64,000 nt of DNA, taken from contig NZ_JOOA01000002.1 in NCBI RefSeq assembly GCF_000712055.1, forward strand, positions 1,798,001 to 1,862,000. Reading direction: 5' to 3'. The position numbers and the translations under genes are program-made. How positions within the stretch are numbered: position 1 is the first letter of the stretch; each line of letters begins with the position of its first letter. This document shows, in pieces, positions 1 through 64,000 of the stretch. This stretch comes from Ruminococcus sp. HUN007 (GTDB lineage: Bacteria; Bacillota; Clostridia; Oscillospirales; Ruminococcaceae). The notes beneath the pieces are model-generated. The model worked only from the letters and a program-made list of their open reading frames with translations, made no database searches and was not told where the DNA came from.

Positions 1-1034
1 TTCAGTTCACCGGCAATAAGTTCAAGGTCGGCAAGAACCTTTTCATTTTCCCATGTGCCCTCAGTAACTGCGTTCTTACAGCTGAAAGTTGTGAATTTCG
101 GGTTAGCCGATTCAACGTAGAAGGCAATGTCATCGCTTCCCTTTTCACACGGTACATTCCAGTGCCATGTACATGTTGCTATGCCGTGGTACTTGTTTGT
201 CCATTCTATTGCACGTTCCGGAGCATGGTCTCTCCAGTCGGAAGATGTGTTGTATGCAAGGAAGTCGATACCGCGGATCGCAGGCTGCTTGCCTGTTTCC
301 TTTTCAATGTATTCAAACTCTGCTTCGTTATCCTTGATGAATACGTCCGGGCTGTTCCAGAGATTATAGTTGTGGTCTCCGCAGTATTCCTGCTGACCGG
401 AAATGATGTGCTTGCCGTATGTGTCACAGAGATAGTTGTAGAGTCTCTTCGCCTGATCAGTTGCCTTCGGGTCGGAAAGAGTTCTTGTCGGTGAAAGATT
501 TGTAAGCTTTTCACTTGCCGGCTTGAGCTTAATATAGTCAAAGAATGTGTAGCCCCAGTAAGCCTTGAGCTCGATAGTGTTCTTACCCTTTTTAAGATTT
601 ACTATACCGCCTGAAGTCTCAGCAAATTTCAGTGTGTACGGACAGGTAAGCTCGCCCTGGTTCACACCGTTTATCTGAAGGTACTGCACCTTCTTTCTCG
701 GATCGCTCGGCTCTGCGTAGCATACGGTCATCTCATAAAGGCCTGCCTCCGGCATATCCACTTCAACACTCAGTGTAGTGTTTTTCTGGTCAAGATAGGC
801 AAAGCCCTTTCCTGAAAATCCGGTAAGGTCTGTTCCCTCCGGCCAGTCGCTCATGTCAACGTCACCGGCACCGTTTGCGTAGATCTTTCCGCCTTCGGTC
901 TTTCCATCCTCAAATTCGTACTTTACGCTGTTGTCCTCAGCTGCAGCCTTATCCATCAGAGATGTCGCAGGTGATACGGCAGCTGCTGCAAGAACGAGTG
1001 CTGCGGCTGCACTAAAGACCTTTTTAACTTTCAT
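1..1034 (-). CDS. Secreted beta-mannanase, CBM35-GH26 (3' end outside window)
   Basis: The protein reads leftward off the window edge; about 344 N-terminal residues are visible. It starts MKVKKVFSAAAALVLAAAAV, a clear signal peptide, so it is exported. Residues of about 35-165 form a carbohydrate-binding beta-sandwich of the CBM35 type (YEFEDGKTEGG, then WGYTFFDYIKLKP near its end). From about 175 on it matches the start of family GH26 (HIISGQQEY, IRGIDFLAYN, CTWHWNVP). GH26 enzymes are mostly endo-beta-1,4-mannanases; the catalytic glutamates lie beyond the window, so activity is inferred from family. The start ATG at 1034 is followed directly by the signal peptide. Any dockerin would be at the unseen C-terminus. 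Confidence 0.85.
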   Translation of the reverse strand, partial: MKVKKVFSAAAALVLAAAAVSPATSLMDKAAAEDNSVKYEFEDGKTEGGKIYANGAGDVDMSDWPEGTDLTGFSGKGFAYLDQKNTTLSVEVDMPEAGLYEMTVCYAEPSDPRKKVQYLQINGVNQGELTCPYTLKFAETSGGIVNLKKGKNTIELKAYWGYTFFDYIKLKPASEKLTNLSPTRTLSDPKATDQAKRLYNYLCDTYGKHIISGQQEYCGDHNYNLWNSPDVFIKDNEAEFEYIEKETGKQPAIRGIDFLAYNTSSDWRDHAPERAIEWTNKYHGIATCTWHWNVPCEKGSDDIAFYVESANPKFTTFSCKNAVTEGTWENEKVLADLELIAGEL

Positions 1035-1208
1035 CGAATACATCCTTTCATATAGTTGCACTTAAATCTCATCTGATTTAAGTAATCGTTTACTTTAAAT
1101 TAATTATAGCATATAAACTTAATTAATTCAACACTTCATAAAAAACAACTTGAACAAATTTAGCATATCAGATATAATAATATTATACGTATTTTGGAGA
1201 AAAATAAG

Positions 1209-1325
1209 CGGGCGCATATTTATTCATAAATATGCGCAGAGATACGGGGCGAAGCCCCCTTTTCCCTCATCCCGCAGATCCGGCGAAGCCAGATCTGCAG
1301 TTACTCAATGTTTTCATAAAGGAAT
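1209..1325. repeat. MITE-like palindromic repeat, diverged copy
   Basis: This stretch holds three hairpins in the same order as the better copies at 41,256 and 50,128: a long hairpin around TTATTCATAAATATGCGC, a CGGGGCGAAGCCCC hairpin, and a hairpin around GATCCGGCGAAGCCAGATC. The outer ends are diverged from the other copies. It fills most of the 300-bp gap between the mannanase and rnhA. Confidence 0.6.
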
Positions 1326-1334
1326 CAGTATCAT

Positions 1335-1784
1335 ATGAGCAGTTTAAAGGAAGTTAAAATATTTACAGACGGAGCGTGCAGCGGAAATCCGGGGCCGGGC
1401 GGATGGGGAGCCATTCTCCGCTACGGCGAGCACGAAAAGGAGCTTTCCGGCGGCGAGGCGCAGACTACCAACAACCGCATGGAACTGACAGCAGTGATAA
1501 GTGCACTGGCTGCACTGAAAGAACCGTGCAGTGTCACTGTCACCACCGACAGTCAGTACGTTTACAACAGTGTGACCAAAGGCTGGGTCTACGGCTGGCA
1601 GAAGAAAAACTGGATAAAGGAAAAGAACACTCCGGTTCCGAACACCGACCTGTGGAAACAGCTTCTCCCGCTTTTGAAAAAACATAAAGTTGAATTCAAC
1701 TGGGTACGCGGTCACAACGGTCATCCGGAAAATGAACGCTGCGACGAACTTGCTGTAATACAGCGTGACAGATACAGAGGATAA
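1335..1784 (+). CDS. rnhA: Ribonuclease HI
   Basis: This enzyme cuts the RNA strand of RNA-DNA hybrids in the cytoplasm. At 149 residues it has the normal length of the single-domain bacterial enzyme. The metal-binding carboxylates are all present: D12 in [17 protein letters not shown]50 in NNRMEL, D72 in TTDSQY and D137 in NERCDELA, with the histidine loop [11 protein letters not shown] before the last. The start ATG has AAAGGA upstream. It sits directly before the cysteine desulfurase gene with a 4-bp gap, so the two are probably co-transcribed. Confidence 0.95.
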
Positions 1785-1788
1785 TAAA

Positions 1789-2931
1789 ATGGAAAAGAAA
1801 TTCGTTTACGCCGATAACGCAGCAACAACAAGGATATCGCAGAGCGTTCTCGATGCCATGATGCCGTACCTCACAGATCAGTTCGGCAACCCTTCCGGAG
1901 TATACAGCATCGGCCGCAGGGCCAGAAGAGCGGTCGAGACTGCCAGACAGAAAGCCGCTCAGGCACTGGGATGTGAACCGTCGGAGATCTGTTTCACAAG
2001 CGGCGGCACTGAGTCGGACAACTGGGCGCTTGCCGGAACGTACAGAGCTCTTGCTCCTGAAGGAAAGAAGCGCATCATTTCCACTGTCATCGAACATCCG
2101 GCAGTGCTCAATACGCTTGAATATCTGAAAAAACAGGGTGCGGACATCGTGCTCCTTCCGGTCGCGGAAAACGGACGTATCGATCCGGAAGAAGTAAGAA
2201 AAGCGATCACTCCGGACACTGCACTCGTTTCAGTGATGGCCGCAAACAACGAGACCGGCGTTATACAGCCTGTTGATGAGATAAGCAGAATATGCGAGGA
2301 GCATGAAGTCCTGTTCCACACCGACGCAGTTCAGGCAGTCCCGCACCTGCGCTTCGACCTTGCGCACAGCGGCATCAGTCTGCTTTCCCTTTCCGGTCAC
2401 AAGCTGCACGCACCAAAAGGTACCGGAATACTGTACATTAAAAACGGTCTTTCCGTTTCGCAGATCCTTTTCGGCGGTTCACAGGAAAGCGGTCTTCGTC
2501 CCGGCACTGAAAACACGGCAGCCATAGCCGGGCTCGGAAAAGCTCTCGAAGACCTGTTTCCGGATCACGAAGACAGAAATGCACGTATCAGCGCTCTTCG
2601 CGACAAACTGGCTGACGGCCTTCTGAAAAACGAGGGCGTGATAATGAACGGAGACCGGGAAAATATGCTTCCGGGACACTGCAGTATTTCCGTAAAGGGA
2701 GCTGACGGAGAAAAGCTTCTTCTCATGCTCGACCTCAAAGGAATATGTGCATCTGCCGGATCAGCCTGCACATCCGGTGACGCAGAACCTTCCCATGTAC
2801 TGAAAGCAATGGGCGTAAAAAATGATTACATTAACGGCTCGGTACGTTTCACCCTCGACGAATACAACACTGAAGAAGACGTAGACTACATAACGGAAAC
2901 TTTTGCAGAAATACTGAAAAAAGCTCTTTAA
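1789..2931 (+). CDS. nifS: Cysteine desulfurase, NifS/IscS type
   Basis: This PLP enzyme takes sulfur from cysteine to give alanine and an enzyme persulfide, feeding iron-sulfur cluster and thio-modification pathways. The protein is 380 residues, normal for class V aminotransferase-fold desulfurases. Visible landmarks are YADNAATT at the N-terminus, the PLP aspartate in FHTDAVQA, the PLP-binding lysine in SLSGHKLHAPKG (about residue 204) and the active cysteine in SAGSACTSG (about 328). I chose the ATG at 1789 because AGAGGA at 1776-1781 is well spaced; the reading frame stays open 8 codons further upstream into rnhA. No iscU-like scaffold gene lies beside it, so its acceptor is unknown. Confidence 0.92.
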   Translation: MEKKFVYADNAATTRISQSVLDAMMPYLTDQFGNPSGVYSIGRRARRAVETARQKAAQALGCEPSEICFTSGGTESDNWALAGTYRALAPEGKKRIISTVIEHPAVLNTLEYLKKQGADIVLLPVAENGRIDPEEVRKAITPDTALVSVMAANNETGVIQPVDEISRICEEHEVLFHTDAVQAVPHLRFDLAHSGISLLSLSGHKLHAPKGTGILYIKNGLSVSQILFGGSQESGLRPGTENTAAIAGLGKALEDLFPDHEDRNARISALRDKLADGLLKNEGVIMNGDRENMLPGHCSISVKGADGEKLLLMLDLKGICASAGSACTSGDAEPSHVLKAMGVKNDYINGSVRFTLDEYNTEEDVDYITETFAEILKKAL

Positions 2932-2992
2932 AAAAAGCTGCATGATCAGTATTTCGGACAGGCAGGGACCCGATTAAATCTGCACGAAACAG

Positions 2993-3046
2993 AAAAAGCA
3001 TATCCCTCCCGCGTAAACATTGATGCGGGTAAGGATATGCTTTTTT
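2993..3046. terminator. Bidirectional intrinsic terminator
   Basis: Arms AAAAGCATATCC (2994-3005) and GGATATGCTTTT (3033-3044) pair perfectly, with an inner CCCGC/GCGGG stem and runs of A and T on the two sides. It lies between the convergent cysteine desulfurase and zinc-ribbon genes. Confidence 0.85.
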
Positions 3047-3087
3047 ATGTCACGGGATCTCATGAATTCCCGCGTCTGCAGTTATAT

Positions 3088-4359
3088 TCACTTGTCAGCG
3101 AGCACCTTTGTGGTGTACTGACGTACATAAAGATCACGTCTGGTCGTAAAATCAGTTTCGGCATCGCCTGCAAAGGTATCAGGTTCTGTCTCGTACGTTT
3201 TTCTGCAGCTTCTCACTGCTGCAGAACAGACGAGAAACGCTGCTGCTGCACCGAGCAGCGAACCTATTCCTATACTTTTGGCCAGCACACTGCCCTGACC
3301 TCCGGATCCGGTAAAGCCTGTAACTGTTGTAAGAACACAGGTCAGAAGCACTACGGTCACAAAGACAAGCAGCGCCCAGAGCGAGATCTTAAGCGAAGAC
3401 ACCGGCATCCTGCCGGCAAATTTTCCGGTCTGCCCGTTTACTGCGAAGCGATAGGTCTTCCTGCCGCTGGTGTAGGTCAGAAGCCACATCGGTACAAGCA
3501 CATAGTTCCAGCTTGCTCCGAGAATATCGATATCCTCATTCTGCGGTATGAACTCGTTGTACTTTGAGACAGACTTTCTGACAGTTTTTTTAGCGTCAGC
3601 TATTACCTTTTCCTTTATACATCTGAAGGCTTCTCCCTTGTTCACGGAACAGTACTCCGCCGGATAGCGGTATATATCCGAAGGATCAAAACGCTGAAGC
3701 TTTGTAAAATCATAGTTTCCTGCCATGTCGAGCAGTTCTTTGTCCAGTTTTCCGACTGCATCCGAAGGAACTGAAAAATACTCGGCTCCGCCGTGTCTTT
3801 CAATTGAATAGTCTCTCGTCTCAGTGTAAAGATCCCTGCCGTATATCCACGACTTGATTATTTTTCCTGTACCGATAACGTTTATTCCGACATTGCAGTC
3901 AGCCATCCACACCGGCAGATATACTCCTTTCAGACCTGAAAGCACCTCGTCCGAAGAAAAGAACGAAGGAGAGAGTCTGCCGTAGGCAAGGTTTTCCCTG
4001 AATATTTCGACCGCCTTGTCAGATCCGATCTCAAACGGAAGTATTCCTTCCGGACGATAGCCGGCAGGAAGGCTGCCTTTTTTCTGCAGTCCTCCGCCGC
4101 AGCAGAAGCACCACCCGATCTTAAGATCGGCTTCCGCCATTATTTCAGCTCCGCATACGGTGCATTTATAAAGCTCGCCCTGACAGAACTCATCATCATC
4201 TCCTGCTGGTTTTTCTGCAGGAGATGAGCCTTTTCCCTTGAACAGCTTTTTTACCTGTTCATCAGTAAAAAAACTTCCGCAGCTTCTGCAGCCGAATTTC
4301 CGGTGATCAGCTCTGTATTCCAGAGTACCGTCGCAGTTCGGACACTTACTCTGTCCCAT
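3088..4359 (-). CDS. Membrane protein with TFIIB-type zinc ribbons
   Basis: I recognise the architecture but not a specific function. The first 20 residues form a zinc ribbon (CPNCDGTL, then CRSCG), and a second ribbon follows near residue 65-90 (CTVCGAEI, then CFCCGGG). The middle region is soluble, with LPFEIGSDKA typical of this group of firmicute ribbon proteins. Two hydrophobic helices lie near the C-terminus (around LLVFVTVVLLTCVLT and IGIGSLLGAAAAFLV), so it is probably anchored with its ribbons inside. I chose the ATG at 4359 because AGGTGG lies at the right distance; a GTG at 4368 is possible. The start overlaps the end of the upstream lipoprotein gene by 14 bp, so translation is likely coupled. 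Confidence 0.75.
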   Translation of the reverse strand: MGQSKCPNCDGTLEYRADHRKFGCRSCGSFFTDEQVKKLFKGKGSSPAEKPAGDDDEFCQGELYKCTVCGAEIMAEADLKIGWCFCCGGGLQKKGSLPAGYRPEGILPFEIGSDKAVEIFRENLAYGRLSPSFFSSDEVLSGLKGVYLPVWMADCNVGINVIGTGKIIKSWIYGRDLYTETRDYSIERHGGAEYFSVPSDAVGKLDKELLDMAGNYDFTKLQRFDPSDIYRYPAEYCSVNKGEAFRCIKEKVIADAKKTVRKSVSKYNEFIPQNEDIDILGASWNYVLVPMWLLTYTSGRKTYRFAVNGQTGKFAGRMPVSSLKISLWALLVFVTVVLLTCVLTTVTGFTGSGGQGSVLAKSIGIGSLLGAAAAFLVCSAAVRSCRKTYETEPDTFAGDAETDFTTRRDLYVRQYTTKVLADK

Positions 4360-5269
4360 TTTCACCACCTGTATTTTCTGCCGCTTCAGTTACTTCTTCC
4401 TCTGCCTCTGTTACTTCGGCATCTGAAGTATCGCTTTCACCTTCCGCATCAGCTGCCCCTTCACCGCTCTTATAAACCAGCGGGATCGATTTTCCTTCTT
4501 CATCATAGAAAGTAAGGTTATCGATATAAACATCTGCCTGATTCGGTATGCTCCATCTCATGAAAACAAGAGTTGAATCAGTTGTTCCGTCAACATATCC
4601 CTTTAACAGCCATTTGCCGTCAACGTGAAGATGTACCCAGCTGCACTGCCACTCAGCCGCTGCATATTCACTTGATGAGCCGTTCGGAACATACCAGTCG
4701 GAACAGTCTTCGCCGATGTTTGAGCCGAATGTGCCCATAAAATTGCCCGGCACATGAAGCATGGTTCCGTCATCCGTCCTGAAATCGCCTGCTGCAGCCT
4801 GGGTGAGGTCACAGCTGAAACTCTTTACCTTGCTTAAATTTTCCGAACCTACAAGTTCATCCATATCGAAAACGATCTTCGGAGTCTTGTATTTGCCTTT
4901 TTCATTGTCGAAGTCAAGAACTTCTATCTTCAGCTGCTTTGTACCCTTGAAATCAGCTACTGAAAGACGGCAGTTACTCTCGTCATTTTCAAAGTTGTTT
5001 TCATTCATGCAGTGCGCGGTGTAAAGATCACCGTCGTCAAATGTGATCGAGTTCTCATCTGCCACAAGCTCCGGATAATCCGGTTCCACGTATTCTTCTT
5101 CAGTTTCTTCCGGGATGCTTTCCTCTCCGTCCTGCACTGTTTCAGCCTCAGTGATCTGTGCAGCACTGTCAGTCTGATCAGGTGTGCTTCCTGCCGGTTC
5201 TGAACTGCATGAAGCTGCAGCAGCAGACAAAACAAATGCAGCAAGAATCAATGATATATTCTTTTTCAT
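4346..5269 (-). CDS. Putative lipoprotein with carbohydrate-binding-like domain
   Basis: The protein of 307 residues starts MKKNISLILAAFVLSAAAAS and then Cys, which fits a lipobox, so it is probably fixed to the outer face of the membrane. An acidic Ser/Thr/Glu linker follows. The central part ends in WSIPNQADVYIDNLTFYD, which resembles the final strands of carbohydrate-binding jelly-roll domains; that reading is inference. The C-terminal 40 residues are a Glu/Ala-rich tail. The gene begins 9 bp after the mfd stop and overlaps the next gene, so it is the fourth gene of the glmU-pth-mfd operon. No known function was recognised. Confidence 0.7.
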   Translation of the reverse strand: MKKNISLILAAFVLSAAAASCSSEPAGSTPDQTDSAAQITEAETVQDGEESIPEETEEEYVEPDYPELVADENSITFDDGDLYTAHCMNENNFENDESNCRLSVADFKGTKQLKIEVLDFDNEKGKYKTPKIVFDMDELVGSENLSKVKSFSCDLTQAAAGDFRTDDGTMLHVPGNFMGTFGSNIGEDCSDWYVPNGSSSEYAAAEWQCSWVHLHVDGKWLLKGYVDGTTDSTLVFMRWSIPNQADVYIDNLTFYDEEGKSIPLVYKSGEGAADAEGESDTSDAEVTEAEEEVTEAAENTGGENGTE

Positions 5270-5278
5270 ATTGAATCC

Positions 5279-8200
5279 TTATCCTTTCGTAGTTTCAGGG
5301 ACGCCGACTGATTCACTCATTATGTCAATTACCTCTTCCATAAGCTTTGCCGGTTTGTCCGTTTTTGCAAGCTTTACGCTTATGTACGGTTTCGCAAGGC
5401 TGTTGAACATCACCCTCGCCCTGTAATGTGCCGACAGAGCCTTGATCTGGGACATCTGCGGAGACGCGGTATAGAAGAGCATGTATCCGTTTCGCTGTGT
5501 TATCTCCGTGATTCCGAGGCGGGCCGCTCTGTTTCTGAGGAGTGATACGCTTATCAGGCCGAGTATAGCCTTCGGCGGCTCTCCGAAACGGTCAGTAAAC
5601 TCTTCGGTAAGCTCTTCGCTGTCCTCTTTCGTGCTTATTATTGCGATCTTCTTGTATGCATCTATCCTCTGAGCCAGACTCTCAATGTAGTCTTCAGGAA
5701 TATGAGCATCTATCTGAACGTCAACGACGCACTCGCTCGCCTTTTCAGGTACTTCGCCCTTTTCTTCGGCTATCGCTTCGGAAAGAAGCTTTATGTACAT
5801 TTCATATCCGACTGTTTCGATGTGTCCGTGCTGCTTTCCGCTGAGAATACTTCCGGCACCTCTTATCTCCAGATCACGCAGAGCGATCCTGAATCCGCTT
5901 CCGAACTGCGTGAATTCTCTGATCGCTTCAAGACGCTTTGTCGAAACCTCGTTCAATACCTTGCCGCGCCTGAATGTAAAATAGGCATAGGCCCTTCTGT
6001 TCGAACGTCCGACACGTCCGCGGAGCTGATAAAGCTGTGCAAGTCCGAAACGGTCCGCATCCTCAATGACAAGAGTATTGACGTTCGGCACATCCACACC
6101 CGTTTCGATTATTGTCGTGGAAACGAGAATGTCCACCTCGTGGTCAAGAAGCTGACGCCATCTCTCCGACATCATTTCCTCGGTCATCTGTCCGTGAGCA
6201 TAGGTGATTCTTGCATCCGGAAGCATTTCGTGGAGCTTTGCAGCACAGGCTGCGATGGTTTCCACGCGGTTGTGAATGTAGTAGACCTGACCGCCTCGCT
6301 TGAGTTCCTTCGCGATCGCCTGCGCGATGACCGCTTCGTTGTGTTCGATAACATATGTCTGAACAGGATGACGGTCCTGCGGAGGTTCCTCGATGACCGA
6401 CATGTCACGTATACCGCTCATGGCCATGTTCAGCGTTCTCGGTATCGGAGTAGCCGACAGCGTAAGAACGTCAACACCGATAAAGTTCTCCTTGAACTTT
6501 TCCTTGTGCTTTATTCCGAAACGCTGTTCCTCATCTATGATCGCAAGTCCCAGGTCACGGAACTTAACATCTTTCTGTACAAGGCGGTGCGTACCGATAA
6601 TCATGTCTATCTTTCCGGCTGCAAGATCCTTGAGGATCTCTTTCTGCTGTTTCGGTGTTCTGAAACGTGAGAGAAGTTCGATCTTTACCGGGAAATGCTC
6701 GAATCTTTTCAGTGCGGTCTGATAATGCTGCCACGCAAGCACCGTTGTCGGCGCAAGAAGTGCGCACTGCTTGCCGTCGAATATACATTTGAAAGCCGCA
6801 CGGAACGCTACCTCCGTCTTTCCGAATCCGACGTCACCGCACAGAAGTCTGTCCATAGGACTGCCCTTCTCCATATCGTGCTTGATCTCTTCGATACAGG
6901 TGAGCTGGTCATTGGTCTCAACATACGGGAAACGGTTTTCAAAATCACGCTGGAGCTCGTTGTCCGGTGAAAAAGCAAATCCCTGTGTTTTTTCACGCTT
7001 TGCGTAGAGTGCGATAAGTTCTGCAGCCATATCCTTTACTGCACGTTTTACGTTATTGCGCGTCTTCTGCCACTCGTTCGACGAAAGCTTGTTGAGCTTT
7101 ACTCCTGCGTCATCGCGTCCGCCTATATATTTTGATACCATATCGAGCTGGGTGACAGGAACGTAGAGAACGTCCTTGCCGGCATACTGAATGGTGATGT
7201 AGTCCTTGGTAACTCCTTCAAGTTCCAGCTTTCTTATTCCGACAAAACGGCCTATGCCGTGAAGGGCGTGAACTATAAGGTCGCCCGGTACAATGTCGGA
7301 AAGTCCGCGTATCTCCTTGCCGAGCTTGTTGTTCTTAAGCTTTTTCCTGCGTGAGCTGATGGCACGTGCCTGCGAGATAAGAGCGTACTTTGTTTCCGGA
7401 TAGTCAAATCCGGATGAAAGGCTTCCGTTCATGAGCAGAACTGTGCCCGGTTCAGGCACGGTGTTCTCTCCGGCAGTAACTACCGTAAATCCGTCGTCTT
7501 CAAGATCCTTCGCGATAATCGGAAGTGTTTTTTCACTTCCGGCCATAAGTATCACCCTGTAGCCGCTGTCGCAGTAGGAACGAAGATCTTCATTCAGCTG
7601 ACGCATCTCGCCGCCCCAGGTGGAAGTCTGGACTGCTTCAAAGCTGATTATATGGTGATAAGGCACTCTGTCCGCACCGCTGAAGAACGTCGTCAGAAAA
7701 AAGCATGTCCTGTCATTCAGGCTGTCAGCAAGCTTCTGAAAGTTCATATACTGGGAACAGAGCGAACGTATCATTTCTCCGTCCTCAAGCATTATGCGGA
7801 CGTCTTCGGTGTACTGTCCCTCGATTCCCTTTACACGGTTCATTATCTGGCTGTATTCGTTGAAGAACACGGCGCCGCTGCAGTAATCGAAAAACTGAGG
7901 AGTATTCCGGAAAGATCAGGTTGATGTACTTGTCCGAGTTTTCAATAAATATGCCCTGACGAAGTTTTTCTATGTCAGCTGCGGCCTTTTCACGGAACTT
8001 TCCGGCATTTGCCGCACGCGACTGTCCGGCAGTCTTTTCTATAAGATCCGCAAGTGCTGACGGTTCATAGATGAGCTCACGCGAAGGGATTATCATTACC
8101 TCTTCAACGCTGTCAGTTCTTCTCTGGCTTTCAGGATCGAAGTAATTTATACTGTCGACCTCGTCGCCCCAGAACTCGATTCTGTACGGAGCCGGAGCCT

Positions 8201-8753
8201 GCGGCGAATAGATATCAACGATCGAGCCTCTTATCGAAAACTGTGAAGGTCCTTCAATGCTTTCGCACTTTGTGTATCCGCAGCGGACAAGCCTCTTTGC
8301 AAGGTCTGATGTATCGAATTCGCTGCCTTTTTTTATAACGAACGAGTTTTCACGGAGAGCTTCCGACGGAGGCACGTACTGCATTACTGCCTCGGCGCCG
8401 GCTGCGACTATGCGGCATCTGCCTTCGAGTATTTTTGAAAGCACGCCAAGACGGGCATGTTCATATTCATGAGACACGCCCTCTGCTGAATGTATAGTGT
8501 ATTCCCTCGACGGAAAACAGACCGCAATCTCCTCAGAAGCCATTTCATTTATGTCTTCCGCCAGCCTGCGGGCTGTATTGTCATCGTCCGTGATAACCAG
8601 TGCAGTATGCTGCTCCGAAACCGTGAGCAGAAGCTGCGCCTTGTGTATCTGAGCAAGTCCGGTCACGCATACTGGTGAAACACTGTCACGCAGACAGCGT
8701 TCAACATCACCGTACCCTGAAAGTTCCCGGAAACTCTGTTGAAAAATGTTCAA
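5279..8753 (-). pseudogene. mfd: Transcription-repair coupling factor Mfd, frameshifted in this sequence
   Basis: Mfd removes stalled RNA polymerase from DNA lesions and recruits UvrA. Two reading frames cover it: 8753 down to about 7890 holds the UvrB-like N-terminal domains, and about 7890 down to 5279 holds the polymerase-interacting domain (HALHGIGRFVGI), the helicase (LLCGDVGFGKTEVAFRA, AIIDEEQRFG, QLRGRVGRS) and the C-terminal TRCF domain. They join at a run of five A at 7890-7894; with four, the protein reads SVFDYCSGAVFFNEYSQ and has 1157 residues, the normal length. The extra base is probably a sequencing error because the rest of the gene is intact. It lies between pth and a lipoprotein gene in one operon. 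Confidence 0.93.
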
Positions 8754-8767
8754 TTTGATTCCTCTAA

Positions 8768-9388
8768 TCAGTTAAATTTATTCATGGCTTCATTTATCTT
8801 TCCTGCCACCATAAGTTCTGCTGCCTCAGCCGCATGTCCGCATGCTTCCTTCATTTTCGGAATGTCGTCTGCGCTGAAGTTTGAAAGCACCCAGTCTGCA
8901 AGATTGTAGTCCGGATGCGGCTTTTTGCCGACGCCAAGCTTTATGCGCGGAAAAGTGTCCTTTCCGGTCAGATAAATGATGCTCTTGATACCGTTGTGTC
9001 CGCCGTCGCTGCCCTTGCGTCTTATGCGCATCTTCGACGGTTCAAGTGAGATGTCGTCATAGATAACGATAAGATGATCGGTATCGAGCTTGTAGAAATT
9101 CAGTGCTTCAACTACCGCCTCACCGCTGTTGTTCATATAGGTGGACGGCTTCATGAGAAGACATTTCTTCCCTGCGATCGTACATTCCCCGCAGAGCGAC
9201 TTGAATTTTATACGCTTCACATCGGCACCGAGCTTTTCTGCAAGCGTATCAACTGCCATGAAACCGGCGTTGTGCCTTGTGTCCTGATACTGTATTCCCG
9301 GATTTCCAAGACCGACTATTATATATTCCACCGGCCCTGTACTGGTCTGTCCGGAAGATATCTGATTAAACAGATCCATTATGCCCAT
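8768..9388 (-). CDS. pth: Peptidyl-tRNA hydrolase
   Basis: The enzyme frees tRNA from peptidyl-tRNAs that drop off ribosomes. The protein of 206 residues has the catalytic region GLGNPGIQYQDTRHNAGF (catalytic His in TRHN), the asparagine of MNNSGEAV and the aspartate region IYDDISLEPSKMRIR, followed by GSDGGHNGIKSI. It has about 20 extra residues before the usual start (MGIMDLFNQISSGQ); GGAGAG upstream of the ATG at 9388 supports this longer start. The mfd gene begins 14 bp downstream and glmU lies upstream, a common firmicute order. Confidence 0.96.
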   Translation of the reverse strand: MGIMDLFNQISSGQTSTGPVEYIIVGLGNPGIQYQDTRHNAGFMAVDTLAEKLGADVKRIKFKSLCGECTIAGKKCLLMKPSTYMNNSGEAVVEALNFYKLDTDHLIVIYDDISLEPSKMRIRRKGSDGGHNGIKSIIYLTGKDTFPRIKLGVGKKPHPDYNLADWVLSNFSADDIPKMKEACGHAAEAAELMVAGKINEAMNKFN

Positions 9389-9474
9389 TTTTATCTCTCC
9401 GTTATCTTTATAACCCCGCGCTGATCACTGCAGGTTTTCTTTTCCCGCGCCTCACCGGAGAGGCTGCAGGATGA

Positions 9475-10851
9475 TCACTTCTTCTTTCTGTTTTTAAGCT
9501 TTCTTGGTGCGTAGCCCTCGATGATCCTTGCCTCGCCGCGTTCGATAACGAGCGCATCAGCAGGAACATCCTTTGTAACTGTTGAGCCGGCAGCTGTGTA
9601 TGCGCCCTTTCCTATCTTAACAGGAGCAACAAGGTTCGTGTTGCATCCGATGAACGCATTGTCCTCGATCGTACATCTGCTCTTCTTTTCGCCGTCGTAG
9701 TTTACAGTTACGACACCGCAGCCGAAGTTTACGCATCCGCCGACATCACTGTCGCCTACGTATGTAAGGTGTGCAACTGCTGTGCATTCGCCGATCGTGG
9801 AGTTCTTTATTTCAACGAAGTCACCGATCTTTGCGCCGTCAAGGATGTGGCTTCCCGGTCTTACCTGAACGAAAGGTCCTATCTTGACATTGTTTTCGAT
9901 CTTTGAATCGTAGCACTGAACGTAGTTGAGCTTTGTGCCGTTTCCTACTGAACTGTTTTCGATTATGCAGTCAGGTCCGATCACACAGTCTGAACCGATA
10001 ACTGTCTTTCCTGAAAGAACAGTTCCTGAAAGGATCTGTGTGCCTGCACCGATGACAACGTCACGTCCGATCGTTATACCGTCAGTACATGTAAATTCAA
10101 CGCCGTTTTCAAGATGACGGCTGATAATGTCCTCACGGGCTGTCTTATTGAGCATGAGAAGACCCTTACGGTCATTTGCACCGAGAACAACGTTCGGATT
10201 TTCCGATCTGAATGCGTCGGCTCTCTTACCCTGCTCAAGAAGAACGTATATTGTATCTGTCAGGTAGTATTCGCCCTGCGAATTGTCTGTTGTAAGATGT
10301 CCGAGTGACTCGATAAGGTCAGCTGTTCTGAACCAGTATGCACCGGAGTTTATTTCCTTTATCTTCTTCTGTTCAGGAGTTGCATCCTTTTCCTCAACGA
10401 TGGATGAGATACCGTCTGCTGTACGGATTATTCTTCCGTACCCCTTAGGTTCGTCGAGTTCTGAAGTGATCACCGTTACCGCATTTCCGTTTGCCTTGTG
10501 CTGTTCGAGTGATTTTTTAATAGTTTCACTGTCTATGAAAGGCGCGTCACCGCAGAGGATGAGTGTGTTTCCGTCTGTATTTTTCTTTAAGAAAGGAACT
10601 GCCTGCATTACTGCATGTCCTGTTCCGAGTCTTTCAGCCTGAAGTACTGTTTCGTACCTTCCGTCAAGATATTCATCTATCATCTCTGCTCTGTATCCCT
10701 TTACGATGCAGAGATCTGAAATACCTGCACCTTCACAGGCACCTATTACCCATTCGAGCATAGGTTCACCGAGAACCTTAAAAAGCGGCTTCGGCATATC
10801 TGCCTTCATTCTTTTTCCCTGTCCGCCTGCAAGTATTACTGCATTATCCAT
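9475..10851 (-). CDS. glmU: Bifunctional N-acetylglucosamine-1-phosphate uridyltransferase/glucosamine-1-phosphate acetyltransferase
   Basis: GlmU makes UDP-N-acetylglucosamine for peptidoglycan: it acetylates glucosamine-1-phosphate, then transfers UMP. The protein has 458 residues, the family's usual length. The N-terminal pyrophosphorylase half carries LAGGQGKRMKADMPKPL and LCGDAPFID. The C-terminal half is a left-handed beta-helix with hexapeptide repeats (VIGAGTQI, VIGSDCVIGPDCII, FVEIKNSTIGECTAVAHLTY, AFIGCNTNLVAPVKIG). The C-terminus is very basic (KLKNRKKK). GGGAG lies 8 bp before the ATG. It is the first gene of the leftward operon with pth, mfd and two membrane or surface genes. Confidence 0.97.
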   Translation of the reverse strand: MDNAVILAGGQGKRMKADMPKPLFKVLGEPMLEWVIGACEGAGISDLCIVKGYRAEMIDEYLDGRYETVLQAERLGTGHAVMQAVPFLKKNTDGNTLILCGDAPFIDSETIKKSLEQHKANGNAVTVITSELDEPKGYGRIIRTADGISSIVEEKDATPEQKKIKEINSGAYWFRTADLIESLGHLTTDNSQGEYYLTDTIYVLLEQGKRADAFRSENPNVVLGANDRKGLLMLNKTAREDIISRHLENGVEFTCTDGITIGRDVVIGAGTQILSGTVLSGKTVIGSDCVIGPDCIIENSSVGNGTKLNYVQCYDSKIENNVKIGPFVQVRPGSHILDGAKIGDFVEIKNSTIGECTAVAHLTYVGDSDVGGCVNFGCGVVTVNYDGEKKSRCTIEDNAFIGCNTNLVAPVKIGKGAYTAAGSTVTKDVPADALVIERGEARIIEGYAPRKLKNRKKK

Positions 10852-11178
10852 AATAGCACTCCCTGTTCTTTATAACGGCTGTCTTAAAGCAGCCTTATTT
10901 TTATTATACTCATATTTTCAGAGAAACACTGATCAGACCTGTCCGGCATTTCAAAAACAAATCAGCATTTCCATAGTTTAAATCTATAGGTATCACAAGA
11001 TAATACCTTTTTCTATTATGCCAAATCTGAGATGAAATTTCAAGAGCTTTTGCGAAAAACAGGGCATCCGGCTTCATATTTTTATGCAATATTAATGTAT
11101 ATGGCATTTTAAAGACGTAAAACTTAAAAAAATACGATAATTTTTTTTAAAACTATGGTATTTTCGTTTTCATTATGG
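10852..11178. other. Intergenic region between divergent glmU and ppdK, with a MITE end remnant
   Basis: No gene is supported here. On the minus strand a possible TATAAT for glmU lies at 10903-10908. The stretch 10920-10936 (GAGAAACACTGATCAGAC) matches the terminal inverted repeat of the MITE-like elements elsewhere in the window, so a partial element may sit in the glmU upstream region. A 65-residue leftward frame over this part ends in the repeat and is not convincing. Confidence 0.45.
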
Positions 11179-11184
11179 TATAAT
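11176..11184 (+). promoter_or_regulatory. Extended -10 promoter element of ppdK
   Basis: TGGTATAAT is an extended -10 box (TG, one base, TATAAT at 11179-11184). No good -35 box is visible, as expected for this promoter type. About 90 bp of leader separate it from the ppdK start; GGAGG lies just before the ATG. Confidence 0.6.
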
Positions 11185-11280
11185 TATTATTAACTCCAGC
11201 CGCGTTACGTTATTTTCGGTATTTTATATAAGCGGCATGGAATATTCAGTTAATAAATAGGTAATCGGAGGTAATTACAA

Positions 11281-13920
11281 ATGGCAAACAAATGGGTTTA
11301 TACCTTTAAAGAAGGTAACATGTCAATGCGTAACCTTCTCGGTGGTAAGGGTGCTAACCTCGCTGAGATGACAGAAATCGGTCTTCCAGTACCACAGGGC
11401 TTCACAATCACAACAGAAGCCTGCACACAGTACTATGAAGACGGACGCAAGATCAACGACGAGATCATGGCTCAGGCTATGGAAGGCGTTGCATGGATGG
11501 AAAAAGAGAACGGCAAGAAGTTCGGCGATCTCAAGAATCCACTCCTCGTTTCAGTTCGTTCAGGTGCAAGAGCATCAATGCCTGGTATGATGGATACAAT
11601 CCTCAACCTCGGTCTTAACGATGACGTTGTAGCTGCAATGATCGCAGGCAACCCGGACCCTGCTTTTGAACGTTTCGTATACGACTCATACAGACGTTTC
11701 ATCCAGATGTTCTCAGACGTAGTTATGGAAGTTGGTAAGAAGTACTTCGAACAGCTCATCGACAAGATGAAGGAAGAAAAGGGCGTTCAGTTCGACGTTG
11801 ATCTTACAGCTGCTGACCTCAAGAAGCTCGCTGAACAGTTCAAGGCTGAATACAAGAAGCAGCTCGGCAAGGACTTCCCTTCAGATCCTGTAGAACAGCT
11901 CAAGCTCGCTATCGAAGCAGTATTCCGTTCATGGGACAACCCAAGAGCTAACGTATACAGAAGAGACAACGATATCCCTTACTCATGGGGTACAGCCGTT
12001 AACGTAATGCCAATGGTATTCGGTAACCTCAACAACCAGTCAGGTACAGGTGTTGCATTCACACGTGACCCTGGTACAGGTGAAAACAAGCTCATGGGCG
12101 AATTCCTTATCAACGCTCAGGGTGAAGACGTTGTTGCCGGCGTACGTACACCAATGCCTATCGCTCAGATGGAAAAAGAATTCCCTGAAGCATACTCAGA
12201 ATTCATCAAGGTTTGCGAAACACTCGAAAACCACTACCATGACATGCAGGACATGGAATTCACAGTAGAAAACAAGAAGCTTTACATGCTCCAGTGCCGT
12301 AACGGTAAGAGAACAGCTCAGGCTGCTCTTCAGATCGCTGTTGATCTCGTTAAGGAAGGTCACAAGACAGAGCAGGAAGCTGTTGCAATGATCGATCCAA
12401 GAAACCTCGATACACTTCTCCACCCACAGTTCGACGTTAAGGCTCTCAAGGCTGCTACACCACTCGGCAAGGGTCTCGGCGCTTCACCAGGTGCTGCTTG
12501 CGGTAAGGTTGTATTCACAGCTGACGACGCTGAAGCATGGGATGCTAAGGGTGAAAAGGTTATCCTCGTTCGTCTCGAAACATCACCTGAAGATATCACA
12601 GGTATGAAGGTTGCTCAGGGTATCCTCACAGTTCGCGGCGGTATGACATCACACGCTGCCGTTGTTGCACGTGGTATGGGTACATGCTGCGTATCAGGCT
12701 GCGGCGACATCAAGATGGATGAAGAAAACAAGAAGTTTGAACTCGGCGGCAAGACATTCAAGGAAGGCGACTACATCTCAATCGACGGTTCAACAGGTAA
12801 CATCTACGAAGGCGTTATCCCGACAGTTGATGCTAAGATCGACGGTAACTTCGGTACAGTTATGGCATGGGCTGACAAGTACAGAAAGCTCAAGGTAAGA
12901 ACAAACGCTGATACACCTGCTGACGCTAAGAAGGCAAGAGAACTCGGCGCTGAAGGTATCGGTCTCTGCCGTACAGAACACATGTTCTTCGAACCATCAA
13001 GAATCGCAGCATTCAGAGAAATGATCTGCTCAGATACAGTTGAAGAAAGAGAAGCTGCTCTCGCTAAGATTGAACCAATGCAGCAGGCTGACTTCGAAGC
13101 TCTCTACGAAGCACTTGAAGGCTGCCCGGTTTGCATCCGTTTCCTCGATCCTCCGCTCCACGAATTCGTTCCAACTGAAGAAGCTGACATCGCTGCTCTT
13201 GCAAAGGCTCAGAACAAGTCTGTTGAAGCTATCAAGAACATCATTTCAGGTCTCCACGAATTCAACCCAATGATGGGTCACAGAGGCTGCCGTCTTGCAG
13301 TTACATATCCTGAAATCGCTAAGATGCAGACAAAGGCTGTTATCAAGGCTGCTATCAACGTTAAGAAGGCTCACCCAGACTGGGCAGTTAAGCCTGAAAT
13401 CATGATCCCACTCGTTGGCGACGTTAAGGAACTTCAGTTCGTTAAGAAGGTAGTAGTTGAAACAGCTGACGCTGAAATCGCTGCTGCTAAGTCAGACCTC
13501 CAGTACGAAGTTGGTACAATGATCGAAATCCCAAGAGCTGCTCTTACAGCTGACGAAATCGCTAAGAACGCTGACTTCTTCTGCTTCGGTACAAACGACC
13601 TCACACAGATGACATACGGCTTCTCAAGAGACGACGCTGGTAAGTTCCTCGATGCTTACTACGACAAGAAGATCTTCGAAAACGATCCATTTGCTAAGCT
13701 CGACCAGACAGGTGTTGGTAAGCTCATGAAGATGGCTATCGAACTCGGCAGACCTGCAAACAAAAACCTCCACATCGGTATCTGCGGCGAACACGGCGGT
13801 GACCCAACATCAGTTGAATTCTGCCACAAGATTGGCCTCGACTATGTATCTTGCTCACCATTCAGAGTACCTATAGCTCGTTTGGCCGCTGCGCAGGCTG
13901 CAATTGCCGAATCTAAGTAA
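11281..13920 (+). CDS. ppdK: Pyruvate, phosphate dikinase
   Basis: The enzyme interconverts pyruvate, ATP and phosphate with phosphoenolpyruvate, AMP and diphosphate; in rumen anaerobes it often runs toward pyruvate in glycolysis. It has 879 residues, the normal length. The N-terminal ATP-grasp domain holds GGKGANLAEM and SVRSGARASMPGMMDT. The swivelling phosphohistidine domain holds GGMTSHAAVVARGMG (catalytic His near residue 457). The C-terminal barrel holds GLCRTEHMFF, FGTNDLTQMTYGFSRDD and GICGEHGGDP. Codon choice is strongly biased (Ser TCA, Thr ACA, Lys AAG, Asn AAC), unlike most neighbours, which suggests very high expression. A terminator follows directly. Confidence 0.98.
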   Translation: MANKWVYTFKEGNMSMRNLLGGKGANLAEMTEIGLPVPQGFTITTEACTQYYEDGRKINDEIMAQAMEGVAWMEKENGKKFGDLKNPLLVSVRSGARASMPGMMDTILNLGLNDDVVAAMIAGNPDPAFERFVYDSYRRFIQMFSDVVMEVGKKYFEQLIDKMKEEKGVQFDVDLTAADLKKLAEQFKAEYKKQLGKDFPSDPVEQLKLAIEAVFRSWDNPRANVYRRDNDIPYSWGTAVNVMPMVFGNLNNQSGTGVAFTRDPGTGENKLMGEFLINAQGEDVVAGVRTPMPIAQMEKEFPEAYSEFIKVCETLENHYHDMQDMEFTVENKKLYMLQCRNGKRTAQAALQIAVDLVKEGHKTEQEAVAMIDPRNLDTLLHPQFDVKALKAATPLGKGLGASPGAACGKVVFTADDAEAWDAKGEKVILVRLETSPEDITGMKVAQGILTVRGGMTSHAAVVARGMGTCCVSGCGDIKMDEENKKFELGGKTFKEGDYISIDGSTGNIYEGVIPTVDAKIDGNFGTVMAWADKYRKLKVRTNADTPADAKKARELGAEGIGLCRTEHMFFEPSRIAAFREMICSDTVEEREAALAKIEPMQQADFEALYEALEGCPVCIRFLDPPLHEFVPTEEADIAALAKAQNKSVEAIKNIISGLHEFNPMMGHRGCRLAVTYPEIAKMQTKAVIKAAINVKKAHPDWAVKPEIMIPLVGDVKELQFVKKVVVETADAEIAAAKSDLQYEVGTMIEIPRAALTADEIAKNADFFCFGTNDLTQMTYGFSRDDAGKFLDAYYDKKIFENDPFAKLDQTGVGKLMKMAIELGRPANKNLHIGICGEHGGDPTSVEFCHKIGLDYVSCSPFRVPIARLAAAQAAIAESK

Positions 13921-13957
13921 TTATTAGTATTTAATAATTATTACCTTATAAAAAATT

Positions 13958-13994
13958 ACACCCCGTATTCTTCGGAATTACGGGGTGTTTTTTA
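13958..13994 (+). terminator. Intrinsic terminator of ppdK
   Basis: ACACCCCGTA pairs with TACGGGGTGT around an AT-rich loop and is followed by six T. It lies 38 bp after the ppdK stop. Confidence 0.88.
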
Positions 13995-14029
13995 TAGCAG
14001 GATTTTTCATAAAGCATTCTGCTTAACGC

Positions 14030-14496
14030 TTGACTTTATTTGCTTTCATAATATCAAGACATCTCAGGAATGTATTTACCGAAGGCGAACTTGAAAGAAA
14101 TTCAGTTGTCGCAAATTTTGCGACAACTGCCGCAGTAATGTGTTTAATGTCAGGTGCCGCACCGGCTATGACCGCTTTCGCTGAAAACTTCCCGGAAGAG
14201 GACAAGAACGGCAGCAAAAAGAATGCTGAGATAGCTGCTTCATCAGGAAACAAAAACGGCACCACTCCGAACCTCAGGAGGATGCCGCATCAGAAGATCC
14301 TGCCAGTGAACCGTCAGTAAGACCGTCCACTTCAGGAACCAATCTTCTCTTACCAGCAGTTATCATACTCGCCATTATTGGCGGAACTGCGTTCTACTTC
14401 TTCAGAGTCAAAGGTGCTGCTTCAAACAAAAGCAAGAAGCGTGGATTTGATGAAGAAGACGATGATTTCGACGACGGTGATAGCGTAGACGAATAA
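14030..14496 (+). pseudogene. Broken CD1107-family (DUF4366) conjugative element protein
   Basis: Two frames together make a typical small membrane-anchored protein of integrative conjugative elements. The first part (to about 14,270) has a signal-like segment (TTAAVMCLMSGAAPAMTAFA). The second continues in another frame as PQEDAASEDPASEPSV, then a membrane helix (LLLPAVIILAIIGGTAFYFF) and an acidic tail ending DDDFDDGDSVDE. One base is missing near 14,270, so the gene cannot be read through. The true start is unclear. A 27-bp palindrome at 14,103-14,129 lies inside the coding part. I infer that this is a relic of an ICE; topB and ImmA relics follow downstream. Confidence 0.65.
14103..14129. 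repeat. 27-bp perfect palindrome inside the DUF4366 relic
   Basis: The arm CAGTTGTCGCAAA is followed by one T and its exact reverse complement. It reads through in frame as VVANFATT. Related palindromes occur at 19,829, 20,181 and 23,505. Confidence 0.8.
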
Positions 14497-14591
14497 TCAT
14501 TCCGTCCTGTTTCGGGGCGAATACATATTTGGCACCTATTGAATAACTATTGTGACTATCGTAACTGTGTGAGAAATGGCAATAATTGAAC

Positions 14592-14620
14592 TTGACATGC
14601 AATTTGTTAAATGATATAAT
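14592..14620 (+). promoter_or_regulatory. Consensus promoter of the BspA-like gene
   Basis: TTGACA (14592-14597) and TATAAT (14615-14620) are both perfect and are separated by 17 bp. The gene start lies 46 bp further on, after AAGAAGGAG. A diverged copy of this promoter is found at 16,461-16,489. Confidence 0.85.
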
Positions 14621-14666
14621 TACAATGATTAAAAAAATCAATCTTATTCAAAGAAGGAGATACAAC

Positions 14667-16124
14667 ATGAATTCAAACAAAAATACGAGCAGAATATTAA
14701 AATTTGTACTTTCTCTCGCCATCATCGGAACCACCGCAATGCCTTCTGCACAGACAATGCCCGCATTATTTGACAACACAGCGATTTCCGTTAGTGCGGC
14801 AACGTCCTGCTGTTCCTTTGATTCTTCCACCGGAATCCTGACACTGAGCGGTATAGTATCCAAAGATGAGGTTATGAAATACAGAAACGCAAAGTCAGTT
14901 GTTTGTGAAGAAGGCACTCTTTTCCCACAAGACTGTAGTGGTTTGTTTATGGTATTTAAAGCTACCAGCATCAGTTTGAAGGGTGCCAACACCACCAATG
15001 TTAAAGATATGCACAATATGTTCGATAACTGCAACAACCTGACTTCACTGGATTTAAGCGGATTTAATACGAGTGAGGTCACAAATATGCACAATATGTT
15101 CCATTACTGTTCCAGCCTGACTTCGCTGGACGTAAGTGGATTTGATACGAGCAAGGTCGGAAATATGGAATCTATGTTCTGCGGCTGTTCCAGCCTGACT
15201 TCACTGGATGTAAGTAGATTTGATACAAGAGAGGTCAGATATATGAACTCTATGTTCTACGACTGTAAAAGCCTGACTTCACTGGATTTAAGCGGATTTG
15301 ATACAAGTAATGTCACAAATATGACTGAAATGTTCTTCGACTGTTCCAGCCTTAAAGAACTGAAATTAAGTGAATCTTTTAAAACAAGCAATGTCACAAA
15401 TATGGGTGATATGTTCCATTGCTGTTCCAGCCTGACTTCACTGGATGTAAGTGGATTTAATACAGAAAAGGTCACATATATGCATGGAATGTTCCACGAA
15501 TGTTCCAGCCTAACTTCACTGGATGTAAGCAGATTTAATACGAGCAATGTTTATTCAATGAGTTATATGTTCTATAAATGTTCCAAACTGGAATCTCTTG
15601 ATTTAAGCCAATTTGATACAACACATTGTTCGGCTGTTATGTATCAGATGTTCTATGCATGTAATAACCTGAAAATGCTCAAGCTCGGTGAGAAATTAAA
15701 AGGAATATCAAATGCGTCTTCTCTTCCGAACGGCAATGGCTGGGTTAATGTCAACGATTCAAAAACGATTGTAAGCGGCAACGGTGAGTATGCTGCTATC
15801 ACAAACAACGGCACTAATACCTACAAGCAGTTTACGAATGAGTCGCTCACATATCCTACAAACATTAAGGTAAAATACAATGAGAAAAACCACCAGGTAA
15901 GATTTACATGGGACGAGGTAGAAGGTGCTGACAGATACAGTATCGCTGTTTATAAGTCAGGAAAGTGGAGAATCCAGGCTGATGACATCACTGACACAGT
16001 TTACACCTCACCTAAAAATCTTACTCCTGGCAAGACCTATAAAGTTGCTATTGCAGCAAGAGTTAATGGTGAATGGGATACTGAAAACGCCATCAAAAAT
16101 GCTGTGTCTGTTACCATCAAGTGA
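14667..16124 (+). CDS. BspA-like leucine-rich repeat surface protein (DUF285) with fibronectin III-like domain
   Basis: The 485-residue protein starts MNSNKNTSRILKFVLSLAII, a signal peptide with cleavage likely after SVSAA. Residues of about 85-355 hold some ten repeats of about 24 residues with the pattern (F)NTSxVTNMxxMFxxCSSLTSLD, the DUF285/BspA type of leucine-rich repeat. The C-terminal 95 residues form a fibronectin III-like domain (TNIKVKYNEKNHQVRFTWDE, VYTSPKNLTPGKTYKVAI). No membrane anchor or sorting signal is visible, so it is probably secreted. Proteins of this kind act in adhesion, but the target is unknown. AAGAAGGAG before the ATG at 14667 fixes the start. It sits between two diverged copies of an ICE relic. 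Confidence 0.85.
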   Translation: MNSNKNTSRILKFVLSLAIIGTTAMPSAQTMPALFDNTAISVSAATSCCSFDSSTGILTLSGIVSKDEVMKYRNAKSVVCEEGTLFPQDCSGLFMVFKATSISLKGANTTNVKDMHNMFDNCNNLTSLDLSGFNTSEVTNMHNMFHYCSSLTSLDVSGFDTSKVGNMESMFCGCSSLTSLDVSRFDTREVRYMNSMFYDCKSLTSLDLSGFDTSNVTNMTEMFFDCSSLKELKLSESFKTSNVTNMGDMFHCCSSLTSLDVSGFNTEKVTYMHGMFHECSSLTSLDVSRFNTSNVYSMSYMFYKCSKLESLDLSQFDTTHCSAVMYQMFYACNNLKMLKLGEKLKGISNASSLPNGNGWVNVNDSKTIVSGNGEYAAITNNGTNTYKQFTNESLTYPTNIKVKYNEKNHQVRFTWDEVEGADRYSIAVYKSGKWRIQADDITDTVYTSPKNLTPGKTYKVAIAARVNGEWDTENAIKNAVSVTIK

Positions 16125-16190
16125 TAAACTGAGATTAATCAGCATTCAGAGCAAATCATAAATATATTTGTTTACAAGCATCATATACAT

Positions 16191-16224
16191 AAGAGCTTCT
16201 CACTCCGAGGAGCTCTTTTATTTT
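16191..16224 (+). terminator. Intrinsic terminator after the BspA-like gene
   Basis: AAGAGCTTCTC pairs with GAGGAGCTCTT with one mismatch and is followed by a T-rich run. Confidence 0.75.
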
Positions 16225-16244
16225 GCCCTGAAAGGAATGATTCA

Positions 16245-16371
16245 ATGAAGTTAGTAATCGCAGAAAAAACCGAGTGTTGGCATGGCACTGGCTAAGGCGC
16301 TCGGTGTTACAGGTAATAAGCACTGCTAAGATGATTTCGACGAATATGAAACTGTAGATGAAGACGACTGA
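16245..16371 (+). pseudogene. topB (DNA topoisomerase III) start fused to a DUF4366 tail, relic
   Basis: The segment starts MKLVIAEK and, after a one-base frame change at an A run, continues KPSVGMALAKALGVTGNK, the hallmark N-terminus of topoisomerase III. It then breaks off and runs into DDFDEYETVDEDD and a stop, which resembles the acidic tail of the DUF4366 relic at 14,460-14,496. In ICEs of the Tn5397/CTn kind, DUF4366 and topB genes are neighbours, so this looks like a deletion scar. It cannot make a functional enzyme. Confidence 0.7.
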
Positions 16372-16460
16372 TCTTCTCGCCCTGTGAAGGGCGGTTACAT
16401 ATTTTGCTGCTATTGATTAGCCATCGTAACTGAGTGAAGAATAGCATGGTGGATACATAC

Positions 16461-16489
16461 TTGCGACTAACATTCAGTCATGATATAAT
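16461..16489 (+). promoter_or_regulatory. Promoter-like sequence, diverged copy of the BspA promoter
   Basis: TTGCGA and TATAAT lie 17 bp apart. The surrounding 150 bp align with the region upstream of the BspA-like gene (14,470-14,620), so this is a duplicate. It now precedes only the broken ImmA/IrrE relic and the WYL regulator. Confidence 0.55.
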
Positions 16490-16511
16490 ATCTTTATAAA
16501 TTATCTATGAT

Positions 16512-16733
16512 ATGAGCTCGAAGTTTGAAATAGAAGCAAACATTTTTGCGGCAAGCTTCATCATAAGTGATGAGGAAGTCATGGAAAATGTGCGATACGG
16601 CTACACAACAGAACAGGCAGCATAGTCAATGTGCGTGCCGCATGAAATGCTGCTTGTTAAACTTAACGACATGAATTCAAGAGGATGCAAACTGAACATT
16701 CCGTATATTCCTCGTTCAGATATGCTCTTATAG
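16512..16733 (+). pseudogene. ImmA/IrrE metallopeptidase C-terminal relic
   Basis: The frame reads EIEANIFAASFIISDEEVME and, after an in-frame TAG at 16,623-16,625, SMCVPHEMLLVKLNDMNSRG and LNIPYIPRSDML. This matches the C-terminal half of ImmA/IrrE family proteins, which cleave phage and ICE repressors. The HExxH catalytic part is missing. The relic stands where an ICE regulation module would stand, next to the DUF4366 and topB pieces. Confidence 0.7.
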
Positions 16734-16765
16734 AAGAAAGTACTTTCAAATACAAACAATGGAAG

Positions 16766-16793
16766 CAATTTGTCAGACATGTCTGACAAATTG
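16766..16793. repeat. 28-bp perfect palindrome upstream of the WYL gene
   Basis: The arm CAATTTGTCAGACA is followed directly by its exact reverse complement. It ends 12 bp before the ATG at 16806, overlapping the ribosome-site region, so it could be an operator of the WYL regulator or hide its start in RNA. It reads as LSDMSDKL if translated. Confidence 0.75.
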
Positions 16794-16805
16794 GGAAGGT
16801 ATAAA

Positions 16806-17783
16806 ATGAATGACGTCAAAACTGTAACTAACCGATTAAAAATTCTTTATCTTTATAAGATCCTTCTTGAAAAGACGGACAATAACCATTATATATCGAT
16901 GCCAGAGATAATCAGTCAGCTCAGTCTTTACGGAATATCAGCTGCACGAAAAGCTCTTTATGACGATATTGAAGCTTTGAAGACTTATGGCCTTGATGTT
17001 CAGCAGCTCAAAGGAAACACTTCCGGTTACTACGTAGCAAGCCGTGAATTTGAACTTCCGGAGTTAAAACTTCTTGCAGATGCAGTTACCTCTTCCCGCT
17101 TCCTGACCGAAAAGAAATCGAATGAACTGCTCAAGAAGATCGAAGGCCTTGCAAGTGTACACGAAGCAAAGCAGATCCATCGTCAGGTGTTCGTATCCAA
17201 CAGAGCCAAAGCAATGAATGAACGTATCTATATTAATGTTGATACTATTCATCGTGCAATAGCTGAAGGAAAGAAAATCTCCTTCAAATATTTTGACTAC
17301 GATCTTGAAAAGAAGAAAAAATACCGTGACGGACTTCGCGTCTGTTCCCCGTATGCTCTCAGCTGGACAGATGAACGCTACTATCTTATCGCACACTATG
17401 AGAAGTATACTTCAATATCAAATTTCCGTGTGGACAGAATGGAAAGTGTAAAGATTCTTGAAGAAGATATCGTACCTAAGCCTTCGGATTTCAGCATAGC
17501 TGAATATATGAACTCTTCCTTCTCAATGTTCAGCGGAGAATCAAGAGATGTTAAGCTCCGTTTTGACAACAAGCTTATCAATACAGTCATCGACCGCTTC
17601 GGGAAAGATGTATCTCTTATTCCTGACGGTAACGAGCACTTTACTGTTCATGTGAAAGTAAAAGCAGAAGCACCGTTCTTCGCATGGCTGTTCCAGTTCG
17701 GAAGTAAAGCAAAGATCGTTGAACCGGCATCACTAAAAGAAAAGTACAGAATACAGATTGAAGATGTTCTGAATACATTATAA
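16806..17783 (+). CDS. WYL-domain transcriptional regulator
   Basis: The 325-residue protein has a DeoR/HTH_11-like winged helix at residues 1-70 (TNRLKILYLYKILLEKTDNN, then ARKALYDDIEALKTYGLDV). The WYL domain spans about 130-235 (KKISFKYFDYDLEKKKKYRD, VCSPYALSWTDERYYLIAHY), and the C-terminal WCX-like extension ends FAWLFQFGSKAKIVEP. WYL proteins bind nucleic acid or nucleotide ligands and often control defence or mobile-element genes. I chose ATG 16806 because GGGAAGG is well spaced; an upstream in-frame ATG at 16770 lies inside a palindrome. VOC and DUF6508-like genes follow closely, so it may head an operon. A relic of a second WYL C-terminus is at 20,307. Confidence 0.88.
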   Translation: MNDVKTVTNRLKILYLYKILLEKTDNNHYISMPEIISQLSLYGISAARKALYDDIEALKTYGLDVQQLKGNTSGYYVASREFELPELKLLADAVTSSRFLTEKKSNELLKKIEGLASVHEAKQIHRQVFVSNRAKAMNERIYINVDTIHRAIAEGKKISFKYFDYDLEKKKKYRDGLRVCSPYALSWTDERYYLIAHYEKYTSISNFRVDRMESVKILEEDIVPKPSDFSIAEYMNSSFSMFSGESRDVKLRFDNKLINTVIDRFGKDVSLIPDGNEHFTVHVKVKAEAPFFAWLFQFGSKAKIVEPASLKEKYRIQIEDVLNTL

Positions 17784-17796
17784 TCAGGAGAAGAAT

Positions 17797-18177
17797 ATGA
17801 TAAAAGGAATACATCACGTTTCGCTTAAATGCAGCAAAGGAAGACAGTACAATGAAGTTTTAAATTTTTATTCTGAAGTTCTCGGTATGAGCTATCGTAC
17901 CTGGGGAGATGAAGCAGATCCGGACGGAGTTTTATTCGATACAGGTAACGGACTTATCGAGATTTTCACTAACAAGGATGATGAAGCTGAATACGGAATT
18001 ATCCGTCACTTTGCGCTTGAAACTGATGACGTTGATTCAATGATCTCAAAAGTACGTTCCGCCGGATATGAAGTTTTCATATCACCAAAGGACATTTCAG
18101 TTCCGTTTAACGCAAGAGTGGCATTCTGCTTTGGTCCTCTTGGCGAGCAGGTGGAACTGATTCAGGTAAAGGGATGA
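17797..18177 (+). CDS. VOC family protein (glyoxalase/bleomycin resistance fold)
   Basis: The 126-residue protein is a single vicinal-oxygen-chelate unit pair: IKGIHHVSLKCSKG at the start with a metal-ligand type His, NGLIEIFTN in the middle, IRHFALETDDVDS at the start of the second half, and FCFGPLGEQVELIQ at the end. These are the usual His/Glu ligand positions. The substrate cannot be read from sequence. AGGAG precedes the ATG, 13 bp after the WYL stop, so the two are co-transcribed. Confidence 0.85.
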   Translation: MIKGIHHVSLKCSKGRQYNEVLNFYSEVLGMSYRTWGDEADPDGVLFDTGNGLIEIFTNKDDEAEYGIIRHFALETDDVDSMISKVRSAGYEVFISPKDISVPFNARVAFCFGPLGEQVELIQVKG

Positions 18178-18186
18178 TAATACACT

Positions 18187-18504
18187 ATGGACAGTGCAAA
18201 GAAAATAGAAATACTCAAAGATCTTCTTAATGAGAATTCTGATCGTGAAAGTATTTATTATACTGCCCTTGAAGAAATGGGAGATCTTAAAAAAGATTAT
18301 TATGATTACATGACTACAGAACCGATTAGTCTTGATAAGGAACTACTCAGAATACCTGATGCAGATTATGAATTATGTGCTGCACTGCTCACGGCAATAC
18401 TCAGAGAAGACTGTAAGTGCTGCGGTACATTGATCAGAAGAATTAATAACGGTCAGGTTTCCATGCTCCTGAACAAGATGATCGAACTGCTGATAAAGAT
18501 GTAA
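18187..18504 (+). CDS. DUF6508-like hypothetical protein
   Basis: The protein of 105 residues has no signal or membrane segment. The stretch DADYELCAALLTAILREDCK followed by RRINNGQVSMLLNKMIELL resembles the family DUF6508, from memory and without a search. Its N-terminus is helical and acidic. It begins 9 bp after the VOC gene stop and is probably the last gene of the WYL-VOC unit. Its function is unknown. Confidence 0.6.
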   Translation: MDSAKKIEILKDLLNENSDRESIYYTALEEMGDLKKDYYDYMTTEPISLDKELLRIPDADYELCAALLTAILREDCKCCGTLIRRINNGQVSMLLNKMIELLIKM

Positions 18505-18589
18505 TTTGCTATCCGAGATATACAGTGATTTGTCCAAACATGATTATGAAATTCAATGCTTATGAATAGATTTAATTACGAGCATTGAG

Positions 18590-18614
18590 ATTGTGACAAC
18601 AGTGTTGTCACAAT
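18590..18614. repeat. 25-bp palindrome, copy 1
   Basis: The arm ATTGTGACAACA is followed by one G and its exact reverse complement. An identical copy with the same flanks lies at 18,746, and a variant lies inside the YhcG gene at 19,062. No gene is seen in the 285 bp between 18,505 and 18,789. Confidence 0.8.
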
Positions 18615-18745
18615 TCATGCCAATTATATCCTTCTGCATTTTTGCAGATTACAGATTAGATTTATCGCCCAAACGTCTTGAATTCGGGCTTTACAATATT
18701 CATTTATAATTATATAATTATATTAAATGTGAATGCTTAACTAAG

Positions 18746-18770
18746 ATTGTGACAACAGTGTTGTCACAAT
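18746..18770. repeat. 25-bp palindrome, copy 2
   Basis: It is identical to the copy at 18,590 including neighbouring bases (GATT before, TCA after). It ends 20 bp before the YhcG start, so it could act as an operator or cap the leader RNA. Confidence 0.8.
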
Positions 18771-18789
18771 TCAGAAAGGTGAACGTATT

Positions 18790-19779
18790 ATGGATGAGTT
18801 AGTAATTGCAAATCATTTGATTCAAATAATTAACAATTCTAAACAGAAAGCTATGAAAAAGGTCAATGAGGAATTGATACATATGTACTGGGAAATTGGC
18901 GAGTATCTTTATAATGAATCGCAGGATTCTTCCTATGGAGATTCCTATATTGATAACGTAGCTAAAAAAATCCAGGCTGCACTTCCTGGAATTAAAGGGT
19001 TCAACAAGCGTGGATTATACAGAATGAAGAAATTTTACGAAACTTACAGAGACGATAAAAATGTGACAACACTGTTGCCACAAATCAGCTGGTCGAATCA
19101 TCTTACTATACTTTCACAGTCGCGTACTGCCGAAGAACGTCTTTTTTACATGGCACTGTGTGTAAAAGAAAACTACTCTGCAAGAGAGCTGTCACGGCAG
19201 ATGGAAAGTGGTTACTACGAAAGATACATGCTTTCAAAAGAAAAGATTTTACCTGAACCGATAAAAGGCTTAAAAGAAAATCCATTCCTTGACTCGTATG
19301 TAATCGAGTTTTTGAATTTGCCATCGAATTTCAAAGAATCCGATTTAAGAGACGGCCTGATACAAAATATGAAAGATTTCATACTTGAAGTTGGTAAGGA
19401 TTTTACGTTTATTGGTAAAGAAGTTAGAGTTCAGGTTGGCGGGGAAGATTATAAAATAGATCTTCTTTTTTTTCATCGTGGATTACAGTGCCTTGTTGCA
19501 TTTGAATTAAAAATAGGAAAATTTAAACCTGAGTACATATCTAAAATGGATTTTTACCTGGAGGCACTTGATCGCCAAAAGAAAAAGTCAAATGAAAATC
19601 CAAGTGTTGGAATGATATTATGTGCTGCAAAAGATGACGAAGTAGTTGAATATGCTATGAGCAGAACAATGTCTCCGATGATGGTTGCAGAATATCAGCT
19701 TCAGTTACCTGATAAAAATGTTCTTCAGAGAAAACTCCAGGAATTAATCAATATTCCTTTAATTGAAGATGATGAATGA
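18790..19779 (+). CDS. PDDEXK nuclease domain protein, YhcG/DUF1016
   Basis: The 329-residue protein has the DUF1016 N-terminal domain (residues 1-150: VNEELIHMYWEIGEYLYN, RGLYRMKKFYETY, ISWSNHLTILSQSRTAEERLFY) and a C-terminal PD-(D/E)XK nuclease fold (VQVGGEDYKIDLLFFHRGLQCLVAFELKIGKF, with the acidic and lysine residues in IDLLF and FELKIG). YhcG proteins accompany restriction-modification and mobile elements; the exact job is not known. An imperfect palindrome (19,062-19,082) lies in the conserved NVTTLLPQ stretch. AGAAAGG lies before the ATG. The stop overlaps the start of a RhuM fragment by 4 bp. Confidence 0.88.
   Translation: MDELVIANHLIQIINNSKQKAMKKVNEELIHMYWEIGEYLYNESQDSSYGDSYIDNVAKKIQAALPGIKGFNKRGLYRMKKFYETYRDDKNVTTLLPQISWSNHLTILSQSRTAEERLFYMALCVKENYSARELSRQMESGYYERYMLSKEKILPEPIKGLKENPFLDSYVIEFLNLPSNFKESDLRDGLIQNMKDFILEVGKDFTFIGKEVRVQVGGEDYKIDLLFFHRGLQCLVAFELKIGKFKPEYISKMDFYLEALDRQKKKSNENPSVGMILCAAKDDEVVEYAMSRTMSPMMVAEYQLQLPDKNVLQRKLQELINIPLIEDDE
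19062..19082. repeat. Imperfect palindrome inside the YhcG coding region
   Basis: TGTGACAACA and TGTTGCCACA pair with one mismatch around one base. It resembles the two intergenic palindromes upstream and encodes part of VTTLLPQ. Confidence 0.6.
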
Positions 19780-20105
19780 CACTGATTATTAATAATGCTT
19801 TGAAAGAAGAATTATCAAGTGATAATTCAACTGTCGCAAAATTTGCGACAGTTCAAACGGAAGGTGATCGTGAGGTAAAACGTGACATTGAATACTATAA
19901 CCTTGATGTTATAATATCAGTTGGATACCGTGTAAAATCTCAGCGTGGCGTGGAATTCCGTAAGTGGGCAAACAAAGGGGCTGTTAAAAGTGATTCCCTC
20001 GAAAGTATCAGTAAGAAAAGAATTATTGACTGCGATATTGTTCGGATTGAAAAGGCAGTGAAGAAGCATGAGAAAAAAGCTGTGCTGGTTCAAAAAGTAG
20101 CTTAA
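19776..20105 (+). CDS. RhuM-family fragment
   Basis: The 109-residue frame holds the middle of the RhuM (virulence protein) family: INNALKEELS, TVAKFATVQTEGDREVKRDI, EYYNLDVIISVGYRVKSQRG and FRKWANK. The usual N-terminal helix-turn-helix (LTQxQMAELF type) and the long C-terminus are missing; after WANK the sequence is unrelated. It therefore looks like a decayed gene with a start coupled to yhcG (ATGA overlap). A perfect 25-bp palindrome at 19,829-19,853 encodes the VAKFAT stretch. Confidence 0.6.
   Translation: MTLIINNALKEELSSDNSTVAKFATVQTEGDREVKRDIEYYNLDVIISVGYRVKSQRGVEFRKWANKGAVKSDSLESISKKRIIDCDIVRIEKAVKKHEKKAVLVQKVA
19829..19853. repeat. 25-bp perfect palindrome inside the RhuM fragment
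   Basis: The arm AACTGTCGCAAA is followed by one A and its reverse complement, in frame with TVAKFATV. Confidence 0.8.
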
Positions 20106-20180
20106 ATGCGTTCGGATCAGTGCAGTTTTTCCTATTTGGTTTTCTGAAACTAAATTTACAGCCCCAAATACGTGGAGCAA

Positions 20181-20201
20181 CTGTTGCAAAATTTGCAACA
20201 G
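20181..20201. repeat. 21-bp palindrome, RhuM-derived remnant
   Basis: The arm CTGTTGCAAA pairs around one A. The next bases (ATCAAACTTAAGGTGGCTG) resemble the sequence after the palindrome in the RhuM fragment, so this looks like a second decayed copy of that site. Confidence 0.65.
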
Positions 20202-20202
20202 A

Positions 20203-20569
20203 TCAAACTTAAGGTGGCTGCTGCGCAGCAATTATAATAGCACGCCGCAGGCGTACTATTTCATTTGAAGATTTCCTGTTCACTCTAATTTTAAACAGAG
20301 ACAATTATGAGAAAGACGTTTTCATGGGCATTCCGGTTTGGAAGAAAAGCAAAAATAGTTGAACCTGAAAAATTTAAAGTGAAGTATGAAGTACATGGTT
20401 CAGCTGAATGAAGTGCTGTCGGGGATGAATTAAAACAAGGAGTAAAGAAAGCAATGAATAAAATTATAAAAGACACTATTCATGCCAATGGAATAGATAT
20501 TGGCATATATACATCTGACTTTGAAAATGAATATATTTCACTAACCGATATTGCTCGGTATAAAAGTGA
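20203..20569. repeat. 367-bp direct repeat, copy 1
   Basis: It matches 23,523-23,889 at 362 of 367 bases with no gaps, counted by eye. It covers REP-like hairpins, a WYL C-terminal relic and the first 39 codons of the KilA-N gene. Confidence 0.93.
20307..20433 (+). pseudogene. WYL regulator C-terminal relic
   Basis: The frame MRKTFSWAFRFGRKAKIVEP matches the C-terminus of the intact WYL protein upstream (FFAWLFQFGSKAKIVEP). After a frame change it ends MVQLNEVLSGMN, like ...IEDVLNTL there. Only about 40 residues remain. It lies inside the direct repeat and is present again at 23,627. Confidence 0.65.
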
Positions 20570-21305
20570 TTCACCAGATGATGTAATAAAAAACTGGCTA
20601 AGAAATAAGGATATTATAGAATTTTTAGGGCTGTGGGAATCACTAAATAATCCCGGTTTTAAACCCGTCGAATTCGACGGGTTTAAAAAGCAAGCTGGTT
20701 CAAATGCATTTACTTTATCTCCAAAGAAGTGGATTGAATCAACCAGCGCTATTGGAATTGTAAGCAAATCAGGAAGATATGGCGGCACATATGCACATTC
20801 AGACATTGCTTTTGAGTTTGCTTCATGGATCTCACCTGAATTCAAGCTGTATATAATACAGGATTATAAGAGATTAAAAACAGAAGAAACAAGTAAACTC
20901 TCACTTAACTGGAATCTAAACAGAGAAATATCAAAACTGAATTATAAAATTCATACTGATGCTATTAAAGCAAATCTTATCCCACCTGAACTTACACCTA
21001 TTCAGATTTCCTATACTTACGCAAATGAAGCCGATCTTCTTAATACTGTTTTATTCGGTAGGACGGCAAAACAATGGCGTGATGAAAATCCTGAAGCAAA
21101 AGGGAACATAAGAGATCATGCAACGATTTATCAGCTTCTTGTTTTGGCTAACATGGAAAGTTATAATGCAGTCCTTATCAATCAGGGAAAATCGCAGGCT
21201 GAAAGAATGTCACTTCTTCATGAACTTGCAGTTCAGCAGCTGTCTACATTAGACAGACTTGAACTTAATAGTTTACCTGGAATTGAAAAAAAGAACAATG
21301 ACTGA
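20454..21305 (+). CDS. KilA-N domain protein
   Basis: The 283-residue protein has a KilA-N domain at about 25-125 (ISLTDIARYKSDSPDDVIKN, NWLRNKDIIEFLGLWE, GGTYAHSDIAFEFASWISPE), a DNA-binding fold of phage antirepressors. The C-terminal part (about 150-280) is typical of bacterial chromosomal versions (LNTVLFGRTAKQWRDENP, ANMESYNAVLI). ACAAGGAG precedes the ATG. Its first 39 codons lie inside the 367-bp direct repeat and exist again at 23,774. A perfect 32-bp palindrome (20,657-20,688) encodes FKPVEFDGFK. Function in the cell is unknown. Confidence 0.87.
   Translation: MNKIIKDTIHANGIDIGIYTSDFENEYISLTDIARYKSDSPDDVIKNWLRNKDIIEFLGLWESLNNPGFKPVEFDGFKKQAGSNAFTLSPKKWIESTSAIGIVSKSGRYGGTYAHSDIAFEFASWISPEFKLYIIQDYKRLKTEETSKLSLNWNLNREISKLNYKIHTDAIKANLIPPELTPIQISYTYANEADLLNTVLFGRTAKQWRDENPEAKGNIRDHATIYQLLVLANMESYNAVLINQGKSQAERMSLLHELAVQQLSTLDRLELNSLPGIEKKNND
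20657..20688. repeat. 32-bp perfect palindrome inside the KilA-N gene
   Basis: The arm TTTTAAACCCGTCGAA is followed directly by its exact reverse complement. It is fully within the reading frame and encodes FKPVEFDGFK, in a conserved part of the protein. Confidence 0.9.
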
Positions 21306-21317
21306 TTGGGGACTATA

Positions 21318-21412
21318 ATGATACCTCAGTATCGACTCGACGAAACGATGACTCGATATTATTTTGTCGAGTCACTCGATAAAATTTCGTCGAGTCACTT
21401 GACAAAATTGTT
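21318..21412. repeat. Short repeats before the AlbA/RecG-like gene
   Basis: A 23-bp unit containing GTCGAGTCACT occurs twice in tandem (21,361-21,406), and GACTCGACGAAA (21,334-21,345) is the exact inverse of TTTCGTCGAGTC (21,385-21,396). A 33-residue frame starting at 21,318 crosses it (RLDETMTRYYFVESLDKI). It is probably a broken 5' part of the next gene. Confidence 0.6.
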
Positions 21413-22057
21413 TTGCTGAGATATATCAAGAAAGTTATCATCAAGGATAAAACAAAGGCTGAAGCGTTAACAATATTCAATTATTCTTACGCTGCGATAG
21501 AGGAGATACTTTCCAACGCAGTCTATCACCGTTCTTATCAGGTGAGTGAACCGATAACCGTAAGAATTACGCCTGAAAATATCGAAATAACCAGTTTTCC
21601 CGGATTCGACAGAAGTATATCTGATGAAAGCATTGCAAATTACTCAATCCGCGCAAGAGTATACCGCAACCGAAGAATAGGTGATTTTCTCAAAGAGCTT
21701 CACCTTATTGAGGGGCGAAATACAGGCTTTCCGAATGCTATAAAAGCTCTCCGTGAAAATGGTTCGGAGCTGCTTACTTTTGATATGGATGAAAACAGAT
21801 CCTATCTCTCGGTAACGATTCCTGTCCACAGCTATTTTCTCAAAAAAAATGAACAAACAGATAAAAAAGCCGCCTATGAAAAAAAGATCACGGACGCACT
21901 GAAAGACAAGCCGCTCACCCTAACTGAGCTTGCAGCAGCTATGAACTATAAAGGCATAACTAAAAAACTGACAAATACAGTTAATAATATGCTGGCTAGA
22001 AATATCCTCGAAAAAACTGCAGGCGAAGGCAGTGTCAACAAGCTGAAAATAAAATAA
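21413..22057 (+). CDS. N-terminally truncated AlbA/RecG-like ATP-binding protein
   Basis: The frame of 214 residues opens at a TTG. It shows the HATPase-like C-terminal part of the AlbA_2/Schlafen-type ATP-binding regulators (FNYSYAAIEEILSNAVYHRS, VRITPENIEITSFPG, YRNRRIGDFLKELHLIEGRN) and a winged-helix tail (LTLTELAAAMNYKGITKKL). The N-terminal AlbA_2 domain is absent; repeats occupy its place. Full family members are about twice this length. It is probably non-functional. A similar C-terminal remnant lies at 31,459. Confidence 0.6.
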   Translation: MLRYIKKVIIKDKTKAEALTIFNYSYAAIEEILSNAVYHRSYQVSEPITVRITPENIEITSFPGFDRSISDESIANYSIRARVYRNRRIGDFLKELHLIEGRNTGFPNAIKALRENGSELLTFDMDENRSYLSVTIPVHSYFLKKNEQTDKKAAYEKKITDALKDKPLTLTELAAAMNYKGITKKLTNTVNNMLARNILEKTAGEGSVNKLKIK

Positions 22058-22083
22058 TTTTCTCCTGCGAGATTTACGATTAA

Positions 22084-22146
22084 ATGGATGCGCCTTTGGC
22101 GCAATAGAAAAAAGCTGAAAAAATCTGAGGTTTTTTCAGCTTTTTC
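22084..22146. terminator. REP-like hairpin plus bidirectional terminator
   Basis: TGCGCCTTTGGCGCA (22,088-22,102 area) is one of the REP-like hairpins. It is followed by a long stem, AAAAGCTGAAAAAA with TTTTTTCAGCTTTT (22,108-22,145). The 299 bp from 22,058 to 22,356 hold no convincing gene; a 61-residue leftward frame is weak. Confidence 0.7.
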
Positions 22147-22356
22147 TTATTATTTGGCAGAAGCATATCGGGTTTATGGTCAAATACTTTTTTCAGGAAC
22201 GTATGTGTGTCATACTGTTGACTGGACCAAACGTCAAAGCTATCGTTTTGTATCGGCGTCATCATAATTGTTATCTGTCATACATAAGACAGTCTTTTTC
22301 AAATTATCACGTTCCTTATCGATAATCAATTCCTTCAACTCTATTCATAGTTTATA

Positions 22357-22827
22357 CTATTTAAAATCGCAGAAAACATATTTGCCTTTATATTCATAAA
22401 CTGTACAGGTCCTTAAATTCTGCCTTTCGATTTCATTATCCAAATAATTCTGTGTAAATACTACACTATCATTTTCAAGTTTGACTTTATACTTGTAATG
22501 TAATGTGCTTCGTCTGCTGATTTGAGCCAAACTTGATACTGTCTCTATAATTTTGCCTGAATGCTTTACTCCATATTTCATTACTGTTTTTCTCCATATG
22601 ATATATATTATATGGACTATAACAAATATCACGATTAATATTCCAAATCCATATAAATATAAATGATCTTCTTTTTCTGTGAAAATATCGATGAAAAGCT
22701 CTGATAATCTCCTCTTATTTTTGATACTGGAAATTAACTCAGGAGAGAATAGTATGAATTGAAATATCAGTAAAATTATTATGTATAACGGCATGCTTTC
22801 AATTGTACTTTTAGGTTGTTTATTCAT
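22357..22827 (-). CDS. Small membrane protein, paralogue of the 23,024 gene
   Basis: The protein of 156 residues has two membrane helices (LYIIILLIFQFILFS; YGFGILIVIFVIVHIIYIIW) and then a soluble beta-rich tail (GVKHSGKIIETVSS, LHYKYKVKLENDSVVFTQNY, YEYKGKYVFCDFK). The layout resembles DUF3592-type proteins. The gene at 23,024 has the same length, helices and tail pattern, so the two are diverged paralogues. AGGTGA lies before the ATG. AT-rich codon use differs from core genes. Orphan immunity proteins often look like this, but no toxin is evident. Confidence 0.6.
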   Translation of the reverse strand: MNKQPKSTIESMPLYIIILLIFQFILFSPELISSIKNKRRLSELFIDIFTEKEDHLYLYGFGILIVIFVIVHIIYIIWRKTVMKYGVKHSGKIIETVSSLAQISRRSTLHYKYKVKLENDSVVFTQNYLDNEIERQNLRTCTVYEYKGKYVFCDFK

Positions 22828-22835
22828 TTCTTATT

Positions 22836-23018
22836 TCACCTGTATTCTATTGTAACACTATGCCCTTCAAACCATGGATTGCAAGTGAATTGGTTATATT
22901 TTTGAGATATATTCCATATGGATTGAACATTTGAAGCACTTGACTCTAACGACATAGATTTTATATTGGTAATAAAATCATATAAGGCTGAATTGCTTTG
23001 ATGGTTGAGAGTGTGCAA
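22836..23018 (-). CDS. Small hypothetical ORF between two membrane-protein genes
   Basis: This is a 60-residue frame with a TTG start and no clear ribosome site, ending NQFTCNPWFEGHSVTIEYR 8 bp before the next gene. It starts 5 bp after the upstream stop. It may be the remaining C-terminus of a larger protein. Support is positional only. Confidence 0.3.
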   Translation of the reverse strand: MHTLNHQSNSALYDFITNIKSMSLESSASNVQSIWNISQKYNQFTCNPWFEGHSVTIEYR

Positions 23019-23023
23019 AGTGA

Positions 23024-23491
23024 TTATCTAAAGTCTGTTATAAAAACCATGTTGTGCCATTTAATTATCGTACACATTGATTCTGGAAAACATTCATGAA
23101 ACTTGGTTAGGTTTATATAATAACAAAAACTCTTTCCTATAAAGCCATCTGGTGTTCTAACCACTATTCTGTGTTTTATTGAACGTGGATCAAGTAGACT
23201 TCTTTTGTTTTCGAAAGATATAATTTCAGCTGTGCATCTGACACCATATATCGTACTAATAATAAATAACAAAAGATAAATAATGTTTAAAACCAAAAAC
23301 CAAAACACCGGAAGAAAAAACAAAATATTAAACGGAGACACAAACAAATTATAAGTAATTATTTCAGTCAATTTGTACTCGGGTGTGTTTTGTGCCATTT
23401 TTATTGTGAAGGCTATTGTAATAACTATGTATATTATCAATGATACTAATAAACCTTTTAATGCATCTCTAATATATACATTGATTTTCAT
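23024..23491 (-). CDS. Small membrane protein, paralogue of the 22,357 gene
   Basis: The protein of 155 residues has helices ALKGLLVSLIIYIVITIAF and VFWFLVLNIIYLLLFIIST, then a soluble tail (GVRCTAEIISFENKRS, HRIVVRTPDGFIGKSF, TIIKWHNMVFITDFR). ATG 23491 is chosen because GGAG lies 6 bp before it; the longer open frame begins inside a repeat. It heads a leftward cassette of three frames inside the segment bounded by the 367-bp repeats. Its function is unknown. Confidence 0.6.
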   Translation of the reverse strand: MKINVYIRDALKGLLVSLIIYIVITIAFTIKMAQNTPEYKLTEIITYNLFVSPFNILFFLPVFWFLVLNIIYLLLFIISTIYGVRCTAEIISFENKRSLLDPRSIKHRIVVRTPDGFIGKSFCYYINLTKFHECFPESMCTIIKWHNMVFITDFR

Positions 23492-23504
23492 ATTAATCTC
23501 CATT

Positions 23505-23521
23505 CTGTCGCTTTGCGACAG
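23505..23521. repeat. Short palindrome of the RhuM-site type
   Basis: CTGTCGC and GCGACAG are separated by TTT. It lies directly before direct-repeat copy 2, just as a related palindrome lies directly before copy 1. Confidence 0.6.
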
Positions 23522-23522
23522 T

Positions 23523-23889
23523 TCAAACTTAAGGTGGCTGCTGCGCAGCAATTATAATAGCACGCCGCAGGCGTACTATTTCATTTGAAGATTTCCTGTT
23601 CACTCTAATTTTAAACAGAGATAATTATGAGAAAGACGTTTTCATGGGCATTCCGGTTTGGAAGAAAAGAAAAAATAGTTGAATCTGAAAAATTTAAAGT
23701 GAAGTATGAAGTACATGGTTCAGCTGAATGAAGTGCTGGCGGGGATGAATTAAAACAAGGAGTAAAGAAAGCAATGAATAAAATTATAAAAGACACTATT
23801 CATGCCAATGGAATAGATATTGGCATATATACATCTGACTTTGAAAATGAATATATTTCACTAACTGATATTGCTCGGTATAAAAGTGA
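23523..23889. repeat. 367-bp direct repeat, copy 2
   Basis: It has five mismatches to 20,203-20,569, at constant offset 3320. It carries the second copy of the WYL relic and the truncated KilA-N start. Confidence 0.93.
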
Positions 23890-23941
23890 ACTGGGCCCCG
23901 TTTTTTTACCATCAAAACCTACGGGTCTTATTTCTTACTGA
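23774..23941 (+). pseudogene. Truncated KilA-N gene copy
   Basis: The first 39 codons equal those of the KilA-N gene at 20,454 (MNKIIKDTIHANGIDIGIYT), with the same ribosome site. The homology stops after YKSE at the repeat edge and the frame ends 17 codons later in unrelated sequence. Confidence 0.85.
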
Positions 23942-24068
23942 ACTTTACCTACTTTTTAAAACATAAAATAACTGTTCACGATCTTCATCAGATTTATAAT
24001 GACTGCTTTCGATAATCTCGCAAAGCGCCGTGATATATTCGTTCTTATGAAAGAGTGTGGCTGCAGAC

Positions 24069-24104
24069 AAAAGCTCTCACAGTTTCGGCTGAGAGAGCTT
24101 TTTA
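24069..24104. terminator. Intrinsic terminator
   Basis: AAAGCTCTC and GAGAGCTTT pair, with T runs. It lies 14 bp past the stop of the leftward decarboxylase-cupin gene. Confidence 0.7.
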
Positions 24105-24117
24105 AACAGCATAGCAG

Positions 24118-24873
24118 TTATTTCAATTTATTGTAATCATTATCGGATACAGCCTCGCACCATTCCGTGCCTGCTTCCTCGCCCTGTATCTCTATTGCAA
24201 GATGAGCAAACCAGCTGTCCCCTGCTGCACCGTGCCAGTGCTTAACGCCTGCCGGGATATTTACTATATCGCCTGCGTGAAGTTCTCTTGCTTCCTTCCC
24301 GTACTCCTGATACCAGCCGCGTCCGCCGATACAGATAAGCATCTGTCCGCCGCCGCTTTTTGCGCGATGGATATGCCAGTTGTTCCTGCAGGCAGGCTCA
24401 AATGTTACATTATAAACAGGTATCTGCTCCGTGGAAACCGGTGCAAGATAGCTTTGTCCCTTAAAGTAAGCGCCGTAAGGATTCGGCTCTCCAATTGGGA
24501 ACATGATCTCACTCTGGAACCGGTCCTTTTCCGAAACTAAAGAAGAGTTATCTGCGTAAACTTCTTTCGCGATGCTGAACACTGCCCAGGCGTGCGGCCA
24601 TCCTGCATAGAATGCTGTGTGGGTGATGACTGCCGCCATTTCTTTCTGCGATACGCCGTGATTTTTCGCATTCTGAATATGGTAGCGGATAGAATTATCC
24701 GTCACGCCCTGCGACATAAGTGCGACCACAGTGATCATGCTGCGCGTTTTCAGATCAATATCAGTATTGTTCCAGTTCTCACCGAAAAGAATATCATCAT
24801 TAAAATGTGCAAAGTCCGGAGCAAACTCTCCGAGCTGCGCTCTGCCTGCTGTCTGTACGATCTTTTCAGCCAT
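24118..24873 (-). CDS. Carboxymuconolactone decarboxylase-cupin fusion protein
   Basis: The 251-residue protein joins a CMD/AhpD-like helical domain (residues of about 25-105: TDIDLKTRSMITVVALMSQG, QKEMAAVITHTAFYAGWPHA) to a cupin (about 140-235: NNWHIHRAKSGGGQMLICIG, LHAGDIVNIPAGVKHWHGA) with the metal-type histidines. The AhpD redox cysteine pair is absent, so a peroxidase-reductase role is unlikely. GGAGG fixes the start at 24873. It lies downstream of a LysR gene, and a flavodoxin gene lies on the other side of that regulator; such clusters are usually redox or quinone related, which is inference. Confidence 0.88.
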   Translation of the reverse strand: MAEKIVQTAGRAQLGEFAPDFAHFNDDILFGENWNNTDIDLKTRSMITVVALMSQGVTDNSIRYHIQNAKNHGVSQKEMAAVITHTAFYAGWPHAWAVFSIAKEVYADNSSLVSEKDRFQSEIMFPIGEPNPYGAYFKGQSYLAPVSTEQIPVYNVTFEPACRNNWHIHRAKSGGGQMLICIGGRGWYQEYGKEARELHAGDIVNIPAGVKHWHGAAGDSWFAHLAIEIQGEEAGTEWCEAVSDNDYNKLK

Positions 24874-24894
24874 AATTATACCTCCGTAAAAAAA

Positions 24895-24948
24895 GAGTAC
24901 AGGTTTATGTCCTGTACTCATTATAGCATGATTTATTTAGTATGTAAA
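24895..24948 (-). promoter_or_regulatory. Promoter and dyad upstream of the decarboxylase-cupin gene
   Basis: Reading leftward, TTTACA (24,948-24,943) and TATAAT (24,925-24,920) are 17 bp apart. A dyad, GAGTACAGG and CCTGTACTC (24,895-24,919), covers the expected transcription start and is followed by seven T on the minus strand. Because the start falls inside the dyad, an operator is more likely than a terminator. Confidence 0.65.
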
Positions 24949-25131
24949 ATGCTTATTTTGTATAGCTTTGTATGCTCAGACTGTATACATTTGATGTACT
25001 CCAGAAATTATCCGGCCGCTCCGACTGAGATCATACCGTTTACTTTCTCCTGTTCATGGAATCCGCTGTCTGTTTTGTTCATCAGCGACACAACTTCCAC
25101 AGCTTACGTTGTTTATTCATTTTTACGCGCC

Positions 25132-26031
25132 TCAGTATTCCGGGATTTTTATGTTTGATATGTCCTTTTTAAACTGCTCTAAGAATATACCGGCTGCCTT
25201 CGTGAAAACAGAGTATCGTTTCCAGATAAAAGAACATACTGCCTCCATAGGAGGTTCAAAAGGCCGGAAGCAGAGCTTGCTGTCACCGCTGACGTTGATA
25301 AGCCGGTCGAGAGCAATTGCACATCCTATGCCTTCACCGACCATTACTGATGCATTGTAGATAAGATTGTACTCTGCGACTATATTTGCATCAGGCGCCT
25401 GTTCTGCTATCATTTCAGACAGCATGGTGCTGTGATTGGGCTGTCTTGGAATTATGAGGTCAAGTCCTGATACATCAGATATCGTCAGAGTAGATTTCTT
25501 AGCCAGCGGTTCATCCTGACGCATCAGTACTCCCCATGTGTCGTGCAGAGGTATTTCAATGGCTTCATATCTGGTTCTGTCGATATTTCCGAATATCAGC
25601 CCGAAATCCATCAGTCCGCGATCGAGTTTCTCCATTACATCGGTGCCGTTGCCGCTGAAAAAGCTGTAATGAATACCGGGGTAATCAGCTTTAAGATGAT
25701 GTGCCGTATCTGCGATCAGCTTTATTGCGTAAGTCTCTCCCGCACCGATATATACAGTGCCGGAGACGCTGTCATTGCTTTGCCTTACTTCCTGCTCCGT
25801 CTTGTCCATAAGGTCAATGATCTCCTCAGCGCGTTTTCGGAGTATAATACCCTCCTCTGTCAGCGTGACGCCCTTGTTTGAGCGGACAAGCAGAGTTTTT
25901 CCGAGCTCGTCCTCAAGTTCCTTTAACTGACGGGAAAGCGTTGGCTGCGATAAAAACAGTCTCTCTGCTGCCGTTGAAAAACTCTGTTCCCTTGCAACAG
26001 CTAGGAAATATTTCAGTACACGAATATCCAT
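25132..26031 (-). CDS. LysR-family transcriptional regulator
   Basis: The 299-residue protein is a complete LysR regulator. Residues 1-60 are the winged helix (MDIRVLKYFLAVAREQSFST, AAERLFLSQPTLSRQLKELE), and about 90-290 are the periplasmic-binding-like effector domain (VYIGAGETYAIKLIADTAHH, GLIFGNIDRTRYEAIEIPLH). It is divergent from the flavodoxin lipoprotein gene (165-bp gap) and upstream of the decarboxylase-cupin gene, so it probably controls both. The effector is unknown. Confidence 0.93.
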   Translation of the reverse strand: MDIRVLKYFLAVAREQSFSTAAERLFLSQPTLSRQLKELEDELGKTLLVRSNKGVTLTEEGIILRKRAEEIIDLMDKTEQEVRQSNDSVSGTVYIGAGETYAIKLIADTAHHLKADYPGIHYSFFSGNGTDVMEKLDRGLMDFGLIFGNIDRTRYEAIEIPLHDTWGVLMRQDEPLAKKSTLTISDVSGLDLIIPRQPNHSTMLSEMIAEQAPDANIVAEYNLIYNASVMVGEGIGCAIALDRLINVSGDSKLCFRPFEPPMEAVCSFIWKRYSVFTKAAGIFLEQFKKDISNIKIPEY

Positions 26032-26109
26032 TCATTAAGCCCCCTTTTTCAACATCATAACACATCAGACTATAGCTGTCAAGCATATCGCCGTATTCAA
26101 TATAGGTAT

Positions 26110-26138
26110 TTGCTATCTTAAAAGTACCGTGTTATAAT
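26110..26138 (+). promoter_or_regulatory. Promoter of the flavodoxin lipoprotein gene
   Basis: TTGCTA (26110-26115) and TATAAT (26133-26138) are 17 bp apart, in the divergent gap next to the lysR gene. LysR operators are expected here. Confidence 0.75.
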
Positions 26139-26196
26139 TAAATCAACAAAAGATACCTGACTACCTTGTATTTATGGTGAAGAAAGAGGGATTGAA

Positions 26197-27369
26197 ATGA
26201 AAAAGATGATAAGAACAATTCTGACTGCTGCAACAATTATACTTACAGCAGCAGGCTGTGGAAAATACGCTGATTCCGGCAGTGTACAGACGACAGGTAA
26301 TATTCCGCTTCAGACAGATCTGTCTGCTCATGTAAAAGCATCTGCTGTTCCCGATTATAAATACACGGTACATGATATTATAAATTTACAGAAATATCTG
26401 CTGACAGGATTGGCAGAAGACGATCTGACTGAAAAGCCATATGACCTGAACGAGAACGAACACTGGGACGTGATCGATCTGTGTCTTATGAAAAGCGAGA
26501 TAATCGGTCAGATGAACGACACAAACGATACCCTTGTCGTTTACTTCTCCCGCACGGGAAATACTGAGAAGATCGCTGAACATCTGATCGAGCTTACCGA
26601 TGCTGACATGTATGTGATCGAAGCTGCTGTTCCGTACACAGATGCCGATATCAGATATCAGGATGACGGCTGCCGTGCCAACAATGAGCAGAATGATAAA
26701 ACTGTCCGTCCGGGAATAGCTGACCCCGTTTCTTCTATCGACAGCTATGACACGATATTCTTAGGTTATCCGATATGGTGGGGACAGGAACCGCGTATCA
26801 TTGACACTTTCCTTGAAAGCTATGACTTCTCTGATAAAACAGTTATTCCGTTCTGCACATCCGGCAGCAGCGGTATTTCCGCAAGCGAGAAGAATATCGC
26901 AGAGCTTGTGCCGATAGGCAGGCAGCTTGAAGGCAGACGTTTTTCTGCAGGTGCCACAAAGGACGATGTAAAGAAGTGGGTAGATACGCTTCCGCTGAAC
27001 AGTGAAAAATCTGAATCAGAACTTCTGATCTCCGTGAACGGTCATGAGCTTACTGCTTCTTTTGCCGACAGCACCGCGGCTGCCGAACTTGCCGAAAAGC
27101 TGAAAGCAGAACCTGTTACCGTCTCACTTAATGAGTACGGCGGATTTGAAAAAGTCGGCAAACTTCCCTGGGCACTGACAAAAACGGACGAAAAAATCGA
27201 TACGGAGCCATGCGACATCATGCTCTATCAGGGCAATCAGATGACGATCTTCTATAACTCCAATTCATGGAGTTACACAAAACTCGGACATATCAGCAAT
27301 ATCACACAAGAGGAATTAAAGGATATATTCGGTGATGGTGATGTTTCTGTCACGCTCTCACTGAAATAA
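26197..27369 (+). CDS. Lipoprotein fusing dockerin-like segment, flavodoxin and cyclophilin-like domain
   Basis: The 390-residue protein has a lipobox (ILTAAGC, Cys24). Residues of about 52-108 resemble a degenerate dockerin pair (VHDIINLQKYLLTG; DLNENEHWDVIDLCLMKSEI). A flavodoxin domain follows at about 112-265 (LVVYFSRTGNTEKIAEHL as FMN phosphate loop, LGYPIWWGQEP, PFCTSGSSGISAS). The C-terminal 120 residues are cyclophilin-like (LPWALTKTDEKIDTEPCDIM, MTIFYNSNSWSYTKLG). Flavodoxin/cyclophilin-like pairs are known in firmicutes; the added dockerin-like part and outer location are unusual. I infer an extracytoplasmic flavin electron carrier. AGAGGG precedes the ATG. Confidence 0.85.
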   Translation: MKKMIRTILTAATIILTAAGCGKYADSGSVQTTGNIPLQTDLSAHVKASAVPDYKYTVHDIINLQKYLLTGLAEDDLTEKPYDLNENEHWDVIDLCLMKSEIIGQMNDTNDTLVVYFSRTGNTEKIAEHLIELTDADMYVIEAAVPYTDADIRYQDDGCRANNEQNDKTVRPGIADPVSSIDSYDTIFLGYPIWWGQEPRIIDTFLESYDFSDKTVIPFCTSGSSGISASEKNIAELVPIGRQLEGRRFSAGATKDDVKKWVDTLPLNSEKSESELLISVNGHELTASFADSTAAAELAEKLKAEPVTVSLNEYGGFEKVGKLPWALTKTDEKIDTEPCDIMLYQGNQMTIFYNSNSWSYTKLGHISNITQEELKDIFGDGDVSVTLSLK

Positions 27370-27373
27370 ATAC

Positions 27374-27413
27374 GAAAAAACCTGAAAAATTCTTAGTTTT
27401 TCAGGTTTTTTCT
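27374..27413. terminator. Bidirectional terminator
   Basis: GAAAAAACCTGAAAAA and its exact inverse lie between convergent genes, with A and T runs on both sides. Confidence 0.88.
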
Positions 27414-27419
27414 TTCGGT

Positions 27420-28016
27420 TTAATCAAGCGAATCGATCTTCTTTGAAAGATACTGTCTGAGCTTGGCAAGGTCAGCAAGGCTGAGAGATCCGTCGCCGTC
27501 AACGTCGGCTGCCTTCTGCTGTTCGTCAGTTAAATCCCTGTCGCCTAAAAGTGCAAGTGAGACTTCGGTAAGATCGGTAACATCAATTGTTCCGCTTCCG
27601 TCTATATCTCCGCTGACATAAGCAGGATCTTCCGGCTTTTCTTCTTCTGAAGTTTTTTCTTCTTCGGAAGGCTTTTCATCTTCGGCTGGTTTTTCATCTT
27701 CGGTAACCGATTCATCGTAAACGAGTCTTACTATGGAATAATCCGCGTCGTTTGAAAGCAGATAGCTTCTCAGGTTTTCCATAAGTATGTTGCCCTGCTG
27801 TGTCGGGTTAAGGAATGATGTCTTATAAAACCTTACTATGACTTCCGTATCTGTAGTTTCGACCTTCGCCTTGCCCGGAATTTTCTGATCGATATATTTC
27901 TGTACAAAAACCGCTACTTCCTCCGGCTCAGTTGCAAATCCGAAATCTGCATAAACGGCCGGTGTCACTGACATGATCACCGATAATCCAGTCATAACTG
28001 CTATCGCTTTTTTCAT
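27420..28016 (-). CDS. Secreted dockerin-type protein
   Basis: The 198-residue protein has a signal peptide (MKKAIAVMTGLSVIMSVTPA, cleavage near VYA). A small N-terminal domain of about 85 residues follows (EEVAVFVQKYIDQKIPGKAK, VIVRFYKTSFLNP), then a Glu/Lys/Pro/Ser-rich linker, then a type I dockerin with two calcium repeats (GDIDGSGTIDVTDLTEVSLA and ADVDGDGSLSLADLAKLRQY). Dockerins plug enzymes into cohesins of cellulosomes. The first domain has no recognised catalytic motif. AAGGAG lies before the ATG at 28016. Confidence 0.88.
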   Translation of the reverse strand: MKKAIAVMTGLSVIMSVTPAVYADFGFATEPEEVAVFVQKYIDQKIPGKAKVETTDTEVIVRFYKTSFLNPTQQGNILMENLRSYLLSNDADYSIVRLVYDESVTEDEKPAEDEKPSEEEKTSEEEKPEDPAYVSGDIDGSGTIDVTDLTEVSLALLGDRDLTDEQQKAADVDGDGSLSLADLAKLRQYLSKKIDSLD

Positions 28017-28164
28017 TTTACATTTTCTCCTTGAATACGTGTATTTTAACAAAATCTATATTATTATTATCTGTATTTTAATGAAAGATTTCAATGCATA
28101 TTTTACACAAAGATAGTTATGAATTATTGTGACAGGCATATTTACGTTGCTTTACTGTAATCAG

Positions 28165-28220
28165 TGATTTTGATCGTGTCTTTATCTATGTTTTTTAGCA
28201 ATATAAAGACACGATTGAAT
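28165..28220. repeat. TGTCTTTATCT hairpin repeat, copy 1
   Basis: ATCGTGTCTTTAT and ATAAAGACACGAT (perfect 13-bp arms) flank a T-rich loop. Two further copies with the same flanks (TGATTTTGAT before, TGAA after) lie at 36,344 and 36,441. It ends 2 bp before the stop of the AAA ATPase gene. Confidence 0.8.
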
Positions 28221-28221
28221 T

Positions 28222-29517
28222 TTATATACAAAACGCAGCATACAGCGGAACAACTTTTTGATTATCTTCAAATGCAAAGTTTTTCGCTGAGAGCTTGATC
28301 GCATACTCAGGTTTATACGTTTCCATATAAATGCGAAGGCTCTTCGCTCTGGTATTGTCGGCACTCTTTACTTCAACAGGTATAAGCTTTCCGTCACGCT
28401 GAATGATAAAATCAACTTCCGCTCCGCGGTCAGATTCCCAGTAATATGTGCGGTATCCGTTCATTACAAACTGATTATTGACGTAATTCTCAGTCATGCC
28501 ACCCTTGAAATCATTTATTTCATCCGACATATACAGTATGTCACCGGCATTAAGATCCTTCTTCGCACAAAGCAGTCCTGTATCAGAAACATATATCTTG
28601 AAGGAGTCAATATCCTTATAGTTTTCAAGCGGCTTCTTTATCTGTGCGGCTCTGTACACCTGAGAAACGATACCTGAAAGTTGAAGCCACTCTACAGCAT
28701 TCTCAAATTCAGACGCTCTTGCGCCTTTCTTTATCAGCTTATACTGAAAACGCGTATTCTTTTTGGAAAGCTGAACTGTGATATTATAATAGCAAAGACG
28801 AGTTTTCTTGATTTCGTTCGTGGTGTTGTATTTACTCATATCATCAAGATAACCAAGCAGGATAGTATCCTGTATATGACGCACAAGCAGATAATCCTTT
28901 GTAACAGCAAACTTTTCCACACACTCCGGCATTCCGCCGACTATAAGATACTGACGGTATAACTGCATAGCAGAATCATGCAATGCCGCAGGCATCGGAC
29001 TGTCATCTTCAAAGTGCCTGCGTATCTCTTTTACAAGAGACTCCTCGCCTAAAGCAAAAAGAAATTCCTCCATATCCATCGGGTACATATTCTTTATATC
29101 CACCTTGCCGACAGGAAATGAAAACTGCCTCCGGTTCACAGCAACTCCAAGCAGGCTTCCGGCTACTGCGATGTGATACTCCGGAGCTTCCTCACAGAAA
29201 TATTTGAGAGATGTCAGAGCACGTTCGCACAGCTGGACTTCATCAAATATTATAAGCGTTTTCTCCGAAACAATAGTTGTACCGGATATATGCGAGAGGA
29301 TCGGCAGCAGATATGCCGGACTTATATTTTCAGCAAATGTATCTGCCAGCTTCGGATCAGTTTCAAAATTAAAATATGCTACGTTATCGTAGTTATTACG
29401 CCCAAATTCAAGCAGAGCATAAGTCTTGCCGACCTGTCTTGCACCCTGAAGGATCAGCGGTTTACGGTTCGGGCTTTTCTTCCATTCGATAAGATATTCT
29501 GATATTTTTCTGTACAT
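28222..29517 (-). CDS. AAA ATPase with DUF4143 domain
   Basis: The 431-residue protein has an N-terminal AAA_14 domain with Walker A (LILQGARQVGKTYALLEFG) and Walker B (LIIFDEVQLCERAL) and a sensor-like IAVAGSLLGVAV. The C-terminal DUF4143 domain ends in a PD-(D/E)XK-like core (ESDRGAEVDFIIQRDGKLIP, VEVKSAD). This family is widespread in gut firmicutes as single accessory genes of unknown role. GGGAGG fixes the ATG at 29517. A strong promoter and an inverted repeat lie upstream (see 29,548). Confidence 0.9.
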   Translation of the reverse strand: MYRKISEYLIEWKKSPNRKPLILQGARQVGKTYALLEFGRNNYDNVAYFNFETDPKLADTFAENISPAYLLPILSHISGTTIVSEKTLIIFDEVQLCERALTSLKYFCEEAPEYHIAVAGSLLGVAVNRRQFSFPVGKVDIKNMYPMDMEEFLFALGEESLVKEIRRHFEDDSPMPAALHDSAMQLYRQYLIVGGMPECVEKFAVTKDYLLVRHIQDTILLGYLDDMSKYNTTNEIKKTRLCYYNITVQLSKKNTRFQYKLIKKGARASEFENAVEWLQLSGIVSQVYRAAQIKKPLENYKDIDSFKIYVSDTGLLCAKKDLNAGDILYMSDEINDFKGGMTENYVNNQFVMNGYRTYYWESDRGAEVDFIIQRDGKLIPVEVKSADNTRAKSLRIYMETYKPEYAIKLSAKNFAFEDNQKVVPLYAAFCI

Positions 29518-29547
29518 TCGAGCACCTCCCATGTAGTTTTCAGCTTT

Positions 29548-29613
29548 ATTATAATATATATTCGTGTAAAAATCAATGGATTTTTCAGAAAAATTCGCGT
29601 AATTTTACACGAA
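29548..29613 (-). promoter_or_regulatory. Promoter with inverted repeat, AAA ATPase gene
   Basis: Leftward TTGATT (29,576-29,571) and TATAAT (29,553-29,548) are 17 bp apart. TTCGTGTAAAA (29,561-29,571) lies in the spacer and its exact inverse TTTTACACGAA lies at 29,603-29,613, so a dimeric regulator could bind across the promoter. Confidence 0.6.
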
Positions 29614-29671
29614 CTTTTTCGGAAAATCTGCAATTTTAGGCACGAATCATTTATAACCCACGTAAAAAACG

Positions 29672-29705
29672 AAAGTTCCCGCTTTTTTTACGGGAACTTT
29701 TTCTT
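29672..29705. terminator. Intrinsic terminator
   Basis: AAAGTTCCCG and CGGGAACTTT surround a T-rich loop and are followed by T residues. Confidence 0.75.
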
Positions 29706-29708
29706 TAT

Positions 29709-29768
29709 TTATTGCTTTCTTCGCTTGCTTTCTCACGAAAAGGTATGCCTTCGGCATACTATCTATAA
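29709..29768. repeat. Two 13-bp units joined to a REP-like hairpin
   Basis: TTGCTTTCTTCGCTTGCTTT holds about two units of the 13-bp repeat family. The hairpin GTATGCCTTCGGCATAC follows (about 29,742-29,758). The same order and nearly the same hairpin sequence occur at 31,641-32,082. Confidence 0.6.
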
Positions 29769-29791
29769 ATGGAACTTATTCGCCATACAAA

Positions 29792-30671
29792 TTAACTGAA
29801 GATATTCCATTTGACACTACAGTTGTTCCAGATTGTCCTGTTGCATGAAACCTGTACAAGACAAATTGACCGCCTCTTAACATCCACTTCATGTCCAGTT
29901 TCTCTAATGTCGATATCAATAGTATCATAATTAAAATATGCACGTTCAATTTCCACACCAGATTCCCAGCCTGTCTCCTTGAATATCGAATTCAACATAA
30001 GTACATTTTCATCGAAAAAAGCAGCATCATATTTCTGACGATATTTTTCTATAATATCTTCTTTGTATATCTGAGAAAGATATGATAGCATCTCGTCAGT
30101 ACTTGTAACAACGGCCGCCATTCCTGATTTACCGTCAAAAGCACCTGATACAAGTTCCGAGTCTTCGTCATGATACCAATCTACTGAAGACGACATGTTA
30201 GATAAATGTATCTGCTCCTCTTTTCTTTCTTCTGTTATAGTATCAGCAGATAATGTTGTTACAGAAGAGGAAGTTTCTGTGAATGATGAACCCAATGTTT
30301 CTTCAGTTTTCGACATTTCTGAAGCAGATGTGTTATCTTCAACATTCATAACTATTTCACTTTTCGGAATTAATCTAGCCGTTATACCCGCAACACCTGC
30401 AAAAATCAGAATCACTGCTGCCGACACTGCAAAAACTGCTGATCTTTTTCTGCGGTAATTTTCAATTTTAACTTCATATTCTTCTTTACCCTGATCAGAT
30501 GCATATTTCTCCGTATTTTCACAAATTTCATCAACTTCATATTTCTTTCGGCTGATCTTATACATCCTCTCCTTTTCATCCGAAGTTAGTTTATCATGTT
30601 CCGATAAAATTTCTGTAATTTCTTTATCAGCATTTTCAAGTATGCTGAAATCTGTTTTTTTTCATTTTCAT
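29792..30671 (-). pseudogene. Membrane protein paired with ECF sigma factor; frame error near its start
   Basis: From ATG 30671 the protein should read MKMKKTDFSILENADKEITE, but a run of eight T (plus strand, 30,655-30,662) puts it out of frame; with seven it joins the long frame LTSDEKERMYKISRKKYEVD. It then has a cytoplasmic domain of about 75 residues, one membrane helix (SAVFAVSAAVILIFAGVAGI), a Ser/Thr-rich linker, and an outer domain ending VQVSCNRTIWNNCSVKWNIF. AGGAG precedes ATG 30671, 5 bp after the sigma factor stop, so it is probably its regulatory partner. The error may be a sequencing artefact or a true slippage switch. An internal ATG at 30565 could start a shorter protein. Confidence 0.7.
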
Positions 30672-30676
30672 AAATA

Positions 30677-31249
30677 TCACTGCTCCTGAAACGATATTCC
30701 TGATTTTTCAAGTGCCTTTCTGAGTTTTTTTAAAGCACGGCTACTTCTAACTCTGACCGACTGAGGAGAAATATTCATTATTTCTGATATCTCTGTCGAT
30801 GTACGATTATAGTAATATTTGTGAATAAGTATTGAACAGTCCGGTTCGCCAAGTTCATTGATTTTTTCAATAAGAAGCTTCTGAATTTCAGTATCAGACA
30901 CTTCATTTTCGACATCATCAGATGATCTTATCTGTTCAAATTCATTATCATCAGTACTGAATATGTTTTTTCCAGATGAAAGCTTCTTTAAATATCTCAG
31001 AGCTTTTCTTCTTGCAATCGTTGCAATGAATCCTTTGATATCACCTTCACGTTCACTGTCAGAATTAAAATATCTGTATACATCTGCAAAAACATCTCCT
31101 ACGCACTCTTCAATATCTTCCCTTTCAGCACTGCTTCTGAGAATATTGAATACGATAGTATGTACATAGCCACAGTATTCATCAAATATTTTTCTGTAAA
31201 TATAATCGTCAGAATTATTTTTTCCGCACTGAAATTCTTCGTGTGTCAT
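30677..31249 (-). CDS. ECF-type RNA polymerase sigma factor
   Basis: The 190-residue protein has sigma region 2 (YIYRKIFDEYCGYVHTIVFN, DVFADVYRYFNSDSEREGDI, GFIATIARRKALRYLKKL) and region 4 (ILIHKYYYNRTSTEISEIMN, ISPQSVRVRSSRALKKLRKA). It lacks regions 1 and 3, so it is an extracytoplasmic function sigma factor. AGGTGG supports the ATG at 31249. The next gene is a single-pass membrane protein, likely its partner. The regulon is unknown; a second such pair lies at 36,613. Confidence 0.9.
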   Translation of the reverse strand: MTHEEFQCGKNNSDDYIYRKIFDEYCGYVHTIVFNILRSSAEREDIEECVGDVFADVYRYFNSDSEREGDIKGFIATIARRKALRYLKKLSSGKNIFSTDDNEFEQIRSSDDVENEVSDTEIQKLLIEKINELGEPDCSILIHKYYYNRTSTEISEIMNISPQSVRVRSSRALKKLRKALEKSGISFQEQ

Positions 31250-31413
31250 TGCTTCACCACCTGCAGGTATCATTAAATGCATTTATCAGATCCTTCACTA
31301 TTCATATTGACATCATAACATTAAAGTGTTACATAATTTTTAAAATTTTTGAGGATCAAATCAGAAGCCGGAAAAGGAATTTAATAATCACTGAATATTA
31401 TCTGTCACAAAAC

Positions 31414-31447
31414 AAAAGTTCTCACAGTGATCGCTGTGAGAACTTTT
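31414..31447. terminator. Bidirectional intrinsic terminator
   Basis: AAAAGTTCTCACAG and its exact inverse (14-bp arms) enclose a six-base loop. It lies 12 bp after the end of the leftward AlbA/RecG-like remnant. Confidence 0.85.
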
Positions 31448-31458
31448 ATCAGATAAAT

Positions 31459-32043
31459 TCACAATTGCTCTTTTAATCTATATTTTCTATTAGTATTCGT
31501 CCCCTCATATTCAACATCAGGCATTTCTTTTAAAATAACTCTTGTACGAGACGAACTTAAACCTATTGCTTCTGCTATTTCATTTGTTTTTGACAATCCG
31601 TTCTTTCGTAAGTACTCCCTTATCGCTTTATAGTTATCTTCTGTTTTTCTTCGCTTGTTTTCTTCGCTTGTTTTCTTCGCTTGTTTTCTTCGTTTGTTTT
31701 CTTCGCTTGTTTTCTCTGCTTTATTTATCCGCTTATTTTCGTCGTTTGCAGTCTTTGCTTGTTTTCTTCGCTTGCTTTCTTCGCTTGCTTTCTTCGCTTC
31801 ATTCTCCACAAATTCAAGCAGCAAAATGGTCCTGTCCGGATTATATCTTTCCTCTACAACAGGTAATTTCCACCCTTCATTTTCCCAGACCTGATAAATA
31901 TCCGGGATACCACTTCCCGCTCTTTCGCCTATACCAATCATATTAAACATCTTCATCAGTGTTTTATTTCTAGGATCTGATATACCGCCATGCAACATCT
32001 GCTGCGGGAACTTTTTTTCAATTTGCGCCGTAGGCGCTACCAT
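31459..32043 (-). CDS. AlbA/RecG-like C-terminal remnant with 13-bp-repeat linker
   Basis: The 194-residue frame has the C-terminal HATPase-like signature of AlbA-type ATP-binding regulators (LHGGISDPRNKTLMKMFNMI, GIGERAGSGIPDIYQVWE, YNPDRTILLLEF). A linker of about 65 residues rich in Lys, Arg and Glu (KKTSEENKRRKQA units) follows, then a winged helix (KNGLSKTNEIAEAIGLSSSR, TRVILKEM). The N-terminal two thirds of the family are missing; the frame opens in a REP-like hairpin. It is probably not functional as an ATPase, although the DNA-binding tail is intact. Confidence 0.6.
   Translation of the reverse strand: MVAPTAQIEKKFPQQMLHGGISDPRNKTLMKMFNMIGIGERAGSGIPDIYQVWENEGWKLPVVEERYNPDRTILLLEFVENEAKKASEESKRRKQAKTANDENKRINKAEKTSEENKRRKQAKKTSEENKRRKTEDNYKAIREYLRKNGLSKTNEIAEAIGLSSSRTRVILKEMPDVEYEGTNTNRKYRLKEQL
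31641..31797. repeat. 13-bp tandem repeat, second locus
   Basis: Units of CGCTTGTTTTCTT (plus strand) and variants fill this stretch; four near the 31,641 end are almost perfect and the rest are diverged. It has the same unit and orientation as the large array at 39,299 and lies inside a reading frame as an interdomain linker. Confidence 0.85.
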
Positions 32044-32082
32044 TTCCGAAAAGGTATGCCTTCGGCATGCTATTTATAAATA
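32022..32082. repeat. REP-like hairpin doublet
   Basis: GCGCCGTAGGCGC and GGTATGCCTTCGGCATGC hairpins stand side by side, followed by TATTTATAAAT. The second matches the hairpin at 29,742. Confidence 0.7.
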
Positions 32083-32095
32083 TCGTCTTTCAGAT

Positions 32096-33142
32096 TTAAT
32101 CATCGTTTTTCAGCAGATACTTATTACTTACTACCTTCATACTTAATGCAGCACTAATTGTAGTACTGAACACTGGTTCCACCGGACGAATAACAATGCC
32201 TTCCTTTTTACCGCCGTTAGGATAATCACCGTCGGCACGTTCAAGCAAAGCCTCTACTGTAGGATATTTAGCAGGAAGATCAGTATCGATCTCTTCTATC
32301 GGAACGACGTCAAACTCCAGTTCTTTGCATATCTCCAGCATCCGGTCAAGTCCGACACGCTTGCCATTCTCCATTACAGTAAAGACATACCACTCAGGCT
32401 TTTTGAGTTTCAGACGATTCTTCTGGATACCCGGAGCACAGAATTCCCCCTGAACTGTAAGTGAAGCCAGATTCTCTTTTAACTTGAATGCTTCAAGCTT
32501 TTCCTTATATCCCCGCTCGTTTACGAGATTATAGAAATCACTTTTGCCGTCATCTTTATACTCATAATTATGACCAGTAACATGAAATCCATCCTCATCT
32601 ATGCTGACAGAATGAGAACTACCATCCATTTTAGTGCTGATATAGTATTTCAGTCCTGCAAACTCTTTTATAAGCTCCGGTTCAGCTTGTACCCTTGTTT
32701 CATCAGTATGAGGAATACTTCCCGGCAGATCTCCGGTGATTGTACCACCGGAAGTTGCGCGCACCTCCATTTCCCACTTGCGGACATTCAGTAGTTCAGT
32801 AACATCAGAACCCACTTCAATATCAGCTGGGATTTCAGGAAATTTACTTAACGGAAGCAGCAGTCCCTGTGATACCTGACCGCGGAACTTCTGAGTTTTC
32901 AGACGGAAACCTTCGCCCATAATATCGGTCTTCCTGTAGCTTGATGCTCTCAGAAACTCAAACTCGCTGCATACAGGAAGAAAACTGTCGATTTCAAAAT
33001 ACACAGCAAGATCCGTAGGTGCGAACTGATTTTTATTCACCACGCACTGCCATCCAAGGACATATGCCAGTTCTATTCTGTCAGCGCCTTCTATCGGCTC
33101 TATTTTCCATATTCTTTGTACGCTTGCTAATTTTCTGCTCAT
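32096..33142 (-). CDS. RNA ligase, DRB0094 (Deinococcus Rnl) type
   Basis: The 348-residue protein has an N-terminal OB-like module (MSRKLASVQRIWKIEPIEGA, DRIELAYVLGW) and a nucleotidyltransferase domain. The adenylated lysine lies in YYISTKMDGSSHSV (about residue 175), with later motifs VQGEFCAPGIQKNRL, YVFTVMENGKRV and EGIVIRPVEP. This is the layout of the ATP-dependent RNA ligases related to Deinococcus DRB0094, which seal nicks in RNA. AAAGGA supports ATG 33142. It starts 15 bp after the Fic gene, on the same strand, so the two form a unit. Confidence 0.87.
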   Translation of the reverse strand: MSRKLASVQRIWKIEPIEGADRIELAYVLGWQCVVNKNQFAPTDLAVYFEIDSFLPVCSEFEFLRASSYRKTDIMGEGFRLKTQKFRGQVSQGLLLPLSKFPEIPADIEVGSDVTELLNVRKWEMEVRATSGGTITGDLPGSIPHTDETRVQAEPELIKEFAGLKYYISTKMDGSSHSVSIDEDGFHVTGHNYEYKDDGKSDFYNLVNERGYKEKLEAFKLKENLASLTVQGEFCAPGIQKNRLKLKKPEWYVFTVMENGKRVGLDRMLEICKELEFDVVPIEEIDTDLPAKYPTVEALLERADGDYPNGGKKEGIVIRPVEPVFSTTISAALSMKVVSNKYLLKNDD

Positions 33143-33157
33143 GATCAACATCCTTTC

Positions 33158-34243
33158 TTATTTATCAATATCTTTTCCTTTATCCTGAAGAATATTCCGG
33201 ATATAATACGTACTTCTTCCAACTCCGGATTTCACAATAACCTGTTCTTCCGTGAGTTTTTTCAATGCTGACAATACAGATGACCTGCCGAATAACGGAC
33301 AGTTACTGATCACATCACTGCCGGTGAATTTTCCTGTTTTGCTGTCAACATATACTTTTACAACATCATACGCTGAACTTTTCACTCCGATATCGTTCAT
33401 AAGTCCTACACGCTTTTCAAATTCATTGTATGAGACAAGTATGATCTTAAGCATGTATTTTATAAACGGTCTGTAATCATTGCGGTTTTCATACCAGTCA
33501 TAATTCGACTGCTCAAGGACTTCATAATATGTTTCCTTAGTTTTCTCGATTTCTTTTTCGATACTGATATATTTTCCGACTGTAAATCCTGATTTGTAAA
33601 GCAGTAAAAGAGTCATAAGTCTGCTCATCCTTCCGTTACCGTCATTAAACGGATGGATACAAAGAAAATCGCATATAAAAACCGGTATCAGTATAAGAGG
33701 ATCGACATATTCCAGCGCCATAGCCCTGCTGAAACTCTCACACAAATCTTCAACTGACTGCGGAGTTTCAAACGGTTCAACAGGAGTAAATCTCACTTTC
33801 CTTGTACCGTCGGCCAGCGTTTCAGCTATATAATTCTGAACATTCTTAAACCTTCCGCCGAATTCAAGTCCGGCTGGTTCCAGCAGATCTCTGTGAAGCT
33901 GAAGAATATACGACGACCTTACCGGAATGTATTCATAATTCTCATGTATTGTTTTAAGAACATTACGATAACCAAGTATCTCCTGCTCACCCCTGTTTCG
34001 CGGCTGAGTTTTTTCATTTATAAGCTGATGCATTCTTGTGCTGGTCGTTACGATACCCTCAATTTTATTTGAAGCTTCTGTACTCTGAATTCTCGCTATT
34101 TCAACGAGTCTGTCCAGTTCAGCTGGTTTTTGTCTTATAAAAAACTCCTGACGGCCTTTGCATTCATGAATTTTTGCAACAAGGCGAAGTATTTCGCTGT
34201 CCCAGCATTCTTCCGCAAATCTGCTGTAATCAAATACTCTCAT
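33158..34243 (-). CDS. Fic family protein (AMPylation), class II-type inhibitory motif
   Basis: The 361-residue protein has the Fic_N domain with the self-inhibitory helix (IQSTEASNKIEGI), the Fic core with the complete active motif HPFNDGNGRMSR (about residue 197), and a C-terminal winged helix (GSDVISNCPLFGRSSVLSAL). Fic enzymes add AMP to proteins; the inhibitory helix lies in the same chain ahead of the core. AAAGGA supports ATG 34243. The RNA ligase gene follows at 15 bp. The targets are unknown. Confidence 0.92.
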   Translation of the reverse strand: MRVFDYSRFAEECWDSEILRLVAKIHECKGRQEFFIRQKPAELDRLVEIARIQSTEASNKIEGIVTTSTRMHQLINEKTQPRNRGEQEILGYRNVLKTIHENYEYIPVRSSYILQLHRDLLEPAGLEFGGRFKNVQNYIAETLADGTRKVRFTPVEPFETPQSVEDLCESFSRAMALEYVDPLILIPVFICDFLCIHPFNDGNGRMSRLMTLLLLYKSGFTVGKYISIEKEIEKTKETYYEVLEQSNYDWYENRNDYRPFIKYMLKIILVSYNEFEKRVGLMNDIGVKSSAYDVVKVYVDSKTGKFTGSDVISNCPLFGRSSVLSALKKLTEEQVIVKSGVGRSTYYIRNILQDKGKDIDK

Positions 34244-34394
34244 GATATTCCTTTCGTCCGGCATTTTCAGTTTTCGTCCATATTATATCATGAATTGGAC
34301 GAAAAAGCAATAGTCCGGACGAAAATTTCTTTCAGTTACACTGTTGACCTGCCGTTTCATATATGATATCATACAGAGTATAAAAATCTCCCTT

Positions 34395-34425
34395 GACCTT
34401 CCCCTTACGGCATGGTTTATACTAT
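34395..34425 (+). promoter_or_regulatory. MerR-type promoter with 19-bp spacer
   Basis: TTGACC (34395-34400) and TATACT (34420-34425) are 19 bp apart, the overlong spacing used by MerR activators. The spacer holds a dyad between ACCTTCCCC and GGCATGGT. The serine hydrolase and a merR gene follow. Confidence 0.8.
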
Positions 34426-34456
34426 AAACATAAACCTGCGCAAAGGAGAATGAACA

Positions 34457-35434
34457 ATGGATAAGACGAAGATCAGAGGAATGGAAAATGCCGTTGCCGG
34501 AGATTACAGCAACACTGCAGGCATCGCCGTAATGAAAGACGGAAAACTGGTTTATGAAAAATATTTCAGCGGATGTACGGAAGAAAGCCGTATCCATGTG
34601 TTTTCAGTCACCAAAAGTATTGTTTCCGTATTGTTCGGCATCGCACTGGATAAAGGACTTTTAGACAGCATCGACCGGAAAGTTCTTGATTTTTATCCGG
34701 ACTACACGGTGAAAAAGGGCGAAAAGACGATACAGAACATTACCATACGTGATATTCTCACCATGACTGCACCGTATAAATTCCGTTTCAATCCGTATGT
34801 AAAATATTTCACAAGTCCCGACTGGGTGAAATTTTCACTTGATACGCTCGGCGGAAAGCGGCATACAGGTGAGTTCCGATATGCACCGATAATCGGTCCG
34901 GATATTCTGTCCGGCATTCTTGTAAAAGCTACCGGCATGTCCGTACTGGATTTTGCAAAGGAAAATCTGTTTGAACCGCTCGGCATAAACGTCGGTGAAA
35001 GTATCATTTTCCGGAACAAGGATGAGCAGATGGCATTTTACAAAGCTACCGATATAAGCGGATGGGTCGCAGATCCTAAAGGCATAAATACTACCGGATG
35101 GGGCCTTACTCTTTCGCCGGTGGATATGGCGAAGATCGGACAGATGCTTTTAAACGGCGGAACCTGGAACGGTAAACGCATCGTATCGGAAAAATGGATA
35201 TCCGAAAGCACATCTGAACACAGCCGATGGAAAAAGCTCAATATCCCGTACGGATATCTGTGGTGGCTTGGCCGTGACTGTGACGGATTTGCCGCAATGG
35301 GCGACGGTGGTAACATCATCCGGGTTAGTACGAAGAAAAAACTTGTTGTCGCGATCACCTGTCTTTTCGTGCCGCGTGCAAAGGACAGAATCGATTTTAT
35401 CAAAGAATACATCGAACCGGCATTTGACGAATAA
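34457..35434 (+). CDS. Serine hydrolase of the beta-lactamase (class C-like) family
   Basis: The 325-residue protein has the SxxK motif in HVFSVTKSIVSVLFGIAL (about residue 54), a Tyr motif region (GEFRYAPIIGPDILSGIL) and a late GDGGNIIRV in place of the KTG triad. It has no signal peptide, so it acts inside the cell or leaves by another route. Family members are esterases and peptidases more often than drug-inactivating enzymes. AAAGGAG lies before the ATG. The merR gene follows at 39 bp and the promoter has MerR spacing, so it is probably induced by that regulator's ligand. Confidence 0.85.
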   Translation: MDKTKIRGMENAVAGDYSNTAGIAVMKDGKLVYEKYFSGCTEESRIHVFSVTKSIVSVLFGIALDKGLLDSIDRKVLDFYPDYTVKKGEKTIQNITIRDILTMTAPYKFRFNPYVKYFTSPDWVKFSLDTLGGKRHTGEFRYAPIIGPDILSGILVKATGMSVLDFAKENLFEPLGINVGESIIFRNKDEQMAFYKATDISGWVADPKGINTTGWGLTLSPVDMAKIGQMLLNGGTWNGKRIVSEKWISESTSEHSRWKKLNIPYGYLWWLGRDCDGFAAMGDGGNIIRVSTKKKLVVAITCLFVPRAKDRIDFIKEYIEPAFDE

Positions 35435-35473
35435 CAGATCACCATTTTAGCCGGTAAACAGGAGAATAAACTT

Positions 35474-36298
35474 ATGCTTTCTATCGGAGAATTCTCAAAG
35501 ATCTGCAGTGTATCAGCAAAAACGCTGCGATACTACGCCGAAATAGGCCTGCTCGAACCGGAAAAGGTAGATCCCGAAAACGGATACCGCTACTATTCCG
35601 TAGATCAGCTTGAAACGATGCTGTTTATAAACCGCCTTAAGTCGTATTCATTTTCACTGGATGAGATAAAGAATATCATCCGCTCGGAGGAAATGAACGG
35701 AGACGGACTTTATCAGGCATTTGCCCGGAAGAAAAATGAGATCGAAGAGCAGATAAATGACCGGAACCGAATTTTAGCGCAGCTGGAAAATGATATTTCG
35801 ATGATCCGCGAAGGCAGATCTGTCATGTCATATCTGAATGATATTGATATCCAGCTTGCTGATGTTCCGAAAATGTATCTTATGTCGGTCAGAAAAATGG
35901 TAGGTCCAGATGACTATCCCCTCGAATACAGCCGCTGCTATGAACATATCTTCAAGCGGATAGCAACTGACAAACTCACCCTGAGTGGTCCGCCGATGGT
36001 GCTTTTTCACAGTTCCGAATACACACCGGAGGGTCTGGATACTGAATTCGCCGTACCGGTAAAGGAATACGCCACCGGCACACGGGATTTCTGTCCGGGG
36101 CTGTGTCTGAAAACCATCCTTCACGGCCCGTACTCCGGCCTTCCTTCAGTCTACGCAAAGCAAACAGAATGGGCGGAGAAAAACGGATACATCTGTACAG
36201 GAGCACTTTTTGAAGTTTATGTAACAGATCCGTCGCAGGTCACAGACGAAAGCGAATATATCACCGAGGTTTACTATCCGGTGAGGAAGAATGCATAA
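35474..36298 (+). CDS. MerR regulator with GyrI-like effector domain
   Basis: The 274-residue protein starts with a MerR winged helix (MLSIGEFSKICSVSAKTLRY, YYAEIGLLEPEKVDPENGYR), then a coiled-coil dimer helix (about 75-115, ARKKNEIEEQINDRNRILAQ), then a GyrI/SOUL-type small-molecule-binding domain (about 125-272, ending EYITEVYYPVRKNA). This is the BmrR layout, which senses drugs or other cationic compounds. It lies in the operon it most likely controls. CAGGAG precedes the ATG. Confidence 0.92.
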   Translation: MLSIGEFSKICSVSAKTLRYYAEIGLLEPEKVDPENGYRYYSVDQLETMLFINRLKSYSFSLDEIKNIIRSEEMNGDGLYQAFARKKNEIEEQINDRNRILAQLENDISMIREGRSVMSYLNDIDIQLADVPKMYLMSVRKMVGPDDYPLEYSRCYEHIFKRIATDKLTLSGPPMVLFHSSEYTPEGLDTEFAVPVKEYATGTRDFCPGLCLKTILHGPYSGLPSVYAKQTEWAEKNGYICTGALFEVYVTDPSQVTDESEYITEVYYPVRKNA

Positions 36299-36343
36299 AT
36301 TTACGGTCGTCAACTTAAGACGGCCGTTTTGAGTATATTCAAA

Positions 36344-36397
36344 TTTTGATTATGTCTTTATCTATGATTTTTTACGAGATAAAGACACAATTGAAAG
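36344..36397. repeat. TGTCTTTATCT hairpin repeat, copy 2
   Basis: Arms TGTCTTTATCT (36,353-36,363) and AGATAAAGACA (36,377-36,387). Flanks match copy 3, 100 bp further on. Confidence 0.8.
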
Positions 36398-36440
36398 AAA
36401 CTGCTCAATCGGCGTATTTACGAGGATTAGATAATCTTTC

Positions 36441-36497
36441 TGATTTTGATCTTGTCTTTATCTATGTTTTTTTATGAGATAAAGACACGATTGAATT
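36441..36497. repeat. TGTCTTTATCT hairpin repeat, copy 3
   Basis: Arms at 36,453-36,463 and 36,477-36,487. The copy starts TGATTTTGATC and ends CACGATTGAATT, like the one at 28,165. With copy 2 it fills most of the 314-bp gap before the second sigma gene. Confidence 0.8.
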
Positions 36498-36612
36498 GAC
36501 CTCCGTAATATAATGTTATCCTCATATTCGGTACCGATATCGAAAAAATCAAAAAATCATCCGACACTTCACCGTGTTCGATTGTATTATAAGTGAAAGG
36601 GGGCGATGCAGT

Positions 36613-37110
36613 ATGTCAGAAGCTTTGTTACGTACGGACAAAGAAATAACCGATATTTACATGCGTCACGTTAAAACCGTTTACCGTGTGTGCTTCGCAT
36701 ACATGAAAAACAAGTCCGACACTGAAGATGCTGTTGAAGAAACATTTTACCGGATGATACGAAAAGGTCCGCAGTTTGAAAACGAAGAACACGAGAAGGC
36801 CTGGCTTATCAGGACGGCAACAAACATCTGTCTGAATATGCTGAACCACTGGCAGAGGAACAATGAAAACATCGAAGATCATACCGATCTGAAAAGTCCT
36901 GAAAAAGCTAATACCGATGAGATACTGCAAATCGTGCTTGACCTTCCTGAAAAATACAAAACCGTGGTCTATCTTTACTACTACGAAGGATATACAAGTC
37001 CGGAGATTGCGGAGATCCTGCAGAAGCCGAATTCGACTGTCCGGAATCATCTTCATGAAGCACGTACAATTCTGAAAGAAAGGTTAGGCGATGATTTTTA
37101 TGAAAAATAA
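36613..37110 (+). CDS. ECF-type RNA polymerase sigma factor
   Basis: The 165-residue protein has region 2 (DIYMRHVKTVYRVCFAYMKN, DTEDAVEETFYRMIRKGP, AWLIRTATNICLNMLNHWQR) and region 4 (LPEKYKTVVYLYYYEGYTSP, EIAEILQKPNSTVRNHLHEA). AAAGGGGG lies before ATG 36613. It overlaps the next gene by 20 bp, so the sigma factor and membrane protein are made together. Confidence 0.92.
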   Translation: MSEALLRTDKEITDIYMRHVKTVYRVCFAYMKNKSDTEDAVEETFYRMIRKGPQFENEEHEKAWLIRTATNICLNMLNHWQRNNENIEDHTDLKSPEKANTDEILQIVLDLPEKYKTVVYLYYYEGYTSPEIAEILQKPNSTVRNHLHEARTILKERLGDDFYEK

Positions 37111-38689
37111 AAAGATCATTGATTCATGGAACAGTATCGCACCTGATGAATCTGCTGAAAAGCGTATGCTTAAAGCGATACTCGATAAAAATCATAATGC
37201 TGAATATGAAGGCTGTCCGGATGAAGGCAGTGATATTATTACGAATGAATACACTGTAAGCAGAGGAAAAACCGCTAAACAGATACTTCGTACGGCTCTT
37301 CCTGCCGCAGCCTGCATTGCACTGATATTCGGTGTGGTAAAGTTCACATCTGATCATTTGCCGGCTGGCGATAATAATGATAATGAAATAAACATTTCGG
37401 CCGGTGAAACAAGCGGTACTGTCATATCTGAGATGACCGGAAGTGAAAAAAGCACAGACTCATCATTTTCATCCGTTTCAGAGATGACCGCAGTTACTGA
37501 TATTCCTGCAAATTCAGATACTGATGCATCAGCTGCATCGTCCGCAGTAAGTTCCGATGAAAACCAAAAGAGTTCCGAAACAGCCGGCACCACCCCGACA
37601 GAATCTCAAAAGGTTGAGAAAAAAGAAACCGAAAGAACCGTCCCTGCAAATACTGAACCGGAAACCGCCGATAAGGAAGAAAATCCGAAAACACAGAAAG
37701 TCACTGACCCGAAATATATAACTACGACAGTAACCACAGAATCAAAACCTCGTGAAACTCTTCCGGAAGTTACGACTGTTCCGGCGGTGAAACGGCTTAT
37801 CACCAAAGATGAACTGATTGGACTTTCAAAGAAGGGAGATTCACTTAAACTAAATGACCTTAAGAGTTTTGAATTTGAAGATATCGGTTCCGGAATATAT
37901 ATTTTACGTTATCCTGTCGAAAACACCGACTATGCGCTTTGCCTGTTCTATCAGCGTTCATGGGTAGATGATTCCCAGACACCGGACAAAACGGCACTCG
38001 TTCGTATGAATTCAAATGACCTCAGAGGTATCGACATAAGAGAAAGCACACCGGAACAGATACTTGCAGTATTAAACGGCGAGACAGAAGAAAAGAAGAA
38101 TATCCCTCTTGATTTCATACTTGCGCAGTTTTCAAGAAACGCACATCTGACATGGACTGATCTTGAAAAATACAAAGCTTCTGACGGAAGCACCGAATAC
38201 CAAAAACAGTACAGGATCGAAAACAGCTTCTGCTCACTCTACGCCAGAGGTAACGACAACGGATATGTAACTTCTGCAGTTCTTGTTTTACCTGAAAGCG
38301 CCTGGGCTGAAACAGCTGATATCTACCGCAATTCACCGGAACAGCTTCTTGCATTTGAAGGCGGAGTAACCACCGGCCTTTCTGCTGAAAATATAAAGCA
38401 GATCACATTTACTGAATATAATTCCGGCAAAACTATTGTCCTTGACAATTCAGAAGCATTTCTGTTCTCAGCAAAAATACGCAGATTTCATATTGGCCGG
38501 CAGGTAAGCGGCTGGCGCGAAAATAACGGCAGCCTGATAAGCTACACTGTTGAATATAGCGACGGTACAACAAGAAATATCAGCGTTATGCATCCTTACA
38601 TCATTGTCGACGGAACCGCATATTATTCAACGACTGAAGATATATCCGTATTCACTGATTATGCAGAGCATCTGAAAAGCAAGCAGTAA
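37091..38689 (+). CDS. Membrane protein paired with ECF sigma factor
   Basis: The 532-residue protein has a cytoplasmic N-terminus of about 75 residues (anti-sigma-like, DSWNSIAPDESAEKRMLKAI), one membrane helix (TALPAAACIALIFGVVKF), a Ser/Thr/Glu/Pro-rich linker of about 120 residues, and a large outer domain from about residue 235 (LITKDELIGLSKKGDSLKLN). The layout fits a regulator that senses at the surface and holds the sigma factor inside; this is inferred from position and topology. Start at 37091 (AGG at 7 bp) or 37100; both are in frame. Confidence 0.75.
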   Translation: MIFMKNKKIIDSWNSIAPDESAEKRMLKAILDKNHNAEYEGCPDEGSDIITNEYTVSRGKTAKQILRTALPAAACIALIFGVVKFTSDHLPAGDNNDNEINISAGETSGTVISEMTGSEKSTDSSFSSVSEMTAVTDIPANSDTDASAASSAVSSDENQKSSETAGTTPTESQKVEKKETERTVPANTEPETADKEENPKTQKVTDPKYITTTVTTESKPRETLPEVTTVPAVKRLITKDELIGLSKKGDSLKLNDLKSFEFEDIGSGIYILRYPVENTDYALCLFYQRSWVDDSQTPDKTALVRMNSNDLRGIDIRESTPEQILAVLNGETEEKKNIPLDFILAQFSRNAHLTWTDLEKYKASDGSTEYQKQYRIENSFCSLYARGNDNGYVTSAVLVLPESAWAETADIYRNSPEQLLAFEGGVTTGLSAENIKQITFTEYNSGKTIVLDNSEAFLFSAKIRRFHIGRQVSGWRENNGSLISYTVEYSDGTTRNISVMHPYIIVDGTAYYSTTEDISVFTDYAEHLKSKQ

Positions 38690-38717
38690 ACTTATCATAC
38701 CGTGTTTCATACAAAAT

Positions 38718-38757
38718 AAGGCATGACTTCGCATTTACGCAGGTCATGCCTTGTTTT
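38718..38757. terminator. Bidirectional terminator, GGCATGAC type
   Basis: AAGGCATGAC pairs with GTCATGCCTT across a loop holding TTTACGC, followed by T-rich DNA. A nearly identical terminator lies at 43,118. Confidence 0.82.
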
Positions 38758-38758
38758 G

Positions 38759-39289
38759 TTATTCAAATCTGTACTCGCTGACTGAGCAGTTCTTGACCCC
38801 GAATGATGCGTATTCGTCATTGGTCATCTCGTTGAAATACGAATGAACCACCCTTGCGATTCCGTTATGTGCAACGAGGATATAGTCGCCTCCGTTTTCC
38901 TTCAGTTCATCGAGAAGATTGTAGATACGCTGTGCCATCTGAAACATCGACTCACCGCCGTCGTAACGGTTCAGAAACTGCTTTTTCGCCTCATGAAATT
39001 CCTTCCCGTCACGGGGCGTGGATTCATATTTTCCGAACCGCTGCTCGATAAGACGTATTTCTTCGCGCATCGGAATGCCGCATATTTCAGAAATATGTGC
39101 CGCCGTATCCTTCGCACGCGAAAGCGGTGAATACAGTATAGCATCCGCTTTTATCCCCATCTTCTTTATCATCTCACCGGTCTCGACAGCCTGTGCATGC
39201 CCCCGCTCAGTAAGCGGACTGTCCGTCGCCCCGCATATCTTGTTTTCAACATTCCAGACGGTCTCACCGTGTCTTACAAACCAAATCAT
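38759..39289 (-). CDS. Histidine phosphatase family protein (phosphoglycerate mutase-like)
   Basis: The 176-residue protein has the phosphohistidine motif WFVRHGETVWN at the N-terminus, the glutamate-type loop EQRFGKYEST, and the second catalytic histidine in ILVAHNGIARV. Small size suggests a phosphatase acting on a small phosphate ester rather than a mutase. I chose ATG 39289 because GAGG is well placed. The same frame stays open for another 120 residues upstream, through the 13-bp array (KKTSEENKRRKQA units, start 39649), so a long, highly charged N-terminal extension is possible. Confidence 0.87.
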   Translation of the reverse strand: MIWFVRHGETVWNVENKICGATDSPLTERGHAQAVETGEMIKKMGIKADAILYSPLSRAKDTAAHISEICGIPMREEIRLIEQRFGKYESTPRDGKEFHEAKKQFLNRYDGGESMFQMAQRIYNLLDELKENGGDYILVAHNGIARVVHSYFNEMTNDEYASFGVKNCSVSEYRFE

Positions 39290-39298
39290 TTTCTGCCT

Positions 39299-39635
39299 CG
39301 CTTTTCTTCGGTTATTTTCTTCGCTTGTTTTCTTCGCTTGCTTTCTTCGCTTGTTTTCTTCGCTTGCTTTCTTCGCTTGTTTTCTTCGCTTGTTTTCTTC
39401 GCTTGTTTTCTTCGCTTGTTTTCTTCGCTTGTTTTCTTCGCTTGTTTTCTTCGCTTGTTTTCTTCGCTTGTTTTCTTCGCTTGCTTTCTTCGCTTGTTTT
39501 CTTCGCTTGTTTTCTTCGCTTGTTTTCTTCGCTTGTTTTCTTCGCTTGTTTTCTTCGCTTGTTTTCTTCGCTTGTTTTCTTCGCTTGTTTTCTTCGCTTG
39601 TTTTCTTCGCTTGTTTCCTTCGCTTGTTTCCTTCG
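39299..39635. repeat. 13-bp tandem repeat array, about 26 units
   Basis: The unit on the plus strand is CGCTTGTTTTCTT; most units are exact and a few have CGCTTGCTTTCTT or an end variant. There are no spacers, so it is not a CRISPR. Because 13 is not a multiple of three, each frame cycles through the same 39 bases and gives the same peptide; on the minus strand it is KKTSEENKRRKQA, with no stop in any frame. It lies immediately upstream of the histidine phosphatase start. Confidence 0.96.
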
Positions 39636-39746
39636 TGAATATATTTCAATTATAACATTTCATCGGCAATATAACAATGTAATTTTCTGACTGTCACATT
39701 GTCATTATCATATATAAGTTCGCGCCAATTCTTTCAGAAAATGAGT

Positions 39747-39808
39747 TACCCCCTCGAACGAGGGGGTAAAATTATAATTGCACAGGTTCCGGAACGGAAC
39801 CTGTGCAA
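39747..39808. terminator. Two adjacent strong hairpins
   Basis: TACCCCCTCG/CGAGGGGGTA (39,747-39,768) and TTGCACAGGTTCC/GGAACCTGTGCAA (39,778-39,808) are perfect stems. They lie between the 13-bp array and the end of the leftward metallophosphatase gene and probably end its transcript. Confidence 0.65.
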
Positions 39809-39852
39809 CCTTTTATTCGCAGCCTACTGCCGGTCGTAATAAGTTTTTCCGC

Positions 39853-40404
39853 TTACTGAACCAAAAGCTTCGAATTCTCCACTATCTCTTTCAGCGTTCT
39901 CGGAGTATAATCCATGTACGGCAGCATGCATCCGACGTTGTAGCACTCATACGGAAGATCCCTTGCTTTCATTTTTTCGGCATACTCCTTATAAGGATCA
40001 TAGTCTCTGCCTGTATGTATATGGCCATACAGATGTATATATCCGTAATCTGCATTTTTCCAGTGAGCGATCGGATAATGGCAGAGAACAACGTGGTTTT
40101 CTCCGTCTTTTACTGTTTCCATTTCTTTTACCCAGACAAACTGTTTTTCCAGTTCGGCGTTCATTCTGTCATGATTTCCGAGAATAAGATATTTCCGGCC
40201 TTTGAGCTTTTTCAGCACTTCAAGTCCGACATCATTCTTCCATGCGAAGTCTCCGAGTATATAGACCTCATCACCGTTTCCTACTACGCTGTTCCAGTTG
40301 CTTATGATCGTTTCGTGCATCTCATCGAGTGATGAAAACGGTCTTGCGTCAAATCTCAGTGCGTTCGGATGGCCTATATGGTAATCACTTATATATCGCT
40401 TCAT
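39853..40404 (-). CDS. Calcineurin-like metallophosphoesterase
   Basis: The 183-residue protein carries the metal motifs in order: SDYHIGHPN (DxH), VYILGDFAWKN (GDxxx), YLILGNHDRMN (GNHD), VVLCHYPIAHW and YGHIHTGRD (GHxH). It is a small stand-alone phosphoesterase; the substrate could be a nucleotide or phosphoprotein. GAGG precedes ATG 40404. It has no signal peptide and no operon partner in view. Confidence 0.9.
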   Translation of the reverse strand: MKRYISDYHIGHPNALRFDARPFSSLDEMHETIISNWNSVVGNGDEVYILGDFAWKNDVGLEVLKKLKGRKYLILGNHDRMNAELEKQFVWVKEMETVKDGENHVVLCHYPIAHWKNADYGYIHLYGHIHTGRDYDPYKEYAEKMKARDLPYECYNVGCMLPYMDYTPRTLKEIVENSKLLVQ

Positions 40405-40596
40405 TTCTGCCTCTTTTCTTATTATCGTTCTGAAATAATACACTTCAATTATAACATCTTACCGGCCGATCCACAATACAAATTTTCACCTGATTCCTGA
40501 TGGTATACATTCACATCCTGATCACTACTGTTTTCCGGAAAAAATGCATTAAAATATTTTTTTCAAAGGGGTCTTCTCCAAAACGGTCAACGGTGT

Positions 40597-40622
40597 TATA
40601 ATAACATTGACCGGAACGGTCA
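40597..40622 (+). promoter_or_regulatory. -10 box and TetR-type operator
   Basis: TATAAT (40,597-40,602) is followed at once by the dyad TGACCG-GAA-CGGTCA (40,608-40,622). A further ACGGTCA half-site lies at 40,583-40,589. The site covers the likely transcription start of the tetR gene, which fits self-repression. Confidence 0.7.
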
Positions 40623-40640
40623 CCGGAGGTGAGAAACAGT

Positions 40641-41252
40641 ATGAATGAAAAGTTTTTTAATTTAAGCGAGGAAAAAAGAGTATGCATTATCAATGCCGGT
40701 TATCGTATTTTTGCGGAAAACAGCTACAGAAAAAGTCCGGTAAGCGAGATAGCTGCGGAGGCCGGAATAAGCAAGTCACTGCTTTTCCATTATTTCAGAA
40801 ACAAGAAGGAACTGTACCTTTACCTGCTTAAATATGCAGCCGAGATCACGTTTACCTATCTTAATGATTACAGATGCTACGAGGAAGAAGATATTTTTGA
40901 GATCATGCTCCGCGGTCTGACTGCCAAGATCAACATGATGAAAAAATATCCCGACATCACAAGATTCACACTGAGGGCGTACTACGAGACCGATGCGGAA
41001 GTTGCAGATGAGATCAAGGCACTTATAGGCAGGACTGCATCGTACGGGGCAAACAGTTCAAAACTGAAGCTCGATCCGGCGCAGTTCAAGGACGGACTCG
41101 ATCTGGAAATGATGTACAACGACATGTATTTTGCTTCGGAAGGATATCTGTGGGAGAACACACGAAGCGGGATCATTGACGTTGACAAGGCGGAACGGGA
41201 TTTCAGAAAGATGATAAATTTCTGGAAATTGCTTTATCTGAAGCAGGAATAA
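40641..41252 (+). CDS. TetR/AcrR-family regulator
   Basis: The 203-residue protein has a TetR DNA-binding head at residues 10-55 (KRVCIINAGYRIFAENSYRK, PVSEIAAEAGISKSLLFHYF, RNKKELYLYLL) and an all-helical ligand domain. GGAGGTG precedes ATG 40641. An operator-like dyad lies upstream, and an ABC transporter unit follows after a MITE-like element, so it probably represses that transporter. Confidence 0.9.
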   Translation: MNEKFFNLSEEKRVCIINAGYRIFAENSYRKSPVSEIAAEAGISKSLLFHYFRNKKELYLYLLKYAAEITFTYLNDYRCYEEEDIFEIMLRGLTAKINMMKKYPDITRFTLRAYYETDAEVADEIKALIGRTASYGANSSKLKLDPAQFKDGLDLEMMYNDMYFASEGYLWENTRSGIIDVDKAERDFRKMINFWKLLYLKQE

Positions 41253-41255
41253 CCT

Positions 41256-41372
41256 AAGGAAACGCTGATTTATTCATAAATCAGCGTGGGGGTTCGGGGC
41301 GAAGCCCCGTAAAATCCCACCTTCGGAAATCCGGCTTCGCCGGATTTCCGATTTAATCAGTGTTTCCCTAAG
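41256..41372. repeat. MITE-like element with terminal inverted repeats
   Basis: It starts AAGGAAACGCTGATT and ends AATCAGTGTTTCCCTAAG, an inverted repeat with few mismatches. Inside are three hairpins: TGATTTATTCATAAATCA, CGGGGCGAAGCCCCG and GGAAATCCGGC with its inverse. It has no coding capacity. It lies between tetR and the ABC genes, so it would be transcribed if these form one operon. Confidence 0.85.
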
Positions 41373-41413
41373 AGACAACACAAAGACAGTAACAAAAGAA
41401 ATGAGGGAGAAAA

Positions 41414-42289
41414 ATGAGTGTAATTAATACAGATAAACTCACAAAACGCTATGGTAAATACCGCGGAATAACCGAACTGGACCTGAGAGTTGAAGAAGGC
41501 GAATTCTTCGGCTTTATAGGTCCTAACGGTGCCGGAAAATCAACTACCATAAGGACACTTCTCGGACTTATCAAACCAACCTCCGGCAGCGCACAGATAT
41601 TCGGAAAAGACATTGTTGCCGGACACAGAGAGATCCTTTCGGACATCGGATACATGCCGTCCGAAGCAAATTTCTACAGTTCCATGACAGCAGACGAAAT
41701 AATAAAGCTTTCCGCACGTTTAAGAAAAAAAGACTGCACTGCCGAGGCTTCACGCTTATGTGACCGGCTGGGCGTTGACAGAAAAAAGAAGGTCGAAGAG
41801 CTGTCACTCGGAAACAGGAAAAAGATATCTGTAGTCTGTGCCCTACAGCACAAACCGCGTCTCTGCATACTCGATGAACCTACCAGCGGACTTGATCCGC
41901 TCATGCAGAAGGAATTTTTCGATATTCTGAAAGAAAGAAATGCCGAAGGAAGCACGATAATGCTTTCCTCACACATCCTTTCAGAAATACAGAAAAACTG
42001 CACACGGGCTGCGATCATCAAGGAAGGCAGACTCATCGCTCTTGACAGCGTGGAGAATCTTTCGAAAACAGCTGCAAAACGTGTCACACTGCACGGCGTT
42101 ACAGCCATTCCGGAAGAACTTGAAACTGCAGATGCAAACGTCACCGGCAATTCGGTAAGCTTCCTCTACAACGGCGATATAAAAAAGCTTCTGTCAGTGC
42201 TCGGCACACTGCCGCTGACAGACATGACGATGACCGAACCGGATCTTGACGAGATCTTCATGCACTACTATCAGAAAGGCGGCGAATAA
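41414..42289 (+). CDS. ABC transporter ATP-binding protein
   Basis: The 291-residue ATPase has Walker A (GFIGPNGAGKSTTIRTLLGL), the signature ELSLGNRKKISV, Walker B (LCILDEPTSGLDP) and the His switch (MLSSHILSEI). It belongs to the ABC-2 export group. The permease begins 1 bp after its stop (TAAC ATG). It is likely regulated by the TetR protein upstream. The cargo is unknown; drug or lipid export is typical. Confidence 0.94.
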   Translation: MSVINTDKLTKRYGKYRGITELDLRVEEGEFFGFIGPNGAGKSTTIRTLLGLIKPTSGSAQIFGKDIVAGHREILSDIGYMPSEANFYSSMTADEIIKLSARLRKKDCTAEASRLCDRLGVDRKKKVEELSLGNRKKISVVCALQHKPRLCILDEPTSGLDPLMQKEFFDILKERNAEGSTIMLSSHILSEIQKNCTRAAIIKEGRLIALDSVENLSKTAAKRVTLHGVTAIPEELETADANVTGNSVSFLYNGDIKKLLSVLGTLPLTDMTMTEPDLDEIFMHYYQKGGE

Positions 42290-42290
42290 C

Positions 42291-43079
42291 ATGACAGTTT
42301 ACGCATGCGACATGAAAAGGAATTTACGATCACTTATAATCTGGAGCCTGGCGGTAGGCGGCATGATAATGATATGCATACTGATGTTTCCGGGAATGAA
42401 AAACGAAACTGAAAAAATGGGAGCTATGTTCTCCAACATGGGAAGCTTTACTGCAGCCTTCGGAATGGATAAGCTTGATTTCGGTCAGCTTATGGGATTC
42501 TACGGCATCGAATGCGGAAACACTCTCGGTATCGGCGGCGGAATGTTTGCCGCTCTTGCAGGAATTTCCGCACTTGCAAATGAAGAAAAGGAACACACGG
42601 CAGAATTTCTTCTCACCCACCCTGTAAGCCGCGGATCAGTAATTATACAGAAACTCATTGCCGCACTTACTGAAGTTCTGGTACTGAATATATTCGTCAC
42701 TGCAGTAAGTCTCGTTACCGCAGCGGCTGCAGGCGAAAGCTTTGACATGAAGAGCTTCACGCTGATCCACATCGCCTTCTTTGTTCTGCAGGCTGAAATA
42801 TGCTGTATCGCGTTCGGTATTTCCGCATTCATAAAACGCGGAAGTCTCGGCATCGGTCTGGGACTTGCACTGGCAATGTACTTCCTCAATCTGCTGTGCA
42901 ACATGAGTGAAGACGCAGAATTTCTGAAATTCATAACACCGTATGCCTATGCCGAACCGAGCAGCATAATAGCTGACAAAGAGATCGACTGCGTACTTAT
43001 GGCTGCCGGTTTATGCATAGCTGCAGCCGGTGCTGTAACAGCATTCATAAAGTACAGCAGAAAGGACATAGCTTCATAA
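42291..43079 (+). CDS. ABC-2 type transporter permease
   Basis: The 262-residue membrane protein has about six helices (LIIWSLAVGGMIMICILMF, FAALAGISALANEEKEHTAE, VLVLNIFVTAVSLVTAAAAG, LGIGLGLALAMYFLNLL, CVLMAAGLCIAAAGAVTAF). The conserved EEKEHTAEFLLTHPVSR loop is typical of the ABC-2 (YhaP/NatB-like) permeases. It partners the preceding ATPase. Confidence 0.9.
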   Translation: MTVYACDMKRNLRSLIIWSLAVGGMIMICILMFPGMKNETEKMGAMFSNMGSFTAAFGMDKLDFGQLMGFYGIECGNTLGIGGGMFAALAGISALANEEKEHTAEFLLTHPVSRGSVIIQKLIAALTEVLVLNIFVTAVSLVTAAAAGESFDMKSFTLIHIAFFVLQAEICCIAFGISAFIKRGSLGIGLGLALAMYFLNLLCNMSEDAEFLKFITPYAYAEPSSIIADKEIDCVLMAAGLCIAAAGAVTAFIKYSRKDIAS

Positions 43080-43117
43080 ATATAAAAAAACGGCTCATAC
43101 TGAACCGGAAAAAGAAG

Positions 43118-43156
43118 CAGGGCATGACCTCACTTTACGCAGGTCATGCCCTGTTT
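43118..43156. terminator. Bidirectional terminator, GGCATGAC type
   Basis: CAGGGCATGACCT and its exact inverse enclose a ten-base loop (CACTTTACGC), followed by T-rich DNA. It closely matches the one at 38,718. Confidence 0.82.
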
Positions 43157-43256
43157 ATCATTTTTCTCCACGCTGATATCGTCAGGCTGTTTTTCCGCCG
43201 AACTTATTCTTTATCTTATTACGTTCACTGTAATTGCAGCTGAAACCGATATGAGA

Positions 43257-44661
43257 TCAGCGCATTTTTTTAAGATAATCCTTGGTTTCCGAGGAAACCA
43301 CTCCCGAAAGGAGTATGAGAGCTATGACGTTCGGAACTGCCATGAGTCCGTTGAAAATGTCTGCAATATTCCATACAGCTTCAACTGTCAGATACGGACC
43401 GATAAAAACTGCAAGTACATAGACCACACGGTAGATCATTGTGATCCTTTTGTCTGAACCGGTAAGATAGGAAAGGCATCGTTCAGAGTAGTAATTCCAT
43501 CCGAGAATAGTTGTAAATGCGAATACTGCAAGACATGCCATAAGCATGAAGGATGACACCTTTGCCGGAAACGGAAGGCCGTAGTTAAAAGCATCGGTAG
43601 TGACCGCAACCCCTTCAAGCCCTTTGTTCCAGCTGCCTGCCATTACTATTGACAAACCGGTCATGGTACATACAATAATGGTATCGATAAATGTTCCGGT
43701 CATTGTAACAAGACCCTGACGGACAGGTTCATTTGTCTTTGCCGCAGCTGCAGCGATAGGTGCGGAACCGAGGCCGGCTTCGTTTGAAAAAATACCGCGG
43801 GCAACACCGTTACGCATGGAAAGCATCATGACTGAAAATCCGGCAGCACCGCCAAGTGCAGGACGCAGACCGAATGCACTTTTCACGATCTCTGCGACAG
43901 CAGCCGGTATTTCTGTTACATGAGTAAAAACAATAATGAGACAGCTGAGAACATAAGTAACGATCATTACAGGAACGACTACCTCAGTTACCGATGCTAT
44001 TCTCTTTAATCCGCCTATGGTAATAAGTGCGACAGCCAGTGTTATAACCAGTCCGGCAATAATAGTCGTAAGTGTGTAATCACGGCCGAAAATATTCAGA
44101 CTGCATGCTGCATCAGGATCAAAAAAGTTGTTTGCAGCAGATGTTATACCGTTTATCTGGGTTATAGTTCCTATACCCATAAGTCCGGCGCACAGGCCGA
44201 ATACTGCAAAGCATTTTCCAAGCCAGCGGAACTTTTTTTCCCAGACCGTTTTCGATGTAGTAGAAAGGACCGCCGAGATAGTTTGAATTGCCGTCAACTG
44301 TACGGTATTTTATAGCCAGCAGACCCTCGGCATACTTTGTTGCCATACCGAAAAAGGCCGCGATCTCCATCCAGAAAAGCGCTCCCGGTCCGCCGGCAGC
44401 TATGGCAGTGGCAACCCCGACAATGTTTCCCGTTCCAACGGTTGCGGACAGCGCAGTACAAAGTGCGGCAAAGCTTGAAACCTCACCTTTTCCCTCTTCC
44501 TCATCCTTCACCATGTACTTCAGTGCAAGACCGAGCTTACGGACCTGAAGGAAACCCGTACGAACTGAAAGAAGAATTCCGCAGAAAATTATGAGCAGTA
44601 TGAGAGGCAATCCCCAGACGTAACCGTCTATTTCAGATATGATATTGTTTATAGTTTCCAT
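43257..44661 (-). pseudogene. Sodium:alanine/glycine symporter (AGCS family), frameshifted in this sequence
   Basis: The protein imports small amino acids with sodium. Two overlapping frames give it: 44661 to about 44,235 (SSFAALCTALSATVGTGNIV, GVATAIAAGGPGALFWMEIA, YLGGPFYYIENGLGKK) and from there to 43257 (FRWLGKCFAVFGLCAGLMGI, FSNEAGLGSAPIAAAAAKTN). They meet at seven T at 44,233-44,239; with six, a normal protein of 467 residues with about eleven helices results. The extra base is likely a sequencing error. Confidence 0.9.
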
Positions 44662-44807
44662 TTAATACTCCTGTCACAGTTATTTCCGGCAGCACTGAAA
44701 AAAGTCAGCGTTCTGCACACGTACACTTTACTATTATAACCCGAAACCGCTTCACTATTCAAGTAGTTTTATACGGAACACTGATCAAATCGAAATCCGG
44801 ATACATA

Positions 44808-44836
44808 TTGCATTCTGTAGATCTTTGAGGTATAAT
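44808..44836 (+). promoter_or_regulatory. Promoter of the DctP/HD-GYP operon
   Basis: TTGCAT (44808-44813) and TATAAT (44831-44836) are 17 bp apart, 80 bp before the first gene. A partial MITE end (GGAACACTGATCAAAT) lies at 44,775-44,790. Confidence 0.8.
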
Positions 44837-44916
44837 AAATGTGTATATACTGAACGGTAAAACAGCACAAACAGCATTACTGTCTGTTTGTACGCTGATA
44901 CAGAGGGGGATTATTT

Positions 44917-45981
44917 ATGGGGAACAGATACAGGATTGTCAAAAGAGCATTTATCTGTTTTCTGGCTGCCGGAGCACTGAGTCTGTGCGGCTGCAAAGGA
45001 ACGGAACCGGGCAGTGCGGACAGCATTGCGGTCACTGAAGAAGAAACAGAAAAGATATCATTTCCCATAATGATAGAAGTCGGATATTCAACTGACAGAA
45101 GTGACCCGCGCGGTGTTTCACTTGAAGATTTCAAGAAAAACGTTGAAAGGGAATCAAACAGCAATATACGCATAAACATTCATCCGTGCGGTGACGCCGG
45201 AAGTGATTCCGAACTTATCGGAAAAATGATCACCGGCGACATTGACATGACCGTTTCAAGTGCCGGCAACTACGCCACATACGCAACTCGTCTTGGAGTA
45301 ACGGCTCTTCCGTTTCTGTTTGAGGATTTTGAATCAGCGTGGGCATTTGTTGACAGCGACACGATGGAGGACATCGGCAAGGATCTCGAAGTCTACAACA
45401 TGCATATTCTCAGCTGGTTCGACAACGGTTTCCGCTGCGTTACGACCTCTGAAAAGAAAGGTCCGGTACGAAACTGTGAGGATATGAAATCCCTTCACAT
45501 ACGCACTCCGGACAATCACATCGTTATCGAAGCCATGAAAGCTCTCGGCGCTGATCCGGAAGTTTATCCTTTCGCGGAACTGAAACAGGCACTTAAGGAA
45601 GACAAGTTCGAAGCACAGGAAAATCCGATACCTGTTATTTACACAAACCATCTGTACGAAGTGCAGAAATACCTGTCTGTAACAAATCACAGTTACGATG
45701 CTATGCCGCTGACTATAAGAAGTGATCTCTGGAAGCAGATACCGGAGGAATATAAGAAAATACTGAACGAGCAGGCTGCCGCCGCACAGAAACAGGACCG
45801 TGAACTCGTAAAGCAGCAGACAAAAGATCTCGTAGCAGCTCTTCAGAATAAAGGAATGGAAATAGTATATCCGGAACTCAGGCCGTTCAAGGAAGCTACA
45901 TCAGATGTCATCGACAAATTCAGCGTTTCCTACGGCTCGGAACTACTTGATATGATCGGGGATTACAGGAATGAACACTAA
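44917..45981 (+). CDS. TRAP-type solute-binding lipoprotein (DctP family)
   Basis: The 354-residue protein has a lipobox (LAAGALSLCGC). Residues of about 45-350 form a DctP-type binding fold: VGYSTDRSDPRGVSLEDFKK, MITGDIDMTVSSAGNYATYA, LPFLFEDFESAWAF, and the substrate-binding arginine in LHIRTPDNHIVIEAMKALGA, then FEAQENPIPVIY. TRAP transporters need DctQ and DctM membrane parts; none lie here. Instead, the next gene overlaps it by 11 bp and encodes a membrane sensor. I therefore infer a sensing role for the binding protein. GGGGG precedes the ATG. Confidence 0.88.
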   Translation: MGNRYRIVKRAFICFLAAGALSLCGCKGTEPGSADSIAVTEEETEKISFPIMIEVGYSTDRSDPRGVSLEDFKKNVERESNSNIRINIHPCGDAGSDSELIGKMITGDIDMTVSSAGNYATYATRLGVTALPFLFEDFESAWAFVDSDTMEDIGKDLEVYNMHILSWFDNGFRCVTTSEKKGPVRNCEDMKSLHIRTPDNHIVIEAMKALGADPEVYPFAELKQALKEDKFEAQENPIPVIYTNHLYEVQKYLSVTNHSYDAMPLTIRSDLWKQIPEEYKKILNEQAAAAQKQDRELVKQQTKDLVAALQNKGMEIVYPELRPFKEATSDVIDKFSVSYGSELLDMIGDYRNEH

Positions 45982-48900
45982 TCGGGGAAAAATAAGATCA
46001 GCTTTTGCTGTCAGTGCAGTTCTTTCTGTACTTGCAGTTCTGACCCTACTGATCAGCACGACACTTTCTTCATCACTGTCTTTTGCAGATACCCCTGCCG
46101 GAGACAGTGATACGCATTTACACGGAGGTACTGCTGCCGTAACGGGAAAGTTACAGGATCACGGTTTTTCCGCCAGACTTTACAATTCAGAAAACGGTCT
46201 TCCGACTTCGGATGCAAACACCGTATTTACCTCAGATGACGGATTCATCTGGATCGGCGGATACAGCGGCCTCATACGCTATGACGGCACATCGTTCGTC
46301 AGACAGGATTCCACTGACGGCATAACAAGTGTAAACGTCATCTTCGAGGACAGCAAAGGCCGAATGTGGATCGGCACAAACGACAACGGTATCGTCATGA
46401 CCGAAGGAAGCAGCTCGGTACACTACACTTACAAAGAGGGTCTGCGCTCATCATCAATACGCTGTATCACAGAGGATGCTGAGGGCAATATTCTCATCGG
46501 CTCAACATACGGCATCTATTACATAGACAGCGAAATGAAGCTCCATGATCTGAAGGAGCCGCAGATCTACACGACTTATATAAACCAGATCTTTTCAGAT
46601 GAAAACGGCACGATTTACGGTGCAGCCAAAAACGGCTCGGTATTCTGTATAGAAGATCTTCACCTGAAAGAATTCTACAGCGGAAACGCCCTGGAATCAG
46701 GCGATATTTCAGCCGTTTATCCCGTTCCGGACAGTCCGGGAAAAATTTATCTTGCCTCGAACGCCGGATACATTTACGAGGGAGACTTTACAAACGGACT
46801 GAAAAACCTCCGCACGATACTTGACCCGCACGGTGACGGGCCGCACATACGCGGAAACATCAACCGCATTACATATGTAGGCGGATATCTGTGGGTGCTT
46901 ACAGAAAACGAGATCGGTTACTTTGATGAAAGCGAACAGATATGCGTTCCCGATAACCTTCCTATGACAAGCGGCATAACCAGTCTTGTCGAAGACTACG
47001 AAGGCAATCTCTGGGTTGCCTCCACACGTCAGGGTGTAATGAAGATCGTTTCCAACCAGTACACTGACATTACCGAGGAGGCAGGCCTCGATCATCTCGT
47101 TGTGAATGCTTCCTGCTTCCGTAACGGCGTGATGTACATAGGAACTGACCTCGGACTGCAGATAATCGGTTCAGACAACCGAAAGACCGAAAACGAGCTT
47201 ACCGAATATATCGGCAATGCACGTATTCGCTGCATTATGACCGACAAAAAGAACGATCTCTGGATATCAACATATTCAAACGATCTCGGACTGATATGCT
47301 GCACCTCGGCGGGAAAGATCATTTCCTTCACCGAAAATGACAATCTTGCATCCAACCGTGTCCGCTGCACCGCTTTCACACCGGACGGCTCCGTACTTGC
47401 CGGAACGGATGACGGCCTGTCGGTAATAAAGGACGGAAAAGTAATACGAAACATAAGTTCTGATTCAGGAATAAGCACGCCTGTCATACTCACGGCTCTT
47501 TGCGGAAGTGACGGATGCTGGTATCTCGGAACAGACGGCGGCGGCATTTTTGTCATCGACGGAAACCGTATCTCAAAACTGGGACGTGAGAACGGGCTCA
47601 CAAGCGACGTTATAATGCGTATCCGTGAAGACAAGGAGCGCGGACTTTACTGGATCGTCACCTCAAACTCCATCCAGTACCTGAAAGACGGCGTCATAAA
47701 ATCAGTGGAGAACTTTCCTTACAGCAACAACTACGATCTGTTCTTCGACAGCAACGGAAAAATGTGGACACTTTCATCCAACGGCATATATGTAGCCGAT
47801 GCAGAGGACGTACTGTCAGGAAATAAATTTGAATATCTTTTCTACGATACTTCAAACGGTCTGCCAAGCGTTCCGACCGGAAATTCGTACAGCAGCACTG
47901 ACAGCCGGGGAAACCTGTTCATATCATGCAGAACAGGAGTTACGCGAGTGAACATGGACCACTATTTTGAACAGTCCGGCACAGTAAAATTCTCTGTTCC
48001 GTACATTGAAGCCGACGGCATAAAATACTATCCTGACCAGTCGGGTACAATAAAACTTCCGTCAGCTGCCAATACAGTTACCGTGTACTGCCACGTTCTC
48101 ACCTACACTCTTCAGAATCCGAAAATCCAGTATTTTCTCGACGGAATGGATAATGAACCGACCACTGTAAGGAAATCGGAAATGGAGCCGGTCAGATACA
48201 CCAATCTTAAAGGGAAACCGTACGTCTTCGACCTTTCACTGCTGGACAACACAAACCAGATACAGCAGAAATTCAGCATAAATGTCGTCAAGGAGAAAAA
48301 GATACATGAGCATATCTGGTTCCCGTGGGTATGCGTTATACTTGGTCTGGTCGCACTTGAGGAAATATCGCGTCTGTACGTAAAGAGAAGAACTTCCTAC
48401 TACCGTAAACGTGACAGAGAAAGCAAGACCTTCGTCCGTGAGATGATAGAAGCGTTCGCAAAAACGATCGATATGAAGGACAAGTACACAAACGGTCATT
48501 CCAAACGCGTCGCAAACTACACTGCAATGCTGACACGCGAACTCGGCTGCGATGAAGACACCGTCGAAAAGTACTACAACATTGCTCTCCTTCATGATAT
48601 AGGAAAAATCGGCATACCGGCTGAAGTTCTGAACAAACCGGGCAAACTCACAGACAAGGAATACTCTGTCATACAGTCACACTCCACACTCGGATACAGT
48701 GTACTGAAAGACATAAGCATCATGCCGGAACTGGCCACCGGTGCACATTCCCATCATGAACGTCCGGATGGAAAGGGTTATCCGCAGCATCTGAAAGGCG
48801 GTGAAATACCACGTGTTGCGCAGATAATCGCAGTCGCCGACTGCTTTGACGCCATGTACTCCAACAGACCGTACCGTGACCGCATGAATTTTGATAAAGC

Positions 48901-49066
48901 CGTTTCCATTATAAAGGAAGTATCCGGCACACAGCTCACAACAGACGTTGTCGAAGCATTCCTGCGACTGGTGGAAAAAGGTGAATTCCGCGACCCGAAC
49001 GACAAGGGCGGAGGTTCCACTGAAAACATTGACAACATACACGAAAAATACGGAATGAGCAAATAA
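45971..49066 (+). CDS. Two-component-type beta-propeller sensor with HD-GYP output
   Basis: The 1031-residue protein has an N-terminal helix (AFAVSAVLSVLAVLTLLIST), then two beta-propellers of Reg_prop repeats (DDGFIWIGGYSGLIRYDG, SKGRMWIGTNDNGI, EGNLWVASTRQGVM, GCWYLGTDGGGIFVIDG, about 70-675), a Y_Y_Y domain (about 690-770), a membrane helix (HIWFPWVCVILGLVALEEIS), and an HD-GYP domain (about 830-1010: NIALLHDIGKIGIPAEVLN, HHERPDGKGYP). HD-GYP enzymes degrade cyclic di-GMP or related dinucleotides. A hybrid with histidine kinase is the usual form; direct HD-GYP output is less common. It overlaps the DctP-type gene by 11 bp. Confidence 0.93.
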   Translation: MNTNRGKIRSAFAVSAVLSVLAVLTLLISTTLSSSLSFADTPAGDSDTHLHGGTAAVTGKLQDHGFSARLYNSENGLPTSDANTVFTSDDGFIWIGGYSGLIRYDGTSFVRQDSTDGITSVNVIFEDSKGRMWIGTNDNGIVMTEGSSSVHYTYKEGLRSSSIRCITEDAEGNILIGSTYGIYYIDSEMKLHDLKEPQIYTTYINQIFSDENGTIYGAAKNGSVFCIEDLHLKEFYSGNALESGDISAVYPVPDSPGKIYLASNAGYIYEGDFTNGLKNLRTILDPHGDGPHIRGNINRITYVGGYLWVLTENEIGYFDESEQICVPDNLPMTSGITSLVEDYEGNLWVASTRQGVMKIVSNQYTDITEEAGLDHLVVNASCFRNGVMYIGTDLGLQIIGSDNRKTENELTEYIGNARIRCIMTDKKNDLWISTYSNDLGLICCTSAGKIISFTENDNLASNRVRCTAFTPDGSVLAGTDDGLSVIKDGKVIRNISSDSGISTPVILTALCGSDGCWYLGTDGGGIFVIDGNRISKLGRENGLTSDVIMRIREDKERGLYWIVTSNSIQYLKDGVIKSVENFPYSNNYDLFFDSNGKMWTLSSNGIYVADAEDVLSGNKFEYLFYDTSNGLPSVPTGNSYSSTDSRGNLFISCRTGVTRVNMDHYFEQSGTVKFSVPYIEADGIKYYPDQSGTIKLPSAANTVTVYCHVLTYTLQNPKIQYFLDGMDNEPTTVRKSEMEPVRYTNLKGKPYVFDLSLLDNTNQIQQKFSINVVKEKKIHEHIWFPWVCVILGLVALEEISRLYVKRRTSYYRKRDRESKTFVREMIEAFAKTIDMKDKYTNGHSKRVANYTAMLTRELGCDEDTVEKYYNIALLHDIGKIGIPAEVLNKPGKLTDKEYSVIQSHSTLGYSVLKDISIMPELATGAHSHHERPDGKGYPQHLKGGEIPRVAQIIAVADCFDAMYSNRPYRDRMNFDKAVSIIKEVSGTQLTTDVVEAFLRLVEKGEFRDPNDKGGGSTENIDNIHEKYGMSK

Positions 49067-49067
49067 A

Positions 49068-49111
49068 AACAAGGGCGTATACGGATGTGTTCCGTGTACG
49101 CCCTTGTTTTA
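49068..49111. terminator. Bidirectional terminator
   Basis: AACAAGGGCGTA pairs with TACGCCCTTGTT around an inner ACGG/CCGT stem. It lies between the convergent sensor and yitT genes. Confidence 0.85.
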
Positions 49112-49945
49112 TCTCAGTATTTCATCAATTGTCGAGACCGTACTGAAGGTTCCCTTGTTTCTCGAAATGATCTCTCTTAAAGCCTGAAGCTCGAAATAGC
49201 TTATGTAGCAGATGAGTGTCGTATTTTCACCGGCTATAGCACCGCGCGAATCCATGATGGTGCATGTTTTGTTCAGCTTTTCCTTGATCTCGTTTACTAT
49301 TGCATCAGCATCCTTGGTGATAATAGTAACCTGCTTTATCGATTCAAAATGATCAGTAAAATGATCGATCACCGCTGTCGCAACGATATACACAAGCAGA
49401 CTTAAAAGTGCTGCATTTCTGTTCAGTTTAAGGAACACTACGGAATAGACGCACACATTGAATCCTATCAGTATCGGACTCATGCTGTAGTTTCGTCCCG
49501 TTTTGTTGTAAAGTCTGCTCACTATGATATTGGCGAGTATCTCTGAACCGTCGATGCAGCCTCCGCTGCGCAGTATCATCGACAGGCCCGCTCCGAGAAT
49601 TGCTCCTCCGAAGGCCACCGCCAGAAAATGCTCGGTATTAAGTTCAAACGGGATCTTTTCAAAAAATTCAAGTGACACGGTATATACCACCGAACCGGCG
49701 AGCGCCTTGACCATAAACGATTTTCCCAGAAAAACAAAGCCTGCCAGAAGAAACGGTATAAACACTCCGATAACGCAGAGTGAAAGACTATAGCCTGTAA
49801 ACTTGTTTATCAGTATTCCTATTCCGGCTGTTCCGTAATCTATAGCGTCATTGGGAATGAGTATGCAGGCAACAGAAAAACCTGCAAGCAGTGCTCCTGT
49901 AGCTATAAGTACATAATCCATTATCAGCCTGAAATTTTTTTTCAT
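49109..49945 (-). CDS. YitT family membrane protein with DUF2179 domain
   Basis: The 278-residue protein has five or six membrane helices in the first 200 residues (DYVLIATGALLAGFSVACIL, FLAVAFGGAILGAGLSMILR) with the family signature GGCIDGSEILANIIV. A cytoplasmic DUF2179 domain follows (QVTIITKDADAIVNEIKEKL, RGAIAGENTTLICYI). It is common in firmicutes and its substrate is unknown. I chose ATG 49945; an ATG at 49969 lacks a ribosome site. Confidence 0.9.
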   Translation of the reverse strand: MKKNFRLIMDYVLIATGALLAGFSVACILIPNDAIDYGTAGIGILINKFTGYSLSLCVIGVFIPFLLAGFVFLGKSFMVKALAGSVVYTVSLEFFEKIPFELNTEHFLAVAFGGAILGAGLSMILRSGGCIDGSEILANIIVSRLYNKTGRNYSMSPILIGFNVCVYSVVFLKLNRNAALLSLLVYIVATAVIDHFTDHFESIKQVTIITKDADAIVNEIKEKLNKTCTIMDSRGAIAGENTTLICYISYFELQALREIISRNKGTFSTVSTIDEILR

Positions 49946-50091
49946 GTTTCCGTCAGCCTTCCTGTACATTTTCGGCGAATCTGCCTGTTATTTATATTAA
50001 TTATATTATGTTTTGATTTTTATGTCAACTCTGAGAAACACCGGACGATCACGCATTTTCACATGGAAGGCAGAGAATCTTCTGTAAATTA

Positions 50092-50120
50092 TTGAAGTCT
50101 GTCAGTAAAAATGTTAAAAT
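50092..50120 (+). promoter_or_regulatory. Promoter upstream of the cyclase gene, before a MITE-like element
   Basis: TTGAAG (50092-50097) and TAAAAT (50115-50120) are 17 bp apart. A complete MITE-like element lies between this promoter and the gene, so the leader RNA would contain it. Confidence 0.6.
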
Positions 50121-50127
50121 ATATTCA

Positions 50128-50245
50128 TTAGGGGAACGCTGATTTATTCATAAATCAGCGTGTGGCTCCGGGGCGAAGCCACGCAAATCCCACCTCCGGA
50201 AATCCGGCAAATCCTGATTTCCGGTTTAATCAGTGTTTCCTTAAG
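50128..50245. repeat. MITE-like element with terminal inverted repeats
   Basis: It runs from TTAGGGGAACGCTGATT to AATCAGTGTTTCCTTAAG. The order and sequence of hairpins match the element at 41,256 (TGATTTATTCATAAATCA; GGCTCCGGGGCGAAGCC; GGAAATCCGG with its inverse). It is non-coding. Confidence 0.85.
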
Positions 50246-50275
50246 TATTTTCAGAAACTTATGGAGGGATTATAA

Positions 50276-50857
50276 ATGATCATAGACATTTCACAGGAAG
50301 TGTTCACCTGTAATGTATTTCCGGGAGATCCGCAGCCGGTAAGAAATCAGGTAATGAAAATTTCAGACGGCGAAATATGTAATCTGACCGAAATACAGAT
50401 GTGTGCACACAACGGAACACACGTCGATGCACCGTACCACTTTATCGACAGCGGAAGAACAATTGATCAGATGGGGCTGGATCCGTACGTTGGCAGGTGC
50501 TACGTTGCCAGACACACCGGTGACGTTACTGCCGCAGATGCCGGCAGCATAATGGAAAAAGCAAATGCCGCTGATGCTGCCGAACGAATACTCATTGCCG
50601 GAAAGGCAACTGTAACAGCAGATGCCGCAAAGGTGTTTGCCGAAGCGGGCGTAAAACTGCTCGGAAATGAAAGCCAGACGGTAGGCCCGGAAGATGCGCC
50701 GAAGGAAGTGCATCTCATTCTTCTCGGATCAGAAGTCGTGCTTCTTGAAGGAGTTGTACTGAAAAGCGTGGAGGAAGGCAGTTATTTTCTGAGTGCCGCT
50801 CCGCTTAATCTCGGAGGCAGCGACGGTGCACCATGCAGAGCTTATCTTATAAAATAA
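50276..50857 (+). CDS. Cyclase family protein (kynurenine formamidase-like)
   Basis: The 193-residue protein has the metal motif of the family, AHNGTHVDAPYHF (HxGTHxDxPxH), near residue 43, an opening IIDISQEVFTCNVFPGDP and a late ESQTVGPEDAP with the conserved active region. The family hydrolyses amides such as N-formylkynurenine or isatin; the substrate here is not evident. Length and motifs are complete. GGAGG precedes the ATG. A terminator follows. Confidence 0.87.
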   Translation: MIIDISQEVFTCNVFPGDPQPVRNQVMKISDGEICNLTEIQMCAHNGTHVDAPYHFIDSGRTIDQMGLDPYVGRCYVARHTGDVTAADAGSIMEKANAADAAERILIAGKATVTADAAKVFAEAGVKLLGNESQTVGPEDAPKEVHLILLGSEVVLLEGVVLKSVEEGSYFLSAAPLNLGGSDGAPCRAYLIK

Positions 50858-50897
50858 ACACTTTATAACACCGAAAACTTTACCGTAAAGACGAAAA

Positions 50898-50946
50898 ACC
50901 CCTTAAGCAGACGTATACTGACCGTTCTGCTTAAGGGGTCATTTGT
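50898..50946. terminator. Bidirectional terminator
   Basis: ACCCCTTAAGCAGA and its exact inverse (14-bp arms) lie between the cyclase gene and the spermidine synthase-like gene, which converge. Confidence 0.88.
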
Positions 50947-50950
50947 TTTA

Positions 50951-52501
50951 TCATTCCCAGTCCTTTACTGCTTCGTTGTAATACTGAATAAGAACCGGCT
51001 TTGTAAGATGATTGACTTCTATGCTTTCCGACTTTTCATCCTTGCCGAAAATGAACATTGCTTCAATGTTTTCTTCAGACAGATACCGTGTGTCTTCCGG
51101 TACCGGATGCTTTTTCCGAAGTTCTGACACCGATGCCATGTGAAATCCCCAGTCGCCGAAGGCAGGTACTTCAAGATGATAGGACCGTACTGAAAGGCCT
51201 TCACTTTCCATGGTCTTCCCTATGCACCAGTAGGCTTTTTTCGCATAGTAGGGTGAAGTTGACTGAACGTTCATAACGCCGCCTTCGTTCAGATGTGCCG
51301 CACACAGGCGGTAGAACACATTGGTGTAAAGCTTGTTGAGTGCCTCGTTGTTCGGGTCCGGAAGATCGACTATTATAACGTCGAAACGTTCATCGGACTC
51401 TTCGAGATATTTATACGCATCATCATTGATCACGGTAAGTCTTTCGTCAGACAGAGAACCGCAGTTTACCTTCGCTATCACGGGATCGGTACTGCACAGT
51501 TCCGTCATGCCCGGATCAAGGTCAACAAGAGTTATCCTCGTTTCCGGATATTTTAAAAGCTCTCTCGCTGCCATTCCGTCGCCGCCGCCGAGAACAAGAA
51601 CACTGTCACGGTTTTCCGCATAACTCATCGGTACGTGAACCAGTGCTTCGTGGTAACGGTATTCATCCGAAGTTGAAAACTGAACGTTGCCGTCTATGTA
51701 AAGGCGGAGATCATCCTTATGCTTTGTGACAACGATCTTCTGATAGGCTGTCTGTTCGGAAAGGATCACCCGGTCCCGGTAAAGACCGCCTTCGATAAGC
51801 TGACCGATGTTTTCCGAACCGAACATTCCGCAGAGCATACATCCAAGCAGAAATGCCGCTGCGATCTTGTATACTGATGAATGTTTCAGCTTTTTCTGAT
51901 ATTTGAAAATGATAAGTGCTGCAGCTGTCAGGTTAAGTGCTCCTGACAGAAAACAGGTTGCAAAGTAACCGAGATGCGGAAGCAGGATCATCGGAAATGC
52001 TACTGATCCTACCAGTCCGCCGATATAGTCAAATGAAAATATAGACGAAAGCGTAAGCCTTAACTCCTGCCTGTCCTCCTCGATAAGTCTGGTAAGCAGC
52101 GGTATTTCAAGTCCGGCGAGAGTTCCTATAGCCAGTATCTCGGCATACATGACCAGAACGTATGATTCGAGGTACAGATTCGAAAGAAAGAGCGTAAGCG
52201 AACAGGTACCGCCGGTAACACCGATCAGTATTTCCACCTTTGCAAAAGCTCCCCACAGATCCTTTTTTATGTACTTCGAAAGAAATGAACCTATGCCGAG
52301 TGCAAACATGTAAAGTCCGATGGTAACGGAGTACTGCAAAGTGGAATCGCCCACCAGATAGGAACTCACCGCACTGATGATAAGCTCGTAGACCATGGAA
52401 CAGCCCGAAATGAGCAGCGTGGTCAGCATGAGCAGACGGTATTCACTTCTGACCGTCTCTTTAATATCAGCTTTAGCTTCTTTCTGTGTGTTTTCCTGCA
52501 T
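50951..52501 (-). CDS. Membrane-bound spermidine synthase-like protein
   Basis: The 516-residue protein has about seven membrane helices in the first 240 residues (LLMLTTLLISGCSMVYELII, IGLYMFALGIGSFLSKYI) and then a soluble aminopropyltransferase domain (AYQKIVVTKHKDDLRLYIDG, VLVLGGGDGMAARELLKYP, ITLVDLDPGM, DVIIVDLPDPNNEALNKLY). Fused forms occur in neighbourhoods with DUF350 and DUF4178, and elsewhere with PspA-type envelope stress genes. The true acceptor is unknown. Its start overlaps the DUF350 stop by one base (TGATG), so the two are coupled. Confidence 0.88.
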   Translation of the reverse strand: MQENTQKEAKADIKETVRSEYRLLMLTTLLISGCSMVYELIISAVSSYLVGDSTLQYSVTIGLYMFALGIGSFLSKYIKKDLWGAFAKVEILIGVTGGTCSLTLFLSNLYLESYVLVMYAEILAIGTLAGLEIPLLTRLIEEDRQELRLTLSSIFSFDYIGGLVGSVAFPMILLPHLGYFATCFLSGALNLTAAALIIFKYQKKLKHSSVYKIAAAFLLGCMLCGMFGSENIGQLIEGGLYRDRVILSEQTAYQKIVVTKHKDDLRLYIDGNVQFSTSDEYRYHEALVHVPMSYAENRDSVLVLGGGDGMAARELLKYPETRITLVDLDPGMTELCSTDPVIAKVNCGSLSDERLTVINDDAYKYLEESDERFDVIIVDLPDPNNEALNKLYTNVFYRLCAAHLNEGGVMNVQSTSPYYAKKAYWCIGKTMESEGLSVRSYHLEVPAFGDWGFHMASVSELRKKHPVPEDTRYLSEENIEAMFIFGKDEKSESIEVNHLTKPVLIQYYNEAVKDWE

Positions 52502-52935
52502 CAGATGATCACTCCGCTTATAACAGCAGAAAGTCCGATGAAGATACCGGCCACCATTATGCCGGCTGCAGTATTGCCTTTTCCGATTTCCTCACTTAGT
52601 CTGTACTGCCTGTTTATTTTATCGATAACGATGTAACCTAGCATGAAGAAGAGAATTCCTGCCGCAAAGTAGAGAAGACTGCTCACTATTCCCGTAGCAA
52701 GTGCCGCGTCCAGAGCATCTTCCGCTTCCGGCGACGCAACTGCCGCTCTCAGGATTATTCCCACACTGATGTTCGTACCGGCTGAAACAAAACCGACCGC
52801 CTTGTTTCCTTTCTTTATTTCCTCCGGAAATGAACACGGAATGATCAGGTCAATAAGAAAATTGCCGAGTGCCATAAGAACTATACCTATGCATGAATAA
52901 AGCGCTGCTTCTGCGAGATCAATAACCAAACTCAT
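52501..52935 (-). CDS. DUF350 family membrane protein
   Basis: The 144-residue protein has four helices in two similar halves (LYSCIGIVLMALGNFLIDLI and LLYFAAGILFFMLGYIVIDK), each followed by a short charged loop with KGN (EEIKKGNKAVGFVSAGTNIS, EEIGKGNTAAGIMVAGIFIG). This internal repeat is the family signature. It stands between the DUF4178 and spermidine synthase-like genes in one operon. Its function is unknown. Confidence 0.88.
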   Translation of the reverse strand: MSLVIDLAEAALYSCIGIVLMALGNFLIDLIIPCSFPEEIKKGNKAVGFVSAGTNISVGIILRAAVASPEAEDALDAALATGIVSSLLYFAAGILFFMLGYIVIDKINRQYRLSEEIGKGNTAAGIMVAGIFIGLSAVISGVII

Positions 52936-52948
52936 AATGTCCCTCCTG

Positions 52949-54073
52949 TTACTTTCCGTTGCTTAAGCCGCCGCCGTCAGACCGGCGTGCATTTATACTG
53001 TCCTGACGTACAGTGCCGGAATACGTGTTCAATGAATTGCTGTCTGAATAACTGATGGAAGTGTCATCAAACGAACTGTACGGAGACGAGTATTTTCTGT
53101 ATGACGATGAGTCAGAACTGTATCCTGTTGAATAGTAAAAACGTCTGTAGTACCGTCTGGCATGTCTGTTGCTCCGGTACGGTGATTCGTCCGTGGTGTA
53201 GGTGAACTTTCGTTTTGAAACCTGAACGAGCACCTCATTGTTATCCTCGGAAGGATAAACAAGGCAGTACTCCTTTTTCGTAAGGATAGCCACTGAACCT
53301 TCCTCACCTTCTCCGGCTTCATCATCCTTCTGAACATACTCGGTCTCGCCCTCGATCGCCGTGATTATGTCTTCAGCAATAAAATCGATACTGTATGCCG
53401 AACCGGCACTGTAAACATCAGCCTTCTGTTTTGCCTCACCTGTTACGGATGTCACGTATGAATAGCGCGGAGCCGCAGTTTTGCTTTGCCTGCTCAGATA
53501 GTGTGATATGGTCTGCGGACTGTAAAAAAGCGAACTGAAAAATTCAAATATCCCGGCAAGCAGTGGAATGCAGAAGACCAGTAACGCCAGTGCCGTGATC
53601 AGATAAGCACGCCTGCGTGTCAAAGCCTCAGCTTTTCCGAGTGCCGCTTTATCATGACGGCTAAGGAAAATATCTTCGGGATCGAGATAATGACCGGCGG
53701 AATACTCGGCTCCGTCCGACCAGAGTTCCTCTGATATGATTTTTTCCTCTGTATCGTCTTCGTATTCGTTAAAATCAGCCTGATCGCCCGGCACGACATC
53801 GACTGATCCGCTTGCGGCAATAACGACCTCGTGACCGTGATCGACTATGTGATAGCCTCTTAATGACGGACAGCGTTCCCCGACAACATGTGTGACCGAG
53901 TATTCACTGAATACATCATCGATACTCAGCCATGCCTCTGCACATCCCTCGGTTCTCTGCATCCGGTATTCATCCCAGCAGTTACCGTCGGCTGTGTTCC
54001 GGTAAGTCACCGACCCCAGAACAACATACTCGACTCCGTCAACAAGCAGCACATCTCCTCTTGAAAACTTCAT
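52949..54073 (-). CDS. DUF4178 domain membrane protein
   Basis: The 374-residue protein starts with a DUF4178 domain (SRGDVLLVDGVEYVVLGSVT, ending AEAWLSIDDVFSEYS, about 1-130). One or two membrane helices follow (YLITALALLVFCIPLLAGIF), then an outer or cytoplasmic domain, then a Tyr/Ser/Arg-rich C-terminal tail (HARRYYRRFYYSTGYSSDSS) with low complexity. It is the first gene of a three-gene operon with DUF350 and spermidine synthase-like genes. The function is unknown. Confidence 0.8.
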   Translation of the reverse strand: MKFSRGDVLLVDGVEYVVLGSVTYRNTADGNCWDEYRMQRTEGCAEAWLSIDDVFSEYSVTHVVGERCPSLRGYHIVDHGHEVVIAASGSVDVVPGDQADFNEYEDDTEEKIISEELWSDGAEYSAGHYLDPEDIFLSRHDKAALGKAEALTRRRAYLITALALLVFCIPLLAGIFEFFSSLFYSPQTISHYLSRQSKTAAPRYSYVTSVTGEAKQKADVYSAGSAYSIDFIAEDIITAIEGETEYVQKDDEAGEGEEGSVAILTKKEYCLVYPSEDNNEVLVQVSKRKFTYTTDESPYRSNRHARRYYRRFYYSTGYSSDSSSYRKYSSPYSSFDDTSISYSDSNSLNTYSGTVRQDSINARRSDGGGLSNGK

Positions 54074-54204
54074 TGTTTTTCCGTTTCTCCTTTCCGGTTA
54101 CAAATACACATTATTTATTATACCGCAGCATCTGTCATGCAGTCAACAGCCAGTTACGCGGAAACACCGGTTTATCCATAAACAAGCTCCGCCCTGTCAA
54201 AAAT

Positions 54205-54233
54205 TTGACAAAAACACCTCATTGTTTTATAAT
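54205..54233 (+). promoter_or_regulatory. Promoter of the ABC exporter gene
   Basis: TTGACA (54205-54210) and TATAAT (54228-54233) are perfect and 17 bp apart. A MITE end (CTAAGGAAACACTGATT, 54,237-54,253) follows directly, in the leader. Confidence 0.85.
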
Positions 54234-54236
54234 TTA

Positions 54237-54262
54237 CTAAGGAAACACTGATTAAGCCGGAC
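54237..54262. repeat. Partial MITE end in the ABC exporter leader
   Basis: CTAAGGAAACACTGATTAAG matches the terminal inverted repeat of the elements at 41,256 and 50,128. The rest of the element is absent; a distorted related stretch lies at 54,158-54,192. Confidence 0.6.
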
Positions 54263-54289
54263 AAATGTTATGAAAAAGGAGAAATATCT

Positions 54290-56158
54290 ATGCCACCAGG
54301 AGGAGGAAGGCTCGGACCGGGATTTCTGACAGAAGAAGAAAAGCAGAACAAGCCCAGAGTAACCAGAGGACTTTTAAAGAGGATCTTCTCATACCTTAAG
54401 CCGTACAGAATACAGATGTTATTTGTACTTGCAGCAATACTCTGCTCCGCCGTGCTGACCCTTATGCCGTCGGTACTCACCGGCCGCATAATCGACGACG
54501 GACTTATCGCAAAAAATCTTAACAAGCTCATTTTCTACATAGTTCTTTCCTTCGGCGTTACCCTGCTTGCCAATCTTATCGGCATTCTGGAAAGCTACTT
54601 AAACACATGGATAGCACAGCACATTACCTACGACATGAGAAATTCCATGTACTCGCATCTGCAGAAAATGTCGCAGCGGTTCTTTACGAACAATAATCAG
54701 GGCGACATAATCACACGAATGACAAGCGACATTTCCGGAGTACAGCAGATAATCACGAACACGCTCACAAGCATTATCTCAAACTCCATCACACTGACCG
54801 TTGCACTGGTCCTCATGTTCCGTGAAAACTGGAAGCTTGCGCTGGTCGGCATAGCTGTAGTACCGCTGTTTGTCATTCCGACAAGAAGTGCCGGAAAACG
54901 CCGGTTCGAGATTACCCGCGAATCCCAGGCATGCAGTGACGAGATAAACGGCATTCTCAACGAAACACTTTCCGTAAGCGGTCAGCTTCTCGTAAAACTC
55001 TTCGGAATGGAAAAGACGGAGTACGACCGCTACGAAACTGCCAACAGAAAAATGATCGGCCTCAACATCAGGGAAAGCATGGCCGGACGCTGGTTCCGTA
55101 TGGCTCTCGGAACTTTTACAAACATCGGGCCTATGCTCATCTACCTTGTAGGCGGTATAATAATGATGTGCTTCGACCCGACAGTTACCGTCGGTCAGAT
55201 AAGCGTGCTCGTGGCTCTTCTCAGCAAGATGTACATGCCGGTAAACCAGCTTTTGAACATTCAGGTCGACTGGATCCGTTCCATGGCCATGTTCACGCGT
55301 ATTTTCGAGTACTACGACATGAAGCCTGAGATCGAAAACGCACCGGATGCAGTTACACCTGACCACGCCGACGGTGAAGTTGAATTCCGCGGTGTGCGTT
55401 TTTACTACGAACCGGAGCGCGAGATACTTCACGACATAAGCTTCAGACTCGACAAGGGCAACTGTATCGCTATCGTAGGTCCTTCCGGCTCCGGAAAGAG
55501 TACCCTTATAAACCTGATACCACGACTCTATGACGTTATCGAAGGAAGCGTGCTTTTTGACGGCAGAGACGTAAAAACTCTCGACCTTGGATTCCTCAGA
55601 GAAAATATCGGCATAGTAAGTCAGGAGACCTATCTTTTCAACGGAACCATACGTGACAATCTCCTTTACGCAAAACCGGATGCCACTGAGGAGGAACTCA
55701 TCGAAGCGTGTAAACGTGCGAACATCTACGACTTCATTGAAAAACAGGAAACAGGGCTTGATACAATAGTCGGCAACCGAGGTCTCAAGCTTTCCGGCGG
55801 CGAAAAGCAGAGAATTTCTATTGCACGAATACTTCTTAAAGATCCGGCACTCATGATATTCGACGAAGCAACATCGGCACTCGATTCCATTTCTGAACAG
55901 AAGATACAGGACGCAATAGAACCGCTCATCGAATCGCGTACAAGCATTCTCATTGCACACCGTCTGTCAACTATACTTGCCGCCGACGAGATACTCGTTA
56001 TCAAGGACGGTGAGATCGCCGAACGCGGCACACACGAGGAACTGGTAGGTGCCGGCGGCGTTTACACCCAGCTCTACGAAACACAGTTCTCAAAGGCTGC
56101 CGAAAAACCTCAGACCGACTTCAGCTACTCCGAAGGTGAAAATGCAGAGGAACATTGA
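54290..56158 (+). CDS. ABC exporter, fused membrane and ATPase domains
   Basis: The 622-residue half-transporter has six helices in residues 35-340 and an ATPase with Walker A (IVGPSGSGKSTLINLIPRLY), signature KLSGGEKQRISIARI, Walker B (LMIFDEATSALDS) and the His switch LIAHRLST. It belongs to the MsbA/LmrA-like type I exporters and probably works as a homodimer. The Gly-rich start (MPPGGGRLGPGFLTEEEKQN) is common in firmicute members, which often come as pairs; no partner is here. AAGGAG precedes the ATG. Confidence 0.94.
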   Translation: MPPGGGRLGPGFLTEEEKQNKPRVTRGLLKRIFSYLKPYRIQMLFVLAAILCSAVLTLMPSVLTGRIIDDGLIAKNLNKLIFYIVLSFGVTLLANLIGILESYLNTWIAQHITYDMRNSMYSHLQKMSQRFFTNNNQGDIITRMTSDISGVQQIITNTLTSIISNSITLTVALVLMFRENWKLALVGIAVVPLFVIPTRSAGKRRFEITRESQACSDEINGILNETLSVSGQLLVKLFGMEKTEYDRYETANRKMIGLNIRESMAGRWFRMALGTFTNIGPMLIYLVGGIIMMCFDPTVTVGQISVLVALLSKMYMPVNQLLNIQVDWIRSMAMFTRIFEYYDMKPEIENAPDAVTPDHADGEVEFRGVRFYYEPEREILHDISFRLDKGNCIAIVGPSGSGKSTLINLIPRLYDVIEGSVLFDGRDVKTLDLGFLRENIGIVSQETYLFNGTIRDNLLYAKPDATEEELIEACKRANIYDFIEKQETGLDTIVGNRGLKLSGGEKQRISIARILLKDPALMIFDEATSALDSISEQKIQDAIEPLIESRTSILIAHRLSTILAADEILVIKDGEIAERGTHEELVGAGGVYTQLYETQFSKAAEKPQTDFSYSEGENAEEH

Positions 56159-56175
56159 TGTGTTCATATCAGAAT

Positions 56176-56245
56176 CATGGGTAAAGGGGCGAAGCCCCTC
56201 TCTAATTAGCCCCCTCCCTCCGGGAGGGGGTTGGGGGTGGGGATA
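56176..56245. repeat. GC-rich double hairpin
   Basis: GGGGCGAAGCCCC (as inside the MITE-like elements) is followed by CCCCCTCCCTCCGGGAGGGGG. It lies between the ABC exporter and the YczE-like gene. It may act as a terminator or be a remnant of the repeat family. Confidence 0.65.
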
Positions 56246-56281
56246 ATTACAACAAAGGTTCTTATAAAGAGGAAAATTAAA

Positions 56282-56941
56282 ATGGACAGTATTAAAAAAA
56301 GAAGAATATTAATGTCAGTTCTCGGTGTACTGACCGGAGCAGTCAGCGTTGCCATATTCAAAATGGCAGCATTCGGCGTTGATCCGTTCCAGTCATTCAT
56401 GAGCGGAGCCGACAACCTTATACCGATAAATTTCGGAACGCTGTACGTAATTGTAAATGCCGTACTGCTTCTCTTCAGTCTTGTGTTCGACCGTCACTAC
56501 ATCGGAATAGCAACATTCATCAACCTGTTTCTGCTTGGCTACGTAACGGAATTCTCATACAAGCTTTTCCGCATGCTCATGCCGGATCCGCCGTTTGCAC
56601 TCCGGATCGTATTCCTTATAGTCGGTATCGTGATAATCTGCATCGGATCATCACTCTACATAACAGCCGACCTCGGCGTTTCCACCTATGACGCAGTGGC
56701 ACTTATCATGTCGGAAAAATGGAAGATAGGAAAGTTCAAATTCATCCGTGTCTGCACAGACCTCTGCTGTGTAATTCTCGGTGTTATCATGTTCATGATC
56801 GCCGGCGGCGAACTTAAAGCAGTCCCGACGATTGCAGGTGTGGGAACGATAATAACTGCATTTTTCATGGGGCCGCTCATTGAATTCTTCAACGAACACA
56901 TAGCACGTAAAATACTTGCAGGGGCCGGAAAAGCCGACTGA
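56282..56941 (+). CDS. YczE/YitT-like membrane protein
   Basis: The 219-residue protein has five or six helices (RILMSVLGVLTGAVSVAIFK, IVFLIVGIVIICIGSSLYIT, GTIITAFFMGPLIEFF) with GVDPFQSFMSGADN and DLGVSTYDAVALIM, which mark the YczE-like group related to YitT but without a DUF2179 tail. AAGAGG lies before ATG 56282; an ATG at 56231 lies in a GC-rich hairpin. The substrate is unknown. Confidence 0.8.
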   Translation: MDSIKKRRILMSVLGVLTGAVSVAIFKMAAFGVDPFQSFMSGADNLIPINFGTLYVIVNAVLLLFSLVFDRHYIGIATFINLFLLGYVTEFSYKLFRMLMPDPPFALRIVFLIVGIVIICIGSSLYITADLGVSTYDAVALIMSEKWKIGKFKFIRVCTDLCCVILGVIMFMIAGGELKAVPTIAGVGTIITAFFMGPLIEFFNEHIARKILAGAGKAD

Positions 56942-57037
56942 AACAGCGCCATTCATAGAATTCATGCCTGATATAATAACACTGGCACTTAAGGAATCTA
57001 TTGAATCTGCATCCGGATAAAATGCATATCATATACC

Positions 57038-57078
57038 AAAAGAAGCAGACCTCAGATTACGGTCTGCTTCTTTTTTTA
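57038..57078. terminator. Bidirectional terminator
   Basis: AAAAGAAGCAGACC and its exact inverse (14-bp arms) with a seven-T run, between convergent genes. Confidence 0.87.
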
Positions 57079-57163
57079 TCGTATTTCTGTCACAAGGTAC
57101 TGTACAGACAGATAATCACATATCTTCAGTCATTCCGGCAGCATCGTCTTATACGCCGGATGC

Positions 57164-58642
57164 TCATTTTCCTCCGCACAGAGGACATCTGCCCTCAGAT
57201 ACGTGATAAACATATCCGCATGATGAACAGGTCGTACATCCCAGAGGGACCGGCTGCGGGCGTGATGGCTCAGCAGCTGTACCGTTTCCGCCTGAAACGC
57301 TGCTGCCATAATTCAGTGACTGCTGTGCGGTATCAGCACCGTAAAAGCCGCCTGTGCTCTGCGGATGACTGTATCCCGCATTATTATTCTGAACACCTAC
57401 TCCCGGCATATATCCGCTGTTATTCTGTACTCCGTTATTCTGCACACTGCCTGACAGATTCACTCCAGGCATATATCCGGCTTCGCTGTCCTGTGCCCCA
57501 TAGGTCTGTCCGTATACAGGGCCGTTGTTCTGAAGGCTGATTCCGGGCATATCTGCCTGATTCCCGTAGTTCTGAGCACTGCTTTGTCCGTAAGCCTGAT
57601 TCTGATAACCATTACCGGCAGAAGCATAGCTGTTTCCGTATGAACCATAATTCTGTACGGACTGCGGATTCGCTCTGCTCATATCAGCGCTGGTGCCGTA
57701 ATTCTGTGCAATCCCTGCAGCCGCTGCACCTGCAGCACCGTTACCGAGCTGTCTTGCTTCGTCCGGATCCGGATCGTATACGGCTCTTTTATATTTCAGG
57801 TCATAAAGTCCGGCCATGAAGAATGCGTGGAATCCTACAAACAGGAAAAGGAAAATTGCAGGGCCGAGGCTTGCCAGCCGGTCAAACAGACCTGGTTTGC
57901 TTATCATTGGCATTATGCTTTCAAAGGCATTGCTTACCGAAGCGCCGACCCCGGTATTTTTATCGTTAAGATTTGTTCTCAGACGGTTTTTGAATATATC
58001 GCCTACGTCCTCAGTAAGTACAGCATCAGTATTGTTTCCCTGCATCGCTTCAAAAGAAGCTGACGGATCGGAATAAACGATCAGCCAGTGCATCTCGTCA
58101 GTAAATTCCGAGAGATAACGGGTATAGGCATAGTTTTCAATGTCGCCCTGCCATTTTGTATCTTCAACCGTAACAACTGACGGAACAACACCGCTCTTTT
58201 TGTAAAAATCTCTTAATACCGAACGAAGCTCCGACTCATCCTGTGATGTGATGACATCGGCTTCATCCTTTATAATGATCTCTGTCGAATCCGGCTTTTT
58301 AAGTGAAGGCGTACTGGAGGTCTTAACCATGAATATTCCGCCGAAAATAAACGGAATGTAGAACAGAAGCACGAGCAGACGGGCCGGATGAAATCTTTTG
58401 GACGGGTCGCTCTGACTGTAAATGTACTTCAGCTTTCCGTGGCTTAGATAGCTGTACCGTTTAGCCCCCGGAAAGAATACACTGCTTATACGGGTTGAAT
58501 TTCTTCTGTCGGAATAACCATAACCGGAGTAGCTTCCGCTGTGATAGCGCGAAGAACTGCGATGATGGTAATGGTGTGAGCTGCTGCGGTGATGCGAGCT
58601 GCTCCTGTGTGAACTGTGATGATGTCCTGATGAATGTGGCAT
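57164..58642 (-). CDS. Low-complexity membrane protein with TPM-like domain and zinc ribbon
   Basis: The 492-residue protein begins with a His/Ser-rich tract (HSSHRSSSHHRSSSHHYHHR). After a membrane helix (LLVLLFYIPFIFGGIFMV) comes a TPM-like (thylakoid acid phosphatase/YgcG-type) domain (about 115-245: IIKDEADVITSQDESELRSV, VTVEDTKWQGDIENYAYTRY), and a second helix (AIFLFLFVGFHAFFMAGLY). Then follows a Gln/Asn/Gly/Tyr-rich tail with repeated short motifs (GYMPGV, QNNG, QNYG), ending in a zinc ribbon (CTTCSSCGYVYHVSEGRCPLC). The His/Ser start and QN tail suggest metal binding or self-assembly; this is inference. Confidence 0.75.
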   Translation of the reverse strand: MPHSSGHHHSSHRSSSHHRSSSHHYHHRSSSRYHSGSYSGYGYSDRRNSTRISSVFFPGAKRYSYLSHGKLKYIYSQSDPSKRFHPARLLVLLFYIPFIFGGIFMVKTSSTPSLKKPDSTEIIIKDEADVITSQDESELRSVLRDFYKKSGVVPSVVTVEDTKWQGDIENYAYTRYLSEFTDEMHWLIVYSDPSASFEAMQGNNTDAVLTEDVGDIFKNRLRTNLNDKNTGVGASVSNAFESIMPMISKPGLFDRLASLGPAIFLFLFVGFHAFFMAGLYDLKYKRAVYDPDPDEARQLGNGAAGAAAAGIAQNYGTSADMSRANPQSVQNYGSYGNSYASAGNGYQNQAYGQSSAQNYGNQADMPGISLQNNGPVYGQTYGAQDSEAGYMPGVNLSGSVQNNGVQNNSGYMPGVGVQNNNAGYSHPQSTGGFYGADTAQQSLNYGSSVSGGNGTAAEPSRPQPVPLGCTTCSSCGYVYHVSEGRCPLCGGK

Positions 58643-58907
58643 AATTATCTCCTCCTCAAAAATGTTTTTCTCTGTGTGTCTGAGCGACTTATCCGCCGCC
58701 CTCTTTTGTTCTTTTCAGATCTCAGGAAATACTGATTTCTCCATATCAGCGATCCTTTTTCTGTAATGAATCTATTATACTACAACTCCGTCAGAAAATC
58801 TATATTTTTCAGATGATTTTTCCGAAACATATATTCCCCCGATATATCAGCGCAAAAGCACCGGTTTACGGATAAACCGATGCTTTTACTTACAGATATT
58901 ATAAGAA

Positions 58908-59350
58908 TCACTGCTTTGGCTTGTTTTCTTCACTTAAAATAAGCGAACCATCCTTACCGCTGACACTCAGTGTATATGAACGCATTACACCGGTGCTGTC
59001 GATAAATGAAATATCGTATGCCGAAAGATCCCCTGCGAACGGAAATCCGGCTGCGAGTGTTTTGCCTGCCTTCAGTTCATCAAGTATGTAAAGTCGTTTA
59101 TAGGTCGAAGAAGTTTCCTGATTTAAAGTAATACTGTTTATTCTCAGCATCCTTATATCCTCTGCAGCCGTAAACAAGATGTTTTCTCCTGCAGTTTCAC
59201 TGAGATTAAAGGTTTCATCAGCTTTTGAGTCTGCTTTCATTTCTGAAGCCTTAAGCGGAACGCACTGGTCAGCCCGAACACAAGAGCAGCCGTTGCCGCA
59301 GATGATGAAACAGCCGCCATAACTAAATTCTTCTTAGTATACTTTTTCAT
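58908..59350 (-). pseudogene. Small secreted protein, frameshifted in this sequence
   Basis: From ATG 59350 (GAGGAG upstream) the protein starts MKKYTKKNLVMAAVSSSAAT, a signal peptide ending LVFGLTSA. The frame then slips near 59,260; restoring one base gives VPLKASEMKADSKADETFNL and the rest of the frame to 58908 (about 147 residues). No known domain is recognised; the end shows TYKRLYILDELKAGKTLAAG. The lost base is not in a long homopolymer, so it may be a true mutation. Confidence 0.6.
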
Positions 59351-59871
59351 TTTACTCCTCTTTCCCTGTAGATTCTTTTGTTTCAAAGGAAACAAAAATG
59401 CCTCTTTTTAATATGTGTCGGCATTTCATATTCTCTGTTAAATATCTTAAATGATTTTTCGTATATAAGCACAACCTCCGTTCAGTTTTGCATTTAAAAA
59501 GCATCAGATTTTACACAGCATTTTTAAGTCGCGCACACGTTATTATTCACGAGTTAGCCAGAAATCTCTGACATACATCTCGCACGAAATGGTAATCAGA
59601 GTCTCTTCGAGACTCTAATTGCTATTTAAAATGGGCTGTTGAAAACAGCACATTTTTTCTATCGCGCCAAAGGCGCAACCATTTTATACGAAACGCCTTA
59701 GCGGCGTGCTGTTGTAAAACAAAATTTTAAACCAAGTATCGAACACACTTTAAGACAATTGAATGATTTCGTTGTTATGGACTTTTATCAAAGGATATAG
59801 TATAATTAACATATCAAACACTGGATTTATACATTCACATGCTATCCCATTAATTGAAAGGAACAATTCAT
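59351..59871. other. Gene-free region rich in hairpins before the NYN/PIN-like gene
   Basis: No gene is supported in these 521 bp. Hairpins seen are AGAGTCTCTTCGAGACTCT (near 59,600), a GGGCTGTT/AACAGCAC stem (59,634-59,652), GCGCCAAAGGCGC (about 59,665) and ACGCCTTAGCGGCGT (about 59,693). The last two form a REP-like doublet like those at 20,213 and 32,022. A TATAAT-like element lies just before 59,810. Confidence 0.55.
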
Positions 59872-60816
59872 ATGGAAAATTCGGTATATCTTGTTGATTA
59901 CGAAAATGTCTCATATAAAGGTTTATACGGAATTGGCGAAATAAATCCTAAAGACGAAGTAGTTATCTTCCACTCAGATGATATATCTATAATCAAGGAT
60001 ATCTTAAGCATATATAACAAATCAGATATACTAATCAATTATTTTGAATTAAACAACACTGGAAAAAACGCTCTTGATTTTATGATAACAACATACGCTG
60101 GATATGCAGCATCAAAAGATAATATAAATAAAATCGTAATTTTATCGAATGACAAAGGCTTCTCTTCTATTACAAACGTAATCGCCAAGCTAAATCCAAA
60201 AATCGATTTAGTATTCGAAAATTGCATCTACAACGCAAATCATCCCGAAAATATTAAATGCATATCATCTTCTGAGCAATCAAGTGAAAAAACAAACACT
60301 TTTCCTATAGAAGATGGCCAAGAAAGAAGTAAATTAAATACATATATGCAACACGAACTTCGTGCTTTAGGATATCCTGCAAACATCATAAATAACGTTT
60401 GTAAAATTGTAATCTTGCATTGTAAAGAAGAAAGAATGCTAAGCAGTATACACAACGATCTAAAAACAATTGACTTCTCAGACCATCAAAAACTATATCA
60501 AGATGTAAAATCATTGCTTAACAATTACAAAAACAACATACAAATTTGTAACAGCACTAATGAAATACCGTCTCTTATTTCAAGCAATCCACAAGAAGAA
60601 CGTTGGAACAAAATTGAATCAGAGTTAAACAAAACGCTATCAAACGAAATCCAAAACCTTCATTTATATGGTCTTATTCAAACAGTGAAAAGATATTACG
60701 AAAATAAAAACTCTATGAAACTGATTGAAGCTGAAATAAGATCAAATTATGACAATTCAGATTATATATGTTCTAAAATCAACGATGTTTTAAATAGTAT
60801 TAAAGCAAATAAATAA
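59872..60816 (+). CDS. NYN/PIN-like domain protein
   Basis: The 314-residue protein has an N-terminal PIN/NYN-like fold: YLVDYENVSYKGLYGIG with the first acidic residue, VVIFHSDDISI, NTGKNALDFMITTYAGYAAS with the second, and KIVILSNDKGFSSI with the third. This is the pattern of metal-dependent RNases. The C-terminal 150 residues are helical and not recognised (LNTYMQHELRALGYPANIIN; EERWNKIESELNKTL). Codon use is AT-rich (ATA, AAA, TCA) and unlike the core genes, which suggests transfer. GAAAGGAAC precedes the ATG. Nothing next to it shows a partner. Confidence 0.72.
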   Translation: MENSVYLVDYENVSYKGLYGIGEINPKDEVVIFHSDDISIIKDILSIYNKSDILINYFELNNTGKNALDFMITTYAGYAASKDNINKIVILSNDKGFSSITNVIAKLNPKIDLVFENCIYNANHPENIKCISSSEQSSEKTNTFPIEDGQERSKLNTYMQHELRALGYPANIINNVCKIVILHCKEERMLSSIHNDLKTIDFSDHQKLYQDVKSLLNNYKNNIQICNSTNEIPSLISSNPQEERWNKIESELNKTLSNEIQNLHLYGLIQTVKRYYENKNSMKLIEAEIRSNYDNSDYICSKINDVLNSIKANK

Positions 60817-60858
60817 CTTCCAAAGCACAACAAAATCCCACAGAATTTCACAGTAAAA

Positions 60859-60887
60859 TTGACAGTCTTCAGCATTTCAGTTATAAT
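60859..60887 (+). promoter_or_regulatory. Consensus promoter of the DUF3990 pair
   Basis: TTGACA (60859-60864) and TATAAT (60882-60887) are perfect and 17 bp apart. Confidence 0.88.
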
Positions 60888-60925
60888 GATAACAGCTCAT
60901 CTGCCAGGTGTAGAAAGAGTTTTCG

Positions 60926-60957
60926 AAGACGTCTTGTGATATGCAAGGCGTTTTTTT
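60926..60957 (+). terminator. Terminator-like hairpin in the DUF3990 leader
   Basis: AAGACGTCTTG pairs with CAAGGCGTTTT around TGATATG, followed by seven T. It lies between the promoter and the ribosome site AAGGAG (about 60,970), so it could stop most transcripts before the gene. Confidence 0.65.
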
Positions 60958-60982
60958 GCTATCAGGCAAAAGGAGATTAAAA

Positions 60983-61435
60983 ATGATAATCTATCACGGA
61001 AGCAATATAAAAGTAGAGCATCCGAAGATTCTTGTTAACGGGTTTTATAAAGACTTCGGATACGGTTTCTACTGCACGAATATAGAATTACAGGCCAGAC
61101 GCTGGGCGCTTACAAAACGTGGTCCTTCCGTCATCAGCCTGTTTGAATACACACCATCAGATACACTGAAAAAGCTTACTTTTGAGAAAATGACTGAAGA
61201 ATGGCTTGATTTCGTTGTGGACTGTCGGCGTGGGATTGAACATGACTACGACATTGTTGAAGGTCCGATGGCTGATGATCAGATATGGGATTACGTTGAA
61301 GAATTCGTAAGCGGGCGTATTTCCCGCGAAGCTTTCTGGGAACTGGTTAAATTCAGACATCCTACTCATCAGATCGTTTTCTGTACAGCCAAAGCACTGA
61401 AAACAATACGCTATGAAAGAAGTGAAACTCTATGA
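60983..61435 (+). CDS. DUF3990 protein (ADP-ribosyltransferase-like toxin candidate)
   Basis: The 150-residue protein matches DUF3990: IIYHGSNIKVEHPKILVNGF, YKDFGYGFYCTNIELQARRW, ISLFEYTPS, LDFVVDCRRG, DYDIVEGPMADD, and HPTHQIVFCTAKALKTI. The family belongs to the ADP-ribosyltransferase superfamily and is seen as toxin of small two-gene modules. The catalytic residues are not certain from sequence alone. AAAGGAG fixes ATG 60983. The next gene starts with a 4-bp ATGA overlap, as in toxin-antitoxin pairs. Confidence 0.82.
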   Translation: MIIYHGSNIKVEHPKILVNGFYKDFGYGFYCTNIELQARRWALTKRGPSVISLFEYTPSDTLKKLTFEKMTEEWLDFVVDCRRGIEHDYDIVEGPMADDQIWDYVEEFVSGRISREAFWELVKFRHPTHQIVFCTAKALKTIRYERSETL

Positions 61436-61902
61436 AAAACATTTACTTTCCGGACGAGGAGATCACCGAAAATGACCTGTATTTCGTCTGCTATATGATA
61501 GAACGTGTTGCAAGAACACTTCATCAGCATAATATTTATGTGGCTGAAACTTTAGGCACTGACGGACTTCGTCACGAACTCAGCGTTGCAAATGTGAATC
61601 ATTCCGCCAATCCCCTTCAAATAGTTCAGGACTGGATAGACGCATACGACCTGAAAACAGGCGATTTTGATATCGCAGACGTTAACAGCGAACTTGCCAC
61701 AGTGATTCCTACCGAACTTCAGATGGGTAAGGTCTACACAAGGCTGATCACCGCAACACTCTCTTCAGATGAAGATTATGCTGAAGCTATACTTCGCATA
61801 TACAGTAACGAAATATGCGAGACCATCGACAACTACAACTGCAGTGCCTTTTACGAGCCGTCATACGTCATCGCACGGGCATATTATAACAGCGGATTTT
61901 AG
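61432..61902 (+). CDS. Hypothetical partner of the DUF3990 protein
   Basis: The 156-residue acidic protein has no signal or membrane helix. It opens FPDEEITENDLYFVCYMIER and ends CSAFYEPSYVIARAYYNSGF. The opening resembles DUF3791, the family usually found beside DUF3990, but only weakly and from memory. Its overlap with the DUF3990 stop suggests coupled translation. An antitoxin role is inference from position. Confidence 0.7.
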   Translation: MKNIYFPDEEITENDLYFVCYMIERVARTLHQHNIYVAETLGTDGLRHELSVANVNHSANPLQIVQDWIDAYDLKTGDFDIADVNSELATVIPTELQMGKVYTRLITATLSSDEDYAEAILRIYSNEICETIDNYNCSAFYEPSYVIARAYYNSGF

Positions 61903-61929
61903 AAAGTTAACACAGCCGTTAACGATTGT

Positions 61930-61972
61930 ACATCCCTCAGAGCATTTCAGGAACGCTCTGAGGGATGTTTTT
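61930..61972 (+). terminator. Intrinsic terminator of the DUF3990 pair
   Basis: ACATCCCTCAGAGC and its exact inverse (14-bp arms), followed by five T. Confidence 0.9.
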
Positions 61973-62069
61973 ATGTCCTCTGATTCCCTTTAAAATTAGT
62001 GTTTATGCACATTACAGGATTAAGTTTAACCTTTATCGATATATATATTACCAATATGCCGAAAATCTA

Positions 62070-62098
62070 TTGCACATTCAAAACAAAGGTGATATAAT
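62070..62098 (+). promoter_or_regulatory. Promoter of the dehydrogenase-fumarase operon
   Basis: TTGCAC (62070-62075) and TATAAT (62093-62098) are 17 bp apart, 36 bp before the gene. Confidence 0.8.
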
Positions 62099-62134
62099 TA
62101 AAATAAATATGTTAAAGTAGGAGAGGTGTTTTCT

Positions 62135-63061
62135 ATGAATAAAATATCTATTATCGGAGCCGGTTCTGTCGGCTCTACAATCGCGTACACACTCACAATT
62201 CAGGGAATCGCATCAGAGATCGTTCTGATCGACATCAACACTGACAAGGCTGAGGGTGAAGCACTCGACATCATCCAGGGCACACCGTTCAGCAGTCCTT
62301 GCAACATCTATCAGGGCAGCTACGATGACGCCAAGGATTCAGACATTGTTATCCTTACTTCAGGTATCGCAAGAAAGCCGGGCCAGTCAAGACTCGAACT
62401 TGCACAGACTAACGTAAACATTACAAAGTCTATCATTCCTGAAATCGTAAAGAGCGCTCCGAATGCATTCTACATCATCGTAAGCAATCCGATCGACGTT
62501 CTTACCTACACATTCTGCAAGCTTTCAGGTCTTCCTGAAAACCGTATTATCGGTTCAGGCACAACGATCGACAGCTCACGTCTCCGTGCAAAGCTCAGCG
62601 ACTGCTACGATGTAAGCCAGAACAACATTCACGCTTACGTATTCGGTGAACACGGTGACTCTTCATTCGTTCCGTGGTCTCTTGCAAACATCGCAGGCGT
62701 TCCGATGAACGAATGTGCAAAGTTCTTCGGCAAGGACGAGATCGTTTACGACGAAGTTGAAGAATTCGTAAGAACATCAGGCGCTCAGGTAATCAAGCGC
62801 AAGGGTGCTACATTCTATGCTATCGCTGTTTCAGTATGTCACATCTGTGAGAGAATCCTCCACGGCATCGACACAGTACTTCCTGTTTCAACAATGATGA
62901 ACGGTGAATACGGTGTAAGCGACGTATGCTTAAGCACACTCAACCTCGTAGGCAAGGAAGGCGTACGCAAGGTAAATGTTCCTCTTACAGACGAAGAACA
63001 GGCTAAACTCCAGAAGAGTGCAGAAGCTCTCAAGGAAGTTATCAAAAATCTTGACATCTGA
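62135..63061 (+). CDS. LDH-family dehydrogenase with malate dehydrogenase-type specificity residue
   Basis: The 308-residue protein is a complete lactate/malate dehydrogenase: NAD loop ISIIGAGSVGSTIAYTL, LIDINTDKAEGEALDI, catalytic His in VFGEHGDSSFVPWS, and substrate Arg in the family positions (LPENRIIGSGTTIDSSRLR). The specificity loop reads TSGIARKPGQSR. In lactate dehydrogenases the residue after IA/AN is Gln; here it is Arg, the malate dehydrogenase choice. The next gene, 18 bp on, is fumarase. I therefore favour malate dehydrogenase on the path oxaloacetate-malate-fumarate-succinate. Automatic pipelines will probably call it lactate dehydrogenase. AGGAGAGG lies before ATG 62135. Confidence 0.85.
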   Translation: MNKISIIGAGSVGSTIAYTLTIQGIASEIVLIDINTDKAEGEALDIIQGTPFSSPCNIYQGSYDDAKDSDIVILTSGIARKPGQSRLELAQTNVNITKSIIPEIVKSAPNAFYIIVSNPIDVLTYTFCKLSGLPENRIIGSGTTIDSSRLRAKLSDCYDVSQNNIHAYVFGEHGDSSFVPWSLANIAGVPMNECAKFFGKDEIVYDEVEEFVRTSGAQVIKRKGATFYAIAVSVCHICERILHGIDTVLPVSTMMNGEYGVSDVCLSTLNLVGKEGVRKVNVPLTDEEQAKLQKSAEALKEVIKNLDI

Positions 63062-63079
63062 TTAAGGAGTAAAATCAAT

Positions 63080-64000
63080 ATGGAATATCGTATAGAACAT
63101 GATTCTATGGGCGAAATGAAAGTTCCTGCAGACCGTCTCTGGGCAGCTCAGACACAGAGAAGCCACGAGAATTTTGAGATCGGCGTTGACATTGAAACAA
63201 TGCCTCGTGAGATCACTCACGCTTTCGGTATACTCAAAAAGGCTGCAGCACTTGCCAACCACGAACTCAAGAGCGAAAAGATGACAGATGAAAAGCTCGC
63301 AGCCATCACACAGGCATGTGACGAAGTTATCTCAGGTTCACTCAACGACCACTTCCCTCTCGTAGTATGGCAGACAGGCTCAGGCACACAGTCAAACATG
63401 AACACAAACGAAGTTATCGCCAACCGTGCAAACCAGATCGCAGGCAAGAAACTCGTTCATCCTAACGACGACATCAACATGAGCCAGTCATCAAACGACA
63501 CATTCCCGACTGCTATGCACATTTCAGCAGTTATCGCTATCGAAGACAAGCTCATTCCAGCGATCGAAACACTCATAGCTACATTTAAAAAGCTCGAAGC
63601 TGAAAACGAAGGAATCGTTAAGTCCGGACGTACACACCTTCAGGACGCAACACCTATCAAGTTCAGCCAGGAGATCAGCGGATGGCGTTCAAGCCTCGAA
63701 AGAGATGTCGAGCTTCTTAAAATGTCAGTAAAGCCTCTCTCAGAGCTTGCACTCGGCGGTACAGCAGTTGGTACAGGCCTTAACGCTCCTAAGGGATTCG
63801 ATACACTCGTTGCAGCAAAGGTTTCAGAACTTACAGGCAAGTCTTTCTCAACAGCGCCGAACAAATTCCATTCACTTACTTCAAAGGACGAATTCGTATT
63901 CGCACACGGTGCTATCAAGGCAGCAGCATGCGACATGATGAAGATCGCCAACGACGTAAGATGGCTCGCTTCAGGTCCGCGTGACGGTCTCGGTGAGATC
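63080..64000 (+). CDS. fumC: Class II fumarate hydratase (3' end outside window)
   Basis: The visible 307 residues match class II fumarase: EYRIEHDSMGEMKVPADRLW, VVWQTGSGTQSNMNTNEVIA, the active-site region SGRTHLQDATPIKFSQEISG, and LALGGTAVGTGLNAPKGFD. The signature GSSxMPxKxN comes later, outside the window. The enzyme interconverts malate and fumarate. AAGGAG precedes the ATG. It is 18 bp after the malate dehydrogenase-like gene and shares its high-expression codon style (TCA, ACA, AAG). Confidence 0.95.
   Translation, partial: MEYRIEHDSMGEMKVPADRLWAAQTQRSHENFEIGVDIETMPREITHAFGILKKAAALANHELKSEKMTDEKLAAITQACDEVISGSLNDHFPLVVWQTGSGTQSNMNTNEVIANRANQIAGKKLVHPNDDINMSQSSNDTFPTAMHISAVIAIEDKLIPAIETLIATFKKLEAENEGIVKSGRTHLQDATPIKFSQEISGWRSSLERDVELLKMSVKPLSELALGGTAVGTGLNAPKGFDTLVAAKVSELTGKSFSTAPNKFHSLTSKDEFVFAHGAIKAAACDMMKIANDVRWLASGPRDGLGEI

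What the first reader, a model, noticed from the sequence alone, without database searches (positions are those of the whole stretch)
14103..20688. Near-perfect palindromes embedded in conserved coding sequence of several unrelated accessory genes
Palindromes of 25-32 bp occur at 14,103 (DUF4366 relic), 19,829 (RhuM fragment) and 20,657 (KilA-N gene), plus an imperfect one at 19,062 (YhcG gene). Each stays in frame and encodes part of a conserved stretch (VANFAT, VAKFAT, KPVEFDGFK, VTTLLPQ). Related palindromes lie between genes at 16,766, 18,590, 18,746, 20,181 and 23,505. The families are unrelated but all travel on mobile elements. This may be selection for a protein-binding or recombination site, or insertion of a small palindromic element tolerated in coding DNA, as with Rickettsia palindromic elements. 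I do not know a description for this group.
Basis: partly seen in the sequence, partly recalled or inferred. Interest (0 to 1): 0.75.

Follow-up and report, generated by a model that had tools for sequence, protein, structure and literature searches.

The report
Genes carrying their own operator inside
Several different bacterial and phage gene families hide, inside their protein-coding sequence, a mirror-image DNA site whose letters track the DNA-reading part of the very protein they encode, so each gene seems to carry its own control switch wherever it moves.

Summary
The palindromes are real and not chance. In KilA-N, RhuM, YhcG/DUF1016 and Bro-N genes (DinD is a Bro-N branch) a palindrome lies just 3' of the segment coding a helix-turn-helix-like stretch. 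G.T and A.C mismatches are equally common (28 to 27), so the constraint is on DNA. In RhuM, KilA-N and YhcG the palindrome core correlates, after controlling for overall relatedness, with that stretch of the same protein (partial r 0.63, 0.60, 0.49), not with the linker between them (at most 0.23). RhuM shows near one-to-one rules (residue 49 Glu with C, 55 of 55; Arg with G, 37 of 38). I infer that each protein binds its own gene, most likely as an intragenic auto-operator. Of 226 genes, 3 also carry a cognate copy before the start, the window's YhcG among them. The '14,103 DUF4366 relic' is RhuM-type. The insertion idea is not supported. What the binding does is inferred; no binding assay or structure was obtained.

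The parts
20454..21305 (+). KilA-N gene (PF04383; PADLOC candidate PDC-S22)
20577..20606 (+). codons of the KilA-N stretch (DDVIKNWLRN) whose residues track the palindrome across homologues
20657..20688 (+). 32-bp perfect in-frame palindrome (FKPVEFDGFK), proposed intragenic auto-operator
18790..19779 (+). YhcG/DUF1016 gene, PDDEXK nuclease family (PF17761, PF06250; PADLOC PDC-S02)
19006..19026 (+). codons of the YhcG stretch (KRGLYRM) whose residues track the palindrome
19062..19082 (+). in-frame palindrome in yhcG (VTTLLPQ), one mismatch; proposed auto-operator
18590..18614 (.). intergenic copy of the yhcG palindrome, upstream of the promoter-like site
18690..18718 (+). sigma-70-like promoter (11 of 12 consensus matches) between the two upstream palindromes; a consensus match only
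18746..18770 (.). second intergenic copy, ending 19 bp before the yhcG start codon
19776..20105 (+). RhuM fragment without the N-terminal helix-turn-helix-like stretch (PF13310)
19826..19856 (+). palindrome in the RhuM fragment (NSTVAKFATVQ)
14030..14145 (+). RhuM-type relic (SRHLRNVFTEGELERNSVVANFATTAA) joined to another protein's tail
   Evidence: weak hit; no Pfam hit
14103..14129 (+). palindrome of the RhuM-type relic (SVVANFATTA)
20179..20203 (.). RhuM-type palindrome left in DNA without a recognised gene
23505..23521 (.). degraded RhuM-type palindrome (centre shortened), beside a 378-bp repeat of 20192-20569
16766..16793 (.). palindrome ending 12 bp before the ATG (16806) of a WYL-domain regulator gene; possibly that gene's own operator

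Best explanation
Each of these genes encodes an N-terminal DNA-binding domain and, some 15-35 codons 3' of its helix-turn-helix-like stretch, carries in frame the palindromic site which that domain recognises, probably as a dimer. Shown by computation: the site lies at an aligned place, its symmetry is kept by changes on both arms, the constraint acts on DNA rather than RNA, and in three families its core follows the residues of that stretch in the same protein. Inferred: the protein binds the site in its own gene and thereby limits its own transcription (roadblock, or looping with a promoter copy where there is one). Because the reading stretch and the site lie within about 150 bp, the pair can move and diversify as one cassette, so a mobile single-gene effector brings working self-control into any new host and avoids cross-talk with its paralogues. 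I put self-recognition at about 0.9 and autoregulation as its purpose at about 0.6.
For: Compensation: KilA-N, 42 distinct sites, each with 9-12 of 12 arm pairs at one fixed centre; dealing the right arms anew drops mean pairing from 11.06 to 7.99 (sd 0.25; KilA-N), 10.80 to 6.09 (sd 0.20; RhuM), 10.38 to 5.80 (sd 0.30; YhcG). Synonymous null: observed and expected pairs 11.25 and 7.30 (52 of 52 genes p<0.05), 11.16 and 8.05 (128 of 141), 10.44 and 5.50 (40 of 41). Sliding one arm or moving the centre gives means of at most 5.0. DNA not RNA: G.T 28, A.C 27 in the outer ten pairs (RhuM 19:12, KilA-N 6:7, YhcG 3:8). Self-recognition: the best six-residue window is the same helix-turn-helix-like stretch in each of the three families, partial r 0.63 (RhuM KSTISR), 0.60 (KilA-N DDVIKN), 0.49 (YhcG KRGLYR); linker windows at most 0.23; label shuffles 0 of 300 in each. 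RhuM: residue 49 E with C,G at -5,-4 in 55 of 55, R with G,C in 37 of 38; residue 44 K with T(-7) 74 of 75, R with G 24 of 26, Q with A 10 of 10. On a tree of the C-terminal part (138 genes) the three-base core changes 48 times by parsimony; in 13 of 13 sister pairs with different cores the stretch differs, in 17 of 25 with the same core it is the same. Bro-N: 22 of 26 with score 9 or more; KLKQRL with TGACA in 5 of 5, V[LM]KxRL with TTACA in 8 of 9. DinD: SWDKF with TTTCCC (2 loci), QWRxF with TTTTGC. Other ORFs in the same loci: 19 of 517 carry such a palindrome, against 90 of 141 RhuM, 45 of 51 KilA-N, 18 of 43 YhcG. Operator role: cognate second copies before the start in the window's yhcG (two, either side of a promoter-like site), KilA-N L089 (ends 33 bp before ATG) and YhcG L413. 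The own genome has eight DUF1016_N matches, at least two truncated or relics, with eight different palindromes. In E. coli dinD a block holding stretch and palindrome is exchanged as one.
Against: No binding or expression measurement, and no structure: all 15 structure-prediction runs returned 'busy', so that the tracked stretch is a recognition helix is read from sequence only. Cognate copies before the start are rare: 3 of 226 genes (0 of 136 RhuM, 1 of 52 KilA-N, 2 of 38 YhcG) against 1 of 2260 swapped controls. Two relics of this yhcG module elsewhere in the genome are joined at palindromes, which also fits a cleavage or recombination site. For YhcG the twelve best single residue-base pairs lie outside the stretch; for KilA-N residues outside it (59, 81, 129) rank with it; in RhuM columns 75 and 82, which mark subfamilies, associate with the outer arms. 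The second E. coli dinD allele has only a poor palindrome (score 7). 7 of 141 RhuM genes have a site score of 8 or less, and 3 of 44 YhcG genes were dropped for a score under 7. The site centre was searched for in RhuM and YhcG, which inflates their pairing; in KilA-N it was fixed.
Confidence: 0.66

Rival explanations
1. Self-recognition is real but the site is not an operator: it is where the effector acts (nuclease cleavage, homing or recombination site), or a replication origin inside the gene as in repC plasmids and, by recall, lambda O.
For: YhcG is of a PDDEXK nuclease family. Two relics of the window's yhcG module are deletions between palindrome copies. E. coli yhcG alleles carry three and two palindromes in tandem. 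In repABC plasmids the origin lies within repC (passage of PMC4492784).
Against: Identical 25-bp repeats can recombine without a dedicated enzyme. C-terminal halves of different kinds (nuclease in YhcG, Fic in L267, unknown in others) go with the feature, so the common function should lie in the DNA-binding half. The copies either side of a promoter-like site look like operators.
Confidence: 0.24
2. Template switching at quasi-palindromes keeps making the arms match; no function is needed.
For: It would give matching arms with variable sequence where residue changes are tolerated.
Against: It does not predict that the core follows residues 15-35 codons away and not the linker in between, nor the restriction to these families (19 of 517 other ORFs).
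Confidence: 0.05
3. An mRNA hairpin in the coding region is selected.
For: Some sites have a non-complementary centre of 3-7 nt; RhuM alone has somewhat more G.T than A.C (19 to 12).
Against: Over the three families G.T and A.C are equally common (28 to 27), many sites have no loop, and the association with the protein stretch would be unexplained.
Confidence: 0.03
4. A small mobile palindromic element inserted into these genes (Rickettsia type).
For: The window holds intergenic copies and relics.
Against: No sequence shared between families; within KilA-N the site lies in ungapped aligned columns (13 sequences); the further copies of the yhcG palindrome found in this genome are upstream regions or relics of the same module. 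No homologue without the palindrome was found to compare, so the empty-site test could not be made.
Confidence: 0.02

Closest known systems
Origin inside repC (repABC plasmids); lambda O and its origin (recalled)
   Same: A DNA-binding protein whose site lies inside its own coding sequence, so protein and site travel together.
   Different: Those are replication initiators; here several families, short near-perfect palindromes, and no sign of a replication function was looked for or seen.
Promoter auto-operators of toxin-antitoxin systems and phage repressors (recalled; listing)
   Same: Palindromic site read by the protein encoded by the regulated gene.
   Different: Here the usual site is inside the coding sequence; a copy before the start was found in 3 of 226 genes.
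Intragenic lac O2 and gal operators (recalled)
   Same: Operator within a coding sequence, acting with promoter operators.
   Different: Those serve a repressor encoded elsewhere; here the gene encodes its own reader.
Rickettsia palindromic elements
   Same: Palindromic DNA inside open reading frames without breaking them.
   Different: Those are selfish insertions of about 100-150 nt (passage of PMC4316617); these are 25-32 bp and differ in sequence gene by gene.
PADLOC single-gene candidates PDC-S02, S05, S13, S22
   Same: Best PADLOC models of the proteins scanned: YhcG S02, RhuM S05, Bro-N and DinD S13, this KilA-N type S22.
   Different: PADLOC lists the proteins as candidates; I saw no mention of a self-palindrome in the listings and passages that my ten searches returned.

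Membership tests
Intragenic auto-operator | symmetric DNA site at an aligned place inside the gene, kept under DNA-level constraint | tested here: met
Intragenic auto-operator | site sequence matched to DNA-reading residues of the encoded protein | tested here: met
   that the residues form a recognition helix is read from sequence only
Intragenic auto-operator | protein binds the site and lowers expression of its gene | not testable with these tools
   needs binding and reporter assays
Intragenic auto-operator | cognate site also at the promoter | tested here: inconclusive
   3 of 226 genes, 1 of 2260 swapped controls
Rickettsia palindromic element | same element sequence in different genes | tested here: not met
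   palindromes differ between and within families
Rickettsia palindromic element | element of about 100-150 nt | tested here: not met
   25-32 bp here; element size from a passage of PMC4316617
Rickettsia palindromic element | homologues without the insertion show an empty site | tested here: inconclusive
   KilA-N columns are ungapped at the site in 13 sequences; no homologue without the palindrome was found
RNA hairpin | G.U pairs tolerated over A.C on the coding strand | tested here: not met
   28 G.T to 27 A.C over three families; RhuM alone 19 to 12
Intragenic replication origin (repC type) | site supports replication by the encoded protein | not tested
   no tool
PADLOC PDC-S02, S05, S13, S22 | match to the family models | tested here: met
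   best E-values from 2.4e-121 (DinD) to 5.7e-172 (RhuM L193), five proteins scanned
PADLOC PDC-S02, S05, S13, S22 | protects against phage | not tested
   candidates only

The most novel reading that the evidence does not exclude
A general design of mobile single-gene effectors: a cassette of about 150-250 bp holding both a DNA-reading stretch and, overlapping the code for the next part of the same protein, the palindrome it reads. Both halves diversify and are swapped together, so every gene has a private self-recognition address, and the peptide encoded by the address is hypervariable as a by-product. The DNA-protein code can be read from sequence alone for families in which I found no solved relative by sequence.
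Probability: 0.6. Interest if true: 0.93.

Novelty: new variant of a known kind. Interest (0 to 1): 0.88.

Why it matters
RhuM, YhcG/DUF1016, KilA-N, Bro-N and DinD genes are mobile and functionally obscure; PADLOC lists them as single-gene anti-phage candidates. If each gene carries its cognate DNA site, the binding sites of very many uncharacterised proteins can be read from sequence, a recognition code can be derived, and one can test how single-gene effectors are kept silent when they enter a new host. It also shows coding sequence evolving under a DNA-level constraint strong enough to rewrite amino acids on both sides of a dyad. E. coli K-12 yhcG and dinD make it testable in a laboratory strain.

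Tried and rejected
Promoter operator only: gene-specific palindromes were sought around KilA-N genes and in the three families; cognate copies exist in few, so the intragenic site is the rule. HsdS as a further family: L013 and L199 each carry a palindrome at the same conserved motif, with matching changes, but none of 30 other hsdS loci from 10 genomes has one at that motif at score 11 or more; one (L171) has one elsewhere in the gene. Left open. RNA hairpin, insertion element and mutational correction were set aside as told under the rivals. PDB sequence searches found no relative of YhcG (one sequence), RhuM or KilA-N (profiles) at E up to 1, apart from one hit at E 0.37. Literature: ten searches. 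Lists were capped (15 of 48; 15 of 109; 10 of 22; 8 of 17); none of the listed titles and abstract starts describes this. I read passages only, of PMC4316617, PMC4492784, PMC8263062 and PMC11514479.

Rows dropped or not reached before counts: RhuM genes were found in 148 of 184 loci given, 141 after identical proteins were removed; 138 of these entered the tree. KilA-N: 108 sources, with the same contigs often fetched twice, 9 not matched by my pattern; 52 distinct proteins. YhcG: 77 sources gave 44 distinct genes, 3 dropped for a site score under 7. The pattern also returned some junk frames, which I did not count. The first Bro-N pattern matched nothing; the corrected one is. The first KilA-N pattern matched nothing; corrected. 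The first YhcG scan of viral contigs found nothing.
Full report
What is in the window. Six centred palindromes of score 12 or more lie in 14001-21400, where 200 first-order simulations give none. The KilA-N site (20657-20688) is 32 bp and perfect; with the protein fixed, synonymous recoding never reached it in 5000 draws. The 14103 site most likely belongs to a RhuM-type relic, not to a DUF4366 protein: the frame reads SRHLRNVFTEGELERNSVVANFATTAA, and a PADLOC model that also matches RhuM N-termini hits it weakly (E 6.7e-4), although Pfam gives no hit. So the in-gene sites are in three families: RhuM (twice), YhcG/DUF1016 and KilA-N.

Compensation across homologues. In KilA-N homologues from viral contigs the site is at one fixed place, between F[KN]xxE and Fxx[FIV]K, and its arms differ from gene to gene while staying complementary: AAACCCGTCGAA|TTCGACGGGTTT in the window; AACCGTATGGAA|TTCCATACGGTT, AATTATACCGAA|TTCGGTATAATT, AAACTGGTCGAA|TTCGACCAGTTT and others elsewhere. 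The encoded pairs change accordingly (PV|DG, RM|HT, YT|GI, LV|DQ). The 42 distinct sites keep 9 to 12 of 12 pairs each. RhuM shows the same with quite different peptides (VAKFAT, VKEYLT, TEKISV, CRKFRQ, SKMEIV), and YhcG too (VTTLLSQ, IANALRSQ, RHTLCAE, VQTVSAQ). Mean pairing is far above a synonymous null, above right arms dealt anew, and above slid or displaced centres. In RhuM and YhcG the centre was searched for, which inflates the figure; in KilA-N it was fixed. Mismatches in the outer ten pairs show no G.U preference over the three families (28 G.T, 27 A.C), so the constraint is on DNA. Other genes in the same loci rarely have such a palindrome (19 of 517).

The palindrome follows the protein. 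I compared palindrome cores with the protein columns. In RhuM (141 genes) the columns outside the palindrome-coded stretch with the highest corrected mutual information are 49, 45, 44, 43, 42, 48 and 46 of L042, the segment RDKSTISR. With overall similarity removed, the best six-residue window is KSTISR in RhuM (0.63), DDVIKN in KilA-N (0.60) and KRGLYR in YhcG (0.49); the best windows more than 12 residues away reach 0.22, 0.34 and 0.31, and windows in the linker between this stretch and the palindrome at most 0.23. Linkage alone therefore does not explain it. These stretches look like helix-turn-helix recognition helices; that is my reading of the sequence, not a structure. In RhuM the rules are nearly one to one: Glu at 49 with C at -5 (55 of 55), Arg at 49 with G (37 of 38), Arg at 44 with G at -7 (24 of 26), Gln at 44 with A (10 of 10), Lys at 44 with T (74 of 75). 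Arg with G and Gln with A are classic contacts (recalled). Against this, RhuM columns 75 and 82, which mark subfamilies, associate with the outer arms; the twelve best single pairs of YhcG lie outside its stretch; and KilA-N residues outside the stretch rank with it. On a tree built from the C-terminal part of 138 RhuM proteins the three-base core changes 48 times, and in 13 of 13 sister pairs with different cores the stretch differs as well.

More families. A Bro-N protein beside a YhcG gene (L157) led to a fourth family: 22 of 26 distinct members have a palindrome of score 9 or more after the YWxxLKxRL stretch; TGACA goes with KLKQRL (5 of 5), TTACA with V[LM]KxRL (8 of 9, the other CTACA), TCCGA with DLKxKL (4 of 5). 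DinD, which Pfam also places in Bro-N, shows it too. One Rha-ANT gene and one other phage KilA-N gene carry a palindrome as well. The proteins scanned with PADLOC match single-gene defence candidates: YhcG S02, RhuM S05, KilA-N S22, Bro-N and DinD S13. The C-terminal halves differ (PDDEXK nuclease in YhcG; Fic in L267; unknown in others), which puts the shared function in the DNA-binding half.

Why an operator. In the window's yhcG two further perfect copies lie upstream, one on each side of a good sigma-70-like promoter match, the nearer ending 19 bp before the start codon. A KilA-N gene (L089) has a 24-bp copy of its own palindrome, with one base changed, ending 33 bp before its ATG, and a YhcG gene (L413) has an imperfect one just before a likely ribosome-binding site and GTG start, read by eye. 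Swapped controls gave 1 of 2260. Such copies are rare (3 of 226), so the intragenic site must suffice in most genes. The own genome has eight DUF1016_N matches, at least two truncated or relics, with eight different palindromes, as expected if each must avoid the others.

Cassette behaviour. In E. coli, dinD matches K-12 over at least 80% of its first 440 nt in 1878 of 4629 genomes with a match; of the 25 rows listed, 14 match only from nt 247 on. In strain H15 nt 31-240, which hold the stretch and the palindrome, are 55% identical to K-12 (116 of 210) while the rest is nearly identical. The three intact alternative alleles fetched share this block. The reading stretch and its site are thus exchanged as one block, although the second allele's palindrome is poor (score 7). 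K-12 yhcG carries three palindromes in tandem, another allele two.

What remains open. The own genome holds three more perfect yhcG-type palindromes in two places, about 3.5 kb apart, that are relics of the same module; two junctions fall at palindromes (first upstream copy with second; second with the internal site). Plain repeat recombination is enough to explain this, but cleavage by YhcG at its own sites would do it as well. I therefore give self-recognition about 0.9 and autoregulation about 0.6. No structure could be made because the prediction machine was busy in all 15 calls, and no experiment tests binding.

Literature. Ten searches, four of them with capped lists, showed nothing on self-palindromes in these families; most subscription papers are outside the library. 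Passages read: Rickettsia elements and DUF1016 as a nuclease family (PMC4316617), the origin within repC (PMC4492784), domain shuffling of DNA-binding modules (PMC8263062), PDC genes in S. thermophilus (PMC11514479).

Noticed in passing
L434 1487-1714; L435 1481-1713: Two relics of the window's yhcG upstream module elsewhere in the genome; each has a deletion whose junction lies at a palindrome copy.
   Followed up: partly
L433 5761-6585; L461-L463: E. coli dinD has two exchangeable 5' blocks (nt about 31-240) holding the reading stretch and the palindrome while the rest of the gene is nearly identical between strains.
   Followed up: partly
L432 5828-6955; L467: E. coli yhcG alleles carry arrays of three (K-12) or two palindromes in frame, with core CAGAC...GTCTG.
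   Followed up: partly
L013 4316-4348; L199 gene 3001-4140: Two hsdS genes carry a palindrome in the motif IV[KE]xLDNFT with matching changes on both arms; 30 other hsdS loci have none at that motif.
   Followed up: partly
window 20192-20569 and 23512-23889: A 378-bp block (98% identical) with the 5' part of the KilA-N gene, next to a RhuM-type palindrome remnant in both copies; the second copy of the gene is truncated.
   Followed up: partly
window 21361-21409: Palindrome-like repeats (GTCGAGTCACT) just upstream of an ORF with a HATPase_c_4 domain; it may be a further family.
   Followed up: no
L118 511-1098 (-), L115 3776-4198 (+): A Rha-ANT antirepressor gene and another type of phage KilA-N gene also carry a palindrome.
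   Followed up: no
L150 1751-1839, L386, L427, L398: Some DUF1016 genes carry two similar palindromes in tandem inside the coding sequence.
   Followed up: partly
L367 2750-3061: An 88-bp inverted structure made of repeated GACATTGTCG-like units in a viral contig.
   Followed up: no
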